From assembly GCA_016177705.1 (NCBI GenBank), contig JACOUT010000013.1:62001-126000 (forward strand): 64,000 nucleotides of DNA. The letters are read 5' to 3'. The position numbers and the translations under genes are program-made. Of the stretch, positions 1-64,000 are shown piece after piece. This DNA is from Deltaproteobacteria bacterium. Lineage in GTDB: Bacteria > Myxococcota > UBA727 > VGSZ01. The notes under the pieces are model-generated. The model was not told the origin of the DNA and ran no database searches. It worked only from the letters and a program-made list of their open reading frames with translations. Position 1 is the stretch's first letter, and each line of letters starts with the position of its first letter.

Positions 1-111
1 GGGACGGCCGCCGCGGGCGCACGTGACGCGCAGGTCGAGCTGCGCCTGACCACGCCAAACGACGGCCAGCGCCACACCTGCTTTCGCCTCACCACGGGCG
101 CCGGCCCATGA
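1..111 (+). CDS. C-terminal fragment of an unknown gene
   Basis: An open frame runs from base 1 to a TGA at 109-111 and encodes the last 36 residues of a protein whose start lies outside the window. The fragment has alternating polar and hydrophobic residues (VELRLTTP, CFRLTTG), which suggests the end of a beta-rich domain, but it is too short to assign. Its stop overlaps the ATG of the next gene in an ATGA arrangement, which supports it being real and translationally coupled to the glycosyltransferase downstream. Confidence 0.55.
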   Translation, partial: GTAAAGARDAQVELRLTTPNDGQRHTCFRLTTGAGP

Positions 112-1796
112 GCGCCGCGTGGCTCGAGCGCGCGCGCGCGGCGGTAGCGGCGCTCTCGTCGCGACGCGGCGCCGCCGCGCTCGTGTTCGTGGCCACGCTC
201 GCGCTCCACCTGGCGCTCTTGCCCGCGCAGGGCCTGACCGACGACGACGACTTCTACGCGCCGGCGGCCACGTCGTACGTGCGCTGGCTCGGCGAGGCGC
301 TCACGTCTCCCGCCACCGCGCTCAGCACCGCGCGCATCGACGCGGCCTTCACCCCCAACCACGAGCACCCGCCCGCCGCCAAGGTGGTGATGGGGCTGTC
401 GCAAGCGCTGCTGCACGACGGCCTCGGCCTCTTGGGCGCGCTCGACGGCGCGCGCGCCGGCGTCTCACTGTTGGCCGCGCTGCTCGCCGCGGTGCTGGTG
501 CTGCTGTTGTGGGAGCCGCTCGGCCCGCTGACGGCGTTGGCCGCGCCCGCGCTGTTGCTCTCACTGCCGCGCTTCCTGTTTCACTCCGAGGTGGCGACGC
601 TCGACGTGCCGGTGGCGTGCGCCGTCGTCGTCGTCACCGCGGCGTTCTTCTGGGCCGAGGGGAGCCGGCGCTGGGCGCTCGCCTGCGGCCTGCTGTTCGG
701 CCTGGCGCTGCTGGTCAAGGTGAACGCGCCGTTCGCCGCGCTGCCGTGCGCGCTGTGGGCGTTGGCGGGACGATGGCGCGGCGTGCGCATCGGCAAGGAC
801 GGCGTGTCGTTGCCGCCGGTGCCGCGCGCGCTCGTCGCCATGGCGCTGTTCGGACCGCTGCTGTTCGTCGCGCTCTGGCCGTGGCTGTGGCACGACACCT
901 TCGCGCGCCTGGGCGCCTACCTGGCGTTCCACCTGCGCCACTACCCGATCCTGCTGTTCTACGACGGTGAGATCTGGGAGCAGCCGTTCGCGCCCTGGCA
1001 CGCGCCGCTGGTGCTCGGCCTCGGCGTTTTGCCGGCGCCGGTGCTGGTGCTCGGGCTCTTGGGCGCCGGGCGCGCCGGCCGCGCGCTGTGGCGCCTCGTG
1101 CGGGCCGCGGACGAGCGGGGCGTCGTGCCGTCCGTGAGCGCAGCAGACCGGCTGCGCGCGCTCGTGGTGCTGCAAGCGGTGTTTGCGATCGGCATCGTCG
1201 CCTTCCTCGACGTGCCCAAGTACGGCGGCGAGAAGCTGTTCCTGCCCTTCTTCCCGCTGTGGTGCGCGCTCGCCGCCGACGGCCTCGCGCTGGTCGCTGA
1301 CGCCGCCAAGGCGCTCCTGCCGCGAGCGCTTGCGCCGGTGCTCGCCGCCACGCTGCTGCTGGCGGCGGTGGTGCCAGGCGCGCTCGGCAGCGCGAAGCAT
1401 CTCGGCGGCTATGCGCTCTCCTACTACGGCGAGCTGGTCGGCGGCCTGCGCGGCGCCGTGGCACGCGGCTACGAGCGCAGCTACTACGACGTCGCCGACA
1501 AGGAGCTGGCGCGGCTGCTCGACCAGCTCGGGAGCGGCACCGTGGCGCGCGGCCGACGCGTGCACGTCGAGCCGAACCACAAGGAGTACGTTCGCACCTT
1601 CCGCTGGCTCGAGAAGGACGGCGTCGTCGGGCACATCGAGCTGGTTTCTGACCGCGCGCGCGCCGACGTGCTGGTGCTGACGCACGAGCGCCGCTGGCAG
1701 CGCTACCCCGCGCTCAAGGCCGAGCTCGAGCGCCTCACGCCGATAGGCGAGCGGCGCATCGACGGCGTGCCGCTGTGGACCGTCTACCGCCGCTGA
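108..1796 (+). CDS. GT39/ArnT-like membrane glycosyltransferase
   Basis: 562-residue polytopic inner-membrane protein. A first membrane segment at about residues 22-41 is followed by an acidic loop with four aspartates (D45-D48), and by an HEHPP motif at 85-89. This is the layout of GT39/ArnT-type (PMT superfamily) glycosyltransferases, which use polyprenyl-phosphate sugars in the periplasm. Eight or more further hydrophobic segments fill residues 110-430, and a soluble C-terminal domain follows. Acceptor and sugar cannot be told from sequence. The ATG at 108 overlaps the upstream TGA. The 3' end overlaps the convergent protease gene by 13 bp, leaving no room for a terminator. Family assignment is good; the substrate is unknown. 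Confidence 0.8.
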   Translation: MSAAWLERARAAVAALSSRRGAAALVFVATLALHLALLPAQGLTDDDDFYAPAATSYVRWLGEALTSPATALSTARIDAAFTPNHEHPPAAKVVMGLSQALLHDGLGLLGALDGARAGVSLLAALLAAVLVLLLWEPLGPLTALAAPALLLSLPRFLFHSEVATLDVPVACAVVVVTAAFFWAEGSRRWALACGLLFGLALLVKVNAPFAALPCALWALAGRWRGVRIGKDGVSLPPVPRALVAMALFGPLLFVALWPWLWHDTFARLGAYLAFHLRHYPILLFYDGEIWEQPFAPWHAPLVLGLGVLPAPVLVLGLLGAGRAGRALWRLVRAADERGVVPSVSAADRLRALVVLQAVFAIGIVAFLDVPKYGGEKLFLPFFPLWCALAADGLALVADAAKALLPRALAPVLAATLLLAAVVPGALGSAKHLGGYALSYYGELVGGLRGAVARGYERSYYDVADKELARLLDQLGSGTVARGRRVHVEPNHKEYVRTFRWLEKDGVVGHIELVSDRARADVLVLTHERRWQRYPALKAELERLTPIGERRIDGVPLWTVYRR

Positions 1797-3826
1797 CGGC
1801 GTGTCGAACCGCGACGCAGCGCGATGCCGACGGCGCCGAACAGCCCGAGCACGCCGGAGAGCGGCGCGCCGCCCTGTTCACCGCTGCTGGTCGAGCAGCC
1901 GCACAGCGGCTTGCCCTCCTTGGCGCACACGTAGTTCTCGCTCGGCGAGAAGGTGCAGTAGAAGCCGGCGTCCTTGTCGCACAGCTCGCGGTTGCTCTGG
2001 CAGCTCTCGGGCTCGCAGATGCCGGGGTCGCCGCCGGGCTCGCCCGCCGGCGCCGCGTCCTCGTTGCAGTCCCAGCCGTTCGGGCAGCCGTCCTCGTCGG
2101 CGTCGCAGGGGCGCGAGCAGACGCCGCGCACGCACAGGCCGCTGTCGCAGTCGCGGTCGTCCTCGCACAGGCCGAAGGTGCGCACGTCGCCTTGCTCGCC
2201 CGACTCGCAGGTGCCGATGGCGGCGTCGCCCTCGACCACGCAGCCTTCGCCGCTCGGGCAGTCGAAGTTGCCGCGCGAGATGCGGCACTGTCCGTCGGGC
2301 GGCGGCTCGCCTTCGCCCTCGCCTTCGCCTTCGCCTTCGCCCTCGCCCTCGCCGCCGGCACGGCAGATGCCGCCGACGCCTTGCAGCGGCACGCACTCGT
2401 CGGTCGGCTCGTCGCAGGTGTATTCGGTGTCACAGCGCTCGGCGCAGCGGCCGGAGGAAAGACAGAGGTAGCCCTCGGCGCAGTCGAAGAACGAGTCGCA
2501 GGTAGAGTCGGTCACGCCAGTGCCAAAGGGGAAGCAGGCGCCGCTGCCGTCGGTGAAGGCCTCGATGCACTGCTCGCTGGCCGTGCAGCCCGAGCCGGTG
2601 GCGACCGCGCAGGTGCCGACGCAGCGCCCGGAGTTGCCGTCGGGAAAGCAGTACAGGTCCATCTGGCACTGCACGTCGGCGGTGGTGCCGTTGGGGTCGC
2701 AGGTGCCGTTTCTGCCGACGTCGCCGGCGGGGACACACACGCCCACGCCGAGGCCGTTGCCCTGCTGGTCTTGCAGCTCGAAGCAGCCCTCGTTGGCGCC
2801 GCAGCCGGCGCCCGAGGCGACGGTGCAGCCGGCGTAGCACGTGTCCATGCAGACGTTGCAGCCGGGGCCGATGTCCATCCCCTGGCAAGCGTCGACGCAG
2901 GCCGGCGGCCCGCACTGGTCGCCGACGTTGGCGACGCCGCTGCCGGGGAAGACGCACACCGTGCCGGCCTCGCCCGCGACCGTGGTGCACAGCATGCCGT
3001 TCGGGCAGGTGCCGCACGTCTGCGAGCAGTAGTTGCCGCTCGACATCTGCAGACAGACGCTGTTGTCGCACTCGCCGTCGGTCGTGCACGGCGAGCCGAT
3101 GGCGCCCGGCGGGATGTCGTAGAGCGCCTGGATGCCCTGGATATCGGAGGGCTGCGGCGTCTCGAGGCCGTTGTCCTGCGCGCTCATGATGGCGCCGTCG
3201 CAATAGGCGCAGGGGTGATCGAGGCCGAGCGCGTGGCCCATCTCGTGCGCCAGCACGCCGAGCGACGAGGTGTAGCTCCAGTCGACCGCGGTGCTGACGC
3301 CGTTCATCGCCAGGTCGGCGTCGTAGATGGCGCCGCGGTTCGGACTGCCGTCGCAGGCGTGCATCGCCACCGTGACGCCGAGGATGCCCGAGAACGCGCT
3401 CGCGCCCACCTGGTTCTGCCAGTCCGAGGAGGAGGAGATCCAGAAGATCTCGTTCATGCCGTTGTCGTTGGCAAAGCTGCGAGCGGTGGCGCTGCCGCCG
3501 TCCGCGATCTGCAGGCCACCGGCGCCTGCGCTCTCCCAGTTGGCGATCGAGGTGCTGATGTCGGTGCCCCACTTGGTGGTGCCGACGCCGTCGGTCGCGG
3601 AGGGAACACCGCCGGTGCGGTCGAAGCGGAAGCTGACGCTGGCCGGCTCCCAGCGCGGCGCGCTGTTGGCGTTGCAGGTGCCGACGCCATAGCCGCACCA
3701 GTCGTCATCGACGTTGCCGTCGGCGTCGTAGCCGTTGCACAGGTAGCGCGCGGCCTGCGCGTGGGCGGTGGGCGCGGCGAGCGACACGCACGCGGCCGCG
3801 AGCGCGGCGAAGTGGAGGCGGCTCAT
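1784..3826 (-). CDS. Secreted matrixin-type zinc metalloprotease with Gly-Glu linker and MYXO-CTERM-like tail
   Basis: 680 residues. A signal peptide (about 1-23, ending AHAQA) precedes a metzincin domain with the zinc motif HEMGHALGLDH at about 194-204 and a downstream Met-turn-like AIMSA. The middle and C-terminal parts hold many Cys-rich repeats (CxxxxxC, DxDGxCxxGW types), interrupted by an eight-unit Gly-Glu linker. The end has a CGC motif, a short hydrophobic helix and an Arg-rich tail, the pattern of MYXO-CTERM sorting signals, so the protein is probably anchored on the cell surface. The start at 3826 was chosen because it gives a clean signal peptide and lies 1 bp after the stop of the upstream secreted protein. 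It probably degrades extracellular protein; the substrate is unknown. Confidence 0.85.
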   Translation of the reverse strand: MSRLHFAALAAACVSLAAPTAHAQAARYLCNGYDADGNVDDDWCGYGVGTCNANSAPRWEPASVSFRFDRTGGVPSATDGVGTTKWGTDISTSIANWESAGAGGLQIADGGSATARSFANDNGMNEIFWISSSSDWQNQVGASAFSGILGVTVAMHACDGSPNRGAIYDADLAMNGVSTAVDWSYTSSLGVLAHEMGHALGLDHPCAYCDGAIMSAQDNGLETPQPSDIQGIQALYDIPPGAIGSPCTTDGECDNSVCLQMSSGNYCSQTCGTCPNGMLCTTVAGEAGTVCVFPGSGVANVGDQCGPPACVDACQGMDIGPGCNVCMDTCYAGCTVASGAGCGANEGCFELQDQQGNGLGVGVCVPAGDVGRNGTCDPNGTTADVQCQMDLYCFPDGNSGRCVGTCAVATGSGCTASEQCIEAFTDGSGACFPFGTGVTDSTCDSFFDCAEGYLCLSSGRCAERCDTEYTCDEPTDECVPLQGVGGICRAGGEGEGEGEGEGEGEGEPPPDGQCRISRGNFDCPSGEGCVVEGDAAIGTCESGEQGDVRTFGLCEDDRDCDSGLCVRGVCSRPCDADEDGCPNGWDCNEDAAPAGEPGGDPGICEPESCQSNRELCDKDAGFYCTFSPSENYVCAKEGKPLCGCSTSSGEQGGAPLSGVLGLFGAVGIALRRGSTRRQRR
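2306..2353 (-). repeat. Gly-Glu hexanucleotide repeat (8 units) in the matrixin gene
   Basis: Eight consecutive 6-bp units encoding Gly-Glu, with synonymous variation between GAA and GAG codons. It joins two Cys-rich parts of the surface protease. The mixed codons suggest selection on the peptide, not recent slippage alone. Confidence 0.9.
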
Positions 3827-3827
3827 G

Positions 3828-4502
3828 TCAGCCCCCCTGCGGCGCGGTGGACGGGGCGACGTCGGGCGCCGCCGGCCTGGCCGCGGCCGGCGGCTTGCGC
3901 TCGATCTGCAGCAAGCGCGGCGCCTCCTCTGCCGTCGCGGCATGGCGCAGCAGCGTCAGGAAGCCCGGCAACGAGTCGTAGCGGCGCGTCTGGGGCGCCA
4001 CCTGCCGGGTCTTGCCGTCGGGCGAGCGCTCGAGCGCCACCACGTCGCCGACGACCTCGACCACCGAGACGCCGAAGTCGTCGCGCCTGACCTGGAACAG
4101 GCCGAAGCCGATGCCATAGGGGATGACGCTGCCCGGGCCTCTCTTGTGCCGCACGCCGACGAACACCAGCTCCTCGCCCTCGACGAAGCGGTGGGCGCCG
4201 ACGATCCAGCCACCCTTGCCCTCGAGGCCGCCGCCGAGCTGGAAGACCTCGAGCTGGTCGCCCGCCTTGGCGCCCTTGACGCCCTCGAGCACCGACAGCG
4301 GCGTCAGCGTGACCACGCGGCCCTTGTCGTCTCGCTCCACGCGGGGGGCGCCCGCCCGGACGTGGGCGATGACCTCGGCGGCCACCGCCATCTCCTCGAG
4401 CGAGGGCACGATGACGACAGTGGCGGCGGCAGGGGCCGCGGGCAGAAGCGCGGCCGCCAGCAGGGCGGCGGGTGCGACGTGAGCCAGGGCGGAAGCACGC
4501 AT
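3828..4502 (-). CDS. Secreted protein of unknown function, partner of the matrixin gene
   Basis: 224 residues. The ATG at 4502 gives a signal peptide (MRASALAHV..., cleavage near AAPAAA, about residue 30). The mature part is predicted mostly beta (VVTLTPLSVLEGVKGAK, DQLEVFQLGG, ELVFVGVRH) and ends in an Ala/Pro-rich tail. I recognise no catalytic motif. The stop lies 1 bp before the protease start, so the two are almost certainly co-transcribed; a chaperone, inhibitor or co-secreted partner of the protease is possible but is inference only. Confidence 0.75.
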   Translation of the reverse strand: MRASALAHVAPAALLAAALLPAAPAAATVVIVPSLEEMAVAAEVIAHVRAGAPRVERDDKGRVVTLTPLSVLEGVKGAKAGDQLEVFQLGGGLEGKGGWIVGAHRFVEGEELVFVGVRHKRGPGSVIPYGIGFGLFQVRRDDFGVSVVEVVGDVVALERSPDGKTRQVAPQTRRYDSLPGFLTLLRHAATAEEAPRLLQIERKPPAAARPAAPDVAPSTAPQGG

Positions 4503-4705
4503 GCTCTTCCTCGGTAGTTGGAGGGTGCGGGACGCCGGTGCTGTAGCAGCCGGCATGCGATCCGTCGACGGACAGCGGGCCCTGACGCCGCGAAAACGCC
4601 GGGTACGAGTGTGACCTACCTCTCACCGGCCGCGGGCTCCAGCGCCGCGAAGGACCGCTGCCCCAAGACCGGGCAAAATTTGGGGTTTGCCACCCGATCG
4701 GTGCC
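4503..4705. other. Divergent intergenic region (longest gap)
   Basis: The 203-bp gap between the leftward matrixin operon and the rightward coiled-coil gene should contain both promoters. No convincing sigma-70 pair was seen. Its only obvious structure is an inverted repeat at 4672-4691. Confidence 0.6.
4672..4691. promoter_or_regulatory. Inverted repeat upstream of the coiled-coil gene
   Basis: GGCAAA at 4672-4677 is repeated inverted as TTTGCC at 4686-4691 with an 8-nt spacer. It ends 14 bp before the ATG at 4706, in an AT-richer patch of otherwise very GC-rich DNA. It could be an operator or a short hairpin over the ribosome-binding region; nothing shows which. Confidence 0.3.
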
Positions 4706-7429
4706 ATGCTGCGCGGCGTAATGGCGGTCGATCCGACCCAGCACAGCATCCTGCTGGTGGGCCCGCGCGTGGTCCACCTGCGCCCGTTCTTCGAGCGCCG
4801 CCACTATCGTGTGGCCGCGGTCAACAAGGGCGTCGAGGGCATGGCCGCGCTCGACAGCGGTCAGCACCACATCGTGCTGCTCGAGCTGAACTTGGGCGAC
4901 CTGACCGCCACCGAGTTCCTGATGGCCGCGCGCCAGGCGCACGCCGACGTCACCTTCCTGCTCATCGACGACCAGTCGAAGGCCGGCCAGATAGTCAAGG
5001 CGCTGCAGGCCGGGCTCGACGGCTACCTGGCGACCCCACCCGACGAGGACCGGCTGTTCTTCGAGGTGGAGCGGCACCTGGCCTTCCGCGGCGGCGGCAT
5101 GGCCGGCGGCATGACCACCGGGCCGACCACGCAGATAGGCATCCGCCCCGACGTCACCGAGCTGCAAAGCCAGCTCGCCTCGCGCGAGAGCGCGCTGGTC
5201 GAGATGGGCGCTCAGGCCGAGCTGCTGCAAACCGAAGTGACACGCATGCGCGACGCGCACCGGCGCTGGCTCGGCGTCGAGGCGGCGCTGCAGGGGGTCA
5301 CCGAGGGCCCGCTCGACGACAACGCCGCGCGCCGCCTCAAGGAACGCCTGGCGCTGGCGTCGGTAGCCGAGACCGAGGTGACGGCGCTGCGCGAGGAGCT
5401 GCACGCCACCAAGACGGCGAGGCGCCAGGCGCAGGAGGAGAGCGAGCGCCTGCGTGAGCGAGTCGCGCAGCTCGAGCCGAACCCGGGCTCCCTCGACGGC
5501 CCGGCGCTCAAGGACAAGGCCACCGAGCTCGAGGCCGACAACATGGTGCTGGCCGGCCGCGTCGCCGAGCTCGAGGAGGAGCTGACGCTCGCCAAGGCCG
5601 AGAGCATGGCGCTGCACGAGAAGCACAAGGCGGACGTCGGCGACCTGAACCGCGAGCTGAACCGCATGCTGACGGAGCATGAGGACGCGAGCGGCAAGCT
5701 GCAGCGCGTGGAGAAGGACCAGGCGGCCGCCTTCACCAAGGCGCGCGCGGAGCATGAGGCCGCGCTGGCGCGGTTGCGCGAGGAACACCAGGCGGCCACG
5801 CAGAAGAGCGACAAAGAGCACGCCACCGCCGTGCAACGCCTGCAAGAGGAGCTGCGCCGCGCCACCTCGGCGCAGCAGGCCAAAGCCAGCGAGCAGGAGG
5901 AGGGGCGCGCGCGCGCGCTCAAGCAGCAGCTCGACGCCGCCGTGGCGGAGCGCGACCAAGCGGTCGAGGGTGCGCTCGACGCCGAGCTGTTGCTGGAGGA
6001 GCTGAACACGCGCATCACCGAGCTGACCGCCCAGGTGCGGACGGCGGAGGAGCGCGCCAGCAAGGCCGAGACCGACTTCAAGCGCGACAAGCTGCGCCTG
6101 GTCGAGGAAAAGGAAGCGGCGGCGTCCGGATCGCACGAGGCCTTCGAGAAGATCCAGCGCTTCGCGGAAGAGAACACGCAGCTCAAGCGCCAGTGCGCCG
6201 AGCTCGAGGCCATGCGCGCCGGCCTCGAGGAGCGCGCGCTGCGCGGCGATCGCATCGTCAAGGACGGGGAGGCCGATCGCACGGAGGCGGCGCGGCTGCG
6301 CACCGAGGCCGAGGCGACCAAGCGCAACGCCGAGAGCGATCGCGAACGACTCGAGGAGAAGGCGCGCTCGCTCGGCCGCGAGCTGTCGGACGCGCGTGCT
6401 CGCATGCGGGAGATGCAGACGGCGCTCGAGGAGGCCGGCACCTCGGTAGCGCGCCTGGCCGACACGGTGGCGGCCAGAGACATCGCCGAGCGCGAGGTGC
6501 AGCGCCTGAGCGCGCGCCTGGCCGATGCCGAGCAACAGCAGTCGCGCTCCGCCGAGGAGGCAACGCGCGTGCGGCGCCTCGCCTCCGGCAGCGAGGCCAT
6601 CGTCGGCGAGTTGCAAGAACGCATCCGCATGCTCGAGGGCGCGGCCGCGAACGCGGAGGCCAGGGCCAAGGCCGCCGAGAGCCACGGCCAGTCGTCGGGT
6701 GCGGACCAGAGCGCGCGCTACCAGGCCGAGCGCCAGCAGCTCATCGACTCCTACGAGGCGCGCCTGCGCGACGCGCTGCTCGGCACCGGCGCGCCGGCCG
6801 GCGGTGGCGCCGAGCTGGAGGCCTACAAGAACCGCCTGGCGGAGACCGAGCTGTGGGTGCAGCAGGCGCAGCTTCACCTGCAAGCGCTCAGCACCGAGCG
6901 AGAGCAGCTCACCGCGCAGCTCGCCGCCGCCGCCACGGAGTTGGCACAACGCACCGGCGAGCTCGCGGAGATGCAGGGCCGCTTCGCCGACCGCACGCTC
7001 GAGACCGATCAGCGCGTGCAGGATGACCTGCTTGCGGCCCGCCAAGCGGAGGCCGCGTTCAAGGCGAGCGCGCTGCGGGCCGAGGAGCGCGCCGCTCGCG
7101 GCGAGGAGCGCGCCGGCCGCGCCGAGGAGCAGGTGGTCGCGCTGCAGCGCCAGCTGGAGGCGCTGCGCAAGGAGGCCTCAGGCAAGGCCATCGACCCGCG
7201 CGCCTTCGCCGAGCTGCAGGCGGAGCTGAAGGCGACGCAGCAAGAGCTCGGTGCGCTCCGCCAGGGCGGTGGCGTGCGCCTGCCCGAGGAGCTGGAGCCG
7301 CTGCGCTGGACGCTCAAGGCCGCCATCGACGCGCTCACCGCGCTCGAACATCGCGAGCCGGGGCTGGCGACGCACCTGCGAAACCTGCGGCTGCTCGCGG
7401 GGACGCTGCAGCAGATCGCCGACGGTTGA
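4706..7429 (+). CDS. Pseudo-receiver plus long coiled-coil protein (FrzS/AglZ-like architecture)
   Basis: 907 residues. Residues 14-122 fold like a response-regulator receiver but lack its active site: the N-terminal acidic pair is Val-Gly (18-19), the phosphoacceptor position is Glu60 and the conserved Lys-Pro is Thr-Pro (110-111). From about 150 to 850 the chain is almost unbroken Glu/Arg/Ala-rich heptad repeat, followed by a short globular helical end. In Myxococcus, FrzS and AglZ share this layout and act as polar motility regulators; AglZ binds MglA. That a canonical mglA lies in this window makes a similar role plausible, but coiled coils make homology hard to judge. A start at Met6 (4721) is also possible. 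Confidence 0.75.
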   Translation: MLRGVMAVDPTQHSILLVGPRVVHLRPFFERRHYRVAAVNKGVEGMAALDSGQHHIVLLELNLGDLTATEFLMAARQAHADVTFLLIDDQSKAGQIVKALQAGLDGYLATPPDEDRLFFEVERHLAFRGGGMAGGMTTGPTTQIGIRPDVTELQSQLASRESALVEMGAQAELLQTEVTRMRDAHRRWLGVEAALQGVTEGPLDDNAARRLKERLALASVAETEVTALREELHATKTARRQAQEESERLRERVAQLEPNPGSLDGPALKDKATELEADNMVLAGRVAELEEELTLAKAESMALHEKHKADVGDLNRELNRMLTEHEDASGKLQRVEKDQAAAFTKARAEHEAALARLREEHQAATQKSDKEHATAVQRLQEELRRATSAQQAKASEQEEGRARALKQQLDAAVAERDQAVEGALDAELLLEELNTRITELTAQVRTAEERASKAETDFKRDKLRLVEEKEAAASGSHEAFEKIQRFAEENTQLKRQCAELEAMRAGLEERALRGDRIVKDGEADRTEAARLRTEAEATKRNAESDRERLEEKARSLGRELSDARARMREMQTALEEAGTSVARLADTVAARDIAEREVQRLSARLADAEQQQSRSAEEATRVRRLASGSEAIVGELQERIRMLEGAAANAEARAKAAESHGQSSGADQSARYQAERQQLIDSYEARLRDALLGTGAPAGGGAELEAYKNRLAETELWVQQAQLHLQALSTEREQLTAQLAAAATELAQRTGELAEMQGRFADRTLETDQRVQDDLLAARQAEAAFKASALRAEERAARGEERAGRAEEQVVALQRQLEALRKEASGKAIDPRAFAELQAELKATQQELGALRQGGGVRLPEELEPLRWTLKAAIDALTALEHREPGLATHLRNLRLLAGTLQQIADG

Positions 7430-7493
7430 AGGAGCGCGCAGCGCGGGTCGAGGGCGCGCGGCGCCGGCCGGCGCCGCGTGGTACAACGGCGCC

Positions 7494-8414
7494 ATGCTCG
7501 AGCTGACGATTGCGCTCGGCCTCATGGCCATCGGCCCACGCCCGACGCCCGTCGCGCCCCCCGTGCAAACGCCTGCGGCGCCGGCCGCCGCCAACGCGCG
7601 CTGCACCGAGCCGACAGGGACGCTGGTGCGCGTGATGGTGATGGATCTCGCGGTCGACCCGCGCTTCGCCTCGCAACGCGGCGCCTTCGGCCACGTCGTT
7701 GCCGAGGAAGCTGCGCGCGTGCGCGGCTACCAGATCTTGTCGGCCGACGAAGTGCGCGCCGTGCTCACGCAGGAGGCGAACAAGCAGATGATGGGCTGCG
7801 ACGACAGCTCCTGCCTCGCCGAGCTGGCCGCCGCGCTCGATGCCGCGCTGGTGGTGAGCGGCCGCATCGACGCTTCCTCCGACGGCACCGCGGTGGTCGC
7901 GCTCTCGGTGCTGAACGCGCATGCGCTGGTAGTGCTCAACCGCGTCACCTTCCAGTGGGGCGGCGCCGACGATCAGCTCCCCACCGTGGTTCGCACGGCC
8001 GCGCAGACGCTGGTGCTCGAGCCGCGCGAGCGTCCGCCGGGCGCGGTGCGCGTGCTCGGCGTGCCCGCTTCGGCGCAGGTGTACGTCGATGGCGTGGCGA
8101 GCTTGGCAAGCGAGCCCTTCGGCGGGTTGTCGGTCGGGCCGCACCAGGTGACGGTCGGTGATCAGGGCAAGGTGCCGGTCACCGTCTGGGCCGTGGTCAC
8201 CGCTGGCGCCACCACCGACGTCGAGGTGGTGCTCGAGGACCAACCGACGTCCTCGGTGTGGCTGTGGCTCGGCGGCGCCGCCGCGGTCATCGGCGGCGGC
8301 GCGCTCGCGCTCGGCGGCGCGCTGCTGCTCGGCAAGGGCACGGTGGACACCGAGGCGGCCGTGGAGCCGTGGGGCAGGAACGACATCGAGAAGCTCGCGA
8401 CGGGGGCCCGGTGA
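7494..8414 (+). CDS. Secreted or membrane-anchored PEGA-domain protein
   Basis: 306 residues. The N-terminal 150 residues resemble the CsgG/TolB-like alpha/beta domain often seen in myxobacterial proteins (VRVMVMDLAVD..., AALDAALVVSGRID). About 180-245 is a PEGA-type beta domain (GAVRVLGVPASAQVYVDG, VGPHQVTVGD). A strongly hydrophobic Gly/Ala segment at about 250-275 should anchor it in a membrane. The ATG at 7494 was chosen because earlier in-frame sequence overlaps the coiled-coil gene and is Arg-rich shadow. Its TGA overlaps the GTG start of the next gene, so the two are coupled. Function unknown; probably envelope-associated. Confidence 0.75.
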   Translation: MLELTIALGLMAIGPRPTPVAPPVQTPAAPAAANARCTEPTGTLVRVMVMDLAVDPRFASQRGAFGHVVAEEAARVRGYQILSADEVRAVLTQEANKQMMGCDDSSCLAELAAALDAALVVSGRIDASSDGTAVVALSVLNAHALVVLNRVTFQWGGADDQLPTVVRTAAQTLVLEPRERPPGAVRVLGVPASAQVYVDGVASLASEPFGGLSVGPHQVTVGDQGKVPVTVWAVVTAGATTDVEVVLEDQPTSSVWLWLGGAAAVIGGGALALGGALLLGKGTVDTEAAVEPWGRNDIEKLATGAR

Positions 8415-9829
8415 CCGTGCGCGCCCCCCGAGCGTGCGCCGCGCTGGGCTGCGCCGCGATGGCGATCGCTGCGGCGCTCAGCGGTTGCACCGCGCCGGGT
8501 GACGCCACCGTGCTCGCCTCCCTGCCCGAGCTCGAGAACCGCCTGCCGCTGCGCGAGCCCCGCGCCACGCTCGACGTGCTCGACGCCGAGGGTCGCGCCG
8601 CCGCGGTCGAGCTGGCCGAGCCCGTCGAGGGCGCGCCGACGCTGTTGCAGAGTCCGCTGCCGGTGCCGTGCACCGAGGCGGGCCAGTGCTCCATCGGCCT
8701 GCGCCTCGCGCCCGGCCGCTACCGCTTCGTGCTGCACGTGGCGGCGCAGGACCGGTGCGGCACCGAGGGCGAGCTGCTGCGCTTCGCCAGCGGCGAGGTC
8801 GAGGTGGCGGCCTTCGGGTCGAGCACCGCCGCGCTGCAGCTCGAGCGCGCTGACTTCGACGGCGATGGCGACGGCGTGCCGGCCTTCTTCGAGCTGCTCA
8901 CCTGCGGCCGCTTCGACGTCGTCGACGGCGCAGCACCCGCCGCGTGCCTCGACCCGGCCGACCCCTGCTGCAAGGAGGGCTCGCCGCTCGAGGGCCGCCG
9001 CACCGCGTTCGCCGGCGGCAGCCACACGCGCGCCGACGGCAGCGTTGCCGAGATCGCGCCCTTCGCCCTCGACGCCACCGAGGCCACCTGGCGCCAGCTC
9101 GCGCGCTGCGTGGCGGCGCGCGCGTGCCTGGTCAACCAGCCGGAGCACCCGGTGCGGCAGGTGATGGCGAGCGCGCCCGCCGACGAGCCCGTCTACGGGC
9201 TGACGCCCGCCGAGGCGGAGCAGCTCTGCGCCTTCGCCGACGCGCGCCTGCCGCAGGACGACGAGTGGGACTTCGCGGCCGCGCACCGAGACGCGGGCAC
9301 CCGCGGCCGCTACCCGTGGGACGGCGACGACCTCGGCGCGCTGGTGGTGCGAGTCGGTCAAGGGCCGAGCCGGGCACCCGCCGGCGACGACGACGTCGTC
9401 GGCTGCGATGCCGCCGACCCCGGCGTCAGCGCCAACCACCAGCGGCGCCAGGCGGCCTGCCCAGGCGCGCCCTTGCCGGTCGGCTCCTTCCCTTCCTCCA
9501 ACGTGCGCCGCGGCGCCGGCGTGCCGCTCGCCGACCTCGGTGGCAACGTGGCGGAGTGGACGGTGGTGCCGGGCGGTTCGCTGACCATCCCCGAGGTGCC
9601 CGACGGCGCTGCGGCGGTGGTGCTGCGCGGCGGCGATGCGACCAGCCCGATCGAGCTGCTCGAGAACGACATCCCGGTGGTGTCGAGGCAGCCGGCAAAC
9701 GGCGACGCGACGGCGTGGAGCACCACCGTGCGCCGCCTGTCGGCGATGGCGGGCGTGCGCTGCGCCGTCAGCGTCGACGACGGCACGACGGCGCCGCCGT
9801 TCGTCGCCGAGCCGAGCTGCGGCCCGTAG
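8411..9829 (+). CDS. Lipoprotein with formylglycine-generating-enzyme (SUMF1/FGE-sulfatase) fold
   Basis: 472 residues from a GTG at 8411 that overlaps the preceding TGA. The signal ends in a lipobox (ALSGC, Cys26). Residues about 30-170 are a beta-rich region, with a DFDGDGDGVP calcium-loop-like segment near 150. Residues about 200-460 carry FGE-sulfatase landmarks: LPQDDEWDFAA, RYPWDGD, LADLGGNVAEWT and a final AGVRCAV. Genuine sulfatase-activating enzymes need a specific active-site Cys pair, which I cannot place here, so this is more likely a binding or scaffold member of the fold. It is coupled to the PEGA gene and probably sits in the envelope with it. Confidence 0.8.
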   Translation: MTVRAPRACAALGCAAMAIAAALSGCTAPGDATVLASLPELENRLPLREPRATLDVLDAEGRAAAVELAEPVEGAPTLLQSPLPVPCTEAGQCSIGLRLAPGRYRFVLHVAAQDRCGTEGELLRFASGEVEVAAFGSSTAALQLERADFDGDGDGVPAFFELLTCGRFDVVDGAAPAACLDPADPCCKEGSPLEGRRTAFAGGSHTRADGSVAEIAPFALDATEATWRQLARCVAARACLVNQPEHPVRQVMASAPADEPVYGLTPAEAEQLCAFADARLPQDDEWDFAAAHRDAGTRGRYPWDGDDLGALVVRVGQGPSRAPAGDDDVVGCDAADPGVSANHQRRQAACPGAPLPVGSFPSSNVRRGAGVPLADLGGNVAEWTVVPGGSLTIPEVPDGAAAVVLRGGDATSPIELLENDIPVVSRQPANGDATAWSTTVRRLSAMAGVRCAVSVDDGTTAPPFVAEPSCGP

Positions 9830-9857
9830 CAGGTACCTCACCGCAGGCGGCGGCCCG

Positions 9858-10061
9858 TCACACCGGCTTGAACTTCCACTTGCCGTCGGACTCGGCCACC
9901 TTGAACTCCTGGCCGCAGTAGAAGCAGAGCACCTCGGAGCCGAGCGCAAAGCCGTCGTGGTACGGGTTGTGCGCGTTGCACTCCGGGCACTCGAACTCGT
10001 AGCGCAGCTTGCCCTTGCTCTCCGCCTTCATCTCGTCTTCGTCGTCGTAGCTTCGATCCAC
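9858..10061 (-). CDS. Small zinc-ribbon protein
   Basis: 67 residues with an acidic N-terminus and two CxxC knuckles (C25/C28 and C46/C49), a classic zinc ribbon. It lies 18 bp downstream of the Ser/Thr kinase on the same strand and is preceded by a GAGG stretch. Such ribbons bind nucleic acid or protein partners. The position suggests co-expression with the kinase, but a functional link is inference. Confidence 0.75.
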   Translation of the reverse strand: MDRSYDDEDEMKAESKGKLRYEFECPECNAHNPYHDGFALGSEVLCFYCGQEFKVAESDGKWKFKPV

Positions 10062-10079
10062 CTCATCCCCCCGTGCGCG

Positions 10080-13328
<3,249 letters not shown>

Positions 13329-13361
13329 CGCGGCCAGTCTAGGTTCCCTCGACGCTGCGGG

Positions 13362-14912
13362 TCAAAGCGCAGTGGGATGCGGGGGTTGCCGCGCGGCGTC
13401 GTGCCCGGGCGGGTGCGCGCCCTCGACGGTGGCGCGATACTGCAGGGCCTCAGCCACGTGGACGGCCGCCACGCGCTCGACGCCGGCAAGGTCGGCGATG
13501 GTGCGCGCGACGCGCCGCACCCGATCGTAGCCGCGGGCTGACAGGCCGAGCTTGTCCACCGCTCGCAGCAACAGCTTGCGCCCCTCAGCGTCGGGCCGCG
13601 CCGTCTCCTCCAGCGCAGCGGCGGCCAACCGGGAAGCCGGCGCCCCGCGACTGCGCTGTCGCTCACGCGCGCGCGCCACACGCAGCGCCACCGCGTCGCT
13701 CGGTTCGCCGGCTGCTTCGTCGTCGAGGGCGGCCAGGTCGACCGGCGGCACTGCGACGTGCAGGTCGATGCGGTCGAGCAGCGGTCCGCTGACGCGCCCC
13801 TGGTAGCGGCGCACGTCACCGGCGAGGCAGCGGCAGCGAGCGCTGCCGTGCCGCCCACACGGGCACGGGTTCATCGACGCCACCAGCAGGCAGCGCGCCG
13901 GGTAGCGCAAGGTGCCGGTCGCGCGCGACAGCACCACCTCGCCGCCCTCGAGCGGCTCACGCAGCACCTCCAGCGTGGCGCGCGCGAACTCGGGCAGCTC
14001 GTCGAGGAAGAGCACGCCGTGGTGCGCCAGGCTGACCTCGCCCGGGCGCAGCGGGTTGCCGCCGCCCACCAGCCCGGGCGGCGTGGTCGAGTGGTGGGGC
14101 GCGCGAAACGGGCGATGCGCGACCAGCCCTCCGCCGATGTTCAAGCCGGCCACCGAGTGCACGCGGGTGACCTCGAGCGCCTCGCCGTGCGAAAGCCCCG
14201 GCAGGATGCCGGGCAGCCGGCGCGCCAGCATGGTCTTGCCGGCGCCCGGGCCGCCGTAGAACAGCAGGTTGTGGCCTCCGGCCGCCGCCACCTCGAGCGC
14301 GCGGCGCGCGAACGCCTGCCCCTTGACGTCGCGCAGGTCGGGTTCGTTGGCGCGCGGCTGCGCCACTGCACCCTCGCTCACCACGGGCGCGCGCTCGTGC
14401 TGTCCGGCGCCGAGGTACGCGACCGCGTCGCCGAGCGTGCGCACGGCGCGCACCTCGACGTCCTGCACCAACGCGGCCTCGGGGGCGTTCTCGGGCGCAA
14501 CCAGCACGGTGCGGCGGCGCGCCGCCCGCGCGGCCTCGGCGGCGGCGATGGCGCCGCGCACCGGTCGCACGTCGCCGGCCAGCGACAGCTCGCCCAAGAC
14601 CAGCACCTCGGCGAGGGCCGCGGCCGGCAGGGCACCATGCGCCGCCAGGATGGCGAGCGCGATGGGCAGGTCGAAGCCGGTGCCGTCCTTCTTCACGTGC
14701 GCCGGCGCCAGGTTGACGGTGATGCGCGCGACCGGGAACACGAGCCCCGTGGCGGCGATGGCGGCCTGCACCCGCAGCCGCGACTCGCGCACCGCCGCCT
14801 CGGCCAGGCCGACGATGGTGACCGACGGCAGCCCCGTGCCGAGGTCGACCTCGACCTCGACGGCCAGGGCGTCGACGCCGCGCAGGGTGGCGGAGAGCAC
14901 GGTCTGTTGCAC
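13362..14912 (-). CDS. YifB/ComM-family AAA+ ATPase (Mg-chelatase-like)
   Basis: 516 residues from a GTG at 14912, matching the usual length of about 506. The N-terminal domain (LSATLRGVDALAVEVEVDL) is the Lon-protease-like fold of YifB. The AAA+ core has Walker A GGPGAGKT, Walker B VLFLDELPEF and a Cys cluster (NPCPCG...CRC) typical of the family. Residues 420-500 are the Mg-chelatase-type C-terminal lid. ComM members are hexameric helicases promoting branch migration during natural transformation, so this may aid DNA uptake or recombination. Upstream in-frame codons would overlap the divergent ribE gene and were excluded. Confidence 0.93.
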   Translation of the reverse strand: MQQTVLSATLRGVDALAVEVEVDLGTGLPSVTIVGLAEAAVRESRLRVQAAIAATGLVFPVARITVNLAPAHVKKDGTGFDLPIALAILAAHGALPAAALAEVLVLGELSLAGDVRPVRGAIAAAEAARAARRRTVLVAPENAPEAALVQDVEVRAVRTLGDAVAYLGAGQHERAPVVSEGAVAQPRANEPDLRDVKGQAFARRALEVAAAGGHNLLFYGGPGAGKTMLARRLPGILPGLSHGEALEVTRVHSVAGLNIGGGLVAHRPFRAPHHSTTPPGLVGGGNPLRPGEVSLAHHGVLFLDELPEFARATLEVLREPLEGGEVVLSRATGTLRYPARCLLVASMNPCPCGRHGSARCRCLAGDVRRYQGRVSGPLLDRIDLHVAVPPVDLAALDDEAAGEPSDAVALRVARARERQRSRGAPASRLAAAALEETARPDAEGRKLLLRAVDKLGLSARGYDRVRRVARTIADLAGVERVAAVHVAEALQYRATVEGAHPPGHDAARQPPHPTAL

Positions 14913-15015
14913 GTCGCGGCGCCAAGCAGGTGCCGTGCCCGGCCGCGCGGATTGCCGGCGCCGGGCGCAACAGCCGAGGCTTGCGCCGTTCCAGTGGCGC
15001 CGGCATGGTGCCGCC

Positions 15016-15618
15016 ATGTTCACCGGGATCGTCGAGGGCTGCGGCACCATCGAGAGCGTCGAGCGCACGCCGGGCGGCGCGCGCGCCGTGGTGCGGCACT
15101 CGCTCGATTGGGCCGACTGCGCGATCGGCGACTCCGTGGCCATCGACGGCGTCTGCTTGACCGCAGTGGCGCTCGCGCCCGGCCGCGCCACCTTCGAGCT
15201 TGGGCCCGAGACGCTCGCCGTCACCACGCTCGGCGCGCTGGCAGCCGGCGCGCGCGTCCACCTCGAGCGCGCGCTCGCCATGGGCGGCCGGCTCGACGGC
15301 CACCTGGTGCTCGGCCACGTCGACGCCGTGGGCAGCGTGAGCGCGCGGCGCGACGCGCCCGACGCGCTGTTCCTGCGCTTCACGGCGCCTGACAGCGTGC
15401 TGCGCTACTGCATCGCCAAGGGCAGCGTCACCATCGACGGCACCAGCCTGACCATCAACACGGTGGACGCCCAGGGCTTCGAGGTCTGCTTGATCCCGCA
15501 CACGCTGGTCGTCACCAAGCTCGGCGACAAGCGCGTCGGCGACCGCGTCAACCTGGAGGCCGACGTGATCGGTAAGTACGTCGAGCGCCTGCTCGGCCCG
15601 CGCCTCGCCGCCAAATAG
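15016..15618 (+). CDS. ribE: Riboflavin synthase alpha subunit
   Basis: 200 residues, normal length. It begins with the family signature MFTGIVEGCGTI and contains two homologous lumazine-binding barrels (about 1-97 and 98-200), with GDSVAIDGVCLTAV in the first and KGSVTIDGTSLTI in the second. It dismutates two 6,7-dimethyl-8-ribityllumazine molecules to riboflavin plus the pyrimidine precursor, in the cytoplasm. It is the first gene of a rightward riboflavin operon and is divergent from yifB. Confidence 0.97.
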   Translation: MFTGIVEGCGTIESVERTPGGARAVVRHSLDWADCAIGDSVAIDGVCLTAVALAPGRATFELGPETLAVTTLGALAAGARVHLERALAMGGRLDGHLVLGHVDAVGSVSARRDAPDALFLRFTAPDSVLRYCIAKGSVTIDGTSLTINTVDAQGFEVCLIPHTLVVTKLGDKRVGDRVNLEADVIGKYVERLLGPRLAAK

Positions 15619-15673
15619 CTTGCTACATAACCAACGGGTTTACTGCGCGAATCGCGCCACCTACGAGCACCGT

Positions 15674-16951
15674 ATGCCGCACACCAACAAGCCCGTGACG
15701 CTCCCCAAGGCCGCGAAGCTCGGCCTCGCCAAGGCCGAACCGTCGCTGCTCGAGCGCTTCGGCGACACGCCCGAGGAGCGCGTGCGCGCCGCCATGGACG
15801 CGCTGGCGCGTGGCAAGGCCATCATCCTGGTCGACGACGAGGACCGCGAGAACGAGGGCGACCTGGTGGTCGCCGCCGAGAAGACCACGCCAGAGCTGAT
15901 CAACTTCATGGCGCGCGAGGGGCGAGGCCTCATCTGCCTCACGCTCACCGATGAGCGCCTGCAGAAGCTCGATTTGCCGCCCATGGTCGAGAAGAACACG
16001 GCGTCGCTTGGCACCGCCTTCACCGTCAGCATCGAGGCGAAGGAGGGCGTCACCACCGGCATCTCGGCCGCCGATCGCGCGCGCACCGTGCAGGTCGCCA
16101 TCGACGACGCCAGCGGCCCCGCCGACCTGGTGCGTCCCGGCCACGTGTTCCCGCTGCGCGCGCAGCCGGGCGGCGTGCTCGTGCGTACCGGGCAGACCGA
16201 GGGCTCGGTCGACCTCTGTCGCCTGGCTGGCCTCAAGCCCGCCGGGGTCATCTGCGAGATCCTGAACGACGACGGCACCATGGCGCGCCTGCCCGATCTG
16301 GTGACCTTCGCCGAGCGCCACGACACCCTCATCTGCTCCATCGCCGACATCATCGCCTTCCGCCTGCAGCACGAGAGCCTGGTGGAGCGGGCGGCGGTCG
16401 CCACCGTCGACACGCCCTACGGCCAGCTTCGCGCCATGGCGTTTCGCGGCCTCACCAAGGGGCCAAGCGGCGTGGCGCCCGAGGCGCTCGCGCTCGTCCG
16501 CGGCACCGACGAGGAGATCCACGCCGCCAGCTCGGCAGGCATGGCGCCGCTGGTGCGCGTGCACTCGGGCGATCCGCTCACCGACGTATTCGGCGGCATC
16601 CTCGACAAGGGCGGGCTGCACCTGCACGCGTCCATCCGTCAGGTCGCCGCCGAGCCGGTCGGCGTCATCCTCTACCTGCCGAAGGAGCCCGAGCCCATCC
16701 GCGTCGTCGACGCGCTGAACGCCGTCGAGGCCGCCCGGCACGAGGGCAAGGGCCTGCCCGAGCGCGACCGCGCGCCCAAGGGGCAAAGCCCGGTGGTGCG
16801 CCACTACGGCACTGGCGCGCAGATCCTGCGCAGCCTGGGCATCACGCGCATGCGGCTGTTGACCAACAACCCGGTGCGCTTGAACGCGCTGCACGGCTTC
16901 GGCATCGAGATCACCGACAGCGTGCCCATCGACGTCGGCGGGGCGCGCTGA
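15674..16951 (+). CDS. ribBA: RibBA-type protein: active DHBP synthase fused to a degenerate GTP cyclohydrolase II domain
   Basis: 425 residues from the ATG at 15674; an earlier TTG at 15620 in the same frame is less likely. The first half is 3,4-dihydroxy-2-butanone-4-phosphate synthase with intact DDEDRENEGD (54-63), RPGHVFPLRA and TEGSVDL motifs. The second half keeps the GCHII fold landmarks (YGTGAQILRSLGI, RLLTNNP) but not its chemistry: the segment near 296-310 lacks the three zinc-binding cysteines, and the EGRGIGL-type catalytic stretch reads PKEPEPIRV at about 336. So this gene should supply DHBP only, resembling RibBX proteins. Its stop overlaps the ribH start. Confidence 0.93.
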   Translation: MPHTNKPVTLPKAAKLGLAKAEPSLLERFGDTPEERVRAAMDALARGKAIILVDDEDRENEGDLVVAAEKTTPELINFMAREGRGLICLTLTDERLQKLDLPPMVEKNTASLGTAFTVSIEAKEGVTTGISAADRARTVQVAIDDASGPADLVRPGHVFPLRAQPGGVLVRTGQTEGSVDLCRLAGLKPAGVICEILNDDGTMARLPDLVTFAERHDTLICSIADIIAFRLQHESLVERAAVATVDTPYGQLRAMAFRGLTKGPSGVAPEALALVRGTDEEIHAASSAGMAPLVRVHSGDPLTDVFGGILDKGGLHLHASIRQVAAEPVGVILYLPKEPEPIRVVDALNAVEAARHEGKGLPERDRAPKGQSPVVRHYGTGAQILRSLGITRMRLLTNNPVRLNALHGFGIEITDSVPIDVGGAR

Positions 16952-17451
16952 TGCGCGCGGTGCCGACCCGTCCGCCCGCGCGCGAGGCGCGCGCCGACGA
17001 CCGCACGTTTGCGGTGGTGGCGAGCCGGTTCAACGGCGCCATCGTCGAGAAGTTGGTCGAAGGCGCGGTCGACACCTTGACCACGCGCGGCGCCGCGAGC
17101 GGCGACGTCCACGTGCTGTGGGTGCCGGGCGCGCTCGAGCTGCCGCTGGCTGCGCAGCGCGCGCTCGACGTGCTCGGCGTGCATGCGGTCGTCTGCGTTG
17201 GCTGCGTCATCCAGGGCGGCACCGACCACTACCAACACGTGTGTCGCGCCACCGTCGACGGCATCCAGCAGGTGTCGCTGGCGCAGGACGCGGTGGTGAC
17301 CAACGGCGTGCTCACGGTGGCGACCCTGGCGCAGGCCGAGGAGCGCGCCGGCGGCGCGCACGGCAACAAGGGCGCCGAGGCGGCGGCAGCAGCGGTCGAG
17401 CTGCTCGACCTGCTGGCCCGCCTCGAAGACGGCGAGGACGGAGCGGACTGA
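16951..17451 (+). CDS. ribH: 6,7-dimethyl-8-ribityllumazine synthase
   Basis: 166 residues, normal length. It has FAVVASRFNGAIVEKL at the N-terminal substrate site, WVPGALELP, and GGTDHYQHV with the catalytic histidine. It condenses DHBP with the aminopyrimidine, the step before riboflavin synthase, and usually forms an icosahedral shell. TGATG overlaps with both ribBA and nusB show tight translational coupling in the riboflavin operon. Confidence 0.96.
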   Translation: MRAVPTRPPAREARADDRTFAVVASRFNGAIVEKLVEGAVDTLTTRGAASGDVHVLWVPGALELPLAAQRALDVLGVHAVVCVGCVIQGGTDHYQHVCRATVDGIQQVSLAQDAVVTNGVLTVATLAQAEERAGGAHGNKGAEAAAAAVELLDLLARLEDGEDGAD

Positions 17452-17891
17452 TGGGCACCAAGCGGCAGGCGCGCGAGATCGCGCTGCAGATCCTGTACCC
17501 GGTCGACATGACCGGCCTGGCGGTCGACGACGCGCTCGCGCGCTTCTTCGACAGCTTCGACGCCGAGCCGAAGGCGCGCGCGCGCGCGGAGCAGATCGTG
17601 CGGCGCGTACACGCCGAACGCGCGCGCATCGACGAGGTGCTGGCGCAAGCGAGCCCGCGTTGGCGCCTCGAGCGCATGGCGCTGGTCGACCGCAACTTGC
17701 TGCGGCTGTGCGTGCACGAGCTGCTGTTCGACCTCGAGACGCCGGCGCGCGTGGTCATCGACGAAGGCGTCGAGATCGCCAAGCGCTTCGGCGCCGAGGA
17801 GAGCGCGCGCTTCGTCAACGGCGTGCTCGACGCCGCCGCGCGCGCGCTCGGTCGCCTCGAGGGCGCTGCGCCCGAAGGGGGCACGCCATGA
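17451..17891 (+). CDS. nusB: Transcription antitermination factor NusB
   Basis: 146 residues, all-helical. It shows RQAREIALQILYPVDM at the start, LVDRNLLRLCVHELLF in the middle and the family-typical VVIDEGVEIAKRFGAEESARF near the end. NusB binds boxA RNA with ribosomal protein S10 for rRNA antitermination. Linkage to ribH is widespread in bacteria. The start overlaps the ribH stop, and its own stop overlaps the next ATG. Confidence 0.96.
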   Translation: MGTKRQAREIALQILYPVDMTGLAVDDALARFFDSFDAEPKARARAEQIVRRVHAERARIDEVLAQASPRWRLERMALVDRNLLRLCVHELLFDLETPARVVIDEGVEIAKRFGAEESARFVNGVLDAAARALGRLEGAAPEGGTP

Positions 17892-18592
17892 GCAACGGCG
17901 ACAAGAAGGCAGACGAGAAGAAGCCCGACACCACCAAGAAGCTCGACGAGAAGCGAACCGACACCAAGAAGCTCGACGACAAGCGGGCCGACGAAAAGAA
18001 GCCCGACGACAAGAAACAGGAGCGCAAGCCCGAGACGCAAACGCCGCGAAAGAACGAGACCGGCGTGCCGGGCAAGCGGCTGTGGGTCGACCCGACGCTG
18101 CAGGCCGTCGATGCGCTCGACGTCGAGACCGTCGCGATCGGGCTCTGCTCCGACGTGCGTCCGCTCGCCGGCGGCGCCGGCTTCATCGACTGGCGCATGT
18201 GCGGCGGCCTGTCCGAGCTGCTGCGACGGGGCACCATCACCGGCAAGGCCGGCGAGCAGGTGCTGCTGCCGACCAACGGCATGATCCCCGCCGGGCGCAT
18301 CCTGGTGTTCGGCTGGGGGCCGAAGTCGGCGTTGCTCGACAACGCGGTGGCGCGGTTGGCGTGGATGGCGCAGGTGCTGACGCGCGCGGGCTCGCACCGC
18401 ATCGCGGTCGCCCTGCCCGAGCCAGCGGGCATCCTGGTCGGTCTCGTCGAGGAGCACCTGCGCAAGCCGCTTGGCGAACGGCTGTCGATCGTGTTCGGAC
18501 CGGACGCGCTGATGTCGGACGCCAAGGACACGCGTCCGATCCCGGCGGCGCCTCCGCCATCGCCGCCGGCGCCGACGACCACGACGACGTAA
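17888..18592 (+). CDS. Orphan leucine-aminopeptidase (M17) N-terminal-domain protein with Lys/Asp-rich tail
   Basis: 234 residues. Residues 1-58 are a low-complexity Lys/Asp/Glu tract with DEKKPD- and KKLDDK-type repeats. Residues about 62-205 resemble the macro-like N-terminal domain of M17 aminopeptidases (ETVAIGLCSDVRPL, DWRMCGGLSELL, VLLPTNGMIPAGRILVFGWG). The catalytic C-terminal metallopeptidase domain is missing, so it cannot be a peptidase. A Pro/Thr-rich tail closes it. The ATGA overlap with nusB places it in the riboflavin/nusB operon. A ligand-binding role is possible; function is unknown. Confidence 0.8.
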   Translation: MSNGDKKADEKKPDTTKKLDEKRTDTKKLDDKRADEKKPDDKKQERKPETQTPRKNETGVPGKRLWVDPTLQAVDALDVETVAIGLCSDVRPLAGGAGFIDWRMCGGLSELLRRGTITGKAGEQVLLPTNGMIPAGRILVFGWGPKSALLDNAVARLAWMAQVLTRAGSHRIAVALPEPAGILVGLVEEHLRKPLGERLSIVFGPDALMSDAKDTRPIPAAPPPSPPAPTTTTT

Positions 18593-18596
18593 CGAG

Positions 18597-19502
18597 CTAG
18601 TTCGCCCGGTCCTTGCCGAACACCTTCATCACCTCTTGCAGGTCGCTCCACGCCTCGCGCTTGCGCGTCTTCGAGGGGTCGGTCTCCTCGCGCAGCAGGT
18701 AGCTCGGGTGATACGTAGGCATCAGCGGGATGCCGCGGTACTCTTGCCAGCCGCCGCGCAGCCTCGTGATCGGCGTCTTGCTGCGCAACAGCGTCTGCGC
18801 CGCGTGCCGTCCGAGCGCGACGATGACGAGCGGGTGCAGAATGGCGAGCTGCGCCTGCAGGAACGGCTCGCAGGCGAGCACCTCGTCGGGCTCGGGGTCG
18901 CGGTTGCTCGGCGGGCGACACTTGACGACGTTGCAGATGTAGACGTCGTCGCGCCGGAAGCCCATGGCCTCGATCATCTTGGTCAAGAGCTGGCCCGCCT
19001 TGCCGACGAACGGGATGCCCTGGCGATCTTCGTCGGCGCCCGGGCCTTCGCCGACGAACACCAGCGCCGCGTTCGGGTTGCCGACGCCGAACACCAGACG
19101 CGAGCGGCCGCGGTGCAGCTTGCAGCGCGTGCACTCCCCGATCACCTCGGTGCGCAGCTTCTCGAGCTTGTCGGCGTTCGTCGCCTCGGAGGCGAGGATG
19201 GCCGCGATCGCCTCCGCCGCGGCGCCGCCGATGGGGGGGGGTACCACCGGCAGCGGGGCGCTCGCCACGCGCGGTGTGGCGGGCGGCGTGGCCGGCGGTG
19301 CGGCGACCGGCGGTGGACGCACAGGCGCGGACGGCGCTCGTGGCGTTGCCGCCGGAGCCACCGGCATCGAGGCGCGCGGCGCGGCGAAGGCGGGGCGCGG
19401 CAGGTGATCGATGCCGCCGGCGGCGGCGTGCTCGAGCGCCCCCTGCAAGCCGCGCGCGAGGATCGCGATGGCGCTGTTCCGGTCGTCGTCGAGGTCGCTC
19501 AT
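18597..19502 (-). CDS. Family 4 (iron-sulfur) uracil-DNA glycosylase
   Basis: 301 residues. A Pro/Ala-rich linker of about 100 residues precedes the enzyme domain. Features of family 4 are GEGPGADEDRQG (active-site loop), the 4Fe-4S cysteines (CTRC, then KC...AC with 16 residues between), and the HPSYLLR motif. It removes uracil from deaminated DNA, fitting a very GC-rich genome with high cytosine-deamination load. The N-terminal linker is longer than in most family members. The Pro codons around 19233-19241 form a nine-base homopolymer. Confidence 0.94.
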   Translation of the reverse strand: MSDLDDDRNSAIAILARGLQGALEHAAAGGIDHLPRPAFAAPRASMPVAPAATPRAPSAPVRPPPVAAPPATPPATPRVASAPLPVVPPPIGGAAAEAIAAILASEATNADKLEKLRTEVIGECTRCKLHRGRSRLVFGVGNPNAALVFVGEGPGADEDRQGIPFVGKAGQLLTKMIEAMGFRRDDVYICNVVKCRPPSNRDPEPDEVLACEPFLQAQLAILHPLVIVALGRHAAQTLLRSKTPITRLRGGWQEYRGIPLMPTYHPSYLLREETDPSKTRKREAWSDLQEVMKVFGKDRAN

Positions 19503-19536
19503 GGCTTGCCCTTTCGGCAGATGGCGCCTCGCGCGG

Positions 19537-19566
19537 TTGACGTCAAATCCGGGTCGGCGGTACGTT
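19537..19566 (+). promoter_or_regulatory. Putative sigma-70 promoter for the sigma-like gene
   Basis: TTGACG at 19537-19542 and TACGTT at 19561-19566 are separated by 18 bp. The ATG at 19577 lies 10 bp past the -10 box, so the transcript would have almost no leader. Confidence 0.4.
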
Positions 19567-19576
19567 GTGCCGCGAC

Positions 19577-20146
19577 ATGACGATCAAGGCGAACCAGGCC
19601 GCTGCCGCCGTGCCCGCGTCGAACGCGGGGTCCGGCGCGGCGTCGGGTGCCTCCGACACACAGATCCTGCCGGCCGACGACGCCGACGGTGAAGGCAGCG
19701 AGCCCAAGCGCCGCCGCGCGCGCACCATGTCGCGTAAGCAGATGGCGCGCGAGCACAGGAAGGCGCGCGCCCGCGGCGACGTGCTCGAGATCGTCGACTA
19801 CTGGCGCCCGAAGAACCGCTCGGAGTGCTTGGAGATGGAGCGGCCCTGCCTCTACGTCTCCTGCCGCCACCACCTCTACCTCGACGTCAACCCCGAGACC
19901 GGCTCGGTCAAGCTCAACTTCCCGGACAAAGAGCCGTGGGAGCTCGACGAGACCTGCGCGCTCGATGTCGCCGATCGGGGCGGCATCACCCTCGAGGATG
20001 TCGGCGCCATCATGAACCTGACGCGCGAGCGCATCCGTCAGGTCGAGGTGCGCGGGCTCGAGAAGCTCAAGGAAGTGCCCGAGGGCGCCGGTGGCCTGGA
20101 CGTCTACATCGACTGGGATCCGTACGACCCGTCGGAAGACTACTGA
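19577..20146 (+). CDS. Sigma-70 region 4-like DNA-binding protein
   Basis: 189 residues. Residues about 48-60 are very basic ([13 protein letters not shown]). The middle carries three cysteines and a His pair ([19 protein letters not shown]). About 135-170 is a helix-turn-helix of the sigma region 4 type ([28 protein letters not shown]). Region 2, needed for -10 recognition and core binding, is absent, so it is not a complete sigma factor; it may be a transcription regulator that touches -35 elements. The acidic end is [11 protein letters not shown]. The ATG at 19577 was preferred to a TTG four codons upstream. Confidence 0.85.
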
Positions 20147-20182
20147 TCGATCCGGCAGGCGCGCACGACGTGACGCACAACG

Positions 20183-21193
20183 TCAACGCAGGCGCCGCAC
20201 CACGAACCCCACGACCACGCCGAGCGCCATGCCCGACAGGTGCGCGGCCCACCCGATCCCCTGCGCGCCCGCCAGCCACATCCACGCTTGCAGCGCAAAC
20301 CATGCGGCGGCGAAGACCACGATAGGAAGCTGAACGCCCGCCCACAGCACCGGTCGGATGGCGACGCGCGCGCGCGGTTGCACCACGGCGCAGGCACCGA
20401 TGACGAGCGCGACGCCGCCGCTGGCGCCGCCGATCAACACGCCGGCGGGGCTGACCAAGGCCTGCACCGCCGTCGTGATCAGGGCGCCGAGCACGAAGGC
20501 CGCGATCATGACGGTGCGTGGCGCTCGCTGCTCGAGGCCGTCGCCGAAGGAGAGGAGGAAGGCGACGTTGCCGACCAGGTGCCAGACGCCGAAGTGCACG
20601 AAGCCGGCGGTGAGCAGCGCCAGTGGCCCGGAGCTGCCCACCAGGTAGCCGCCCTGCTCGGGCGACACGAACGAGGTGGCGACGAGCAGCGCGGCGAGGG
20701 CCCAGGTGGCGACCGGCAGGCGGTCGCCGGCCGCCCCGACCACCACCGGGATGCCGACGAAGGTGAGCGCCTTGTGGAAGGGCGACAGCGTGCGCTCGCC
20801 CTCGGGCGGCGCGGCCAGCTCGGCGACGAGCGCTTGCCGCTCCTCGCGCGGCAGCGCCTGGAAGGTGGCGGCCGCGGCGGCGCGCTCGAGCAGGCGCGCG
20901 AGCGCTGCTTGGTCGGTCCGCTCGAGCCACGCCTCGTCGCACGACGGGCAGCGGTCGACCCACAGCGCGTCCTTGCCGATGCGCCAGGGGGCCATGGTCG
21001 CCGAGCAGGCCGGACAGGCGCGCGGGCTCTTGTAGGGGGCGGCGTCGGCGCGGGGCTCGACGTGCAGGTGCGCCGTCGCGCCCGCCCAGGTGTCGTCGAG
21101 GCCCGCGAACGGCGCCAGCAGACCGCCACAGCGCGCGCAGCGCGCGCCGTTGGCGGCGTGCCGAAGCGCGCCGTGTCCGTCCGGGCAGTCCAC
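20183..21193 (-). CDS. Rhomboid intramembrane serine protease with N-terminal zinc ribbons
   Basis: 336 residues from a GTG at 21193. The N-terminus has paired Cys motifs (CPDG...CARCGG, CPACS...CPSCDEAWLE), the latter like Zf-TFIIB ribbons. Six to seven membrane helices follow, with the rhomboid signatures HLVGNVAFLLSFG, catalytic Ser in GGASGG and catalytic His in WAAHLSGMALG, so protease activity is likely. It cleaves membrane-protein helices; substrates are unknown. The cytosolic zinc-ribbon head is the unusual part. It is divergent from purH. Confidence 0.9.
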   Translation of the reverse strand: MDCPDGHGALRHAANGARCARCGGLLAPFAGLDDTWAGATAHLHVEPRADAAPYKSPRACPACSATMAPWRIGKDALWVDRCPSCDEAWLERTDQAALARLLERAAAAATFQALPREERQALVAELAAPPEGERTLSPFHKALTFVGIPVVVGAAGDRLPVATWALAALLVATSFVSPEQGGYLVGSSGPLALLTAGFVHFGVWHLVGNVAFLLSFGDGLEQRAPRTVMIAAFVLGALITTAVQALVSPAGVLIGGASGGVALVIGACAVVQPRARVAIRPVLWAGVQLPIVVFAAAWFALQAWMWLAGAQGIGWAAHLSGMALGVVVGFVVRRLR

Positions 21194-21302
21194 AGGTCGA
21201 CTGTAGCCGACGTTGTCGGCCGACGTGGTCGGCCCCAGCGGTTGCGTGTGGTCGTCAGCCGAGGTGGTTGACGGCGGCGCAGCCGCTTGCGACCCCGCTG
21301 GC

Positions 21303-22916
21303 ATGACCGCCCTCGACGTCGTCCCGATCCGCCGCGCCCTCGTCTCCGTCTCCGACAAGACCGGCCTCGCCGATCTCGGCCGAGCGCTCGCCGCCAGGAA
21401 GGTCGAGGTGCTCTCGACGGGCGGCACCGCCAGGGCGCTGCGGGAAGCGGGCTGTACGGTCAAAGAGGTGGCCGACTTCACCGGCTTCCCCGAGATGCTC
21501 GACGGCCGCGTCAAGACGCTGCACCCGAAGATCCACGGCGGCCTGCTCGGTCGCCGCGACGACCCGAAGCACCTGGCGCAGATGGAGCAGCACGGCATCG
21601 TGCCCATCGACCTCGTGGTGGTGAACCTCTACCCGTTCGAGAAGATCGCGGGCCAGGCCGACGCCCACTGGGACGAGCTGATCGAGAACATCGACATCGG
21701 CGGCCCCTCGATGCTGCGCTCGGCCGCCAAGAACCATGACGCCGTCGCGGTGGTGTGCGATCCGGGCGACTACCCCGAGCTGTTGGCGACGCTCGACGTC
21801 GCCGGCGGCACCACGCTGGCCGAGCGGCGCAAGTGGGCGCTCAAGGTGTTCGCGCGCACGGCGGCGTACGACGGCGCCATTGCGCAGCGCCTGGCGCTCA
21901 AGGTGGAGACCGAGGCGGGCGCCGACGCCGAGCCGTGCGTCAAGGCGGGCCTCGGGCCCCTGCTCGCGCTCGTCGGCACACGCACGTCGTCGTTGCGTTA
22001 CGGCGAAAACCCGCACCAGCTCGCCGCCGTCTACACCACGCCCGGCGAGGCGCTCGACGTCGCCGGCGCGGTGCCGCTGCAAGGCAAGGAGCTGTCGTAC
22101 AACAACCTGCTCGACGCGGACGCGGCCGTGTTCGCGCTCAAGTGCCTGACCACCGGCGACGCGCGCCCGGCCGCGGCCATCATCAAGCACAACACGCCCT
22201 GCGGCGCCGCCCGCGGCGGCGACGTGCTCGGCGCGTGGAAGAAGGCGCTCGCGGGCGACCCTGTGAGCGCGTTTGGCGGCATCGTCGCCTTCTCCCACGA
22301 GGTGGACGGCGCCACCGCGGCGGCCATGGCCGAAGTCTTCCTCGAGGTCATCGTGGCGCCGTCGTTCTCCGCCGAGGCGCGCGCCACCTTCGCCAAGAAG
22401 AACGCCTTGCGCTTGCTCGAGGTGCCAAACCTGGCGAGCGCGCCCCTGCCCCGGCTCGCCTTTCGCTCGGTGGCGGGCGGGCTGCTGGTGCAGGAGCACG
22501 ATCGGCCGACGCTCGACGTGCGTGGCGCCAAGGTGGTGACCAAGCGCGCGCCCAGCGACGTCGAGTGGGAGTCGCTCGACCTCGCGTTCCGACTGTGCGC
22601 GCCCGTGAAGTCGAACGCCATCACACTGGTCAAGGACGGCATGCTGCTGGCGGCGGGCGGCGGTCAGACGAGCCGCGTGGACAGCGCCAAGATCGCAGTG
22701 GCCAAGGCGGCCGAGCACAAGCACGACGTGCGCGGCGCGGCCCTCGGCTCGGATGCGTTCTTCCCGTTCGCGGATGGCTTGCAGGTGGGCATCGACGCGG
22801 GCGTGACCGCGGTGGCGCAGCCGGGCGGGTCCAAGCGCGATGACGAGGTCATCAAGGCGGCGGACGCGGCGGGGATCGCCATGGTGTTCACCGGGCGTCG
22901 GCACTTCCGGCACTAG
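21303..22916 (+). CDS. purH: Bifunctional AICAR transformylase/IMP cyclohydrolase
   Basis: 537 residues, typical length. The N-terminal MGS-like IMP cyclohydrolase domain starts RRALVSVSDKTGL and has VLSTGGTA and DFTGFPEMLDGRVKTLHPKIHGG. The C-terminal transformylase has RYGENPHQ, the catalytic Lys-His in IKHNTPCG, SAFGGI and SDAFFPFADG. It performs the last two steps of purine (IMP) synthesis. The start at 21303 was chosen because it fits the family N-terminus; earlier codons extend into the divergent promoter region. Confidence 0.97.
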   Translation: MTALDVVPIRRALVSVSDKTGLADLGRALAARKVEVLSTGGTARALREAGCTVKEVADFTGFPEMLDGRVKTLHPKIHGGLLGRRDDPKHLAQMEQHGIVPIDLVVVNLYPFEKIAGQADAHWDELIENIDIGGPSMLRSAAKNHDAVAVVCDPGDYPELLATLDVAGGTTLAERRKWALKVFARTAAYDGAIAQRLALKVETEAGADAEPCVKAGLGPLLALVGTRTSSLRYGENPHQLAAVYTTPGEALDVAGAVPLQGKELSYNNLLDADAAVFALKCLTTGDARPAAAIIKHNTPCGAARGGDVLGAWKKALAGDPVSAFGGIVAFSHEVDGATAAAMAEVFLEVIVAPSFSAEARATFAKKNALRLLEVPNLASAPLPRLAFRSVAGGLLVQEHDRPTLDVRGAKVVTKRAPSDVEWESLDLAFRLCAPVKSNAITLVKDGMLLAAGGGQTSRVDSAKIAVAKAAEHKHDVRGAALGSDAFFPFADGLQVGIDAGVTAVAQPGGSKRDDEVIKAADAAGIAMVFTGRRHFRH

Positions 22917-22966
22917 CACGCTGCAGAAGAACCGGCGCGAGCAGCTCGAAACGCTGCTTCAATCTG

Positions 22967-23251
22967 TCACAGGCTCGTGCACTCGCCGAGCGCGTTGTCC
23001 TCGCACGCTTGCTCAACGGCGGGCGCGAAGGCGTCGGCGGCGCCGTTGCCGCAGGCAGTGCGCACGTCGTCCATGGCGGGACCCATGGTCGCGAGGCTGC
23101 ACGCCTGGCCCTCGATGCCATCGCAGACGTGCTGCTTGGCCTCGCGGCACTCCTCACTGTCCGGATCGCTGCGGTCCAAGCACTCGTCCTCGCCGAGCAG
23201 CAGCGGCGCTGTGGCGACCATGGTCAAGGCAAGAGCGAAGCGCCGCGGCAT
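22967..23251 (-). CDS. Small secreted cysteine-rich protein, unknown function
   Basis: 94 residues with a short signal peptide (about 1-19) and a mature part holding seven cysteines and many acidic residues (DECLDRSDPDSEEC). The start is firmly set by a consensus AGGAGG six bases upstream. I recognise no family. It is convergent with purH and divergent from the beta-propeller lipoprotein gene. Confidence 0.7.
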   Translation of the reverse strand: MPRRFALALTMVATAPLLLGEDECLDRSDPDSEECREAKQHVCDGIEGQACSLATMGPAMDDVRTACGNGAADAFAPAVEQACEDNALGECTSL

Positions 23252-23257
23252 GGAACA

Positions 23258-23263
23258 CCTCCT
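23258..23263 (-). promoter_or_regulatory. Consensus ribosome binding site (AGGAGG)
   Basis: A perfect AGGAGG lies six bases before the ATG at 23251, one of the strongest ribosome sites in the window. It decides the start of the small Cys-rich secreted protein and argues that this short gene is real. Confidence 0.8.
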
Positions 23264-23364
23264 GGGGTCGCGATTGTCAGCAGGCTAGCCCAGGTCCGCC
23301 TGTGCCGCTCCTTACGACGGCGCCTCAACGCGCGGTCGGGTAGGCTTTCGCCACGGGGGAAAAG

Positions 23365-26300
23365 GTGCCGAGGCGCACGATCGACAGCCAATGCTCCAAC
23401 CGGGCCGCGGCCGCGCTCGTGCTCGTCGTGGCCGCCGCGTGCGCCGGGCGCGACCCACCCGTAGCTCCCGAGCCCCCGCCACCCGACGACGCGGGCCCGC
23501 CGCCCGAGGCGCCGCGCTACGTCTCTGCCGACCCGAGCGGCGGCATCGCCGCGCCCTACAACTACGACGACGCCCTCACCCCGGACCTGGGCGGCACCGA
23601 TCCCTACTTTCAGCCGCGCGGCGCGCTCAGCGTGCAGCTCGACAACGGCCTGCTCGCCACGCTGACGCGCTTTCGCGGCCTGCAGCTCCTCGACCTGTCC
23701 GATCCCGATGCCCCGCGCGTCGTCGCCACGCTGCCGGTGACGGGCTGGCAGGCCGCGCTCTACGCGCGCGGCACGCGGCTCTTCGTGCTCAGCAACTTCT
23801 CGGTGCCCATCACCGACGCCGAGCGCAGCCCCGCCGTGAACATGGGCTTTCACGCCTCGGTGACGGTGATCGACGTTGCGGACCCGAGCGCCCCCACCGT
23901 GGTCGAGCGGCTCGACCTGCCTGGCAACCTCCTCGCGAGTCGCGTGCTCACCTCCGTTGACCGGGCCACGCTCTACCTCGCCTACAACGGCGCGCGCGGC
24001 GAGGCCGTGGGCCAGCCCGGCGCCTGGACCTCGTTGTCTACCTTCGACCTCTCCGCGGGTGCACTCACTCCCGTCGACGTGCTCGACCTGCCCGGCGCTG
24101 CCTCGGGCGTGCGCTTCGAGCCCGGCACCTCGCTGGTCGCGGTCCCCGGCAGGGTCACGCTGGTGGACAGCTCGGACCCCGCGGGCACGATGGCGCAGCG
24201 AGGCAACGCGAACGTGGCCGGCAGGCCCTGGGGCGCGTCGTCCATGGACCTCTTCCACGGCGTGCTGCGCGTGCTGTCGCACGCCACCGAACCCGCGGGC
24301 GCGATGGATCCCATCTTCGCGCTCCAGACCATCGACGCCACCGACCCCGACGCGCTCGCGCCCATCGAGCGCTTCGACTTCGGCCGAAACGAGGAGCTCA
24401 AGACCATCCTCTTTCTCGGCAACAAGGCCTTCGCCGTCACCTACTGGGTGCAGGAGTACGTCGATCCGCTCCACATCTTCGCGCTGTACGACGACGGCAC
24501 CATCGTGGCGCGCCCGGAGGTGATGGAGCAGGGGTGGAATCGCCGCCTGGTGCCCGTGCTCGGCGACACGCGGCTCGTCGGCGTGGGCGTGAGCAGCGAG
24601 TTCAGCGGCACGCCGACCGTCAGCCTCTACGACGCCTACGACCTGTCGAACCCGAGCCCGATGCTGGCGCGCGTCGAGGTGGAGGTGGGCAACGCGACCT
24701 CGGACGCCACCTGGGACGCCGACGCATCGACGGTGCTCGAGGGCGCGGTCTCGGTGCCGTCGCCGTCGGGCGAGGCCACCGAGACCGGGCTCGTGCTGCT
24801 GCCCTTCCAGGCCTACGACGGCGCCAACCAGCGCTACGTCACCGGCACGCAGCTCTTCACCTTCTCAGCGACCACGCTGACGCGCCGGGGCCTGTTGCAG
24901 CACGGCACGCCGGTGCGTCGCGCCTTCCCGGTGGCGGGCGGCCTCACCGCCACGCTTTCCGACGCCGGGCTCTCGCTGTTCGACGCCGCCGTCCTCGACC
25001 AGCCGGTGGCGCGCGGGCACGTCGACCTGGCGGAGAACTACGTCGACTGGCTGCCGCTGCGAAACGGCGCGAGCGCGCGCGTCGTCGATGGCAGCGACTA
25101 CTGGCATTGGTGGTGGGGCGAGCATGCCCCCATGGCGCCGGGCCGCATCGACGTGCTGGCGCCGAGCGCCGACCCAAACGACGCCACGCCGCTTGCGAGC
25201 ATCGAGTACCCAGCCGAGGCGGTGGTGTTCGCCACCGGCTCCACGCTGGTCGCCGTCGACGGCAGGGTCATGCCCGGCGCCTACGAGTCCGACCCCATGG
25301 AGTCGCACCTCGCGGTCTTCGACCTGAGCGATCCCGCCGCGCCGGAGCTCGCGCGCACCCTGACGAGCACCCGCCTGCCCGTGCTGCGCGCGCCGCCGCC
25401 GGAGGACTGGGGCTGCGCCGCCTGCGTCCGTGTGCCCTACGCACCCTCCCCCGACGTGCACGCGCTGCCGGGCGCCCTGGTCTTCGTGTCGCGCCCGGAG
25501 GCCTCGGCCTCGATCGGGCAGGTCAGGAACTGTCGCTATTGGGCGGACAACGAGGAGCACTGTGAGGGGCAAGGCTTGCAGCGGGTTTGCCAGCGCTATG
25601 CAGGCCAGCTCGAATGCGTGCGTCCGCTCGACGTCGAGGAGGAGACCTGCCGCGGCGCCATCAGCTTCTGCGAGGGGGCCGGCTACGATCCCGTGACCTG
25701 GCAGTGCGACGAGGTCGACCCGACCGAGGTCGAGCTGCACCGCGACTGCTACGAGAACGAGGGCTCCCGACGGTGGCATCGACTGACCCTCGAGATCCTC
25801 GACGTGCGCGACCCGCGAGGCGCGGCGTTGATCGGCCCCGTCGATCTCCCGGAGGACGCGGTCGCCGGCTCCGTCACGGTCGAGGGCTCGACGCTGTGGG
25901 CCTCCATCGCCACCGTCGAGGACGTGCCCAACGACATGTGGGCGTGGCTGCGTTGGTTCGCGGTGCCCATCGACCTCACCGATCCGTCCGCTCCGGTCAT
26001 GGGCGAGCCCATCAACACGCCTGGCGACCTGCTCTTGATCGACGGCGACACCGCGCTCACGCGTGATTGGCACCGTGGCGACGGGCGCATCGACGGCTCG
26101 GTCAACCAGAGCACCCTCGACCGCGCCGGCGCGGCCGCGGCCCTGCGGCGCACCCATCTCTTCGCCGGTCGGGACGTCGGCAGCGCGCTGCCCGACGAGG
26201 CAGGCCACCTGCTCGTCGACCACGACGCCACCTTCACGGACGAGCCGAGCGCGGCGCGCATCAGCGTGCTCGACGAGGATCTGGAGCTGCAGGCGACCTT

Positions 26301-26553
26301 CGGGCTGCAGCGGCGCGCGCCGTTGCGCGTCGCCGGCGCCGGACGGGTGCTCGCGAAGGTCGACTACGAGGTTCTTGTGCTCAACCTCGACGACCCGGCC
26401 GCACCCTTCGCGCAGGCCGCCTTCCCCATCCGCGACTGGCCGGCGAGCGCGCGCGTGCAGGACCACGACCTCGTCATCCCGGGCGGGCGCTACGGCATCT
26501 ACCGCTTCGACCTCGACTTCGAGAACCTGCCATGGACCGCGCCCTCGCCCTGA
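23365..26553 (+). CDS. Large beta-propeller lipoprotein with Cys-rich insert
   Basis: 1062 residues from a GTG preceded by GGGGAAAAG. The lipobox AAAC places the lipidated Cys at 26. The rest consists of many LVIVD/beta-propeller-like blades (LQLLDLSDPDAPRVVATL, VTVIDVADPSAPTVVERLDL, LAVFDLSDPAAPELART), matching the secreted Beta_propel family (PF09826 type). About residues 685-795 form an insert with ten cysteines (GCAAC, NCRYW, HCEG, ...), probably disulphide bonded outside the cell. It should be exported and surface or periplasm exposed; ligand unknown. It ends base-to-base against the convergent adenosine deaminase. Confidence 0.85.
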   Translation: MPRRTIDSQCSNRAAAALVLVVAAACAGRDPPVAPEPPPPDDAGPPPEAPRYVSADPSGGIAAPYNYDDALTPDLGGTDPYFQPRGALSVQLDNGLLATLTRFRGLQLLDLSDPDAPRVVATLPVTGWQAALYARGTRLFVLSNFSVPITDAERSPAVNMGFHASVTVIDVADPSAPTVVERLDLPGNLLASRVLTSVDRATLYLAYNGARGEAVGQPGAWTSLSTFDLSAGALTPVDVLDLPGAASGVRFEPGTSLVAVPGRVTLVDSSDPAGTMAQRGNANVAGRPWGASSMDLFHGVLRVLSHATEPAGAMDPIFALQTIDATDPDALAPIERFDFGRNEELKTILFLGNKAFAVTYWVQEYVDPLHIFALYDDGTIVARPEVMEQGWNRRLVPVLGDTRLVGVGVSSEFSGTPTVSLYDAYDLSNPSPMLARVEVEVGNATSDATWDADASTVLEGAVSVPSPSGEATETGLVLLPFQAYDGANQRYVTGTQLFTFSATTLTRRGLLQHGTPVRRAFPVAGGLTATLSDAGLSLFDAAVLDQPVARGHVDLAENYVDWLPLRNGASARVVDGSDYWHWWWGEHAPMAPGRIDVLAPSADPNDATPLASIEYPAEAVVFATGSTLVAVDGRVMPGAYESDPMESHLAVFDLSDPAAPELARTLTSTRLPVLRAPPPEDWGCAACVRVPYAPSPDVHALPGALVFVSRPEASASIGQVRNCRYWADNEEHCEGQGLQRVCQRYAGQLECVRPLDVEEETCRGAISFCEGAGYDPVTWQCDEVDPTEVELHRDCYENEGSRRWHRLTLEILDVRDPRGAALIGPVDLPEDAVAGSVTVEGSTLWASIATVEDVPNDMWAWLRWFAVPIDLTDPSAPVMGEPINTPGDLLLIDGDTALTRDWHRGDGRIDGSVNQSTLDRAGAAAALRRTHLFAGRDVGSALPDEAGHLLVDHDATFTDEPSAARISVLDEDLELQATFGLQRRAPLRVAGAGRVLAKVDYEVLVLNLDDPAAPFAQAAFPIRDWPASARVQDHDLVIPGGRYGIYRFDLDFENLPWTAPSP

Positions 26554-27717
26554 TCACACCCGGTCGGTGTCGATCTTGAACTCGCCGCTCGGCGGATCGA
26601 ACGCGTGCGCCATGTCCTCGCGATCGACCTCGCGCGCGAGCACGGCGCCGCGCGGCAACGACCCCGTCAGGTCGGCGAGCTGATCGTTCACCTTGCGCAT
26701 GAGCGCGCTCTTGTCGCGATAGGGCAAAAACGCGCTCTTGAAGCCCTGCACGATCAGCACCTTCAGCTCCTCGAGGGTGAAGCCGAGGTGCGTGTGCGCC
26801 AGCCACAGCTCCTTGCTGACCGTGGTGTCGGTGATGAGGCGATTGTCGGTGTTGACGCTGACGCGCACGCCGACGTCGAAGTAGAGACGCAGCGGGTGGC
26901 GCGAGATCTCGTCGATGACGCTGGTCTGGTAGTTCGACGACAGGCACACCTCGAGCGGGATACGCCGGTCGGTGACGTAGGCGAGCAGGTCGCCGTCCTC
27001 GGCCAGCCGCGTGCCGTGGCCGATGCGGTGCGCGCCGCAGTAGTGCAGCGCCTGCTTGATGCTGGCTGGGCCGTAGGCCTCGCCGGCGTGCACCGTGGTG
27101 TTCATGTTGTTGTCGAGGATGAGCGCGAAGCTGTCCTGGTGATCCTTGGCCGGGTTGCCCGCCTCGCCGCCCGCGAGGTCGAAGGCGACGACACCCCTGC
27201 CCTTGTAGGCCACCGCCAGCTCGGCCAGGCGATAGGAGTCGCGCGGGTCCATATTGCGGATGCCACACAGGATGACGCCGGTGGTGAGGTCGTACTGGCG
27301 GCTCGCGCGCTTGAGCCCCGCGATGACGGCGTCGTTGACGCGCGCGAGCGACAGGCCGCGGCGCGTGTGCAGGATGGGCGCGTAGCGCACCTCGAGGTGC
27401 CAGACGTTCTCCTTGGCAGCGTCTTCCGCCAGCTCGAACGCGGCGCGCTCGAGCGCCTCCTCGGTCTGCAAGACGCTGCACGTGATGTCGAAGGCCTTCA
27501 GGTACTCGACCAGATCCTTGCAGCGCTCGCCCTGGTGGATGGCGCGCGCCAGGCCAGGCGCGTCGTCGGCGGGCAGCTTGACGCGCACCTTGTCGGCCAG
27601 CGCGAGGATGGTGGTGAGCCGCATGCTGCCGTCGAGGTGACAGTGCAGGTCGGTCTTCGGCAGCTGCTGCAGCAGCTCGGGCGTGACCGTGGGGCTCTTG
27701 CCGTTCTTGGTGCTCAT
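26554..27717 (-). CDS. Adenosine deaminase family protein
   Basis: 387 residues. All metal and catalytic landmarks are present: HCHLDGS (H25, H27), TTVHAGEAYGP with catalytic Glu, HRIGHGTRL, and SVNTDN with the metal-binding Asp. It should deaminate adenosine (or a related purine such as adenine) to inosine in the cytoplasm, consistent with purine salvage; exact substrate preference among add-type enzymes cannot be read. It lies 9 bp downstream of the LETM1/TerB gene on the same strand. Confidence 0.93.
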   Translation of the reverse strand: MSTKNGKSPTVTPELLQQLPKTDLHCHLDGSMRLTTILALADKVRVKLPADDAPGLARAIHQGERCKDLVEYLKAFDITCSVLQTEEALERAAFELAEDAAKENVWHLEVRYAPILHTRRGLSLARVNDAVIAGLKRASRQYDLTTGVILCGIRNMDPRDSYRLAELAVAYKGRGVVAFDLAGGEAGNPAKDHQDSFALILDNNMNTTVHAGEAYGPASIKQALHYCGAHRIGHGTRLAEDGDLLAYVTDRRIPLEVCLSSNYQTSVIDEISRHPLRLYFDVGVRVSVNTDNRLITDTTVSKELWLAHTHLGFTLEELKVLIVQGFKSAFLPYRDKSALMRKVNDQLADLTGSLPRGAVLAREVDREDMAHAFDPPSGEFKIDTDRV

Positions 27718-27726
27718 GGCGAGAGC

Positions 27727-29097
27727 CTACAGGCCCTCGAGAAAGTCGTCCTCGGCCTTCTGCAGGTCTTCGGCGCTGACCGCGTCGTCCTTGCCGCGCG
27801 CGAAGGCGTGAAAGCGTGGGTCGGGCGCGCGAAACGCCGAGGGCCGCAGGTCCCAGGGCAGGAGCTTGAGCACGATGGGCAAGAGCACGAAGCCGCCCGG
27901 CAGCGTGAACACCGCCAGGGACGGCACCGCCTTGACGACGTCGATCAACTGGTCGCGCATGCGCGCGTTCTCCTCCTTGGTCAGCCGATTGCCCGCCGCG
28001 CGCTTGGCCAACAGGTAGCCGAGGTCGCCGGTCTCGCGGATCTCCTTCCACAGCGCATCCATGTTCTCGAAGACGATGCGCGCCACGCGCACGGCGATAG
28101 GCGGCGAGGCGGCGGCGAAGCCCGCCGCGTGGCGCAGCGGATCGAGCTCCTCCTTGTTGGCGCGCACGAAGGCGACCACGCGCCGCTCGATGCGCCGCTG
28201 GTGCGCGCCCTCGAGCGCGAGAGCGGCGCCGAGCGAGCGCACGAACTGTCGCTCCTCGGCCGAGACGCGCCCGTCGACGACGGCGGCCAGCACCGTGTGC
28301 GCGAACACGCGCCCGCGCGCCACCGCCGGCACCAACGTCACCAGGCGCGACAGGTCGGCCGGCGACTTCACCTGCTCGAGCAGGCGCGCAGTCTCTGGGC
28401 GCGGCAGGCCGAGCGCCTTCACCTGCCACAGCGACGCCGAGCGCACCACGTCGGGATCGATGACCTCGCGCCACTCGGACAGGCCCGCGATGGCGGCCAT
28501 CATGGCGAGCCGCTCGGCGGCGGCCGCGCGCTGCACCACCGCCGCCGCGCCCTTCCTCGGCAGCTCGCCGTAGGCCTCGAGCGCCGCCAACGAGAAGACG
28601 CGAGCGTCGACGGACTGAAAGGCGTGGTTCAACAGCAAGCCGACGATGGGGTTGCCGCGCAGGTAGCGGCGCTTCTCAATCTCGCGCTGCAAGTGCGCGA
28701 GCGCCTTGTCGGCGCGCTGTGGCACCAGACCGGCGCCGAGCAACTGCGCGTCCTCGTCCGTGCCGTAGAGCAGCGCCAGCCCCGCAGAGAAGGCGCGCGC
28801 ACAGCGCACGCTGCGCTCCGCGGGCACGGCGTCGGGCGCGTCGAGCAGGTGGCCGACCAGGTCGACGTGGTCGGCGATGACGGCGAGCCAACGCACCAGC
28901 GGCAACAGCTCGCCGACGTCCTTCGACAGCAGCTGATCGCGGCGCAGCAGCGGCGCGCCGAGCGACATGCCGCGGTGCGCGAGCGAGGCCAGCACCACGC
29001 GACGCGCGTGCAGGCGGCTCCTGATGCGCTCGGGCGGGCGCTCGACCGAGGGGCGCGCGAACGCCTCGTCGATGAAGCGCGGCAGCCAGCGCCTCAT
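27727..29097 (-). CDS. TerB-like plus LETM1-like helical protein
   Basis: 456 residues, mostly helical. About 250-300 resembles a TerB/DjlA-type metal-binding bundle (HTVLAAVVDGRVSAEERQFV). About 345-415 resembles the LETM1 ribosome-binding-like domain (RLTKEENARMRDQLIDVVK, then FTLPGGFVLLPIVLKLLP), the segment conserved from mitochondrial LETM1 proteins. The N-terminal 240 residues match nothing I recognise. It overlaps the rluD-type gene by 4 bp (ATGA), so the two are co-translated. A role in membrane, ion or ribosome homeostasis is speculative. Confidence 0.8.
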   Translation of the reverse strand: MRRWLPRFIDEAFARPSVERPPERIRSRLHARRVVLASLAHRGMSLGAPLLRRDQLLSKDVGELLPLVRWLAVIADHVDLVGHLLDAPDAVPAERSVRCARAFSAGLALLYGTDEDAQLLGAGLVPQRADKALAHLQREIEKRRYLRGNPIVGLLLNHAFQSVDARVFSLAALEAYGELPRKGAAAVVQRAAAAERLAMMAAIAGLSEWREVIDPDVVRSASLWQVKALGLPRPETARLLEQVKSPADLSRLVTLVPAVARGRVFAHTVLAAVVDGRVSAEERQFVRSLGAALALEGAHQRRIERRVVAFVRANKEELDPLRHAAGFAAASPPIAVRVARIVFENMDALWKEIRETGDLGYLLAKRAAGNRLTKEENARMRDQLIDVVKAVPSLAVFTLPGGFVLLPIVLKLLPWDLRPSAFRAPDPRFHAFARGKDDAVSAEDLQKAEDDFLEGL

Positions 29098-30119
29098 GCG
29101 CCCTCCCGGATGGCGCGGTCGATGACGGCGAGGTCAGGAGGCAGCGGCGCCTCGACGACCACGCGCGCGCCGCTCCTCGGGTGCGGGAACTCGATCCGGC
29201 GCGCGTGCAGCGCCTGGCGGTGCAGGCGCGCGGTGGCGTCCCGTACCGGGCCGGGCGGCAGGCGTCTCTCGATGTGCCCGCCGCCGTAGAGCTGGTCTTG
29301 CAGCAGCGGGTGGCCGGCATCAGCCAGGTGCGCGCGAATCTGATGGGTGCGGCCGGTCAACAGCGCGACGTCGAGCGCCGAGGCGCCGCCCGCGCACGCG
29401 AGCACGTGCGCGACGGTGTGCGCGCGCCGCACCGCGCCGCCCTCGCGCACGGGCGGCGGCAAGCGCGTGGTGAAACGACGCCGATCGCCGTCGGCGCGGC
29501 GGTGGCCGGTGATCCACTCGACGCTCGTCGACGACAGCCGGCCGAGGCAGAAGGCCGCGTAGCGCTTGTCGACCGCGCGCTCGGCGAAGGCGCGCGACAG
29601 CGCCTGCTGCGCCCCGTCGTGCTTGGCGACGACGAGCACGCCCGTGGTGTCCTTGTCGAGGCGGTGCACGATGCCGGGCCGGCGCTCGCCCGAGATGGAC
29701 ACGCCGGGGCAGCGAAAAAGCACCGCGTTCGCCACCGTGCCGTCGGCGATGCCGGCGCCCGGGTGCACCGCCATGCCGGCCGGCTTGTCGATGACCAGCA
29801 CGTCGTCGTCCTCGAAGAGCACGGCGAGCGGCAGGTCTTGCGGCACGAGCGCTGCGGGGGCTGGCGCCGGCACGCGCACCACCACGGTCTCACCGCCCGA
29901 CAGGCGCACGCTGGCGCGCGCCGCCTTGCCGTCGAGCGTGACGCTGCCGTCGTCAATGAGCTGGCGCCCGCGCGAGCGCGACAACGTCGTGGCGTGCGCC
30001 ACGAAGGCGTCGAGCCGCTCACCGCTCGCGCTCGCCGGGACCTGCACCGTCGTCACCGCGACCTCGCCGGCATCGTCCTCCGCGTCGTCACCGTCGTCGA
30101 CTGCCGCCGGGTCGGGCAC
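29094..30119 (-). CDS. rluD: RluD/RluA-family 23S rRNA pseudouridine synthase
   Basis: 341 residues. An acidic N-terminal extension (about 1-25) precedes an S4 RNA-binding domain (about 30-90, ERLDAFVAHATTLSRSRGRQLIDDG). The catalytic domain has VIDKPAGMAVHPG, the HRLDKDTTG motif with the catalytic Asp, and GRTHQIRAHLADAGHPLLQD. It isomerises uridines in 23S rRNA, by family most likely the helix 69 sites. It is followed by an ATGA overlap with the LETM1/TerB gene. Confidence 0.94.
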   Translation of the reverse strand: MPDPAAVDDGDDAEDDAGEVAVTTVQVPASASGERLDAFVAHATTLSRSRGRQLIDDGSVTLDGKAARASVRLSGGETVVVRVPAPAPAALVPQDLPLAVLFEDDDVLVIDKPAGMAVHPGAGIADGTVANAVLFRCPGVSISGERRPGIVHRLDKDTTGVLVVAKHDGAQQALSRAFAERAVDKRYAAFCLGRLSSTSVEWITGHRRADGDRRRFTTRLPPPVREGGAVRRAHTVAHVLACAGGASALDVALLTGRTHQIRAHLADAGHPLLQDQLYGGGHIERRLPPGPVRDATARLHRQALHARRIEFPHPRSGARVVVEAPLPPDLAVIDRAIREGA

Positions 30120-30125
30120 TGCGCG

Positions 30126-30395
30126 CTACCAGATGCGCGACTTCACGTGCGCCTTCGACTTCAGGATGATGTCGACGACCGCCCGATCGAAGAAGTTGGT
30201 GCGCTCGTACAGCTCGGGCGCGACGCGCGCGCGGTACAGCTCCCGGCCCTCCTCGAGCTCGTCGGACAGCGCCTGGAACAGCCTATCCTCGGTGATGCCG
30301 CGGACGATCTTCTCCTCGTTGTACAGCGAGATGTCCGACGCGATGGTGCGCGCCAGGCGGATGGCGCGCTCGGGGGTATCGATGGGCTGGGCCAT
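30126..30395 (-). CDS. Small conserved-looking protein, unknown function
   Basis: 89 residues, helical and charged (IASDISLYNEEKIVRGITEDRLFQAL, VVDIILKSKAHVKSRIW). No signal peptide or known motif. The start is well set by AAGGAG seven bases upstream. It lies between the HTH/J-like gene and the pseudouridine synthase with gaps of 21 and 6 bp, so it belongs to the same operon. I do not recognise the family. Confidence 0.75.
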   Translation of the reverse strand: MAQPIDTPERAIRLARTIASDISLYNEEKIVRGITEDRLFQALSDELEEGRELYRARVAPELYERTNFFDRAVVDIILKSKAHVKSRIW

Positions 30396-30402
30396 GTGCT
30401 CG

Positions 30403-30408
30403 CTCCTT
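30403..30408 (-). promoter_or_regulatory. Ribosome binding site (AAGGAG)
   Basis: AAGGAG lies seven bases upstream of the ATG at 30395, near-consensus, and supports the 89-residue gene as a real independently translated unit. Confidence 0.75.
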
Positions 30409-30416
30409 GGGCGCGC

Positions 30417-31559
30417 CTAACCGCGCTGCGCCTTCTCGATCGTCTTCAGGTATCCCTCGGCCAGGCGGGTGCGGTCCACCTTCAAGACTCGGCCGACCTG
30501 GGTGAGGAAGCCGCGCAGGTAGACGCGCGCCGGCAGGTTCGGCAGGTCCTGCTCCTCGATGGCCTGGAGCACGGCGCGGCGCACCTTGGTCTGCAGCGAC
30601 ACGTCGTCGACCGTCAGGCCCCGCTCCTCGCGCAACGCCTTGATGAGCCCGCCGGTCACCTCGTCGGGCAGCTCGCTCGACCGGTGCACCTCGGAGGGCG
30701 GCGCGCCGGGCGACACGCTGGGTGCTACCGCGGGCAAAGGCGCCGGCATGGTCGCCGTGGGCGACACCGTGGAGGTGGCCGAGAGCGCCGCGACCTCGCT
30801 CACGCCCCTGCCTGGAGTGGTGAGCGGCGGCGTGCCGATGCCCGACGGCGGGGTTCTCCCCCCCTGCGGTTCGGCCGGCATGGCTGCGGCGGGACCGGAG
30901 TCGGTCGACGGCGCAGCGAAGCGGATGTCGATCGAACCGGGGCGCGGTGTCTCGGTGCGCGGCGGCGCATCGGCGTTGCCCTCGGGCGCGAGGAACTTGA
31001 GCTGCGAGCTGCGCCGCTCGTCGGCCTGGGGGTCACCTTCGGGCAGGCCGAGGATGGCGCGCGCCTCGGCCGCGGCCTCTTCGGCCACCGCCTCGCCCTC
31101 GGCGGACCACCCCGCGATGGGCGCGGCCGGCTGGTCCGGCGTCCGCTCCACCGGCGCCGTGGCCTCGTGCACCGTTGGCGGTGCCGGTGGCTGCGCGAGC
31201 GTCGGTGGCACGGCCGACGTCGGCGCCGACGCCGGCGCTGCGTCGGCCCCGCCCGTCAGCAGTTCCAGATAGGCGCGGCGGCGCTCGGGGTCGCCGAGCA
31301 CGGCGTACGCAGCCTCGACGTCGGCGCGGGCGCTCTCGGCGGCCATCGGGTCGAGCATCAGGTAGCCGCCGATGGAGCGGCCCTCGACGAGGGCGAGCGC
31401 CCGTTCGTAGGCTTTCTGCAGGTCGACCGGCGACACGTCGAGGGACACCTCGAGCACGTCATACCAGGTCTTGGCGCCGCCGCGCGGGCCGTCCGCGATG
31501 CGCCGCTCGAGCGAGTCGGGCGACGCCGCGTCGGGACCACGGGACTCCGTGGCGGTCAC
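30417..31559 (-). CDS. J-like domain plus RodZ-type helix-turn-helix protein
   Basis: 380 residues. About 30-100 resembles a DnaJ domain (TWYDVLEVSLDVSPVDLQKAY ending in EAAYAVLGDPERRRAYLELL by spacing) but lacks the HPD tripeptide needed to stimulate DnaK. A Pro/Ala-rich linker of about 190 residues follows. The C-terminal 80 residues are a HTH_25/RodZ-type fold (LIKALREERGLTVDDVSLQT, then RVYLRGFLTQVGRVLKVD). No membrane segment is seen, unlike RodZ. The start overlaps the MinD-like ATPase stop (ATGA), so the two are a coupled pair and probably partners. Confidence 0.8.
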   Translation of the reverse strand: MTATESRGPDAASPDSLERRIADGPRGGAKTWYDVLEVSLDVSPVDLQKAYERALALVEGRSIGGYLMLDPMAAESARADVEAAYAVLGDPERRRAYLELLTGGADAAPASAPTSAVPPTLAQPPAPPTVHEATAPVERTPDQPAAPIAGWSAEGEAVAEEAAAEARAILGLPEGDPQADERRSSQLKFLAPEGNADAPPRTETPRPGSIDIRFAAPSTDSGPAAAMPAEPQGGRTPPSGIGTPPLTTPGRGVSEVAALSATSTVSPTATMPAPLPAVAPSVSPGAPPSEVHRSSELPDEVTGGLIKALREERGLTVDDVSLQTKVRRAVLQAIEEQDLPNLPARVYLRGFLTQVGRVLKVDRTRLAEGYLKTIEKAQRG

Positions 31560-32494
31560 GCGGCGACCTCCTCGACGGCCTCGAGCCGCAACACACGTTC
31601 GGCGACCTCGTCGATGGCGCGCTTGACCATGCTGTCGGGGGCGCTGACGCGCAGCGGCTGGCGCATGCGCACCGCGCGGCGCACGGCGTCGTCCTCCGGC
31701 AGGGCGCCGAACACCTCGAGGTTGATGCCGAGGAAGCGTCGGCAGGCGCTCGCCATGTCGCGCGCGATCTGCAGGTCGTCGGCGCCGGCCTCGTCACTCG
31801 CCTGGTTCAGCACCAGCCGCGGATGGAAGCGGTTCATCTGCTGCTGCACCTGCGCGCCCACCTCGGGGTCGCGCTCGGCGACGGCGCGCAACAGGTCCGC
31901 GGGCGTCTTGATGTTCAGCCGGTTCTTCTGCGCGCGCGCCTCGTCGACGAGGTCCTTGATGCCGAACGCCTTCTCCACGACGGCCAGGCGTCGGAAGAAT
32001 GCGGCCTTCAAGAAGCGGTAGGCGTTCTCCACGCTGGTCGGCTCCGGCAGGACCACCAGGATGCCGCAGGACGCGATCAAGAAGAAGTCGAGCGTGTTGA
32101 AGCCGGTGCCGGCGCCGAGGTCGAGCACCAGGAAGTCGGCGTCGAAGCCCGACAGCTTGCGCAGCAGACGCATCTTCGACTGGTGCTGCGGGTTGGCGGC
32201 GCCGACGTCGTCGAGCGCGCCTGAGACGAAGCGCAGGTTGGCGTAGGGCGTGGACACGGCGAGCGCGCCCAGGTCGGCCTTGCGCTCGAGGAAGTCCGAC
32301 AGCGTGGCCAGGGGCGCCGGCAAGCCGAGCACGGTGTGCGCGTTGGCGGAGCCGAGGTCGGCGTCGACGAGCAGCACGCGCTGGCCGCGATCGGCGAGCG
32401 CGAGCGCGAGGTTGGCCGCGAGCAGGGTTTTGCCCACTCCACCCTTGCCGCCGCCAACGGCGACGATTTGCGGTGACGCACCGGTCTTGGCCAT
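31556..32494 (-). CDS. MinD/ParA-family (FleN-like) P-loop ATPase
   Basis: 312 residues. It has the deviant Walker A GGGKGGVGKT near residue 14, VLLVDADLGSANAHTVLGL and FLVLDLGAGTG, all typical of MinD/FleN proteins that dimerise on ATP and position cellular structures. The C-terminal half is the longer MinD/FleN-like version, ending in helices that could form a membrane-targeting tip. Its partner is most likely the coupled J-like/HTH protein. It may place polar machinery; the cargo is not evident. Confidence 0.9.
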   Translation of the reverse strand: MAKTGASPQIVAVGGGKGGVGKTLLAANLALALADRGQRVLLVDADLGSANAHTVLGLPAPLATLSDFLERKADLGALAVSTPYANLRFVSGALDDVGAANPQHQSKMRLLRKLSGFDADFLVLDLGAGTGFNTLDFFLIASCGILVVLPEPTSVENAYRFLKAAFFRRLAVVEKAFGIKDLVDEARAQKNRLNIKTPADLLRAVAERDPEVGAQVQQQMNRFHPRLVLNQASDEAGADDLQIARDMASACRRFLGINLEVFGALPEDDAVRRAVRMRQPLRVSAPDSMVKRAIDEVAERVLRLEAVEEVAA

Positions 32495-32584
32495 CGGCTC
32501 CGAGTCTACGCCGGGCCGCTCTGCCTTTCACCAACGCTGCCTTTTGCAGGGCGCGCGGACCGGGGTCGCGCCGACGAGCGGCCG

Positions 32585-33262
32585 TCAGCCCTCGTCGTCG
32601 TCGTCGTCGACCAGCTCGGTGTTCCAGTACGACGCCGTCACCGGGTCGAGAAACGGCAGCCACTCCTTGTAGGGGACGCGCGCGAAGCTCGGCGTCAGCG
32701 ACGACCAGGAGGGCTTGGCGGGGTGCTTGAGCAGCCGCATGCCCGCCTGCTCGGGCGAACGCCCACCCTTGACCAGGTTGCAGCGCACGCAGGAGCACAC
32801 GACGTTCTCCCAGCTGGTACGGCCGCCGCGCGAGCGCGGCACCACGTGGTCGAGGTTGAGCTGGCTCCTCGGCAGCGCCTTGCCGCAGTACTGGCAGGTG
32901 AAGCCGTCCCGCAGGTAGATGTTCTGGCGCGAGAAACGCACATGGGTACGCGGCAAGCGGTCGTAGGCCTGCAAGACGATGACGCGCGGCACCACCAGCA
33001 CCATGCGCGGGGTGTGGATGACGTCGAGATCGCCGCCAGTGCCGAGCTCGGCCGACAGCTCGGCCCAGGACTCGAAGTCGAAGGAGCGAAACTGCTCGTC
33101 GAGCGCGCGCGCCGCCCCCGAGAACAGCAGGCCGAAGGCGCGCTGCGCGCGCGTCACCGCCACCGGCTGGAACACGCGGTTCAGCACCAGCACGCGCGCG
33201 TCGAGGCCCCGGGGCGCGGGGCGGTTCGAAAGCTGCGTCATCAGGGCCATCATCGCGGTCAT
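32585..33262 (-). CDS. HNH endonuclease family protein
   Basis: 225 residues from the ATG at 33262 (internal Met codons 4-8 residues later are alternatives). The N-terminal 110 residues resemble the conserved region of chromosomal HNH proteins (VLVLNRVFQPVAVTRAQRAFGLLFSG). The HNH core has CQYCGK, LDHVVPRSRGG, the Asn in SWENVV and CSCVRCNLVKGG, giving zinc knuckles and a complete active site. An acidic tail ends it. This is a housekeeping-type HNH protein, with no sign of a homing or mobile context. Confidence 0.88.
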   Translation of the reverse strand: MTAMMALMTQLSNRPAPRGLDARVLVLNRVFQPVAVTRAQRAFGLLFSGAARALDEQFRSFDFESWAELSAELGTGGDLDVIHTPRMVLVVPRVIVLQAYDRLPRTHVRFSRQNIYLRDGFTCQYCGKALPRSQLNLDHVVPRSRGGRTSWENVVCSCVRCNLVKGGRSPEQAGMRLLKHPAKPSWSSLTPSFARVPYKEWLPFLDPVTASYWNTELVDDDDDEG

Positions 33263-33401
33263 GGGGGCGCTACCGGCCGGTTCCTCTCGAGGTTCTCTAG
33301 CGTACCACGTGTAGCCAAACCGGCGCGACTCTCCCACCGCGTGCTCGGTGTGCTCCGGGGCCATCCTACCCTCCCGCGCCGGGCCGTGCCATTCCTCCGA
33401 C

Positions 33402-35510
33402 GTGCTCGACACCCTCGCCTCCCAATCGGCGTTGGTCGCGGTCATCGTGGCGGTGGCGACCACCATCGCGCTCTTGCTGCGCACGCGGCGACCGCTGACG
33501 GTGCGTTTCGCGGCGATGGCGGCGAGCGTGGCCGCCTACTACACGGGCGTGCTCGGCTCGGCCATCGCCGGCGACCGCGTCGTGCTGTTGTCGGCGCGCG
33601 TGATGGCGGGCGGCTTCATCGTCGTCTTCGCCAGCATCTTCTTCGACACCATCCTCGGCGAGATCTCGGGTCTGGCGCGCCGCCGGCGCCGCGTACCGTT
33701 CGCCGTCGGCGGCCTCGTCATCGTCGCCGGCATGACGCCGTGGGTGCGCGAGCCGTGGGTGTCGGGACCGTTGGTGGCGTTGGTGGTGCTGACGCTCGCG
33801 CTGCGCGTGCGTGCAGTCCTGGCACGCGCCGCGCGCGTCGACAGCCACGCTGAACGCACCCGCCTGCGCTACCTCGGCATCGGTGGCCTGGTGGCGCTGC
33901 TGGCGAGCCAGCTCGACGTGCTGGCCGCCGTCGGGGTGGGCGCGCCCGCAATCGGCGGCATCGTGGTTGCCGTCTATCTCTACTTCATCTCGCAAGCGCT
34001 GCTGAAGAGCCGCCTGCTCGACCTGCACGAGCTGCTCGGCAAGGCTTTGGTGTTCGGCACGCTCGCGCTCTTGCTCGCGCTCGTCTACGGCGCGCTCAAC
34101 GTCGCCATCGGCGATCGACGCGGGCTGTTCTTGTCGACCACCATGGTGGCCAGCTCGCTCATCCTCATCTTGTTCGAGCCGGCCAAGGCCGCGCTGGAAG
34201 AGGCGGCGGCGCGCATCTTCTTTCGCGAGCAGCTCACGTTCGCGCGCGGGCTGCGCCGGCTGGTGCGCGACCTGCAGACCGTCATCGAGCTGCCCGCCGC
34301 CATCGCCACAGTGCTGGACGAGATCTACGACTCGAAGCGCGCCACGCACGCGGGCGTGTGGCTGCTCGAGCGTGACGGCATGAGCTTCGTCTTGCAGGGC
34401 CACCGCGGCCCGCCGCCCTCCAAGCTGCTCGACGCCAAGACGCACCCGGCGCTGTTCGCCTACCTGTTGAAGAGCCAGACGCCGGTGCTGCGCGAGGCCA
34501 TCGCGCGCCGGCTGGTCGAGCCCGACAAGAGCAAGGAGGCGCTCACCGGCGATCAGCCGCGCGCCGCGCCCACCACGCAAGACGAGGCGCTGGTGCGCGG
34601 CCTCGACGCGCTCAACGCCGATCTAGTAGTGCCGCTGCGCGCTCAGGGCGGCGTGGCAGGCCTGTTGTGCATGCGCGACGAGCGCCTGGCCGACGCCTAC
34701 GCCTCCGACGAGATCGCGGCGCTCATCGAGGTGGCGGACCAGCTCGCCATCACCATCGAGAACTCGCGTCTGTTCGGCGTGCTGCGCGAGCGCGATCGGC
34801 TGGCGGCGCTCGGCGAGATGTCGGCGGGCCTGGCGCACGAGATCAGAAACCCGCTCGCCGCCATCAAGGGCGCGGCGCAGGAGCTCGACCCGAAGCGCAT
34901 CGGCGGCGACGACGGCGAGCTGATGCAGATCATCATCGACGAGGTCAACCGGCTCAACGTCGTGGTCACCGAATTCCTCGACTACGCCCGGCCCTTCCGC
35001 GGCACCTTCGTGCCGATGAACCTGAACGACGCCGTGCGCCGCACCGCGCAACTCATGCAGCACGACCTCGCCGCCGTCGAGATGGTGGTGGAGCTGCAGG
35101 CCGACCTGCCGGACGTGAGCGGCGACGCCGAGCGTTTGCAGCAGGTGCTGATCAACCTGATCTTGAACGCCGCCGACGCGATGGGGCGCAAGGGCAAGCT
35201 CACGCTCACCACCAAGACCAGCGCCGACCTGACCGACCTGGCGCTGTGGTCGCTCAAGGGGCCGAAGGTTTTCGTCGAGGTGCGCATCAAGGACGAGGGG
35301 CCGGGCATCTCGAGCCGCGTGCTCGACCAGATCTTCATCCCCTTCTTCACCACCAAGGCGCGCGGCACCGGCCTCGGCCTCGCCCTCTGCCAGCGCATCG
35401 TGCAGCACCACGGCGGCATCATCGAGGTGCGCTCCGTCGAGGGTCAGGGGGCCACCTTCGTGGTGCGCCTGCCGGCTTTGCCGCAGAAGAAGCGCGACGC
35501 CGCCGCCTGA
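33402..35510 (+). CDS. Membrane sensor histidine kinase (multi-TM, GAF, HisKA, HATPase)
   Basis: About 702 residues from a GTG at 33402; a GTG at 33348 is possible. Eight or nine hydrophobic helices fill the first 285 residues, a GAF-like domain spans about 300-460, and the kinase core follows: H-box GEMSAGLAHEIRNPLAAIKG, N-box INLILNAADAM, G1 DEGPGIS and G2 GTGLGLALCQRI. It should autophosphorylate the H-box His and pass phosphate to the NtrC-type regulator 42 bp downstream. The arrangement recalls PrsK-type kinases. The signal sensed is unknown. Confidence 0.93.
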   Translation: MLDTLASQSALVAVIVAVATTIALLLRTRRPLTVRFAAMAASVAAYYTGVLGSAIAGDRVVLLSARVMAGGFIVVFASIFFDTILGEISGLARRRRRVPFAVGGLVIVAGMTPWVREPWVSGPLVALVVLTLALRVRAVLARAARVDSHAERTRLRYLGIGGLVALLASQLDVLAAVGVGAPAIGGIVVAVYLYFISQALLKSRLLDLHELLGKALVFGTLALLLALVYGALNVAIGDRRGLFLSTTMVASSLILILFEPAKAALEEAAARIFFREQLTFARGLRRLVRDLQTVIELPAAIATVLDEIYDSKRATHAGVWLLERDGMSFVLQGHRGPPPSKLLDAKTHPALFAYLLKSQTPVLREAIARRLVEPDKSKEALTGDQPRAAPTTQDEALVRGLDALNADLVVPLRAQGGVAGLLCMRDERLADAYASDEIAALIEVADQLAITIENSRLFGVLRERDRLAALGEMSAGLAHEIRNPLAAIKGAAQELDPKRIGGDDGELMQIIIDEVNRLNVVVTEFLDYARPFRGTFVPMNLNDAVRRTAQLMQHDLAAVEMVVELQADLPDVSGDAERLQQVLINLILNAADAMGRKGKLTLTTKTSADLTDLALWSLKGPKVFVEVRIKDEGPGISSRVLDQIFIPFFTTKARGTGLGLALCQRIVQHHGGIIEVRSVEGQGATFVVRLPALPQKKRDAAA

Positions 35511-35552
35511 ACGGCCCGCCCGTCGCCGAACGATTGCGCTATAGAGGCCGCC

Positions 35553-36989
<1,437 letters not shown>

Positions 36990-37000
36990 GGCCGGCAAAC

Positions 37001-37030
37001 TTGACCGTCGGGGGCGCCCGTCCGTAACGT
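37001..37030 (+). promoter_or_regulatory. Putative sigma-70 promoter for the outer-membrane-type gene
   Basis: TTGACC at 37001-37006 and TAACGT at 37025-37030 are 18 bp apart. The ATG at 37048 follows after a short leader containing GAGG. It suggests that this gene can be expressed separately from the regulator upstream. Confidence 0.4.
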
Positions 37031-37047
37031 CGCTCGACGAGGTTCTC

Positions 37048-38418
37048 ATGCTTCGGCTGCCGCTACCTGCCTGGCCTGCGCTCGCTGCCCTGCCCCTGCT
37101 GCTCGCGCCGGCGGCGCGGGCCGCGCAGATCACCGACGTCGCCGACGCCGTCGACGAGACCGACCCGTTCGACGCCTACTTGGAGGTCAAGTTCGACGTC
37201 ACGCGGCACGCGGGCATGCTGACGCGCGAGAACACGCAGCCGCCCGAGGGTGACCCCACCGGCACGCCGCGCAGCGCCGACGTGCGCGAGATGAGCTTCG
37301 AGCACGTCAAGTTCCGCATCAAGCCGCGCCTCGAGGTCGGCGTGTTCCGCGACCTGTCGGTGTTCGCCGAGTGGCCCATCATCATCTGGCAGCAGCAGAC
37401 CTGGCGCTACGCCGAGGGCGTCGACGACAGCAAGTCGACCCTCAAGCGAGACCAGGCCTGCGGCGACGGCAGCAAGGTCGGCGAGGACGGCCTGTGCCCG
37501 GACGGGGCGACGCCCACCACGCCCCCGACCGTCGACGGCTGGCCGGAGACGCGCGGCTCGGGCAACACCCGCCCCGAGATCAACAACGGCGCGTACGGCT
37601 TCCCGGCCAACACCTACAACGCCTGGGCCTTCGACCACGGCGCGAGCGGCGGCTTCACCGGCTATCGGCAGGGCTTCGACAACCCGACCTTCGGCGCGCG
37701 CTTCTCACCGGTCAACAACGAGCGCGACGACACCTTCCCCACCATCACGCTGCAGGCGGACTACACGGCGCCGTTCCTGCAGTTCATGAACCCGACCACC
37801 GACGAGATCGAGGACCCGCAGAACCCCGGCTCGGTGTCCGACGGCGCGCACCGCTTCCACTTCCAGATCGCGATGTCCAAGCGCTTCCTGGTGCTCGACC
37901 CCTACTTTTCGCTCGACTACGGCTTTGGCCTGCCCGCTTCGGGCAACGGCTCGCTCGAGGGCTACTTCCCGCGCCAGGCCGGCACCTTCATGGTCGGCAC
38001 CGAGATCATCCCCTACGAGGACAAGAAGCTGCAGCAGCGCTTCGCCATCGACGTCGCCGCCTTCGCCACCTACTACTCGGAGGGCCGCGACTACACCGAG
38101 ATCTCGGACGTGGTGCGGGAGCAGACCTACACCGACCAGCACGTGCGAAGCGGCTTGAAGGGCGGCATCTTCTTCAAGGCCATCGAGTACCTGTTCTTCG
38201 ACATCAACGGCACCATCGCGCAAGACAGCGAGCACCTGTTGACCATCGAAGACTTCGGCACCGACAGCACCAGCGACACCAACGTGCAGATCAACCTCGA
38301 CAACCCGAGCGAACGCAACCCCTACTACAACCCCGCGATCGACACGGTGGGGCGTCGCTTGAAGGTGGAGCAGGTGCTGTACCTTGGCGTCATGGTGCAC
38401 GCCGGCATCACCTTCTAA
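37048..38418 (+). CDS. Predicted outer-membrane beta-barrel protein
   Basis: 456 residues with a signal peptide (about 1-25, ARA-A cleavage). The mature protein alternates amphipathic strands (FRIKPRLEVGVFRDLSVFAEW, RFHFQIAMSKRFLVLDPYFSLDYGFG, HVRSGLKGGIFFKAIEYLFFDI) and ends with Phe after a strand (VMVHAGITF), the usual outer-membrane barrel ending. No known family recognised. It lies 58 bp downstream of the NtrC-type regulator and overlaps the convergent rsmI end by 4 bp. Confidence 0.8.
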   Translation: MLRLPLPAWPALAALPLLLAPAARAAQITDVADAVDETDPFDAYLEVKFDVTRHAGMLTRENTQPPEGDPTGTPRSADVREMSFEHVKFRIKPRLEVGVFRDLSVFAEWPIIIWQQQTWRYAEGVDDSKSTLKRDQACGDGSKVGEDGLCPDGATPTTPPTVDGWPETRGSGNTRPEINNGAYGFPANTYNAWAFDHGASGGFTGYRQGFDNPTFGARFSPVNNERDDTFPTITLQADYTAPFLQFMNPTTDEIEDPQNPGSVSDGAHRFHFQIAMSKRFLVLDPYFSLDYGFGLPASGNGSLEGYFPRQAGTFMVGTEIIPYEDKKLQQRFAIDVAAFATYYSEGRDYTEISDVVREQTYTDQHVRSGLKGGIFFKAIEYLFFDINGTIAQDSEHLLTIEDFGTDSTSDTNVQINLDNPSERNPYYNPAIDTVGRRLKVEQVLYLGVMVHAGITF

Positions 38419-39248
38419 CGCGCGCCCTCGTCGCGGTTGGTGACGAGCGCGTAGGCCTCGCGCACCGTCATGCCGCTCGCCGCCGCGATGCGGCGCGCGC
38501 GCTCCTTGGGCGACAAGGTGGCGTCGCGCGCCACGGCCGCGACGTCCACCTCCTCGACCGCCGCCTGCGCCTCCGCCGCCTCGACCACGATCACCACCTC
38601 GCCCTTCTCGACGAAGGGCGGCGACAACGGGCCGCCGAGCACGCCGCGGTGGAAGGTCTCGTGCAGCTTGGTCAGCTCGCGCGCCACCACCACGCGGCGC
38701 GCGCCGAAGGCCTGGTGCAGATCGGCGAGCGTGTCGGCGACGCGCGCGGGGGACTCGTAGAGCACCGCGGCGAAGCCGGCGCGAACCACGTCGGCGAAGA
38801 GCGCGCGTCGCGCGCGCCCTCGCCGCGGCAGGAAGCCCAAGAAGGAGAAGCGCGCGGTGTCGAGGCCGGCGCCCATCAGCGCCGCCACCAGCGCCGAGGG
38901 GCCGGGCACCACCTCGACCGTGAGGGCGCGCGCCGCCACCGCCTCGACGATGCGGCCGCCCGGGTCGGAGACCGCGGGCGCGCCGGCATCGGTAACGAGC
39001 GCGACCCGCTCGCCGCGCTCGAGCGCCGCCAGCACCTCGTCGACGCGCTCGGTCTCGTTGTGCGCGTGGCAAGAGATGGCGCGCCCGTTGGCGCCGGCGC
39101 GATCGAGCAAGGGACGGCTGTGGCGCGTGTCCTCGCACAGGATCAACGCGGCGGCGCGCAGCGCCTCGACGGCGCGCGGTGACAGGTCGCCGAGGTTGCC
39201 GATCGGCGTGGCCACCACCACCAGCGCGCCGGCGCGGCGTCCGGTCAT
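38415..39248 (-). CDS. rsmI: 16S rRNA (cytidine-1402-2'-O)-methyltransferase
   Basis: 277 residues, normal length. It has the tetrapyrrole-methylase-type fold with VVVATPIGNLGDLSPRA, LCEDTRHS, LVTDAGAPAVSDPG and FLGFLPRRG. It methylates the ribose of C1402 in the decoding centre. The ATG at 39248 overlaps the yraN stop (ATGA). rsmI-yraN linkage is common in bacteria, which supports both calls. Confidence 0.95.
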   Translation of the reverse strand: MTGRRAGALVVVATPIGNLGDLSPRAVEALRAAALILCEDTRHSRPLLDRAGANGRAISCHAHNETERVDEVLAALERGERVALVTDAGAPAVSDPGGRIVEAVAARALTVEVVPGPSALVAALMGAGLDTARFSFLGFLPRRGRARRALFADVVRAGFAAVLYESPARVADTLADLHQAFGARRVVVARELTKLHETFHRGVLGGPLSPPFVEKGEVVIVVEAAEAQAAVEEVDVAAVARDATLSPKERARRIAAASGMTVREAYALVTNRDEGAR

Positions 39249-39622
39249 GGCGCGGCCTCGAAGGCGCCGCGCACCAGCTCGATGCCGGCCGGGGTCACCA
39301 CGGCGACGTCGAAGCGGCAGCGTGGCAGCTCGCGCTGCCGCGCCAGCCATGCGGTGGCGGCGCGCACCAGACGGCGCTGCTTCTTGGCGTCGACCGAGAC
39401 CAGCGCGTCGAGCACACGGGCACGTCGCCGCACCTCGACGAAGCAGACGAGCGTGCCCTCGCGCGCGATGATGTCGATCTCGCCGCCGCCCGCACGCACG
39501 TTGCGCGCCACCACGACGTAGCCCTGCCGCTCCAGGTGGGCGACCGCCAGGTCCTCGCCCGCGCGGCCCTTGGCGGTCGTCGACGTTCGGGCGGCGGCGC
39601 GTGGCGCGCGCCCGTCAGCCAC
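39245..39622 (-). CDS. yraN: YraN/UPF0102 family protein
   Basis: 125 residues from a GTG at 39622, which overlaps the rnhB end by 8 bp and gives the usual family length. Core motifs are GRAGEDLAVAHLERQGY, NVRAGGGEIDIIAREG and VCFVEVRRR, a restriction-endonuclease-like fold with putative metal ligands (E, D, E-x-R). Its biochemical role is not established. It sits between rnhB and rsmI, its typical neighbourhood. Confidence 0.92.
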   Translation of the reverse strand: MADGRAPRAAARTSTTAKGRAGEDLAVAHLERQGYVVVARNVRAGGGEIDIIAREGTLVCFVEVRRRARVLDALVSVDAKKQRRLVRAATAWLARQRELPRCRFDVAVVTPAGIELVRGAFEAAP

Positions 39623-40304
39623 GGCGCTGCTCGAGCGCGTGCAGCGCCGCGCGCACCGGGGCGAAGCTGCGCCGGTGCAGCGCGCACGGGCCGACGCGCG
39701 ACAGCGCCTCCAAGTGCTGCGGCGTCGGGTAACCCTTGTGCGCATCGAACCCGTACGCCGGGTGACGGCCGTGCTCACGCAACATTCGGCGGTCGCGCGT
39801 CACCTTGGCGAGGATCGACGCCGCCATGATGGCCTTGCTCTTGCCGTCGCCCTCCACGATCGGCTCCTGCATCACACGCCTCGGCAGCGGCGCGCGCTGG
39901 TTGCCGTCGACGACGGCGCCGGCGATGGTCGCGCCCAGGCGCTCCTCGCAGATCGCGAACGCGCGCGCCATCGCCTCGAGCGAGGCGCGCAGGATGTTGA
40001 CCTCGTCGATGCGCGGCGCCTCGGCCCAGGCGACCCCGAAGGCGCGCGCGTGCGTCAGGATCAGCGGATAGAGCGCCTCGCGCTCGCCTGGCGCGAGCTT
40101 CTTTGAGTCGTCGAGACCGGCCAGCTCCGGCGGCATGCGCTCGGGCAAGATGCAGGCGGCCGCCACCACCGGGCCGGCGAGCGGCCCGCGCCCGGCCTCG
40201 TCGAGGCCCGCCACCAGGCTCCCGCCGAGCGCGCGCGAGAGCACCTCCGCCGGATCACCGTCGTCGAGGAACAGGGAGAGCGTGGGTGCCTTGCGCCGGG
40301 CCAT
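39615..40304 (-). CDS. rnhB: Ribonuclease HII
   Basis: 229 residues. It carries GLDEAGRGPLAGPVVAAA with the first two catalytic acids, GLDDSKKL, VVDGN and SKAIMAASILAKVTRDR. It removes RNA from RNA-DNA hybrids, including single ribonucleotides misincorporated in DNA. It lies in the conserved rplS-rnhB-yraN neighbourhood, here with an SMC-like gene inserted, 6 bp upstream. Confidence 0.96.
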   Translation of the reverse strand: MARRKAPTLSLFLDDGDPAEVLSRALGGSLVAGLDEAGRGPLAGPVVAAACILPERMPPELAGLDDSKKLAPGEREALYPLILTHARAFGVAWAEAPRIDEVNILRASLEAMARAFAICEERLGATIAGAVVDGNQRAPLPRRVMQEPIVEGDGKSKAIMAASILAKVTRDRRMLREHGRHPAYGFDAHKGYPTPQHLEALSRVGPCALHRRSFAPVRAALHALEQRRG

Positions 40305-40310
40305 CGCGCG

Positions 40311-42323
40311 TCAACGAATGGTGGTCTTGGCGGTGATGCACACCACCTGCGTGCTGCCGGCCAAGAACGCGAGCATGCGAGCGAGCAACGGGCCCTTGGC
40401 GTCGGGCAAGCCGTCGAGGCTGCGATCGAACACCAGCGGCACGCGCCCACGCTTCAGCGCGCCCTCGATGAGAGCGAGCTTGATCGACAGCCAGGCCAGG
40501 TCGCGATCGGCAGCCGGCAGGAATCCGAACGGCAGCTCCTCGCCGCTCGCGGCATCGACCAGGTGGGTCTGCAATCCGTTCACGAAGCGCACTTCGCGGA
40601 AGCGCCCGTCGGTGAGCGTGGCGAGCATCTGCGAGGCGCGCGGCGTGTAGGCGGTGGCGATGTCCTCGATGGGCTGGAGGAGCACGTCGCGCGCCAGCTC
40701 GAGCAGCCGGCGGCCGAGGTCGGGCGCCGGCTGAGCGCCGCGGGACGAGGCGGTCTCGGCGGCAGGTGGCACGCGTTCGGGGGTGGGCACGGGTGCCGGC
40801 GCCGCGGGTGCTGCCAGCGCGGCCTCGATCTCCGCCTTCTCGCGCTCGAGGTCGCCATGGCCGCCGAAGCCCCCCTGTCCCTGCAGTTGCTCCTCGAGCG
40901 AGCGCAGGCGCGCTTGCGCCTCGTGCTGCTGGCCCTCGAGGGACTGCACGTCGCCCGCCTTCTCGGCCTCGGCGAGCGCGCCGCGCGTCTGCTCGACCAG
41001 GCGCTGCGCCTCGACGCGCGCGGTCAGGCGCGCCGCGAGATCGGGCAACTGTTCGAGCGTGAAGCCGTGCTGCTTGAGGATGGCGGTCAGGTGTTGCTCG
41101 TCGATGCGGAAGCGCTCCTCGGCCCGCTTTCGCTCGGTGTCGATGCGCTCGAGGCGCCGCGCCACCGCCGCGCCCCCCTCGAGGTCGCCAAGAACCCGCA
41201 GGCCCCCGTAGAGCGCCAGGCCGAAGCCCGGGATGTCGAGGAAGGCAAGCCAGCGCAGCGGCGGGAAGGAGAGCGCGCCGATGAGGCCGAGCAGGATGGC
41301 GCCCACGCCCACGCCCACGCCCGCTTGGACGAAGCGGTCCTTCTGCGCCACCGCCATCGGGTTCTGGCGCCCGCGCCGGTCGAGCGTGGTCGAAGACTCG
41401 AGCAGGTGGTCGCGCTCGGCGCTCATGCGCTCGAGGTCGCGATCGTGCTCGGTGCGAATGCGGCGCAGTCGCTCTCCCTGCTCGACCAGGTCGGCGGGCA
41501 CGCTCTCGAGGTCAGTGAAGCGCTTCACCTGCTCCTCGGCCTGCTGGGCGCTCCGCCGGAGCGTCAGCAACGGCTTGAGCTTGCCGTCGAGCTCGAACAG
41601 GCGCTTCTGCAGGCCGTCGATCTCGAACTCGAGGTCCTTCACGCCTTGCGCGGCGCCGAGCGCGGCGTCGATCTCGGCCAGGCGGCTGCGCAGCGCCACC
41701 TCGTCCCGTGGGCCGCCGACTGGCGCACCCTCCTCAGAGAAGCCGGGCGGCAGCGGCTTGGCGGCGGCCTCTGGCGCGCCGCCGCCCGGCTTCTCCGAGG
41801 AAGGGGCGCCGAAGCCTGGTGGCAGCGGCTTGTCGGCCTTGGCGCTCGCCGGCGCCGCACCACTCGACGCGGCGGTGGTCCCCGCTGCGGTCGCGCGCGC
41901 GCGCCGCGACGGCAGGTCGTCCTGCACGGCAAAGAACAGCTCGCGCAGGATGTCCTCTTGCGGGAAGCCGATCTGCGCCGTCACCGACTGCGCGATCTCG
42001 GCGGCGGCGTTCGAGATGGCCTCGGCCTTGCCGTCGACCACGCGCTGCAGCGCGCGTCGCCCCGTGTGCACGTCTTGCAGCAGCCTGAAGACGGTGCCGT
42101 CGCGCCCGCGTACGGTGAGCCCCACGCGGCTCTGCTGGCCGGCCTGGTCGAGGTCGAACAGGGTCGGCTCCGTCCCTTTCGGGTAGAGCAGGTCGAGCAT
42201 GATACGCACGTAGAGCTGCTCGCGCTCGCCGGCCGCGACCATGGTCACGGGCTGGTTGAAGGCGAGCCGCGTGGGCTCGACGGCGCCCTTCAGGCCCTGC
42301 ACGTATAGCTCGAGCAGATCCAC
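40311..42323 (-). CDS. Degenerate SMC/RecF-like membrane protein
   Basis: 670 residues from a GTG at 42323. The N-terminus reads like an SMC/AAA_23 head (LYVQGLKGAVEPTRLAF) but the expected P-loop is AAGEREQLY, with no GxxxxGK[ST]. The middle has a linker with two LPPGF motifs, coiled coils (about 200-300 and 400-510), and two hydrophobic helices near 335-375 between them. The C-terminus keeps head-like landmarks (LAWLSIKLALIEGALK, then VPLVFDRSLDGL where Walker B is expected). It may be an inactive or altered ATPase tethered to the membrane. It sits in the rplS-rnhB-yraN cluster. Function unknown. Confidence 0.75.
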   Translation of the reverse strand: MDLLELYVQGLKGAVEPTRLAFNQPVTMVAAGEREQLYVRIMLDLLYPKGTEPTLFDLDQAGQQSRVGLTVRGRDGTVFRLLQDVHTGRRALQRVVDGKAEAISNAAAEIAQSVTAQIGFPQEDILRELFFAVQDDLPSRRARATAAGTTAASSGAAPASAKADKPLPPGFGAPSSEKPGGGAPEAAAKPLPPGFSEEGAPVGGPRDEVALRSRLAEIDAALGAAQGVKDLEFEIDGLQKRLFELDGKLKPLLTLRRSAQQAEEQVKRFTDLESVPADLVEQGERLRRIRTEHDRDLERMSAERDHLLESSTTLDRRGRQNPMAVAQKDRFVQAGVGVGVGAILLGLIGALSFPPLRWLAFLDIPGFGLALYGGLRVLGDLEGGAAVARRLERIDTERKRAEERFRIDEQHLTAILKQHGFTLEQLPDLAARLTARVEAQRLVEQTRGALAEAEKAGDVQSLEGQQHEAQARLRSLEEQLQGQGGFGGHGDLEREKAEIEAALAAPAAPAPVPTPERVPPAAETASSRGAQPAPDLGRRLLELARDVLLQPIEDIATAYTPRASQMLATLTDGRFREVRFVNGLQTHLVDAASGEELPFGFLPAADRDLAWLSIKLALIEGALKRGRVPLVFDRSLDGLPDAKGPLLARMLAFLAGSTQVVCITAKTTIR

Positions 42324-42357
42324 GGGCCGCAGTCTAACCGAACCCGCCGGAAACGAA

Positions 42358-42379
42358 CGCGCGGCCCGAAGGCCGCGCG
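42358..42379 (-). terminator. Hairpin terminator after rplS
   Basis: Nine-base perfect arms CGCGCGGCC / GGCCGCGCG enclose a loop that reads TTCG on the leftward strand, the extra-stable tetraloop common in terminators. On that strand it is followed by TTCGTTTCC, a modest T-run. It lies 77 bp past the rplS stop and before the SMC-like gene, so it probably ends or attenuates the rplS transcript. Confidence 0.65.
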
Positions 42380-42455
42380 GCGTTTTCTTGCGGCTGGGGC
42401 GAGACACGTGGCCCCACGTGCCAGTCAATCAGGCCCATCAATCAGGCCCCGTCGA

Positions 42456-42857
42456 TCAGGTCGCCGCGGCGGGCGCCTCGTCGCGCGCGGCGACCATGGT
42501 GCCGAACTCGGCGAGCGCCTTGATGCGCGCCTTCTTGCCGCGCAGGTTGCGCAGGTAGAACAGGCGGGCGCGGCGCACGCGGCCGCGCTGCACCACGTCG
42601 ACCTTGTCGATCTGGGGCGAGGCGAGCGGGAAGATGCGCTCGACGCCCTGGCCGAAGCTCATCTTGCGCACCGTGACGGTGCCGCGATTGCCGCCGCGAC
42701 GGAGCGCGATGCACACGCCCTCGAACGCCTGCACGCGGGTCTTGTCGCCCTCGAGGATCTTGAAGTGGACGCGCACGGTGTCACCCGGGCGGAACGCCGG
42801 CAGCTTCTTGACCTGGGCCTGCTCGATCTCGGAGATGATGGGGGATGCGCTGGACAT
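42456..42857 (-). CDS. rplS: 50S ribosomal protein L19
   Basis: 133 residues. Family signatures are [29 protein letters not shown] and [20 protein letters not shown], with [17 protein letters not shown] at the end. L19 lies at the subunit interface of the ribosome. The usual upstream rpsP-rimM-trmD genes are not adjacent: the neighbour is a divergent HTH gene, so rplS must have its own promoter in 42858-43026. Confidence 0.97.
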
Positions 42858-42951
42858 GCGGCACTCGGCTCGGCGGGTCGCCCCGCGGGTATGGGTCGGA
42901 GGACGGACTGGAGCAGCCAAAGGGTCGGCCGTCAACGGGCTTCTCCTTGAC

Positions 42952-42979
42952 TTGACACTCGTCGGGGAACCGCTACAAC
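42952..42979 (+). promoter_or_regulatory. Putative sigma-70 promoter for the HTH gene
   Basis: A consensus TTGACA at 42952-42957 is followed after 16 bp by TACAAC at 42974-42979, 47 bp before the ATG at 43027. A second overlapping TTGACT lies just upstream. It is the best sigma-70-like site in the window. Confidence 0.6.
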
Positions 42980-43026
42980 GCATCGTTTCCGCCTCGACGG
43001 CGTCACCCTCTCGACGGACAGTGCGC

Positions 43027-43911
43027 ATGGTCTTCAACAGCAAGCAGCTGGAAGAGCTCGAGAGCATTCACGACTCCACCGGTGCGTTCGAGGAGGAAGC
43101 CGACGACGAGGGCTTCTCCGACGACGTCGGTGAAGCGGCCATGGACTGGCGCCGCGGCCTCATCGAGGAAGCAGCGGAGAACATCAAGCGCGCCCGCGGC
43201 CGGCCGGTGGAGGCCAACATCCACTACCCCATCGGCTCGATGCTGTTCGACCGCGACACGCGCCGCTTCGGCCGCGTGCAGCGCTCGGTGCCGGGCTATC
43301 TCAAGATCGGCTACCTGGCGGGCGGCGACCGCGAGTACGGCACCCTCGACGTCGACGGCTACCTGCGCGAGTACGGCGCCCAAAAGCGCCTGTCGGAGCT
43401 GGCCGAGCAGCTCGGTCTGCCCGACGGCGAAGTCGGCCACGAGCTCGAGCGCCTGGGCATCGTGCCGCTCGAGGAGCTCGAGGTGCCCGAGGCGGCGCCG
43501 GCGCAGGCCGAGGCGGCGATCCCGCCGGCGCCGCCGTTCGCGCGCGCACACCCGGCACCCGCCGAGGACGACGAGGCTGCTGAGGGGGCGCAAGCCGCCG
43601 CGCCGGCCGCACCAGCCCCAGCGAAGGGCCAGGCCAAGGGCGCCAAGGGCGCGGCCCCGAGCACCCCGCCCAAGGCCGCGCCACCAGCCAAGGCGGCAGC
43701 CCCTGCCAAGGCGGCCGCGGCGACCAAGCCGCCGACCAAGGCGTCGGCGGGCAACGGCAAGGCCGCCAACCCCATCGATGACCCGAACGGCTACATCAAG
43801 GCGAACTACCAGCAGATGTCCAACCGCGAGCTGGCGCGCCTGACGGGGCTGTCGGAGCACACCATTCGCCGCAAGCTCGGCGAGTGGAGCATGCGGCGCA
43901 AGAAGGACTGA
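43027..43911 (+). CDS. Helix-turn-helix protein with Ala/Pro/Lys-rich linker
   Basis: 294 residues. The N-terminal 160 residues are acidic, then contain a beta-rich patch ([39 protein letters not shown]) and a helical region. About 165-250 is a low-complexity Ala/Pro/Lys linker ([14 protein letters not shown]), like histone-H1-type tails. The last 45 residues are a helix-turn-helix ([24 protein letters not shown]). It is probably a DNA-binding regulator or nucleoid protein. A GTG two codons upstream is an alternative start. It converges on gshA with a 6-bp gap. Confidence 0.78.
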
Positions 43912-43917
43912 CGGTCC

Positions 43918-45354
43918 TCAGGTAGGTACCAGCTCCCGCGTCTCGTCCTCGTGGAAGAACTCGACCTCCTCCCAGATGCGGGAGAGGTCGCCGTGCCACC
44001 GATCGCGGTAGAGCCCGAGCAGCCGCTCGGCGAAGGTCTCGCCGCGCGCCACGCTCTCGACGAGCGGCCGCAGGAAGCGCGACTCGTCCCTGCCCTGCGC
44101 GTCCTTGCAGGAGAGCCGCGCGAGCCCGCCGGCGGCGATGTCGAGCAGCCGCTCGCACAACGGCAAGATCGGCCCGTTCGCGCTCTCGGCGCGGTAGCCG
44201 CGCACCACCACGTCGGCGCGCAAGCGCGTGAGCGCCTCGGCGTCCAGGAACGCGAGCAGCTCGGCCGCCTGATCGCGCGCGGTGTCGTCGTAGAGCAGCC
44301 CCTTGTGCAAAGCCGGCAGCGCACAGATGCGGCTCCAGGGGCCGCAGTCAGCGGCGCGCACCTCGAGCACGCGCTTGAGCCGCACCTCGAAGAACACCGT
44401 GGTCAGGTGATCGGCGAAGTCGCGCAGCGTGGCGCGCACGTGCGCGCCGTCGACGTCGAGGCCCTCGCGCAGGAAGGTACGGAAGGAGGCGCCGGCGACG
44501 TCGTGGTGCCGGCCGTCTCTGCGCACGAAGTACATCGGTACGTCGAGCACGACGTCGACCCAGCGCCGATAGCCGAAACCGGCCTCGAGCACCGCCGAGG
44601 GGAATCCCGCGCGCCGCCGATCGGTGTCGGCCCAGACGCGCTGCCGCTCGGAGAGCACGCCGCAGGGTTGGCCCTCGACGAAGGGGCTGTTGGCGAACAG
44701 CGCGGCGACGAACGGTGCTGCGCGCAGCGCGACCGAAAACGAGCGCACCATGTCGTCCTCGCTCGCCCAGTCGTAGTTGGCCTGCACCGTGGCGGTGCGC
44801 TTCATCATGTCGAGGCCGCGCGCGCCCACCTGCGGCATGTAGCGCTCCATCACCGCGTAGCGCGCCTTCGGCACCGTGGGCATGTCGGCGAAGCGCGCCG
44901 TGGGGTGAAAGCCCATGCCGATGAAGCCGACGCCGCGCGGCAGGCAGAGGCGTCGCAGCAGCGCCAGGTGGCGGCCGACCTCGGCGCAGGTCTGGTGCAT
45001 GGTCGCAAGCGGCGCGCCCGACAGCTCGAGCTGCCCGCCTGGCTCGAGCGTGATCGAGCCGTCATCGCGAAAGAGCGCGATCAGGTGGCCGCCGTCGTGC
45101 ACGGGCATCCAGCCACCCGCGCGACGCTCCTCCGGATCGTCGGCGATGGCGCGCAGCAGAGACTCGATGCCGGGCTCGCCAAGGTAGGGCAGCGGCCGAC
45201 GATCGCTCCTCACGAAGCCGAACTTTTCGTGCTCCGTGCCCACGCGAAACTGCGCGCGCGGCTTCTCGGCGCTCCGGAAGTACTCGACGAGCTCGTCCTG
45301 CGAGCCGAGCGGGGGCCCGGGATCGTCCTGGTCGGAGGGGGCGACGGTGCTCAC
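43918..45354 (-). CDS. gshA: Glutamate-cysteine ligase (plant/proteobacterial GCS2 type)
   Basis: 478 residues. Motifs of the plant-type family are FRVGTEHEKFGF, GGHLIALFRDDGSITLEPGGQLELSG, RYMPQVGARGLDMMKRTATVQANYDW and FANSPFVEG. It makes gamma-glutamylcysteine from Glu, Cys and ATP, the first step of glutathione synthesis. EgtA of ergothioneine synthesis is related, but the nearby gshB favours glutathione. It is divergent from the EI24-like/gshB operon. Confidence 0.93.
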   Translation of the reverse strand: MSTVAPSDQDDPGPPLGSQDELVEYFRSAEKPRAQFRVGTEHEKFGFVRSDRRPLPYLGEPGIESLLRAIADDPEERRAGGWMPVHDGGHLIALFRDDGSITLEPGGQLELSGAPLATMHQTCAEVGRHLALLRRLCLPRGVGFIGMGFHPTARFADMPTVPKARYAVMERYMPQVGARGLDMMKRTATVQANYDWASEDDMVRSFSVALRAAPFVAALFANSPFVEGQPCGVLSERQRVWADTDRRRAGFPSAVLEAGFGYRRWVDVVLDVPMYFVRRDGRHHDVAGASFRTFLREGLDVDGAHVRATLRDFADHLTTVFFEVRLKRVLEVRAADCGPWSRICALPALHKGLLYDDTARDQAAELLAFLDAEALTRLRADVVVRGYRAESANGPILPLCERLLDIAAGGLARLSCKDAQGRDESRFLRPLVESVARGETFAERLLGLYRDRWHGDLSRIWEEVEFFHEDETRELVPT

Positions 45355-45495
45355 GGCTGCTCACGCGGCGCGCGCGCGCGTGCCGGAGCGCCCTTGTAGC
45401 AATCGGCGCGGCCGCCGCCATCGCCCCCGTTGTGCGAGCCACCGGAGGGGCGCGACGCCGTTGCGCCCGGGCCGGTTCCCCGGAAGGCTCCCGCC

Positions 45496-46308
45496 ATGTC
45501 CGCTTCGCTCCCCGACGTCGCCGGCGGCTCCTTCCTCGACCGGGTGCTGGCCGGTGCACGCTTCGCCGCGGGCGGGGTGATGTTCACGCTGCGGCACTTC
45601 CGCGTGCTGCGCTGGGCGCTCGTGCCCATGGTGATCCAAGTGGCGATCTTCGTCGGCCTGGTCGCCCTCGGCCTCGCCTACGTCGACGACGCGGCGGCCG
45701 CGCTCGGGCCCGCGCCCGGCCACTGGTACAGCTTCCTCGGCGCCGTGCTCGAGGTGGCGCTGGTGGTGCTGTTGTTGATCGTCGGCGCCGTGGCCACGCT
45801 GCTCGTCGGCGGCGTGGTGTGCGACCCGTTCTACGACGGCATCTCGGAGGCGACCGAGTCGATCCTGCTGGCGCGCGACGTCGGTGAGCCCTTCACCGTC
45901 GCCGGGGTGCTGCGTGGCGTGCTGCGCGAGCTCGGCGCCACCGTGCTGCGCTTGACGCTCTATCTCGGCGTCGCCATTCCGCTGTGGATCCTCGGGCTCA
46001 CCGGCATCGGCTCCATCGTCGCCCTGCCGGCGAGCCTGGCCTGGACCTGGTTCTTCGTCGCCATCGAGGGGCTGGCGCGCTCGCAGGCGCGGCACAAGGT
46101 GCCGGGCGGGCAGCGCTTCTCGGCGGTCTTTCAGCACAAGGCGCTGGCGCTCGGCTTTGGCGCCGCCGGCTGGTTGTTCGCCTACATCCCGCTGACGGCG
46201 CCGTTCCTCATCGTCGGCGGCACCCGGCTGTTCCTTTCGCTGGCGGCGCACGATCGCGTGCCCTCCACGCTGTCCCTGCCCGACAAGGCGCGCCTCAAGG
46301 GGCCCTGA
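45496..46308 (+). CDS. EI24/CysZ-like integral membrane protein
   Basis: 270 residues with about four to six hydrophobic segments (VPMVIQVAIFVGLVALGLAY, VALVVLLLIVGAVATLLVGG, LYLGVAIPLWILGLTGIG and YIPLTAPFLIVGG). The motif CDPFYDGISEATE between segments is typical of EI24-domain proteins, whose bacterial members include the sulfate transporter CysZ. Its TGA overlaps the gshB ATG, so a role in sulfur or thiol supply is plausible but unproven. Confidence 0.82.
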   Translation: MSASLPDVAGGSFLDRVLAGARFAAGGVMFTLRHFRVLRWALVPMVIQVAIFVGLVALGLAYVDDAAAALGPAPGHWYSFLGAVLEVALVVLLLIVGAVATLLVGGVVCDPFYDGISEATESILLARDVGEPFTVAGVLRGVLRELGATVLRLTLYLGVAIPLWILGLTGIGSIVALPASLAWTWFFVAIEGLARSQARHKVPGGQRFSAVFQHKALALGFGAAGWLFAYIPLTAPFLIVGGTRLFLSLAAHDRVPSTLSLPDKARLKGP

Positions 46309-47282
46309 TGCGCTTCCTGACGGTGATGGACCCGCTGCCGTCGGTGAACCCGGCCACCGACACCACCTTCGCCATCCTCGAGGAGGCGCAGGCGCGCGGG
46401 CACGAGAACCTGGTGTGCGGCCTGACCGACCTGCGCTGCGAGGGGCGCCGTGGCTTCGCGCGCGCGCGGCCGGCCACCGTGCGCCGCCCCTCCGCCGACG
46501 ATCCGAGCCACGCCGCGGTGGGCGCGGTCGTCGACGTCGCTTTCGACGACGTCGACGTCGTCTGGATGCGTAAGGACCCGCCGGTCGACGACGCCTACCT
46601 GTCGGCCTGCCTGCTGCTCGACCGGCACGATCGCTCGCGCACCGTGGTGCTGAACGACCCCATTGGGCTGCGCGTGGCCCATGAGAAGCTGTGGGCGCTG
46701 TTCGCCGACGACCTCGGACCGGCCACCATGGTGTCGTCGTCACCTCGCGATCTGGTCGCCTTCGTGCGCGCGCGCGGCCGCGGCGTGCTCAAGCCGCTGC
46801 ACCTGATGGGCGGCATCGGCGTGCTCGCCTTCTCGGCCGACGACCAGAACCTGCGCTCGGCCGCCGACCTGCTCACCGAGGACGGGCGGCGCCCGGCGCT
46901 GGCCCAGGAGTACCTGCCGGAGGCCCGCCACGGCGACAAGCGCGTCATCGTGCTCGACGGCGAGCCGGTGGGCGCGGTGTTGCGGGTGCCTCGTAACGAC
47001 GAGGTGCGCGCCAACCTGCATGCGGGCGCCGCCGCGGTCCGGGCCGAGGTCGACGAGCACGATCGGCGCATCTGCGCCCGCCTCGCTCCGCACCTGCGCG
47101 AGCTCGGCCTGTACTTGGCGGGCATCGACGTCATCGGGGGCAAGCTCACCGAGGTCAATGTGACCAGCCCCACGGGCGTCCAGCAGATCGACCGGCTCGA
47201 CGCCAGGGCGGGGCCGGATCGCGTGATCGCCCGCATCGTCGACGGGGCCGAGCGCAAGGCCCGGCGTGCGCGCGGCGAGTGA
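46308..47282 (+). CDS. gshB: Glutathione synthetase
   Basis: 324 residues. The N-terminal domain matches GshB (MDPLPSVNPATDTTFAILEE, VDVVWMRKDPPVDDAYL). The ATP-grasp part has VLKPLHLMGGIGVLAF, VLDGEPVGAVLRVPR and the C-terminal EVNVTSPTGVQQIDRL. It adds Gly to gamma-glutamylcysteine. Together with gshA across the divergent promoter it completes glutathione synthesis. Confidence 0.95.
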   Translation: MRFLTVMDPLPSVNPATDTTFAILEEAQARGHENLVCGLTDLRCEGRRGFARARPATVRRPSADDPSHAAVGAVVDVAFDDVDVVWMRKDPPVDDAYLSACLLLDRHDRSRTVVLNDPIGLRVAHEKLWALFADDLGPATMVSSSPRDLVAFVRARGRGVLKPLHLMGGIGVLAFSADDQNLRSAADLLTEDGRRPALAQEYLPEARHGDKRVIVLDGEPVGAVLRVPRNDEVRANLHAGAAAVRAEVDEHDRRICARLAPHLRELGLYLAGIDVIGGKLTEVNVTSPTGVQQIDRLDARAGPDRVIARIVDGAERKARRARGE

Positions 47283-47314
47283 CGACGCAGCTTCCGTGCG
47301 CTACACAAACCGGC

Positions 47315-48484
<1,170 letters not shown>

Positions 48485-48523
48485 CGAACCCGCTGCCACC
48501 CAAGGCCCGTTGCTGAACCTCTC

Positions 48524-49708
48524 GTGATCGTCTTGCTCGCCCGCCTCGCCCTCGCGCTCGCGACGCTGCTCTGCGTCGGCTGGGTGCTGGTGCTGGCGCG
48601 CGTCTGGCGCACCATCAACGCCATGCGTCGCCTGCCGTCCACCGGCTCGGCCGACGGGCCGCGCCCCAAGGTGACGGCGGTGGTGGCGGCACGGAACGAG
48701 GCGCACACCATCGAGACGGGCGTGTGCTCGCTGCTCGCGCAGGACGGCGTCGAGATGGAAGTCATCGCCGTCGACGACAACTCGGAAGACGACACGCACG
48801 CCATCCTCGAGCGCCTGGCCGCCGCCGACCGCCGGCTCTTGGTGCTGAAGGCCGGCCGCGTGCCGCCCGGCTGGGTGGCCAAGTGCTACGCGCTCGAGCT
48901 TGGCCAGGGGCGCGCGCACGGAGACTGGCTGTTGTTCACCGACGCCGACGTGGTGCACGGGCCCCACGCCGCCAAGAACGCGGTCGCCGCCATGGAGCGC
49001 GAGCGGCTCGACCACCTGGCGGTGCAGCCCCGCCTCGAGGCCGGCGGTCTCGCCGAGGCGTTGGTGCTGCCGCTGTTCATGCTGCTCGGGCAGTTGCGCT
49101 TCCTCGACCCGGCCGGCGCCAACCCCGAGAGCAAGGTCGGCATCGGCATCGGCGCCTTCAACCTGGTGCGGGCGGACGCCTATCGCTTGCGCGGCACCCA
49201 CGCGCGCATCCGCGGCTCCATGCTCGACGACCGCGCGCTCGGCCGCATGATGCGCGAGGACGGCGGGCGCGGCAGCGTGCTGCGCGCGGTCGCGCAGGTG
49301 CGCCACCGGCCCTATCGCTCCGCGCGCGAGCTGTACGCCGGCGTCAAGAAGTCGGTGATCGGCACCTTCGGCAACAGCGCCATGCTCACGGCGCTGATGG
49401 GCCTGGTGCTGCTGGTCGCCGCGGTGGCGCCGGCCTTGCTGTTGGCGCTCGGCTTGCCGTTGTGGCTGGCGGACCAAGCGCCGTGGGTGGTGGCGCCGGC
49501 GGCGCTCGCGGTGGCGCTGCCGATGGTGGGCCTGCTCAAGGCGCGCTCGGTGGTGCGCTTCGAGCCGCTCGCCGCCTTGCTCTTCCCCATCGGCGCGCTG
49601 GTCATCGGCACGTGCGCGCTGCACGCCGCGCTGGTGTTCGCGGTGCGCGGCACCGTGGAGTGGCGCGGGCGCTTCTACACGCGCCGTGACCTGCAAGACC
49701 ACGGCTGA
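48524..49708 (+). CDS. Family 2 glycosyltransferase, membrane-associated
   Basis: 394 residues from a GTG. One N-terminal membrane segment, then a GT-A domain with VTAVVAARNEAHTIE, IAVDDNSEDDT, LLFTDADVVHGP and the acidic GSMLDDRALGRMM. Two to three hydrophobic helices close it (LTALMGLVLLVAAVAPALLLALG and following). The general plan resembles the HpnB/carotenoid-type glycosyltransferases. Substrate is not evident. It is convergent with the UDP-glucose dehydrogenase, 3 bp apart. Confidence 0.88.
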   Translation: MIVLLARLALALATLLCVGWVLVLARVWRTINAMRRLPSTGSADGPRPKVTAVVAARNEAHTIETGVCSLLAQDGVEMEVIAVDDNSEDDTHAILERLAAADRRLLVLKAGRVPPGWVAKCYALELGQGRAHGDWLLFTDADVVHGPHAAKNAVAAMERERLDHLAVQPRLEAGGLAEALVLPLFMLLGQLRFLDPAGANPESKVGIGIGAFNLVRADAYRLRGTHARIRGSMLDDRALGRMMREDGGRGSVLRAVAQVRHRPYRSARELYAGVKKSVIGTFGNSAMLTALMGLVLLVAAVAPALLLALGLPLWLADQAPWVVAPAALAVALPMVGLLKARSVVRFEPLAALLFPIGALVIGTCALHAALVFAVRGTVEWRGRFYTRRDLQDHG

Positions 49709-49711
49709 CGG

Positions 49712-51010
49712 TCAGCGGCCGATGCCGACGTAGCTGAAGCCCTTGTCGCGCAGCGCCTGCGGCGGGTAGATGTTGCGCCCGTCGAACACGGCGGGGTTCT
49801 CCCCCATGCGGCGCTTGATCTCGTCCCAGTCGGGCATGCGCAGCTCGGCCCACTCGGTGAGCAAGCAGACCGCAGAAGCGCCGTCGACCGCGGCGTACTC
49901 GTCGTCGGTGAAGTGCACCTTGTCGCCGAAGCGCGCGCGCGCGTTCGCGATGGCGGCGCGATCGTACGCGCGCACCTTGGCGCCGGCGGCCAGCAGCCCC
50001 TCGATGAGCGGCAGCGCAGGCGCGTCGCGGATGTCGTCGGTGCGCGGCTTGAACGCGAGCCCCCAGACCGCGACCGTGCGGCCCTGCAGCTCTCCCTTGA
50101 AGTGCGCGAGCAGCTTGGCGAGCAGCAGGCCGCGCTGGCGCAGGTTGGCCGCCTGCGCCGCCTCCGCGATGCCGAGCGTGACGCCCTGCTGGCGCGCGGT
50201 GACGAGTAGCGCGGCCACGTCCTTGGGGAAGCACGAGCCGCCGTAGCCGACGCCGGCGTAGAGGAAGGCCTTGCCGATGCGCGAGTCGGACGCGATGCCG
50301 CGGCGCACGTCGTCGATGCAGGCGCCCACCTTCTCGCACAGCGCCGCCATCTCGTTCATGAAGGAGATGCGCGTCGCCAGCATGGTGTTGGCGGCGTACT
50401 TGGTCAGCTCGGCGCTCCTGGTGTCCATGTGCAGGATGCGCAGCTCGCGCAGCATCATGGGCTGATAGAGCCGCTCGAGCACGCCGCGCGCGAACGCGTC
50501 GTCGGTGCCGATGATGATGCGCTCAGGCTTCAAGAAGTCGTTGACCGCGTCACCCTCCTTGAGGAACTCGGGGTTCGAGGCCACGTGGATGGCATGCGCG
50601 GCGCCCTTCGCCACCTCGCGCAGGCGGTCGGCGGTGCCGACCGGCACGGTGCTCTTGGTGACGACGACGCAGGGACCGGTGACCGCCGCGGCCACCTCGC
50701 GCGCCGCACCGAGCAGCGCGGTCAGATCGGCGCTGCCGTCGGCGGCGGGCGGCGTGCCCACCGCCAGCACCACGACCTCGCGGCCTGGCACCGCCTGCGC
50801 GAGCTTGGTCGAGAAGGTGAGCCGCCCCGCCTTGACGTTGCGCGCCACCAGCTCGTCGAGCCCGGGCTCGTAGAAGGGGATCTCGCCCTTCTCGAGGCGC
50901 TTGACCTTGGCCTCGTCGACGTCGACGCAGATCACTTCGACCCCGAGGTCGGCGAGGCCGGCGCCCGTGACGAGGCCGACGTAGCCGGTGCCGACGACTG
51001 CGATCTTCAT
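49712..51010 (-). CDS. ugd: UDP-glucose 6-dehydrogenase
   Basis: 432 residues. It has the NAD-binding start KIAVVGTGYVGLVTGAGL, the catalytic Cys in GYGGSCFPKDV, and VWGLAFKPRTDDIRDAP in the C-terminal domain. It oxidises UDP-glucose to UDP-glucuronate for capsule, exopolysaccharide or LPS. It lies 54 bp downstream of the motility-like cluster on the same strand and may be co-transcribed, linking envelope polysaccharide to it. Confidence 0.96.
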   Translation of the reverse strand: MKIAVVGTGYVGLVTGAGLADLGVEVICVDVDEAKVKRLEKGEIPFYEPGLDELVARNVKAGRLTFSTKLAQAVPGREVVVLAVGTPPAADGSADLTALLGAAREVAAAVTGPCVVVTKSTVPVGTADRLREVAKGAAHAIHVASNPEFLKEGDAVNDFLKPERIIIGTDDAFARGVLERLYQPMMLRELRILHMDTRSAELTKYAANTMLATRISFMNEMAALCEKVGACIDDVRRGIASDSRIGKAFLYAGVGYGGSCFPKDVAALLVTARQQGVTLGIAEAAQAANLRQRGLLLAKLLAHFKGELQGRTVAVWGLAFKPRTDDIRDAPALPLIEGLLAAGAKVRAYDRAAIANARARFGDKVHFTDDEYAAVDGASAVCLLTEWAELRMPDWDEIKRRMGENPAVFDGRNIYPPQALRDKGFSYVGIGR

Positions 51011-51064
51011 GCGGGCGTGTTGCCGCGTTCCGGGCAGCGCCGCAACCCGCGGTCCGGACGGCGC

Positions 51065-52468
51065 CTAGCCGCCCGAGGGCTGGAAGACGAACGAGTTCGA
51101 GATGGTGACCTCGCCGTCCGACGGCGCCGGGAAGCGGATGCGCTTCATGGTCGCGAGCACGCAGCTCGCCACCTCGCTCGAGCCGAGCCCGTCGCGCACC
51201 ACGCGCGCGTCGGTGACCTTGCCGCCGTCGCCGATGGTGAACTCGATGACCAGCTTGCCTTGCAGCTTGGAGTTGGCGCGCAGCGCGGTCTCGTAGCAGG
51301 CCTGGAAGGCGTCCTGCCGACGCCGGATGGTGGCCGCCACGCCCTTCTTGTCGACCTTGCCGTCCACCGCCTCGACGTCGTCGGCGCGCACGCGCGCCAC
51401 GATGCGCGCGGTCTGCTTGCTGCCGGTGTCGACCTTGCCCCCGCCGCCGGTGCCGAGGTCACCGATGCCGGCAGCGCCGCCACCGAGCCCACCGCCAGTG
51501 CCGTCGCCGGCCACGCCGCCGCCGCCGGTGCCGCGTCGCGTGACGCCGCCGGCGCCGCCTGCGCCCGCGATGCCGACGCCGGCCGTTCCCTGCAACGCGT
51601 TGCCGATATCGTCGCTGATGGAGGAGCCGGCGCCGAACACGGAGCCGACCGCGCCACCGCCGCCGCCGGCGCCGCCGCGGCCACCGATGAGCTGCAGGAT
51701 GCCGCGGCCGGCGATCTGATCGCGCAGCGCGCTGCGATCGCCCACGCCCTTGCCGCCACCGCCGCCTTTGCCCTTGCCGCCACCCCCGCCGCCGCCGCCG
51801 CCGTCGCCCTTCTCCACCACCTTCTCGCCGGGGCCCGGGCCGGTGGTGACCGGCAGATCGATGTTGACCGCGATCTTCGGCACCTCGACCTTGGGCGGCT
51901 GGATGGTCTCGACGAACTTGCGCAGGTCCTCGAGGTCGTCGCGCACCTTGGGCGGCTCGGCGAGGCGCACGAACAACGCGAGCACGGCGTGCATCAGGAA
52001 CGACGCCAACAGCACCGCGGTGAAGACCGGCTCGAGGTTGCCTACGAAACCGCCGCGCAACTCGGCCGGCAGCGCGCCCGGAGCCACCTTGGGCGCCTGG
52101 GGCACGAAGTGGAACAACACTTGGATCTCGTTCGAGAGTCGGATGCGGCCGCGCGCGGCCTCGGGCAACGACAACCGATACCGGTCGCCTTGCTTGGAGG
52201 CCTTGGCCTTCAGCTCCGAGAGCTTGACCGGCTTGCCCGGCTCCGGCTCGATCTGGCCCTGCGCGTCCTCGCCGAAGACGAGCTGGTAGCCCTCGCCGCC
52301 GGTCTCGAACACCGTGATGGACTTCGGCAGGTCCGAGCTCTGCAGCACGAAGGTATTTCCAGGCGCTGTGCCGAAGGAGACCGGCGCGCGGTCTGCCACC
52401 ATGCGCTCCTCGATGACGCTCACCCCCTGGATGACGCCGATGCGCAAGATGTTCGGGGGGTTCGCCAT
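51065..52468 (-). CDS. PglI/GltG-like protein: FHA-type domain, membrane helix and AgmX/PglI C-terminal domain
   Basis: 467 residues. About 8-120 is a beta-rich FHA-like cytoplasmic domain (RAPVSFGTAPGNTFVLQ, RIRLSNEIQVLFHF). One membrane helix lies near 143-165 (FTAVLLASFLMHAVLALFV). A long Gly-rich periplasmic linker, including a run of nine Gly, spans about 210-360. The last 100 residues are the TonB-like AgmX/PglI domain (RRRQDAFQACYETALR, GKLVIEFTIGDGGKV, MKRIRFPAP). In Myxococcus, GltG/PglI with this plan links the AglRQS motor to periplasmic parts of the gliding or spore-coat machinery. It follows aglS-like by 184 bp. Confidence 0.88.
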   Translation of the reverse strand: MANPPNILRIGVIQGVSVIEERMVADRAPVSFGTAPGNTFVLQSSDLPKSITVFETGGEGYQLVFGEDAQGQIEPEPGKPVKLSELKAKASKQGDRYRLSLPEAARGRIRLSNEIQVLFHFVPQAPKVAPGALPAELRGGFVGNLEPVFTAVLLASFLMHAVLALFVRLAEPPKVRDDLEDLRKFVETIQPPKVEVPKIAVNIDLPVTTGPGPGEKVVEKGDGGGGGGGGGKGKGGGGGKGVGDRSALRDQIAGRGILQLIGGRGGAGGGGGAVGSVFGAGSSISDDIGNALQGTAGVGIAGAGGAGGVTRRGTGGGGVAGDGTGGGLGGGAAGIGDLGTGGGGKVDTGSKQTARIVARVRADDVEAVDGKVDKKGVAATIRRRQDAFQACYETALRANSKLQGKLVIEFTIGDGGKVTDARVVRDGLGSSEVASCVLATMKRIRFPAPSDGEVTISNSFVFQPSGG

Positions 52469-52652
52469 GAGTCCTTCCGCCTCTCGCCGCGGCCACCCGG
52501 CCACGCACCATCAGGACACCGCCAAAAGGGGCACTGCCCTTTCACGACACCGCTGGCCCATGCGCGGTTCCGAGCAGTCTAGGGCCGGATCCGCCACCTG
52601 CCGCAACTACCAGCCAGACAACGTCTCGCGGCCTCCCAGGGTCTCTCTATCG
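52469..52652. other. Gap inside the motor cluster with no gene seen
   Basis: 184 bp between the AglS-like and PglI/GltG-like genes on the same strand. I see no open frame of credible composition and no clear promoter or hairpin. It could hold a second promoter for the last gene. Confidence 0.5.
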
Positions 52653-53336
52653 CTACTCGGGTCGGATCACGGCGAAGCGGAAGTCGGCGAAGCCGGACTC
52701 ACCGCAGGTCACCAGCACGTCGGTGAGCACGCGGTAGGGCGTGCGCCGGTCGGCCAGGATGATGACCTTGCCGTCGAAGCTCTTGCCCGAGAGCTGCGCC
52801 GTCACTTCCTTGACCGCCTTCTCACGCTTGAGCGCCTCGCGCAGCGGCATGATGACGTAGCCGCCGGAGGCCGGATCCTTCACCGCTTCCGGCACTCGGT
52901 AGCTGGCGGCGTCCAGCTCCGCGATGGGCTGGCCGTTCACCAGGATGCGCGGCGTCACTTGCTGGATCTTGGTGCCGGTCTCGGTGGCGCGCTTCACCTC
53001 GGGGCCCGTGACCATCACGATGGTCGTCTCCTCGATCTTGCCGCAGCCGTCGGGCGGTAGCTCGTCGGAGGGGAGCGTCTCGTCGGGGATGCACGTCGAG
53101 CGCGGCACCTCGACCGAAGGATCGTTGACCTCGACAGGGTTGGTCGCGAACGTCGACAGCAGGTAGACCAGCAGCATGGTCACCATGTCGGTCAGCGAGG
53201 TGATCGAGATGGGCGGCGTGCGCGCGAAGTGCCGCCGCTTGCGACGATGCGACGTCCCCTCCTCGGACTTGCGCAGCTCCGCCGACCAGCCCTTGTAGGG
53301 CCCGGTGCCGTCGGAGGTGTCGGTCTCGCCCGCCAT
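52653..53336 (-). CDS. AglS-like ExbD/TolR motor subunit
   Basis: 227 residues. A basic cytoplasmic N-terminus is followed by one membrane helix with the proton-channel Asp in SLTDMVTMLLVYLLS (Asp50), equivalent to the ExbD/TolR channel Asp. The periplasmic part (about 70-227) has two cysteines (STCIPDE, DGCGK) and the ExbD-type fold ending ADRRTPYRVLTDVLVTCGESGF. With AglR-like and AglQ/V-like proteins it should form a proton-driven stator. It starts 15 bp after the second ExbD-like gene. Confidence 0.92.
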   Translation of the reverse strand: MAGETDTSDGTGPYKGWSAELRKSEEGTSHRRKRRHFARTPPISITSLTDMVTMLLVYLLSTFATNPVEVNDPSVEVPRSTCIPDETLPSDELPPDGCGKIEETTIVMVTGPEVKRATETGTKIQQVTPRILVNGQPIAELDAASYRVPEAVKDPASGGYVIMPLREALKREKAVKEVTAQLSGKSFDGKVIILADRRTPYRVLTDVLVTCGESGFADFRFAVIRPE

Positions 53337-53351
53337 GTCCCTGCCGCGCCC

Positions 53352-53912
53352 CTAGCCGACGATGCCCGCGGCGAAGGCCACGGAGGGAAAGAGCAGCTTG
53401 CCGTCCGCAGACTTCCGCGCGGCGTCCATGACGTGCACGATGTCGTCGTATTCGACGTCGGCGTCGGCGCTGACGATCATGCTCTGCTCGGTAGGGAAGG
53501 TCTTCTTGATCTCGATCAGGCGCTTCTGCAGCGTCTGGAAGTCGTAGCCGATGGTGCTCTTGCTCCCCTGGGTGGTCTGGATCTTGGGGATGAGCGGTTG
53601 ACCAGGCCGGCCTTCGCTGTTGCCGTCGAGCGTGGCTCCGGTGGCGCCAATGTTGATGCCGTCCTTGAGGATGAACACCGTCAGGTTGAGCGTGGAGGGC
53701 GGCGCGTCGGCGCCGGCGGTGCCGTCGGCCACGTTGCCGCCGCCGATCTGCGGCGCCTGCACGTTGAGCATCGCGAGCTGGGTCCATGCCGTCAGCGTCA
53801 TGGTCGACAGGATCAACATGAACATGATGTTCAGGAACGGCGTGACGTCGAGGTCGAGCGCTTCCTCGTCGCCGGGCTCGCGGTGTCGTCGGTCGGACGG
53901 CTTCTGCGACAT
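53352..53912 (-). CDS. AglQ/AglV-like ExbD/TolR motor subunit with Asn at the channel Asp position
   Basis: 186 residues. The membrane helix begins DVTPFLNIMFMLILS, aligning with the ExbD pattern TPFIDVMLVLL, so Asn28 (codon AAC, complement of 53829-53831) occupies the position of the proton-carrying Asp. The periplasmic domain (about 55-186) ends VSADADVEYDDIVHVMDAAR, typical of the family. In other respects it is a normal TolR-like subunit, with AAGGA upstream of the ATG. Whether it still conducts protons or is a structural partner of the AglS-like subunit is open. Confidence 0.92.
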   Translation of the reverse strand: MSQKPSDRRHREPGDEEALDLDVTPFLNIMFMLILSTMTLTAWTQLAMLNVQAPQIGGGNVADGTAGADAPPSTLNLTVFILKDGINIGATGATLDGNSEGRPGQPLIPKIQTTQGSKSTIGYDFQTLQKRLIEIKKTFPTEQSMIVSADADVEYDDIVHVMDAARKSADGKLLFPSVAFAAGIVG

Positions 53913-53976
53913 CGTGTTCCTTCAGCTCACTCTTCCCAAGGCGTGCTGCGCGAGTCGGCGCCCGTTCCTGCGCCTG

Positions 53977-54630
53977 CTACTGGGCTTCGGTGCCGTCGAG
54001 GCCGCCCTTGCCGCGGGTGGTCAAGAGGTTCTCGAGCTTGACCGAATAGAAGTCCAGCTCGTCGATGATCTTCTTGGTCATGCCCGCGAGCACGAGGTGC
54101 GAGAAGAGCGCGGGGATGCCGATGAGCAGACCGAAGGCGGTGCAGTTCATGGCTTCCGAGATCGCGCCGGTGAGCACGGTCGCCTTCTCGGCGGCGGACA
54201 CCTTGGCGACGGCACGGAAGGCGCCGATCAGGCCGAACACAGTGCCGAGCAGGCCGGCGAGCGTGGCCAGCGACGCCAGCGTTCCGAGCGCGTTGCTGCG
54301 CTTGGTCAGCTCCGGCACCACTTCGAGCGAGGCCTCCTCGATGGCGTTTTGGATCTCGGTCTCACCCTTGTTGGCGCGCGTCAGGCCAGCCTTGATGACC
54401 CGCGCCAGCGCGGCGTTCGGCGCTGCGTTGCACAACTTGATGGCGCGGTCGATGTTGTTGGCCATGACCAGCTTCTGGATTTGGGCCATGAACGCCGGCG
54501 CGTTGATGTTGTAGCGGAAGAAGATGAAGATGACGCGCTCGACGGTAATGCCGATCACCAGGAACGACACGAAGGCGATGGGCAGCATCCACAGGCCGCC
54601 CTCCTTGAAGAATGTGATGATCGCGCTCAT
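53977..54630 (-). CDS. AglR-like MotA/TolQ/ExbB channel subunit
   Basis: 217 residues with three membrane segments: about 10-34, 112-138 and 153-177. It has LLGTVFGLIGAF and ISEAMNCTAFGLLIGIPAL, the two conserved pore-lining motifs of TolQ/ExbB. A large cytoplasmic loop with GETEIQNAIEEA separates helices 1 and 2. It should surround the ExbD-like dimer as the channel ring of a proton-motive motor. It is the first of three motor genes in the order TolQ, TolR, TolR, as in aglRQS. Confidence 0.93.
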   Translation of the reverse strand: MSAIITFFKEGGLWMLPIAFVSFLVIGITVERVIFIFFRYNINAPAFMAQIQKLVMANNIDRAIKLCNAAPNAALARVIKAGLTRANKGETEIQNAIEEASLEVVPELTKRSNALGTLASLATLAGLLGTVFGLIGAFRAVAKVSAAEKATVLTGAISEAMNCTAFGLLIGIPALFSHLVLAGMTKKIIDELDFYSVKLENLLTTRGKGGLDGTEAQ

Positions 54631-54714
54631 CTGATTGCCTCGCTCCTCGTCTCGTTCCGACGCTGCCCGAACCTGACACCGAACGCCCCCGGAAGGGAAG
54701 CGTGAGGCACCAGG

Positions 54715-54966
54715 CTAGAAGGGCTGTTGTTCCACCGTCTTGATGATGCGGGCCTTGAGATCCTCTCGGCGCTCGAGGTCCGAGAAGTTGAGGTTGGTCC
54801 GAGGCAGGATGAAGAACGCCTCGGGCTTCTGGATGTTTCCCTCGATGATCAGGTCGTCGAGGGTGATCTTCTTGCGCTGGGCCGCGGCGGGCGCGGCGAT
54901 GACCAACGCCCCGAGCGCGACCACGAGCGCCAGCGCGGCACCGGCTCGAGCCCATGTCCATGTCAT
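54715..54966 (-). CDS. Small secreted protein of the motor cluster
   Basis: 83 residues. A signal peptide (about 1-29, AAPAAAQ cleavage) leaves a mature protein of about 54 residues, ITLDDLIIEGNIQKPEAF..., with mixed strand and helix and no cysteine. No family recognised with certainty. It is 97 bp downstream of the TPR lipoprotein and 84 bp upstream of the AglR-like gene, so a periplasmic accessory role for the motor or scaffold is a fair guess. Confidence 0.78.
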   Translation of the reverse strand: MTWTWARAGAALALVVALGALVIAAPAAAQRKKITLDDLIIEGNIQKPEAFFILPRTNLNFSDLERREDLKARIIKTVEQQPF

Positions 54967-55063
54967 GCGCGACTCCAGGCGACGCCGCAGTGCGGCATCG
55001 GGAGCATACTAGGAGGGGAGCCCACCGACGAGCAAGCGCACGCGCAGGCGTTTCTGGTGCCGC

Positions 55064-56491
55064 TCACTTCTTGCCTCCGGCCGCGGGGGGTGGTGCCGCA
55101 GGAGGACTGACAGCGGGGGGCGGCTTGGCGGTTCCCGGATCCGGCGCCTTTGGCTTGGACGCAGCCTCGGCGTCCTCCTTCTTGCGCCGCTCCTCGCGCT
55201 CGCGCCGCTTGATCTCCTTCTGGATGCGCTTGTCGGTGGCGTCGATGTACTCGGCGAGCCGAGCGGCGACCGCGGGCTCCGGCTTGGCCTTCGCATGGTA
55301 GTCCCGCAACGCCGCCAGGCCCTTCTGCAAGCGCACCAGCTCGTCCTGCCCGGGCAGCGGGTTGTCGATGTAGAGGAGGCCGAGGTTGAAGCGCGCGTCG
55401 AGCAAGGAGGGATCGAGCTCGAGCGCCATCTTGTAGGCCTGCTCGGCATCGACCCAGCGCTTCTCGGCGCGCAAGCCGTTTCCGAGATGGAGCTGGGCAC
55501 GGCCGCTCCTCGGATCGTTCTTGCCGGCCGCCTCGAAGGCGCGCGTGGCCTCGGCGCCGAAGCCCTGCTTGAGCAAGAGCACGCCGTAGTTCTCCTGCGC
55601 CTCGGCCAGCGTGGGCCGCAAGCGCGCGGCCTTCTCGTAGGAGACCAGCGCCTTCTTCTCGTCGCCGAGATCGACGAAGACGTGACCAAGCTCCAGGTGG
55701 ACGAGCGCGTTGCCGGGCTCGACGCCGAGGGCGTTTTCCAGAGCGAAGCGGGCGGTGTCGAGGCGCTTCTGCGTGCGAAAGACCTTGCCCATCAGCAGCA
55801 TGGCTGCGGTGGACCGCTCGTCGTAGCGCACGGCGAGCACGGCCTCGCGCTCGACGGTGGCGAGGTCTTTCTCGTGCCATGCGAGCGTGGCGGCCGCCAG
55901 GTGCGGCCCCGAGCGATCCGGACTTCGCTTGAGCGCGTCGTCGACGAGCTTCTTGGCGTCGCCGGACCGGTTGGCACGCACCAACAAGAGCGCCAGGTTG
56001 GCCATGGCCGGGCCATAGTCCTGCCTGGTGGCGAGCGCGGTGCGGTAGTGGCGCTCGGCCGTGGCGACGTCGCCGGCCGCCTCCGCCGCCGCGCCCGCGC
56101 TGAACCACGCGGCGTAGAAGTACTTGGTGCGGTTGGCCGCATCGACGAAGCGGCCCACCGCCGCCGCCGGATCGGTGCGCGCCGTCTCCGCCGCTGCCAG
56201 GAACGCGTCCCGCGCACCACCCGTCGACGGCAGCCAGTTCTCGTCGTCGATGACCTCGGTCTTGGCGACCGCGGGAGCCGGCGCCGGTGTGCGCACCGGC
56301 TCGGTCGGCGCCGGCGCCGGCGCGCCGGCCGGCGTCGGCGCGGGCGCCGCAGACGTCCCGTCCACAGGCGCGGCGTCGACGGGCGCGCTCGCCGCGAACT
56401 CGTCGGGCTTCTGCGAGGTGGTCTCGCATGCCGAGCACACGACGAACGCGGCAACGGTCAGCAGCACGGGCAGGAGCCGGGTCGCACTCAT
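55064..56491 (-). CDS. TPR lipoprotein, AglT/GltE-like
   Basis: 475 residues. The lipobox VVCSAC (Cys22) ends the signal. A Pro/Ala/Thr-rich spacer (about 30-75) leads to at least eight TPR-like helical pairs (about 90-390; for example PGNALVHLELGHVFVDLGDEKKAL and RAQLHLGNGLRAEKRWVDAEQA by pattern), then a very basic helix (KREREERRKKEDAE) and a Pro-rich tail. Myxococcus AglT/GltE is a TPR protein next to PglI. The start overlaps the stop of the large TPR gene (ATGA). It is probably an outer-membrane or periplasmic scaffold. Confidence 0.85.
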   Translation of the reverse strand: MSATRLLPVLLTVAAFVVCSACETTSQKPDEFAASAPVDAAPVDGTSAAPAPTPAGAPAPAPTEPVRTPAPAPAVAKTEVIDDENWLPSTGGARDAFLAAAETARTDPAAAVGRFVDAANRTKYFYAAWFSAGAAAEAAGDVATAERHYRTALATRQDYGPAMANLALLLVRANRSGDAKKLVDDALKRSPDRSGPHLAAATLAWHEKDLATVEREAVLAVRYDERSTAAMLLMGKVFRTQKRLDTARFALENALGVEPGNALVHLELGHVFVDLGDEKKALVSYEKAARLRPTLAEAQENYGVLLLKQGFGAEATRAFEAAGKNDPRSGRAQLHLGNGLRAEKRWVDAEQAYKMALELDPSLLDARFNLGLLYIDNPLPGQDELVRLQKGLAALRDYHAKAKPEPAVAARLAEYIDATDKRIQKEIKRREREERRKKEDAEAASKPKAPDPGTAKPPPAVSPPAAPPPAAGGKK

Positions 56492-59400
56492 CCGGCGCTC
56501 CCCTTCTGCGACAGCTCGCCCGGCCCGGCGCCGACGGCCTTGAGGGCCGGCGCACCGCCATCCGGCAGCGCCGGCCCGAGCGGCGCCGTGCCGCCCTTGA
56601 CCGGGCGCGAGATCGGCTCTTTGTCGATGGGGAACTCTTGGGGCCGCAGCAGGTTGAGCGCCTCCAAGGTCCGCCGCGTCCAGAGGTTCTGCAAGCGCAG
56701 CTCCTTGGCCTTGTTGTAGGCGGTCCGGTACGCGTCCACCGCCTTCTCTTCTACGGCGAAGGCGCGATCCTCGATCAGGTTGCGGTACTCGTCGCAGGCG
56801 ATCTCGCCGGCCAGGCGCCGCACGTCGTCGGGGCACGGGCTCTTCAGCACGGTCTGCTGCAGGTTGTCGTACAGCGCGCCCACCCGATAGAGCGACGCCA
56901 GGCTCCACTCGGCGGCCTTGTAGGTGGTGATGATGTCCTTGAAGCTCGCCTCGACGCTCACCAGGCGCGTCGACTTGGCCTCGAGCTCCTTCATCTGCAC
57001 CTTGCTGTTCTTGCTGGTGATGGCGAGGCGTGCGTAGCGCGCGTAGTCCTGCTCGGCGAGCGCGAAGGCGGACTTGGCGGCGAAGTAGGCGGCGGCGGGC
57101 GAGCCGCGCGCGCGCTCGAACTGCTTGACCGCCGCCTGGTAGCTCTCGGTGGCGCGCTTCTTCGCCTTGGTGGGATCGGACGCGGTCCTGGCCTGCTCGT
57201 CGAAGATCTCGCCCATGCGCGCGTAGGCCTCGACGACCTTGGGGGCCTGTGCGTTCCTGCTCTCGTAGCGCCTGATGAAGCGGTTGAGCACGTCCAGCTC
57301 GGCGCCGGGCGCGCCGCGTTTCTTGTGCACGGTGGCCGCCTGGTAGAAGACGTCGGGCGCCTCGGGGCGGTCGGGGAACAACGTGGCGAAGCGCTCGAAT
57401 TCCTGCGCTGCGCGCTCGTATTTCTGCTGCCCTTCGAGCGCGAGCGCGGCGTTCACCTGGGCGTCGGGTCGGCGCTCGCTCTTCGCGTAGGTCCTGACCA
57501 GCGTCAGGTAGGTGGCGACGGCCTTGTCGAACTCGAAGACCTGCTCGCTCTTGGAGGCGACGCGGAACATCGCCTCGGGCGCGTTGTCGCTGTCGGGGTA
57601 CTCCTTGTAGAGCCGCTCGTAGAGCGCGGCCGCTTTGATGGGCCGGCGCGCCTTCTCGAGCGAGAGCGCGGCGTTGTACATCATCTTGTCGGCGAACTCG
57701 CGCTTCGGGTCCGCGGCGATCAGCTTGAGGTAGCTGTCGGCGCCCCTCTCGAGCAGCGCGTTGCCCTCTTGAATACGGCCCTCGTCGAGCAGCTTGGCGC
57801 CGTTCTCGAGCGTGGCCTTGGCGATCTCGAATTCTGCGCCACCCTTGATCTTGGCGAACACCGCGGTGTCGCCGCCGCCGACCTTCTCCTTCTCGAAGCG
57901 CTCGGCGTACGCCGCCGCGGCGGTCCAGTCCTTGCGCGCCACCAGGTCGTCGAGGATCAGGTTGGCCGCGCTCTTGGACGCCTCGCTCGCCGGGAACTTG
58001 TCGACGACGATCTGGAAGCGCTTCACCGCCTCGTCGTAGTGGCCATAGGAGTACAGCACCTCGCCCGCGTGGTAGCCGAAGTTGGGCGCCATCTCGTGGT
58101 CGCCGCCGCGCTCGAGGAAACGGTCGATGGCGGCGATGTACTTCTGACGCAGCTCGGGGATGGGCTCGGGCTTGACGTTTGGGTCGCGCTTGCCGGCGAA
58201 GATCTCGCGCTTCTCGAGCTTGCCGGTCTGCACCGCCTGCTCGATGATCTTCTCGTACGCATAGACCGCGTTCAGGCCCGCCTCGCCGCGGTAGCGCGTG
58301 CCTGCGGGCGAGTCGCGCACCGTCTCGTAGGCGGCGACCGCGTCCTCGAAGCGCAGCGAGTAGTAGTAGGTCTCGGCCAGGTAGTACGACAGCTCGTACG
58401 CGTTCTTGTCGTGCGGGTAGCGCTCCAGGTACTTCTTGTACGCGCCCGAAGCCGCCTTGAAGTACTGCAGCGCCACCTCTTGCTTTTCCTGGCTGTAATA
58501 CTCGGACGCCTGCTGGTGGTAGTAGAGCGCTGCCGAGTAGAGGTTGGTGCGCGCCAGCGTCTCCGCCTGGTTGAGCGCCTCGCTGTCGTTGCCGAAGCGC
58601 TTGTACCAGGGCGTGCCCTTGCCGTAGCTCGCCACCAGTACGTCGCGCGCGGCGTTGGCCTTGTCGAACTGCCGCTCGCGCACCCACGCCTGCACCACCA
58701 GGTCCTGCAACTTGGGCGCGTCGCGGTGCATGGGGTCGAGCTCGAGCGCGTAGGAGAGCGCCGCCACCGCCTGCGCATGCTTCGACTGCTTGAACAGGTT
58801 GCTGCCGAGGCGTGCCATGACATCCCGCTCGAAGGGCTTCTGCTCGCCGGTGCGTTTGAAGGTCTCCTTGGCGTGGCCCACGTAGTCGACAGCGAATTCC
58901 GCGTCAGGCGCGTCGGCCGACTTGCCCTTGACGAGCGTCGTCCACTCCGGGCGCTTCCAACCGTCGTCGCCGAAGCTGATGGCGACGTACTGCACGCTCT
59001 CCTCTTCGAGCACCGAGCCCGACTCGCCTGAGGCCTTGTCGCGGTTGGCGTGTGAGTACTCGAGCAGCTCGAAGAAGCGCTGCACGCTCTCGTCGTAGCG
59101 GCTGACCAGGTAGTAGGTCCACGCCAGCTTGTAGAGCGCCTTGTCGTAGTACTCGCTCTCACGCAGCGGGGCCACGTGGAGGAAGGCCGCGATCGACTGG
59201 TCCCACTTCTCCTCGTCGAAGTACTGGTCGCCGATGCGGAACCACACCTCCGGGTAGAAGCGGCTCTTGGGGAAGCGGTCGACCAACGTCAGCCAAGTGG
59301 CGACGCCCTCCTCGGTGCTGCCTTGTGCACGCAGCGTGTAGCCGAGCAGGTAGTAGGCGCCGTCGACGAGGCGGTAGTCGGGGTACTCGGCGATCAGGCG

Positions 59401-60072
59401 GCGATAGAGCGCGACCGTCTGTTCGAAGTGCTTGGCCGGCTCGGCAGGAGGCTCACCCTTCTTGCCCCCCTCCTCCCACTGCTTGTAGCCGTCCTTCCAG
59501 TCCTTCATCGCCACCTGGTGCTCGTCGTCGTACTTCTCGAAGTACAGCTCCGCGAGGCGGAAGATGGCGTCGGGCGTGAACTCCTTGTTGTTGGGGTGGC
59601 GCTCGAGGAACCGCTCGAAGGCGGCGATGGCGTCGAGGCGGCGCGCGCGCTCCTCCTTCACCACCGGCTCGATGGCCTTCTTGTAGTTCTGCTCGATGGC
59701 GGCGCGGCGCTCTTTGTATTTGCGCTCCGAGAGCTTGCGCACCTCGTCGCGCGTCTCGGACGCCTCGCGCTCGTACGCCTTGACCGCGTCCTTGAGCGCG
59801 TCGTAGCGGGCCTTGAGCGAACCATCGTCCCAGGGCGTCCCCGGCGGGGTCTCGGGCTCGGTGGGAGTCGACGCCGTGCCCGGCACGTCGCCGACGTCCC
59901 CACCGTCCTCCGCCTGCGGTGCGGTGGGCGAGACGCCGACCGGCGCCGCGCCGTCGTCGGGCGGCGGTGGCGGCGGCTCGTCCTCGGCGCGCACCGTTGC
60001 TGCCGCCACGAGAACGGCCGCCACGAAAGCGGCCCGGGCGATCGGCAACAGGGAGGAGCGCACCAGGATCAC
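56488..60072 (-). CDS. Large secreted TPR scaffold protein
   Basis: 1194 residues. A signal peptide (about 1-29, ATVRAED) and acidic Pro-rich segment (30-85) precede a coiled stretch and then about twenty TPR/Sel1-like helical repeats (YRLVDGAYYLLGYTLRAQGS, ALYKLAWTYYLVSRYDESVQ, ELSYYLAETYYYSLRFEDAV). A last globular region follows. It should be periplasmic or outer-membrane associated. Its size and repeats recall the TPR components of the Glt/Nfs envelope machines, though I cannot name an exact counterpart. It overlaps both neighbours by 4 bp. Confidence 0.85.
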   Translation of the reverse strand: MILVRSSLLPIARAAFVAAVLVAAATVRAEDEPPPPPPDDGAAPVGVSPTAPQAEDGGDVGDVPGTASTPTEPETPPGTPWDDGSLKARYDALKDAVKAYEREASETRDEVRKLSERKYKERRAAIEQNYKKAIEPVVKEERARRLDAIAAFERFLERHPNNKEFTPDAIFRLAELYFEKYDDEHQVAMKDWKDGYKQWEEGGKKGEPPAEPAKHFEQTVALYRRLIAEYPDYRLVDGAYYLLGYTLRAQGSTEEGVATWLTLVDRFPKSRFYPEVWFRIGDQYFDEEKWDQSIAAFLHVAPLRESEYYDKALYKLAWTYYLVSRYDESVQRFFELLEYSHANRDKASGESGSVLEEESVQYVAISFGDDGWKRPEWTTLVKGKSADAPDAEFAVDYVGHAKETFKRTGEQKPFERDVMARLGSNLFKQSKHAQAVAALSYALELDPMHRDAPKLQDLVVQAWVRERQFDKANAARDVLVASYGKGTPWYKRFGNDSEALNQAETLARTNLYSAALYYHQQASEYYSQEKQEVALQYFKAASGAYKKYLERYPHDKNAYELSYYLAETYYYSLRFEDAVAAYETVRDSPAGTRYRGEAGLNAVYAYEKIIEQAVQTGKLEKREIFAGKRDPNVKPEPIPELRQKYIAAIDRFLERGGDHEMAPNFGYHAGEVLYSYGHYDEAVKRFQIVVDKFPASEASKSAANLILDDLVARKDWTAAAAYAERFEKEKVGGGDTAVFAKIKGGAEFEIAKATLENGAKLLDEGRIQEGNALLERGADSYLKLIAADPKREFADKMMYNAALSLEKARRPIKAAALYERLYKEYPDSDNAPEAMFRVASKSEQVFEFDKAVATYLTLVRTYAKSERRPDAQVNAALALEGQQKYERAAQEFERFATLFPDRPEAPDVFYQAATVHKKRGAPGAELDVLNRFIRRYESRNAQAPKVVEAYARMGEIFDEQARTASDPTKAKKRATESYQAAVKQFERARGSPAAAYFAAKSAFALAEQDYARYARLAITSKNSKVQMKELEAKSTRLVSVEASFKDIITTYKAAEWSLASLYRVGALYDNLQQTVLKSPCPDDVRRLAGEIACDEYRNLIEDRAFAVEEKAVDAYRTAYNKAKELRLQNLWTRRTLEALNLLRPQEFPIDKEPISRPVKGGTAPLGPALPDGGAPALKAVGAGPGELSQKGSAG

Positions 60073-62465
60073 GGCGCCTCGTCCTTGGTCAGGTCGGCGA
60101 ATGCCTGCGTCAGATCGGTCAGCTCGGCGGCCTTGCTGCGCTGGAGCTGGCCGATCTTCTCTGTCTCGGCCTGCTTGCGCGCGAACGAGGTGTCGACCAC
60201 GCCGACGTCGGCGCGCAGCACGATGCGGTTCAGGTCGAGGCTGACGCGATCGAGCGCGATGGCGGTGGCGGTGTCGCGCACGGCCGCGGCGCGCGTATCG
60301 ATGTCGCCGAGCGCGCTCACGTAGGTGACCAGCGCCTCCTTCTCGGCGGCGAGCAGCGCGCGCGCGCCGGCCAGCCGCTCGTCGACGATGCGGTCGAGGC
60401 GCGCGCGGAACTCCGAATTCTTGCGCAGCAGCTCGTCGATCTGGCTGACCGAGCCGTCGATGCGCGAGTAGATGCTCGCCTGTGCCGGGTCACGCGCCTG
60501 CCCCAGCAGTTGCCGCTCCTCGTCGAATGAGGCCGCCCAGGCCTGTCGCAGCGCGTCCTCGCCGGTGCCACGGCCGCCGGCGGTAGCGATCTCCTTGCGG
60601 ACCACGGTGATGTGCTCCGCGATCTCGGTGGCGCGCGCTTCGAGCGCCTCCACCTGCGCGCGCGCCTCGCGGAGCTGGTTCTTGCGCAGCTCGGAGCGCA
60701 GCACCGACGTGGAGTCGGTGTCGCGCGACAGCATGAAGTCGACCGCCGCCAGCTCGGCGCGGCGTTGTCGGATCTCGAGCTCGACCAGGTGGGCGGCGCG
60801 ATCGATGGCGGCGAGGCGGTCGTTGAGCTTCTGGCGCCGCGCCGCGATGGCGTCCTGCGTGCGCGGCAGGTTGGCGACCCGTTGCTCCAGCTCGACGCGG
60901 CGGGCGCGCAACTCCGCCAGGTGCGCAGCCAGCTCGCCCGACGGACGCGCTAGCGCGCGCTCCATCGCGAGCGCATCGGTCTTGAGCTGCAGCAGCGTGT
61001 TTTGCAGCGACAGCGAGCGCTCGACACCCGCCTGCAGCGGCTTGAACAGCTCGGTGCGCGACGGGTTGTCGGGGCTGAGCTGCCGCTCGAGCTCCTCGAG
61101 CAGCCTGGTGGTGGCGTGGATGTCGTCGCGCGAGGCCTGGATGTCCTTGAAGACCTTGAGCGCCTTGGCCACGTCCTCGTTCTGCGACGCGCGCCGAGAA
61201 GCGATCGGCGGCAGGCGCGAGTCGACGGTCAGGCCGCCCGACGACATGGCGAGGATGTCGGCCAGCAGCCGCTCGCGCGAGCTGTGATCGGCCATGAGCG
61301 CGCGCAACTGATCGTCGGCGGCGCGGTGGCGCTCGAGCACGTCGCCGAAGATGGCCTCCGCCTCGAGGAATTCGTTTCGCTGCAGGCGCAGGTTGCCGGT
61401 CAGGATGTCGATCTCGGCGGCCTTGTCGCCGTCGGGGTCAAGCGCGCGCAGGTCGTCGAGCTGCTCGAGCGCCTTCTCGTACTCGACCTTGGCGCGCTCG
61501 CGGCGCATCAGCTCGGTGAGGTTGTCGCCCTTGGTGCCACGCAGCTCGAGCTGTCCACGCCGCACGTAGGTCCACGTGACCTCGTAGAGCATGGTGGTGA
61601 GCAGCGACGAGTCGTAGTCGATGTTCTGGTAGGCGTCGATGCTCTCGGTCAGCCGATCCATCTCGTAGAGCAAGCGGCCGCGCGCCAGGTGGCCCATCTC
61701 CTTCACGTGCTTGTCGATCTTGGCGATGGCTTTGGCGAACGCCACCTGCTCGAACATGGTCAACGCGTCGGCCATGCGGTCGAGGCGCAGGTACGCCGCG
61801 CCGATGAGGTAGCGGGAGCGCAAAGCCCACGCGTCGGTCGCCGGCACCTGCCGCAGCGAGTCGATGGCCGCCTCGTCCTTGCCGGCGAGGAACAGGCTCT
61901 TGCCTCGCAGGTAGCGCACCTGCCCCGGCACGTTGTCGCCCGCCACCTCGAGGTATTGCTTGTAGTAGCGGTCGACGTCGTCCCAGCGCTTCAGCTCGTC
62001 GCCGGTCTCCATCAGACGCAAGATGGCCTGCTCGTGATGACCGTGGCCGCGCAGCGACAGCAGCTTCTCGAAGTAGCCCTGCGCCGCCGCCCGGTTGCCG
62101 AGCAGGTGCAGACTGTCGGCCAGGTAGTAGAGGGCGTCCGCGTAATCGGGGCGTTGCTCGACGGGCGTTGGGTCGCTCTCGCGCGGCTCGACGGCGCCGA
62201 ACAGCAGCATGCTCGCGCGCTGGTACTCCTTGGTCAGGTAGTAGATCTCGCCCCACGTGACCCGCTCGCCCCGATCGTTGCTGGAGAACAAGTCGGGCAC
62301 CGAGCGGTACTGGTCCTCGTTGCGCGCCAGCTCGCCGGCGGCCACCACCACGTCGCGTTCCAGGCGGTTGACGTCGTTGCCGGCCACCGCGCGCTGCGCG
62401 TCGGCCCCGGCGGCGGCAACTAGGACCGCACCCAGCGTTGCCGCGGCCGCCGCGCCTCGCCTCAC
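60069..62465 (-). CDS. Secreted TPR and coiled-coil protein
   Basis: 798 residues with a signal peptide (about 1-23, ADAQ cleavage). About 65-350 is TPR-like (TWGEIYYLTKEYQRASMLLFG, ALYYLADSLHLLGNRAAAQ). About 450-760 is long helical coiled coil rich in Arg, Glu and Ala (ELRARRVELEQRVANLPR, LRKNQLREARAQVEALEAR). It probably spans part of the periplasm and bundles with other scaffold proteins. ATGA overlaps with genes on both sides show strict co-translation. Confidence 0.83.
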   Translation of the reverse strand: MRRGAAAAATLGAVLVAAAGADAQRAVAGNDVNRLERDVVVAAGELARNEDQYRSVPDLFSSNDRGERVTWGEIYYLTKEYQRASMLLFGAVEPRESDPTPVEQRPDYADALYYLADSLHLLGNRAAAQGYFEKLLSLRGHGHHEQAILRLMETGDELKRWDDVDRYYKQYLEVAGDNVPGQVRYLRGKSLFLAGKDEAAIDSLRQVPATDAWALRSRYLIGAAYLRLDRMADALTMFEQVAFAKAIAKIDKHVKEMGHLARGRLLYEMDRLTESIDAYQNIDYDSSLLTTMLYEVTWTYVRRGQLELRGTKGDNLTELMRRERAKVEYEKALEQLDDLRALDPDGDKAAEIDILTGNLRLQRNEFLEAEAIFGDVLERHRAADDQLRALMADHSSRERLLADILAMSSGGLTVDSRLPPIASRRASQNEDVAKALKVFKDIQASRDDIHATTRLLEELERQLSPDNPSRTELFKPLQAGVERSLSLQNTLLQLKTDALAMERALARPSGELAAHLAELRARRVELEQRVANLPRTQDAIAARRQKLNDRLAAIDRAAHLVELEIRQRRAELAAVDFMLSRDTDSTSVLRSELRKNQLREARAQVEALEARATEIAEHITVVRKEIATAGGRGTGEDALRQAWAASFDEERQLLGQARDPAQASIYSRIDGSVSQIDELLRKNSEFRARLDRIVDERLAGARALLAAEKEALVTYVSALGDIDTRAAAVRDTATAIALDRVSLDLNRIVLRADVGVVDTSFARKQAETEKIGQLQRSKAAELTDLTQAFADLTKDEAP

Positions 62466-63277
62466 TTCGCCCCTACCCCCGCCGTCGGCGCCGGTGCGGC
62501 GGTGCTCGCCTCCGCCGGCTTCGCGGCCGCGCCCTTGGCACCCTCCGCCGTGCTCTCCTGGCTGATGTTGGTCTCGAACCTGATCGCCGGGCGCTCCTCG
62601 ACGGGCGTGGTGAAGTTGCCCTTCTCGAATCCGATGGCGTCGATGGTGACCACCTTGCCCGGCTCAGCAGTGAACGTGACCGAGTCCTTGAGGGTCCACT
62701 TGTACGCTTCCAGGTAGCGGAACACGCCGGTGCCGTTGCCCTTGTAGACGAGCTGCACCGAGAGCGTGTGGCTGCCCTCGACGATGTTGCCGTCGAACAC
62801 CGGCAGCTCGACCTTGGGGGTCAGCTTGGTGCCGGTGTCGTCGGTCTCCTGCAGCAGCGGCTGGCCGTCGAGGAAGTAGTTGGCGGAGATGAGCAGGTAG
62901 TTGCCGCCCATCTGGTTCTTGTGGACCACGATGATCTTGGCGCCAGTGCCGACCCCGCCCGCCACCTGCTCGGCGAGCAACTGCAACTTGGCCTTGGAGC
63001 GAAACACCTGCTCCTTCAGCTCGGAGACCATGTCCTCGAGCTCGCGCATCTTGACCGCGTACTCCTCGTCGGCCGACACCGGCAGCGGCGCGGCGGCGGC
63101 GGCCGGGGCCGGGGGAGTTGCCACCGGCGCAGCCGGGGCCGCGGCAGCCGGCGCGGGAGCGGGGGCCGGCGGTGCCGCGGGCGCTTGCGCCGCTGCCGTG
63201 GCAGCGACGAGGCCACCGACGACGGCCGTGACCACCGCGAGCGGAGCGAGGGACGAGGTCAGGCGGCACAGTTTCAT
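62462..63277 (-). CDS. Secreted protein with Pro/Ala-rich stalk and beta domain, second gene of the mglA cluster
   Basis: 271 residues. A signal peptide (about 1-31) is followed by an Ala/Pro-rich stalk (32-68), a short coiled coil (EEYAVKMRELEDMVSELKEQV, 70-100 region) and a beta-sandwich-like domain (about 110-235; VVHKNQMGGNYLLISANYFL and SHTLSVQLVYKGNGTGVFRY). An Ala/Pro tail ends it. GGGAGAG upstream of the ATG supports the start, 19 bp after the mglA stop. No enzyme motif is seen; it is likely a structural periplasmic component. Confidence 0.83.
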   Translation of the reverse strand: MKLCRLTSSLAPLAVVTAVVGGLVAATAAAQAPAAPPAPAPAPAAAAPAAPVATPPAPAAAAAPLPVSADEEYAVKMRELEDMVSELKEQVFRSKAKLQLLAEQVAGGVGTGAKIIVVHKNQMGGNYLLISANYFLDGQPLLQETDDTGTKLTPKVELPVFDGNIVEGSHTLSVQLVYKGNGTGVFRYLEAYKWTLKDSVTFTAEPGKVVTIDAIGFEKGNFTTPVEERPAIRFETNISQESTAEGAKGAAAKPAEASTAAPAPTAGVGAK

Positions 63278-63296
63278 GGGGCTCTCCCGCTGCGCG

Positions 63297-63935
63297 TCAG
63301 GTGACGGGGCCGCGCCGTGGCGGCGACGAGATCGGGCTCGCGCCGGCGTCGGCCCCCTTGCGCAGCTCCTGCAACACCAGCTTGGCCACGGCTTTGAGCG
63401 TGTCGAAGACACCGACGCCGGTGGTGGCGGTGGCCTCGAACTCGGGCACCGCCTTCGGGTTGAGCAGCTTGCGCAGCTCGTCGACGGTGGCGGCGTTCGG
63501 CAGGTCGCGCTTGTTGTACTGCACGACATAGGGGATGCGGTCGAGGTCGTAGCCCTGCTCGGACAGGTTGGTGCGCAGGTTCTCCACGCTCTCGAGGTTG
63601 GCCTCGACGCGCTCGATCTGTGAGTCGGCGACGAACACCACCCCGTCGACGCCCTTGAGGATCAGCTTGCGCGACGCGTCGTAGAACACCTGGCCGGGCA
63701 CTGTGTAGAGGTGGAAGCGGGTCTTGAAGCCGCGGATTTCACCGAGCGACAGCGGCAGAAAGTCGAAGAACAGTGTACGCTCTGTCTCGGTCGCCAGCGA
63801 GATCATCTTGCCCTTCGCGTCAGGGCTGGTCTTGTTATAGATATACTGAAGATTCGTCGTCTTCCCGCACAATCCGGGCCCGTAATAGACGATCTTGCAG
63901 TTGATCTCGCGGGATGAGTAGTTGATGAACGACAT
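63297..63935 (-). CDS. mglA: Gliding-motility/polarity GTPase MglA
   Basis: 212 residues. It begins [20 protein letters not shown], matching Myxococcus MglA almost residue for residue by memory. It has the P-loop GPGLCGKTT, the MglA-specific [12 protein letters not shown] in place of the usual DxxG switch, and NKRD for guanine recognition. The ATG at 63935 was chosen over a GTG five codons earlier. A Pro/Arg/Ser tail of about 17 residues extends beyond the usual C-terminus. MglA-GTP sets the leading pole and binds motility effectors at the inner membrane. It heads the motor/scaffold cluster; no mglB is visible in the 65 bp upstream. Confidence 0.96.
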
Positions 63936-64000
63936 GTAACCTGCACCCAAATCTGCTTTTCAACGACCGCTGCTCACCCTCGAACAGTACCCTTGACAAA

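Follow-up and report, generated by a model that had tools for sequence, protein, structure and literature searches.

In the window analysed here (the whole stretch of 64,000 nucleotides), an operon of the AglRQS kind encodes two different ExbD-type subunits, and the conserved ExbD channel aspartate (Asp25) is present in the AglS-like subunit only (Asp50), the AglQ-like subunit having Asn28 instead. Because the Asp has been lost from one axle protein but never from both, and this pattern is conserved across many families, comparison of the sequences suggests an axle made of two unlike subunits and a motor for which a single proton site can suffice. The reading that we consider probable, with some reserve, is an AglRQS-type motor in which a ring of AglR encloses one AglQ paired with one AglS, this heterodimer having a single carboxylate at the channel position. 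We regard the system as a variant of the AglRQS motor, not as a machine of a new kind. In current models of 5:2 ion motors, the drive passes between two equivalent acids, with 36 degrees and one ion each time, and the standard turnstile model has two sites and ten ions per turn (PMC9389320). The features concerned are the following.

56488-60072, minus strand: large TPR protein of 1194 aa, whose gene opens the conserved operon
55064-56491, minus strand: TPR lipoprotein, weakly GltE-like, 475 aa (Pfam TPR; NF033758 E 5e-12, below cut-off)
54715-54966, minus strand: small secreted protein of 83 aa with weak similarity to CglF (NF033764 E 9e-5, below cut-off; conserved in the operon)
53977-54630, minus strand: AglR-like MotA/TolQ/ExbB ring subunit, 217 aa (Pfam PF01618 E 9.2e-24; alignment to ExbB and TolQ)
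54241-54243, minus strand: AglR Thr130, equivalent of ExbB Thr148 (ExbB alignment)
54154-54156, minus strand: AglR Glu159, equivalent of ExbB Glu176 (ExbB alignment)
54139-54141, minus strand: AglR Thr164, equivalent of ExbB Thr181 (ExbB alignment)
53352-53912, minus strand: AglQ-like subunit of the ExbD family, 186 aa, lacking the channel Asp (Pfam PF02472; 12 orthologues in the taxonomic order)
53847-53849, minus strand: codon GAC of Asp22 (site -6), aligned with the conserved Asn19 of ExbD (profile alignment)
53829-53831, minus strand: codon AAC of Asn28, aligned with Asp25 of ExbD (profile alignment)
52653-53336, minus strand: AglS-like ExbD-family subunit keeping the channel Asp, 227 aa (Pfam PF02472 E 6.4e-9)
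53187-53189, minus strand: codon GAC of AglS-like Asp50, the only channel Asp that the pair still has (codon reading)
51065-52504, minus strand: GltG-like protein with an AgmX/PglI (TonB-like) C-terminal domain (NF033768, NF033760)

The AglQ-like reading frame scores above the cut-off of the Pfam ExbD family PF02472 (E 3e-13; 50.3 bits, cut-off 25.4), and when a profile built from the window protein together with nine relatives was aligned with E. coli ExbD, Asp25 fell on Asn28 and Asn19 on Asp22. The usual ExbD motif, N-x-x-P-x-x-D, accordingly reads D-x-x-P-x-x-N in this subunit. The original prediction that Asn28 (AAC at 53831-53829) replaces the channel Asp, with Asp50 kept in the partner (GAC at 53189-53187 in the adjacent reading frame), was confirmed for both proteins. 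In the AlphaFold2 model of the AglQ-like subunit, a helix spans residues 24-42 with Asp22 immediately before it, and the best ExbD match found by Foldseek was 8vgc (TM 0.70 by target, E 0.014), the mean pLDDT of the model being 69.5; we take this match as supportive and no more.

Genes of the operon follow the order large TPR protein, TPR lipoprotein, small secreted protein, AglR, AglQ, AglS and GltG-like protein, so that an AglR-AglQ-AglS triplet lies next to Glt-type genes. The same gene order surrounds the Asn-type loci of the window's taxonomic order and of Bradymonadales, and the fetched part of the canonical loci L072 and L155 agrees with it. The GltG-like protein exceeds the cut-off of NF033768 (90.6 bits, cut-off 40) and falls below that of the GltG model NF033760 (E 4e-26). 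As the GltG, GltE and CglF equalog models all remain below their curated cut-offs and the AgmX/PglI domain alone passes, these proteins are, by profile comparison, relatives of M. xanthus gliding proteins and not certified orthologues. An alternative reading of the TPR gene as 54963-56525 was rejected, being in the wrong frame and without a Pfam match; the right frame is 55064-56491. A UDP-glucose/GDP-mannose dehydrogenase gene (49712-51010) is found downstream of the GltG-like gene on the same strand.

AAC and GAC differ by a single base, and the Asn could in principle come from faulty sequencing or assembly at 53829-53831, or from a mutation there that inactivated the gene recently. Neither such an error nor close relatives with Asp, the two observations that the original prediction had named against itself, was found. 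The window's order yielded 12 orthologues from five families, in independent assemblies, and every one of them has Asn at the channel site; N28 is invariant in a ten-sequence alignment with 55% mean column identity, and Asn also occurs in genomes of the same family and of other families. In addition, dN lies far below dS, in Q as well as in S, which shows purifying selection, although dS is saturated in several pairs. An error or fresh mutation is thus vanishingly improbable, and recent pseudogene decay of the AglQ-like gene is rejected on account of the low dN. Post-translational deamidation of Asn28 to Asp was also considered and is unlikely, as the residue that follows is Ile and not Gly.

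The Asp-less Q state is clade-wide, not peculiar to the window motor, and possibly old. We searched 195 Myxococcota genomes and read the loci found; together with further searches, this gave 116 distinct AglQ-type genes, 37 of which lack the Asp and have Asn, Gly or Ser. Both partners could be read at 112 loci, with Asp in both at 73, lost in Q only at 33 and lost in S only at six; among these 112, no locus lacked Asp in both Q and S. The AglS partner of an Asp-less Q has Asp wherever it was recovered (33/33). Four further Asp-less Q genes have no S within the fetched DNA; one of the genomes concerned, G180, has an Asp-bearing S on another contig. The six loci with loss in S form a mirror clade, all in one family (f6), in which Q keeps Asp and S has Gly or Ala; the same six genomes also carry a second, separate locus with Asn in Q and Asp in S. 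The Asn type is also present in a named, isolated Bradymonadales strain, Lujinxingia vulgaris, with D-x-x-P-x-x-N in Q and Asp in S. A scan of all GTDB species representatives with one narrow peptide pattern returned Myxococcota-type loci only. We found no description of an Asp-less AglQ/ExbD subunit paired with an Asp-bearing partner in the open-access literature that was searched. Two loci call for separate mention. In the Bradymonadales locus L136, an Asn-type Q gene was observed with no R or S found within the 7 kb around it, and the locus L104, from a public record titled Euryarchaeota archaeon, carries the operon; since it resembles L017, a locus from the window's order, the title of the record is probably wrong.

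To follow the history of the two states, a tree was built from R and the periplasmic parts of Q and S, with the transmembrane motif left out. On this tree the Q state has to change three times and the S state once. A single origin of all Asp-less Q genes as one clade was rejected by the AU test (p 9e-6), which indicates several losses, or loss with regains. Since the independent events are so few, the observation that Asp is never lost from both subunits carries little statistical weight alone. When the tree was rooted with the third f6 paralogues as outgroup, the Asn-type Q formed a basal grade, in which case the Asp of canonical AglQ would be a regain; long branches meet at this root, and we do not rely on it. 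That a one-site heterodimeric AglRQS class (about 5 protons per turn) is widespread in Myxococcota and represents the older form, the second site of M. xanthus having been regained later, is offered as a doubtful possibility.

The same counts could also be explained if two copies of AglS, with two Asp, made up the axle (two copies of AglQ in the mirror clade) and the Asp-less paralogue had left the pore to become a regulatory or peptidoglycan-binding partner. This would account for the Asp always being kept in one of the pair, ExbD, TolR and MotB as a rule form homodimeric axles (PMC12215075, PMC9389320), and a 2022 review lists homo- versus heterodimerization of AglQ and AglS as unknown (PMC9389320). 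Against it stands the tight constraint on the pore motif of the Asp-less helix, whose channel site holds a polar residue, in most cases Asn: Pro is at -3 in all 35 distinct Asp-less Q motifs and in 5/5 Asp-less S motifs, Asn is at 0 in 33 of the 35, and Met usually stands at -1 and Leu at +1 in Asp-less subunits, whether Q or S. Moreover, Q always adjoins S and R, and is under similar selection. We judge the homodimer unlikely, though it deserves weight. The axle of one Q and one S fits best, because the partner Asp is strictly kept, the Asp-less helix is constrained, selection on Q and S is similar, and there is a reciprocal clade with loss in S. The asymmetric stator with one Asp put forward in the original prediction is thus upheld as far as the asymmetry goes, this being conserved, under purifying selection and in accord with reciprocal loss in Q or S, whereas its Q-S axle and altered coupling are what we infer from these data.

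For the heterodimer, the following working model may be proposed. R, Q and S, which co-occur in an operon of conserved order, would form an AglRQS-type motor of the Glt/Agl gliding core, powered by the proton motive force. Its axle would most likely be one AglQ and one AglS helix inside the AglR ring, with AglS Asp50 as the sole carboxylate at the channel position and AglQ as a neutral subunit filling the second helix position. Asn28 would then occupy the channel site, and Asp22 would lie where the pore opens to the cytoplasm. Asn28 is not expected to carry protons, because in M. xanthus the AglQ substitution D28N abolishes proton conductance and paralyses the machinery (PMC3858216), in agreement with the loss of function stated in the original prediction. 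Asp50 would load and unload protons against ring Thr130 and Thr164, with roughly one cycle for each ring subunit that it passes; in a rotary motor with one site, this would amount to about 5 protons per turn instead of 10, in 72-degree steps, and the force would exit via the GltG-like and TPR proteins. Against the model, D28N in AglQ alone stops the M. xanthus motor (PMC3858216), so that a single site is not sufficient for every ring.

Alignment to ExbB pairs T130, T164, E159 and P173 of the window AglR with T148, T181, E176 and P190, and the proton-path threonines (Thr130 and Thr164) are invariant in 68/68 sampled motors. Glu159 is kept in 22/25 two-Asp motors, 6/6 S-loss motors and 3/3 outgroup motors, but is lost, with Ile, Val, Met, Leu or Ala instead, in 30 of the 34 sampled Asp-less-Q motors; the remaining four are from the window's own family. 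Thus, most Asn-type motors have a single carboxylate when the ring sites examined and the AglS Asp are counted, and the window motor has AglS Asp50, ring Glu159 and AglQ Asp22. A paired-lineage test of the ring Glu change against Asp loss comprised three pairs, too few for significance, so that this association is a pattern only. As a separate observation, AglR Pro173 (54112-54114) is kept in 34/34 Asp-less-Q motors and is gone from most two-Asp AglR proteins.

Asp22 raises the possibility that two carboxylates have been kept, with that of AglQ moved six residues towards the cytoplasm to give two staggered sites. Consistent with this, an acid occurs at -6 in 19/43 Asp-less subunits against 1/185 Asp-bearing ones; it is present in all 12 orthologues of the window's order (Asp in nine, Glu in three) and was gained about four times on the tree, in the window's order, the Lujinxingia clade, L143 and the S of L066/L069. 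However, more than half of the Asp-less subunits have Asn (once Ala) at -6 and no new acid, and the paired-lineage test of the -6 acid against Asp loss, again with three pairs, was too small for significance and leaves a pattern only. Site -6, which we take to be TolR Asn17, is placed just outside the pore helix by comparison of the motif with TolR and by the AlphaFold2 model. The pore helix of E. coli TolR begins at residue 19, and the residues before it, up to 18, form an unfolded N-terminal stretch within the cytoplasmic cavity (PMC12215075), which also speaks against a second site within the pore. A relocated acid is hence quite improbable, and the heterodimer with one channel carboxylate remains our preferred reading. 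The single Asp-bearing subunit with an acid at -6 comes from the window genome itself, from its second AglR-Q-S set (L130, C9:48000-54000). In the Q of this set (VDLAALVDI), sites -6 and 0 are both Asp, and the residues between the two include no Pro. The same genome has one more AglR-Q-S set, its third (L131), which is canonical.

Among known systems, the AglRQS and Glt proteins of M. xanthus, which serve adventurous gliding and sporulation, are closest: the R-Q-S order, the ring with two ExbD-type subunits, the relatives of GltE, CglF and GltG in the operon, the AglS-type Asp and the ring threonines are all shared. In contrast, AglQ Asp28 is essential in M. xanthus (PMC3858216), whereas the window protein has a native Asn and a new acid at -6, and most Asn-type relatives also lack the ring Glu. 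ExbBD and TolQR of E. coli belong to the same protein families, with the equivalents of ExbB Thr148 and Thr181 invariant, but in these motors two copies of one protein form the axle and supply two essential Asp, unlike the two different axle proteins, one with Asp, of the window. The Bacteroidetes gliding motor GldLM, also of 5:2 type, has an axle (GldM) without an essential acid and the essential acid in the ring (GldL Glu49; PMC8986121), whereas in the window type one axle paralogue has the acid and the ring acid is usually lost.

The one-site experiment appears to have been run by nature at least twice, once per subunit, and comparing one-site with two-site relatives could tell if rotation, torque or direction depends on the second acid. 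These natural variants make testable whether the axle is a homo- or heterodimer and whether two sites are required; Lujinxingia vulgaris, which carries an Asn-type motor, belongs to a genus recorded as gliding (PMC7188933). One minor peculiarity was observed in the window's AglS-like protein. At the periplasmic end of its membrane helix, Ser61 (53154-53156) takes the place of the Lys of its relatives, giving LLSTFA instead of LLKTFA or similar, and within the family the window species alone differs.
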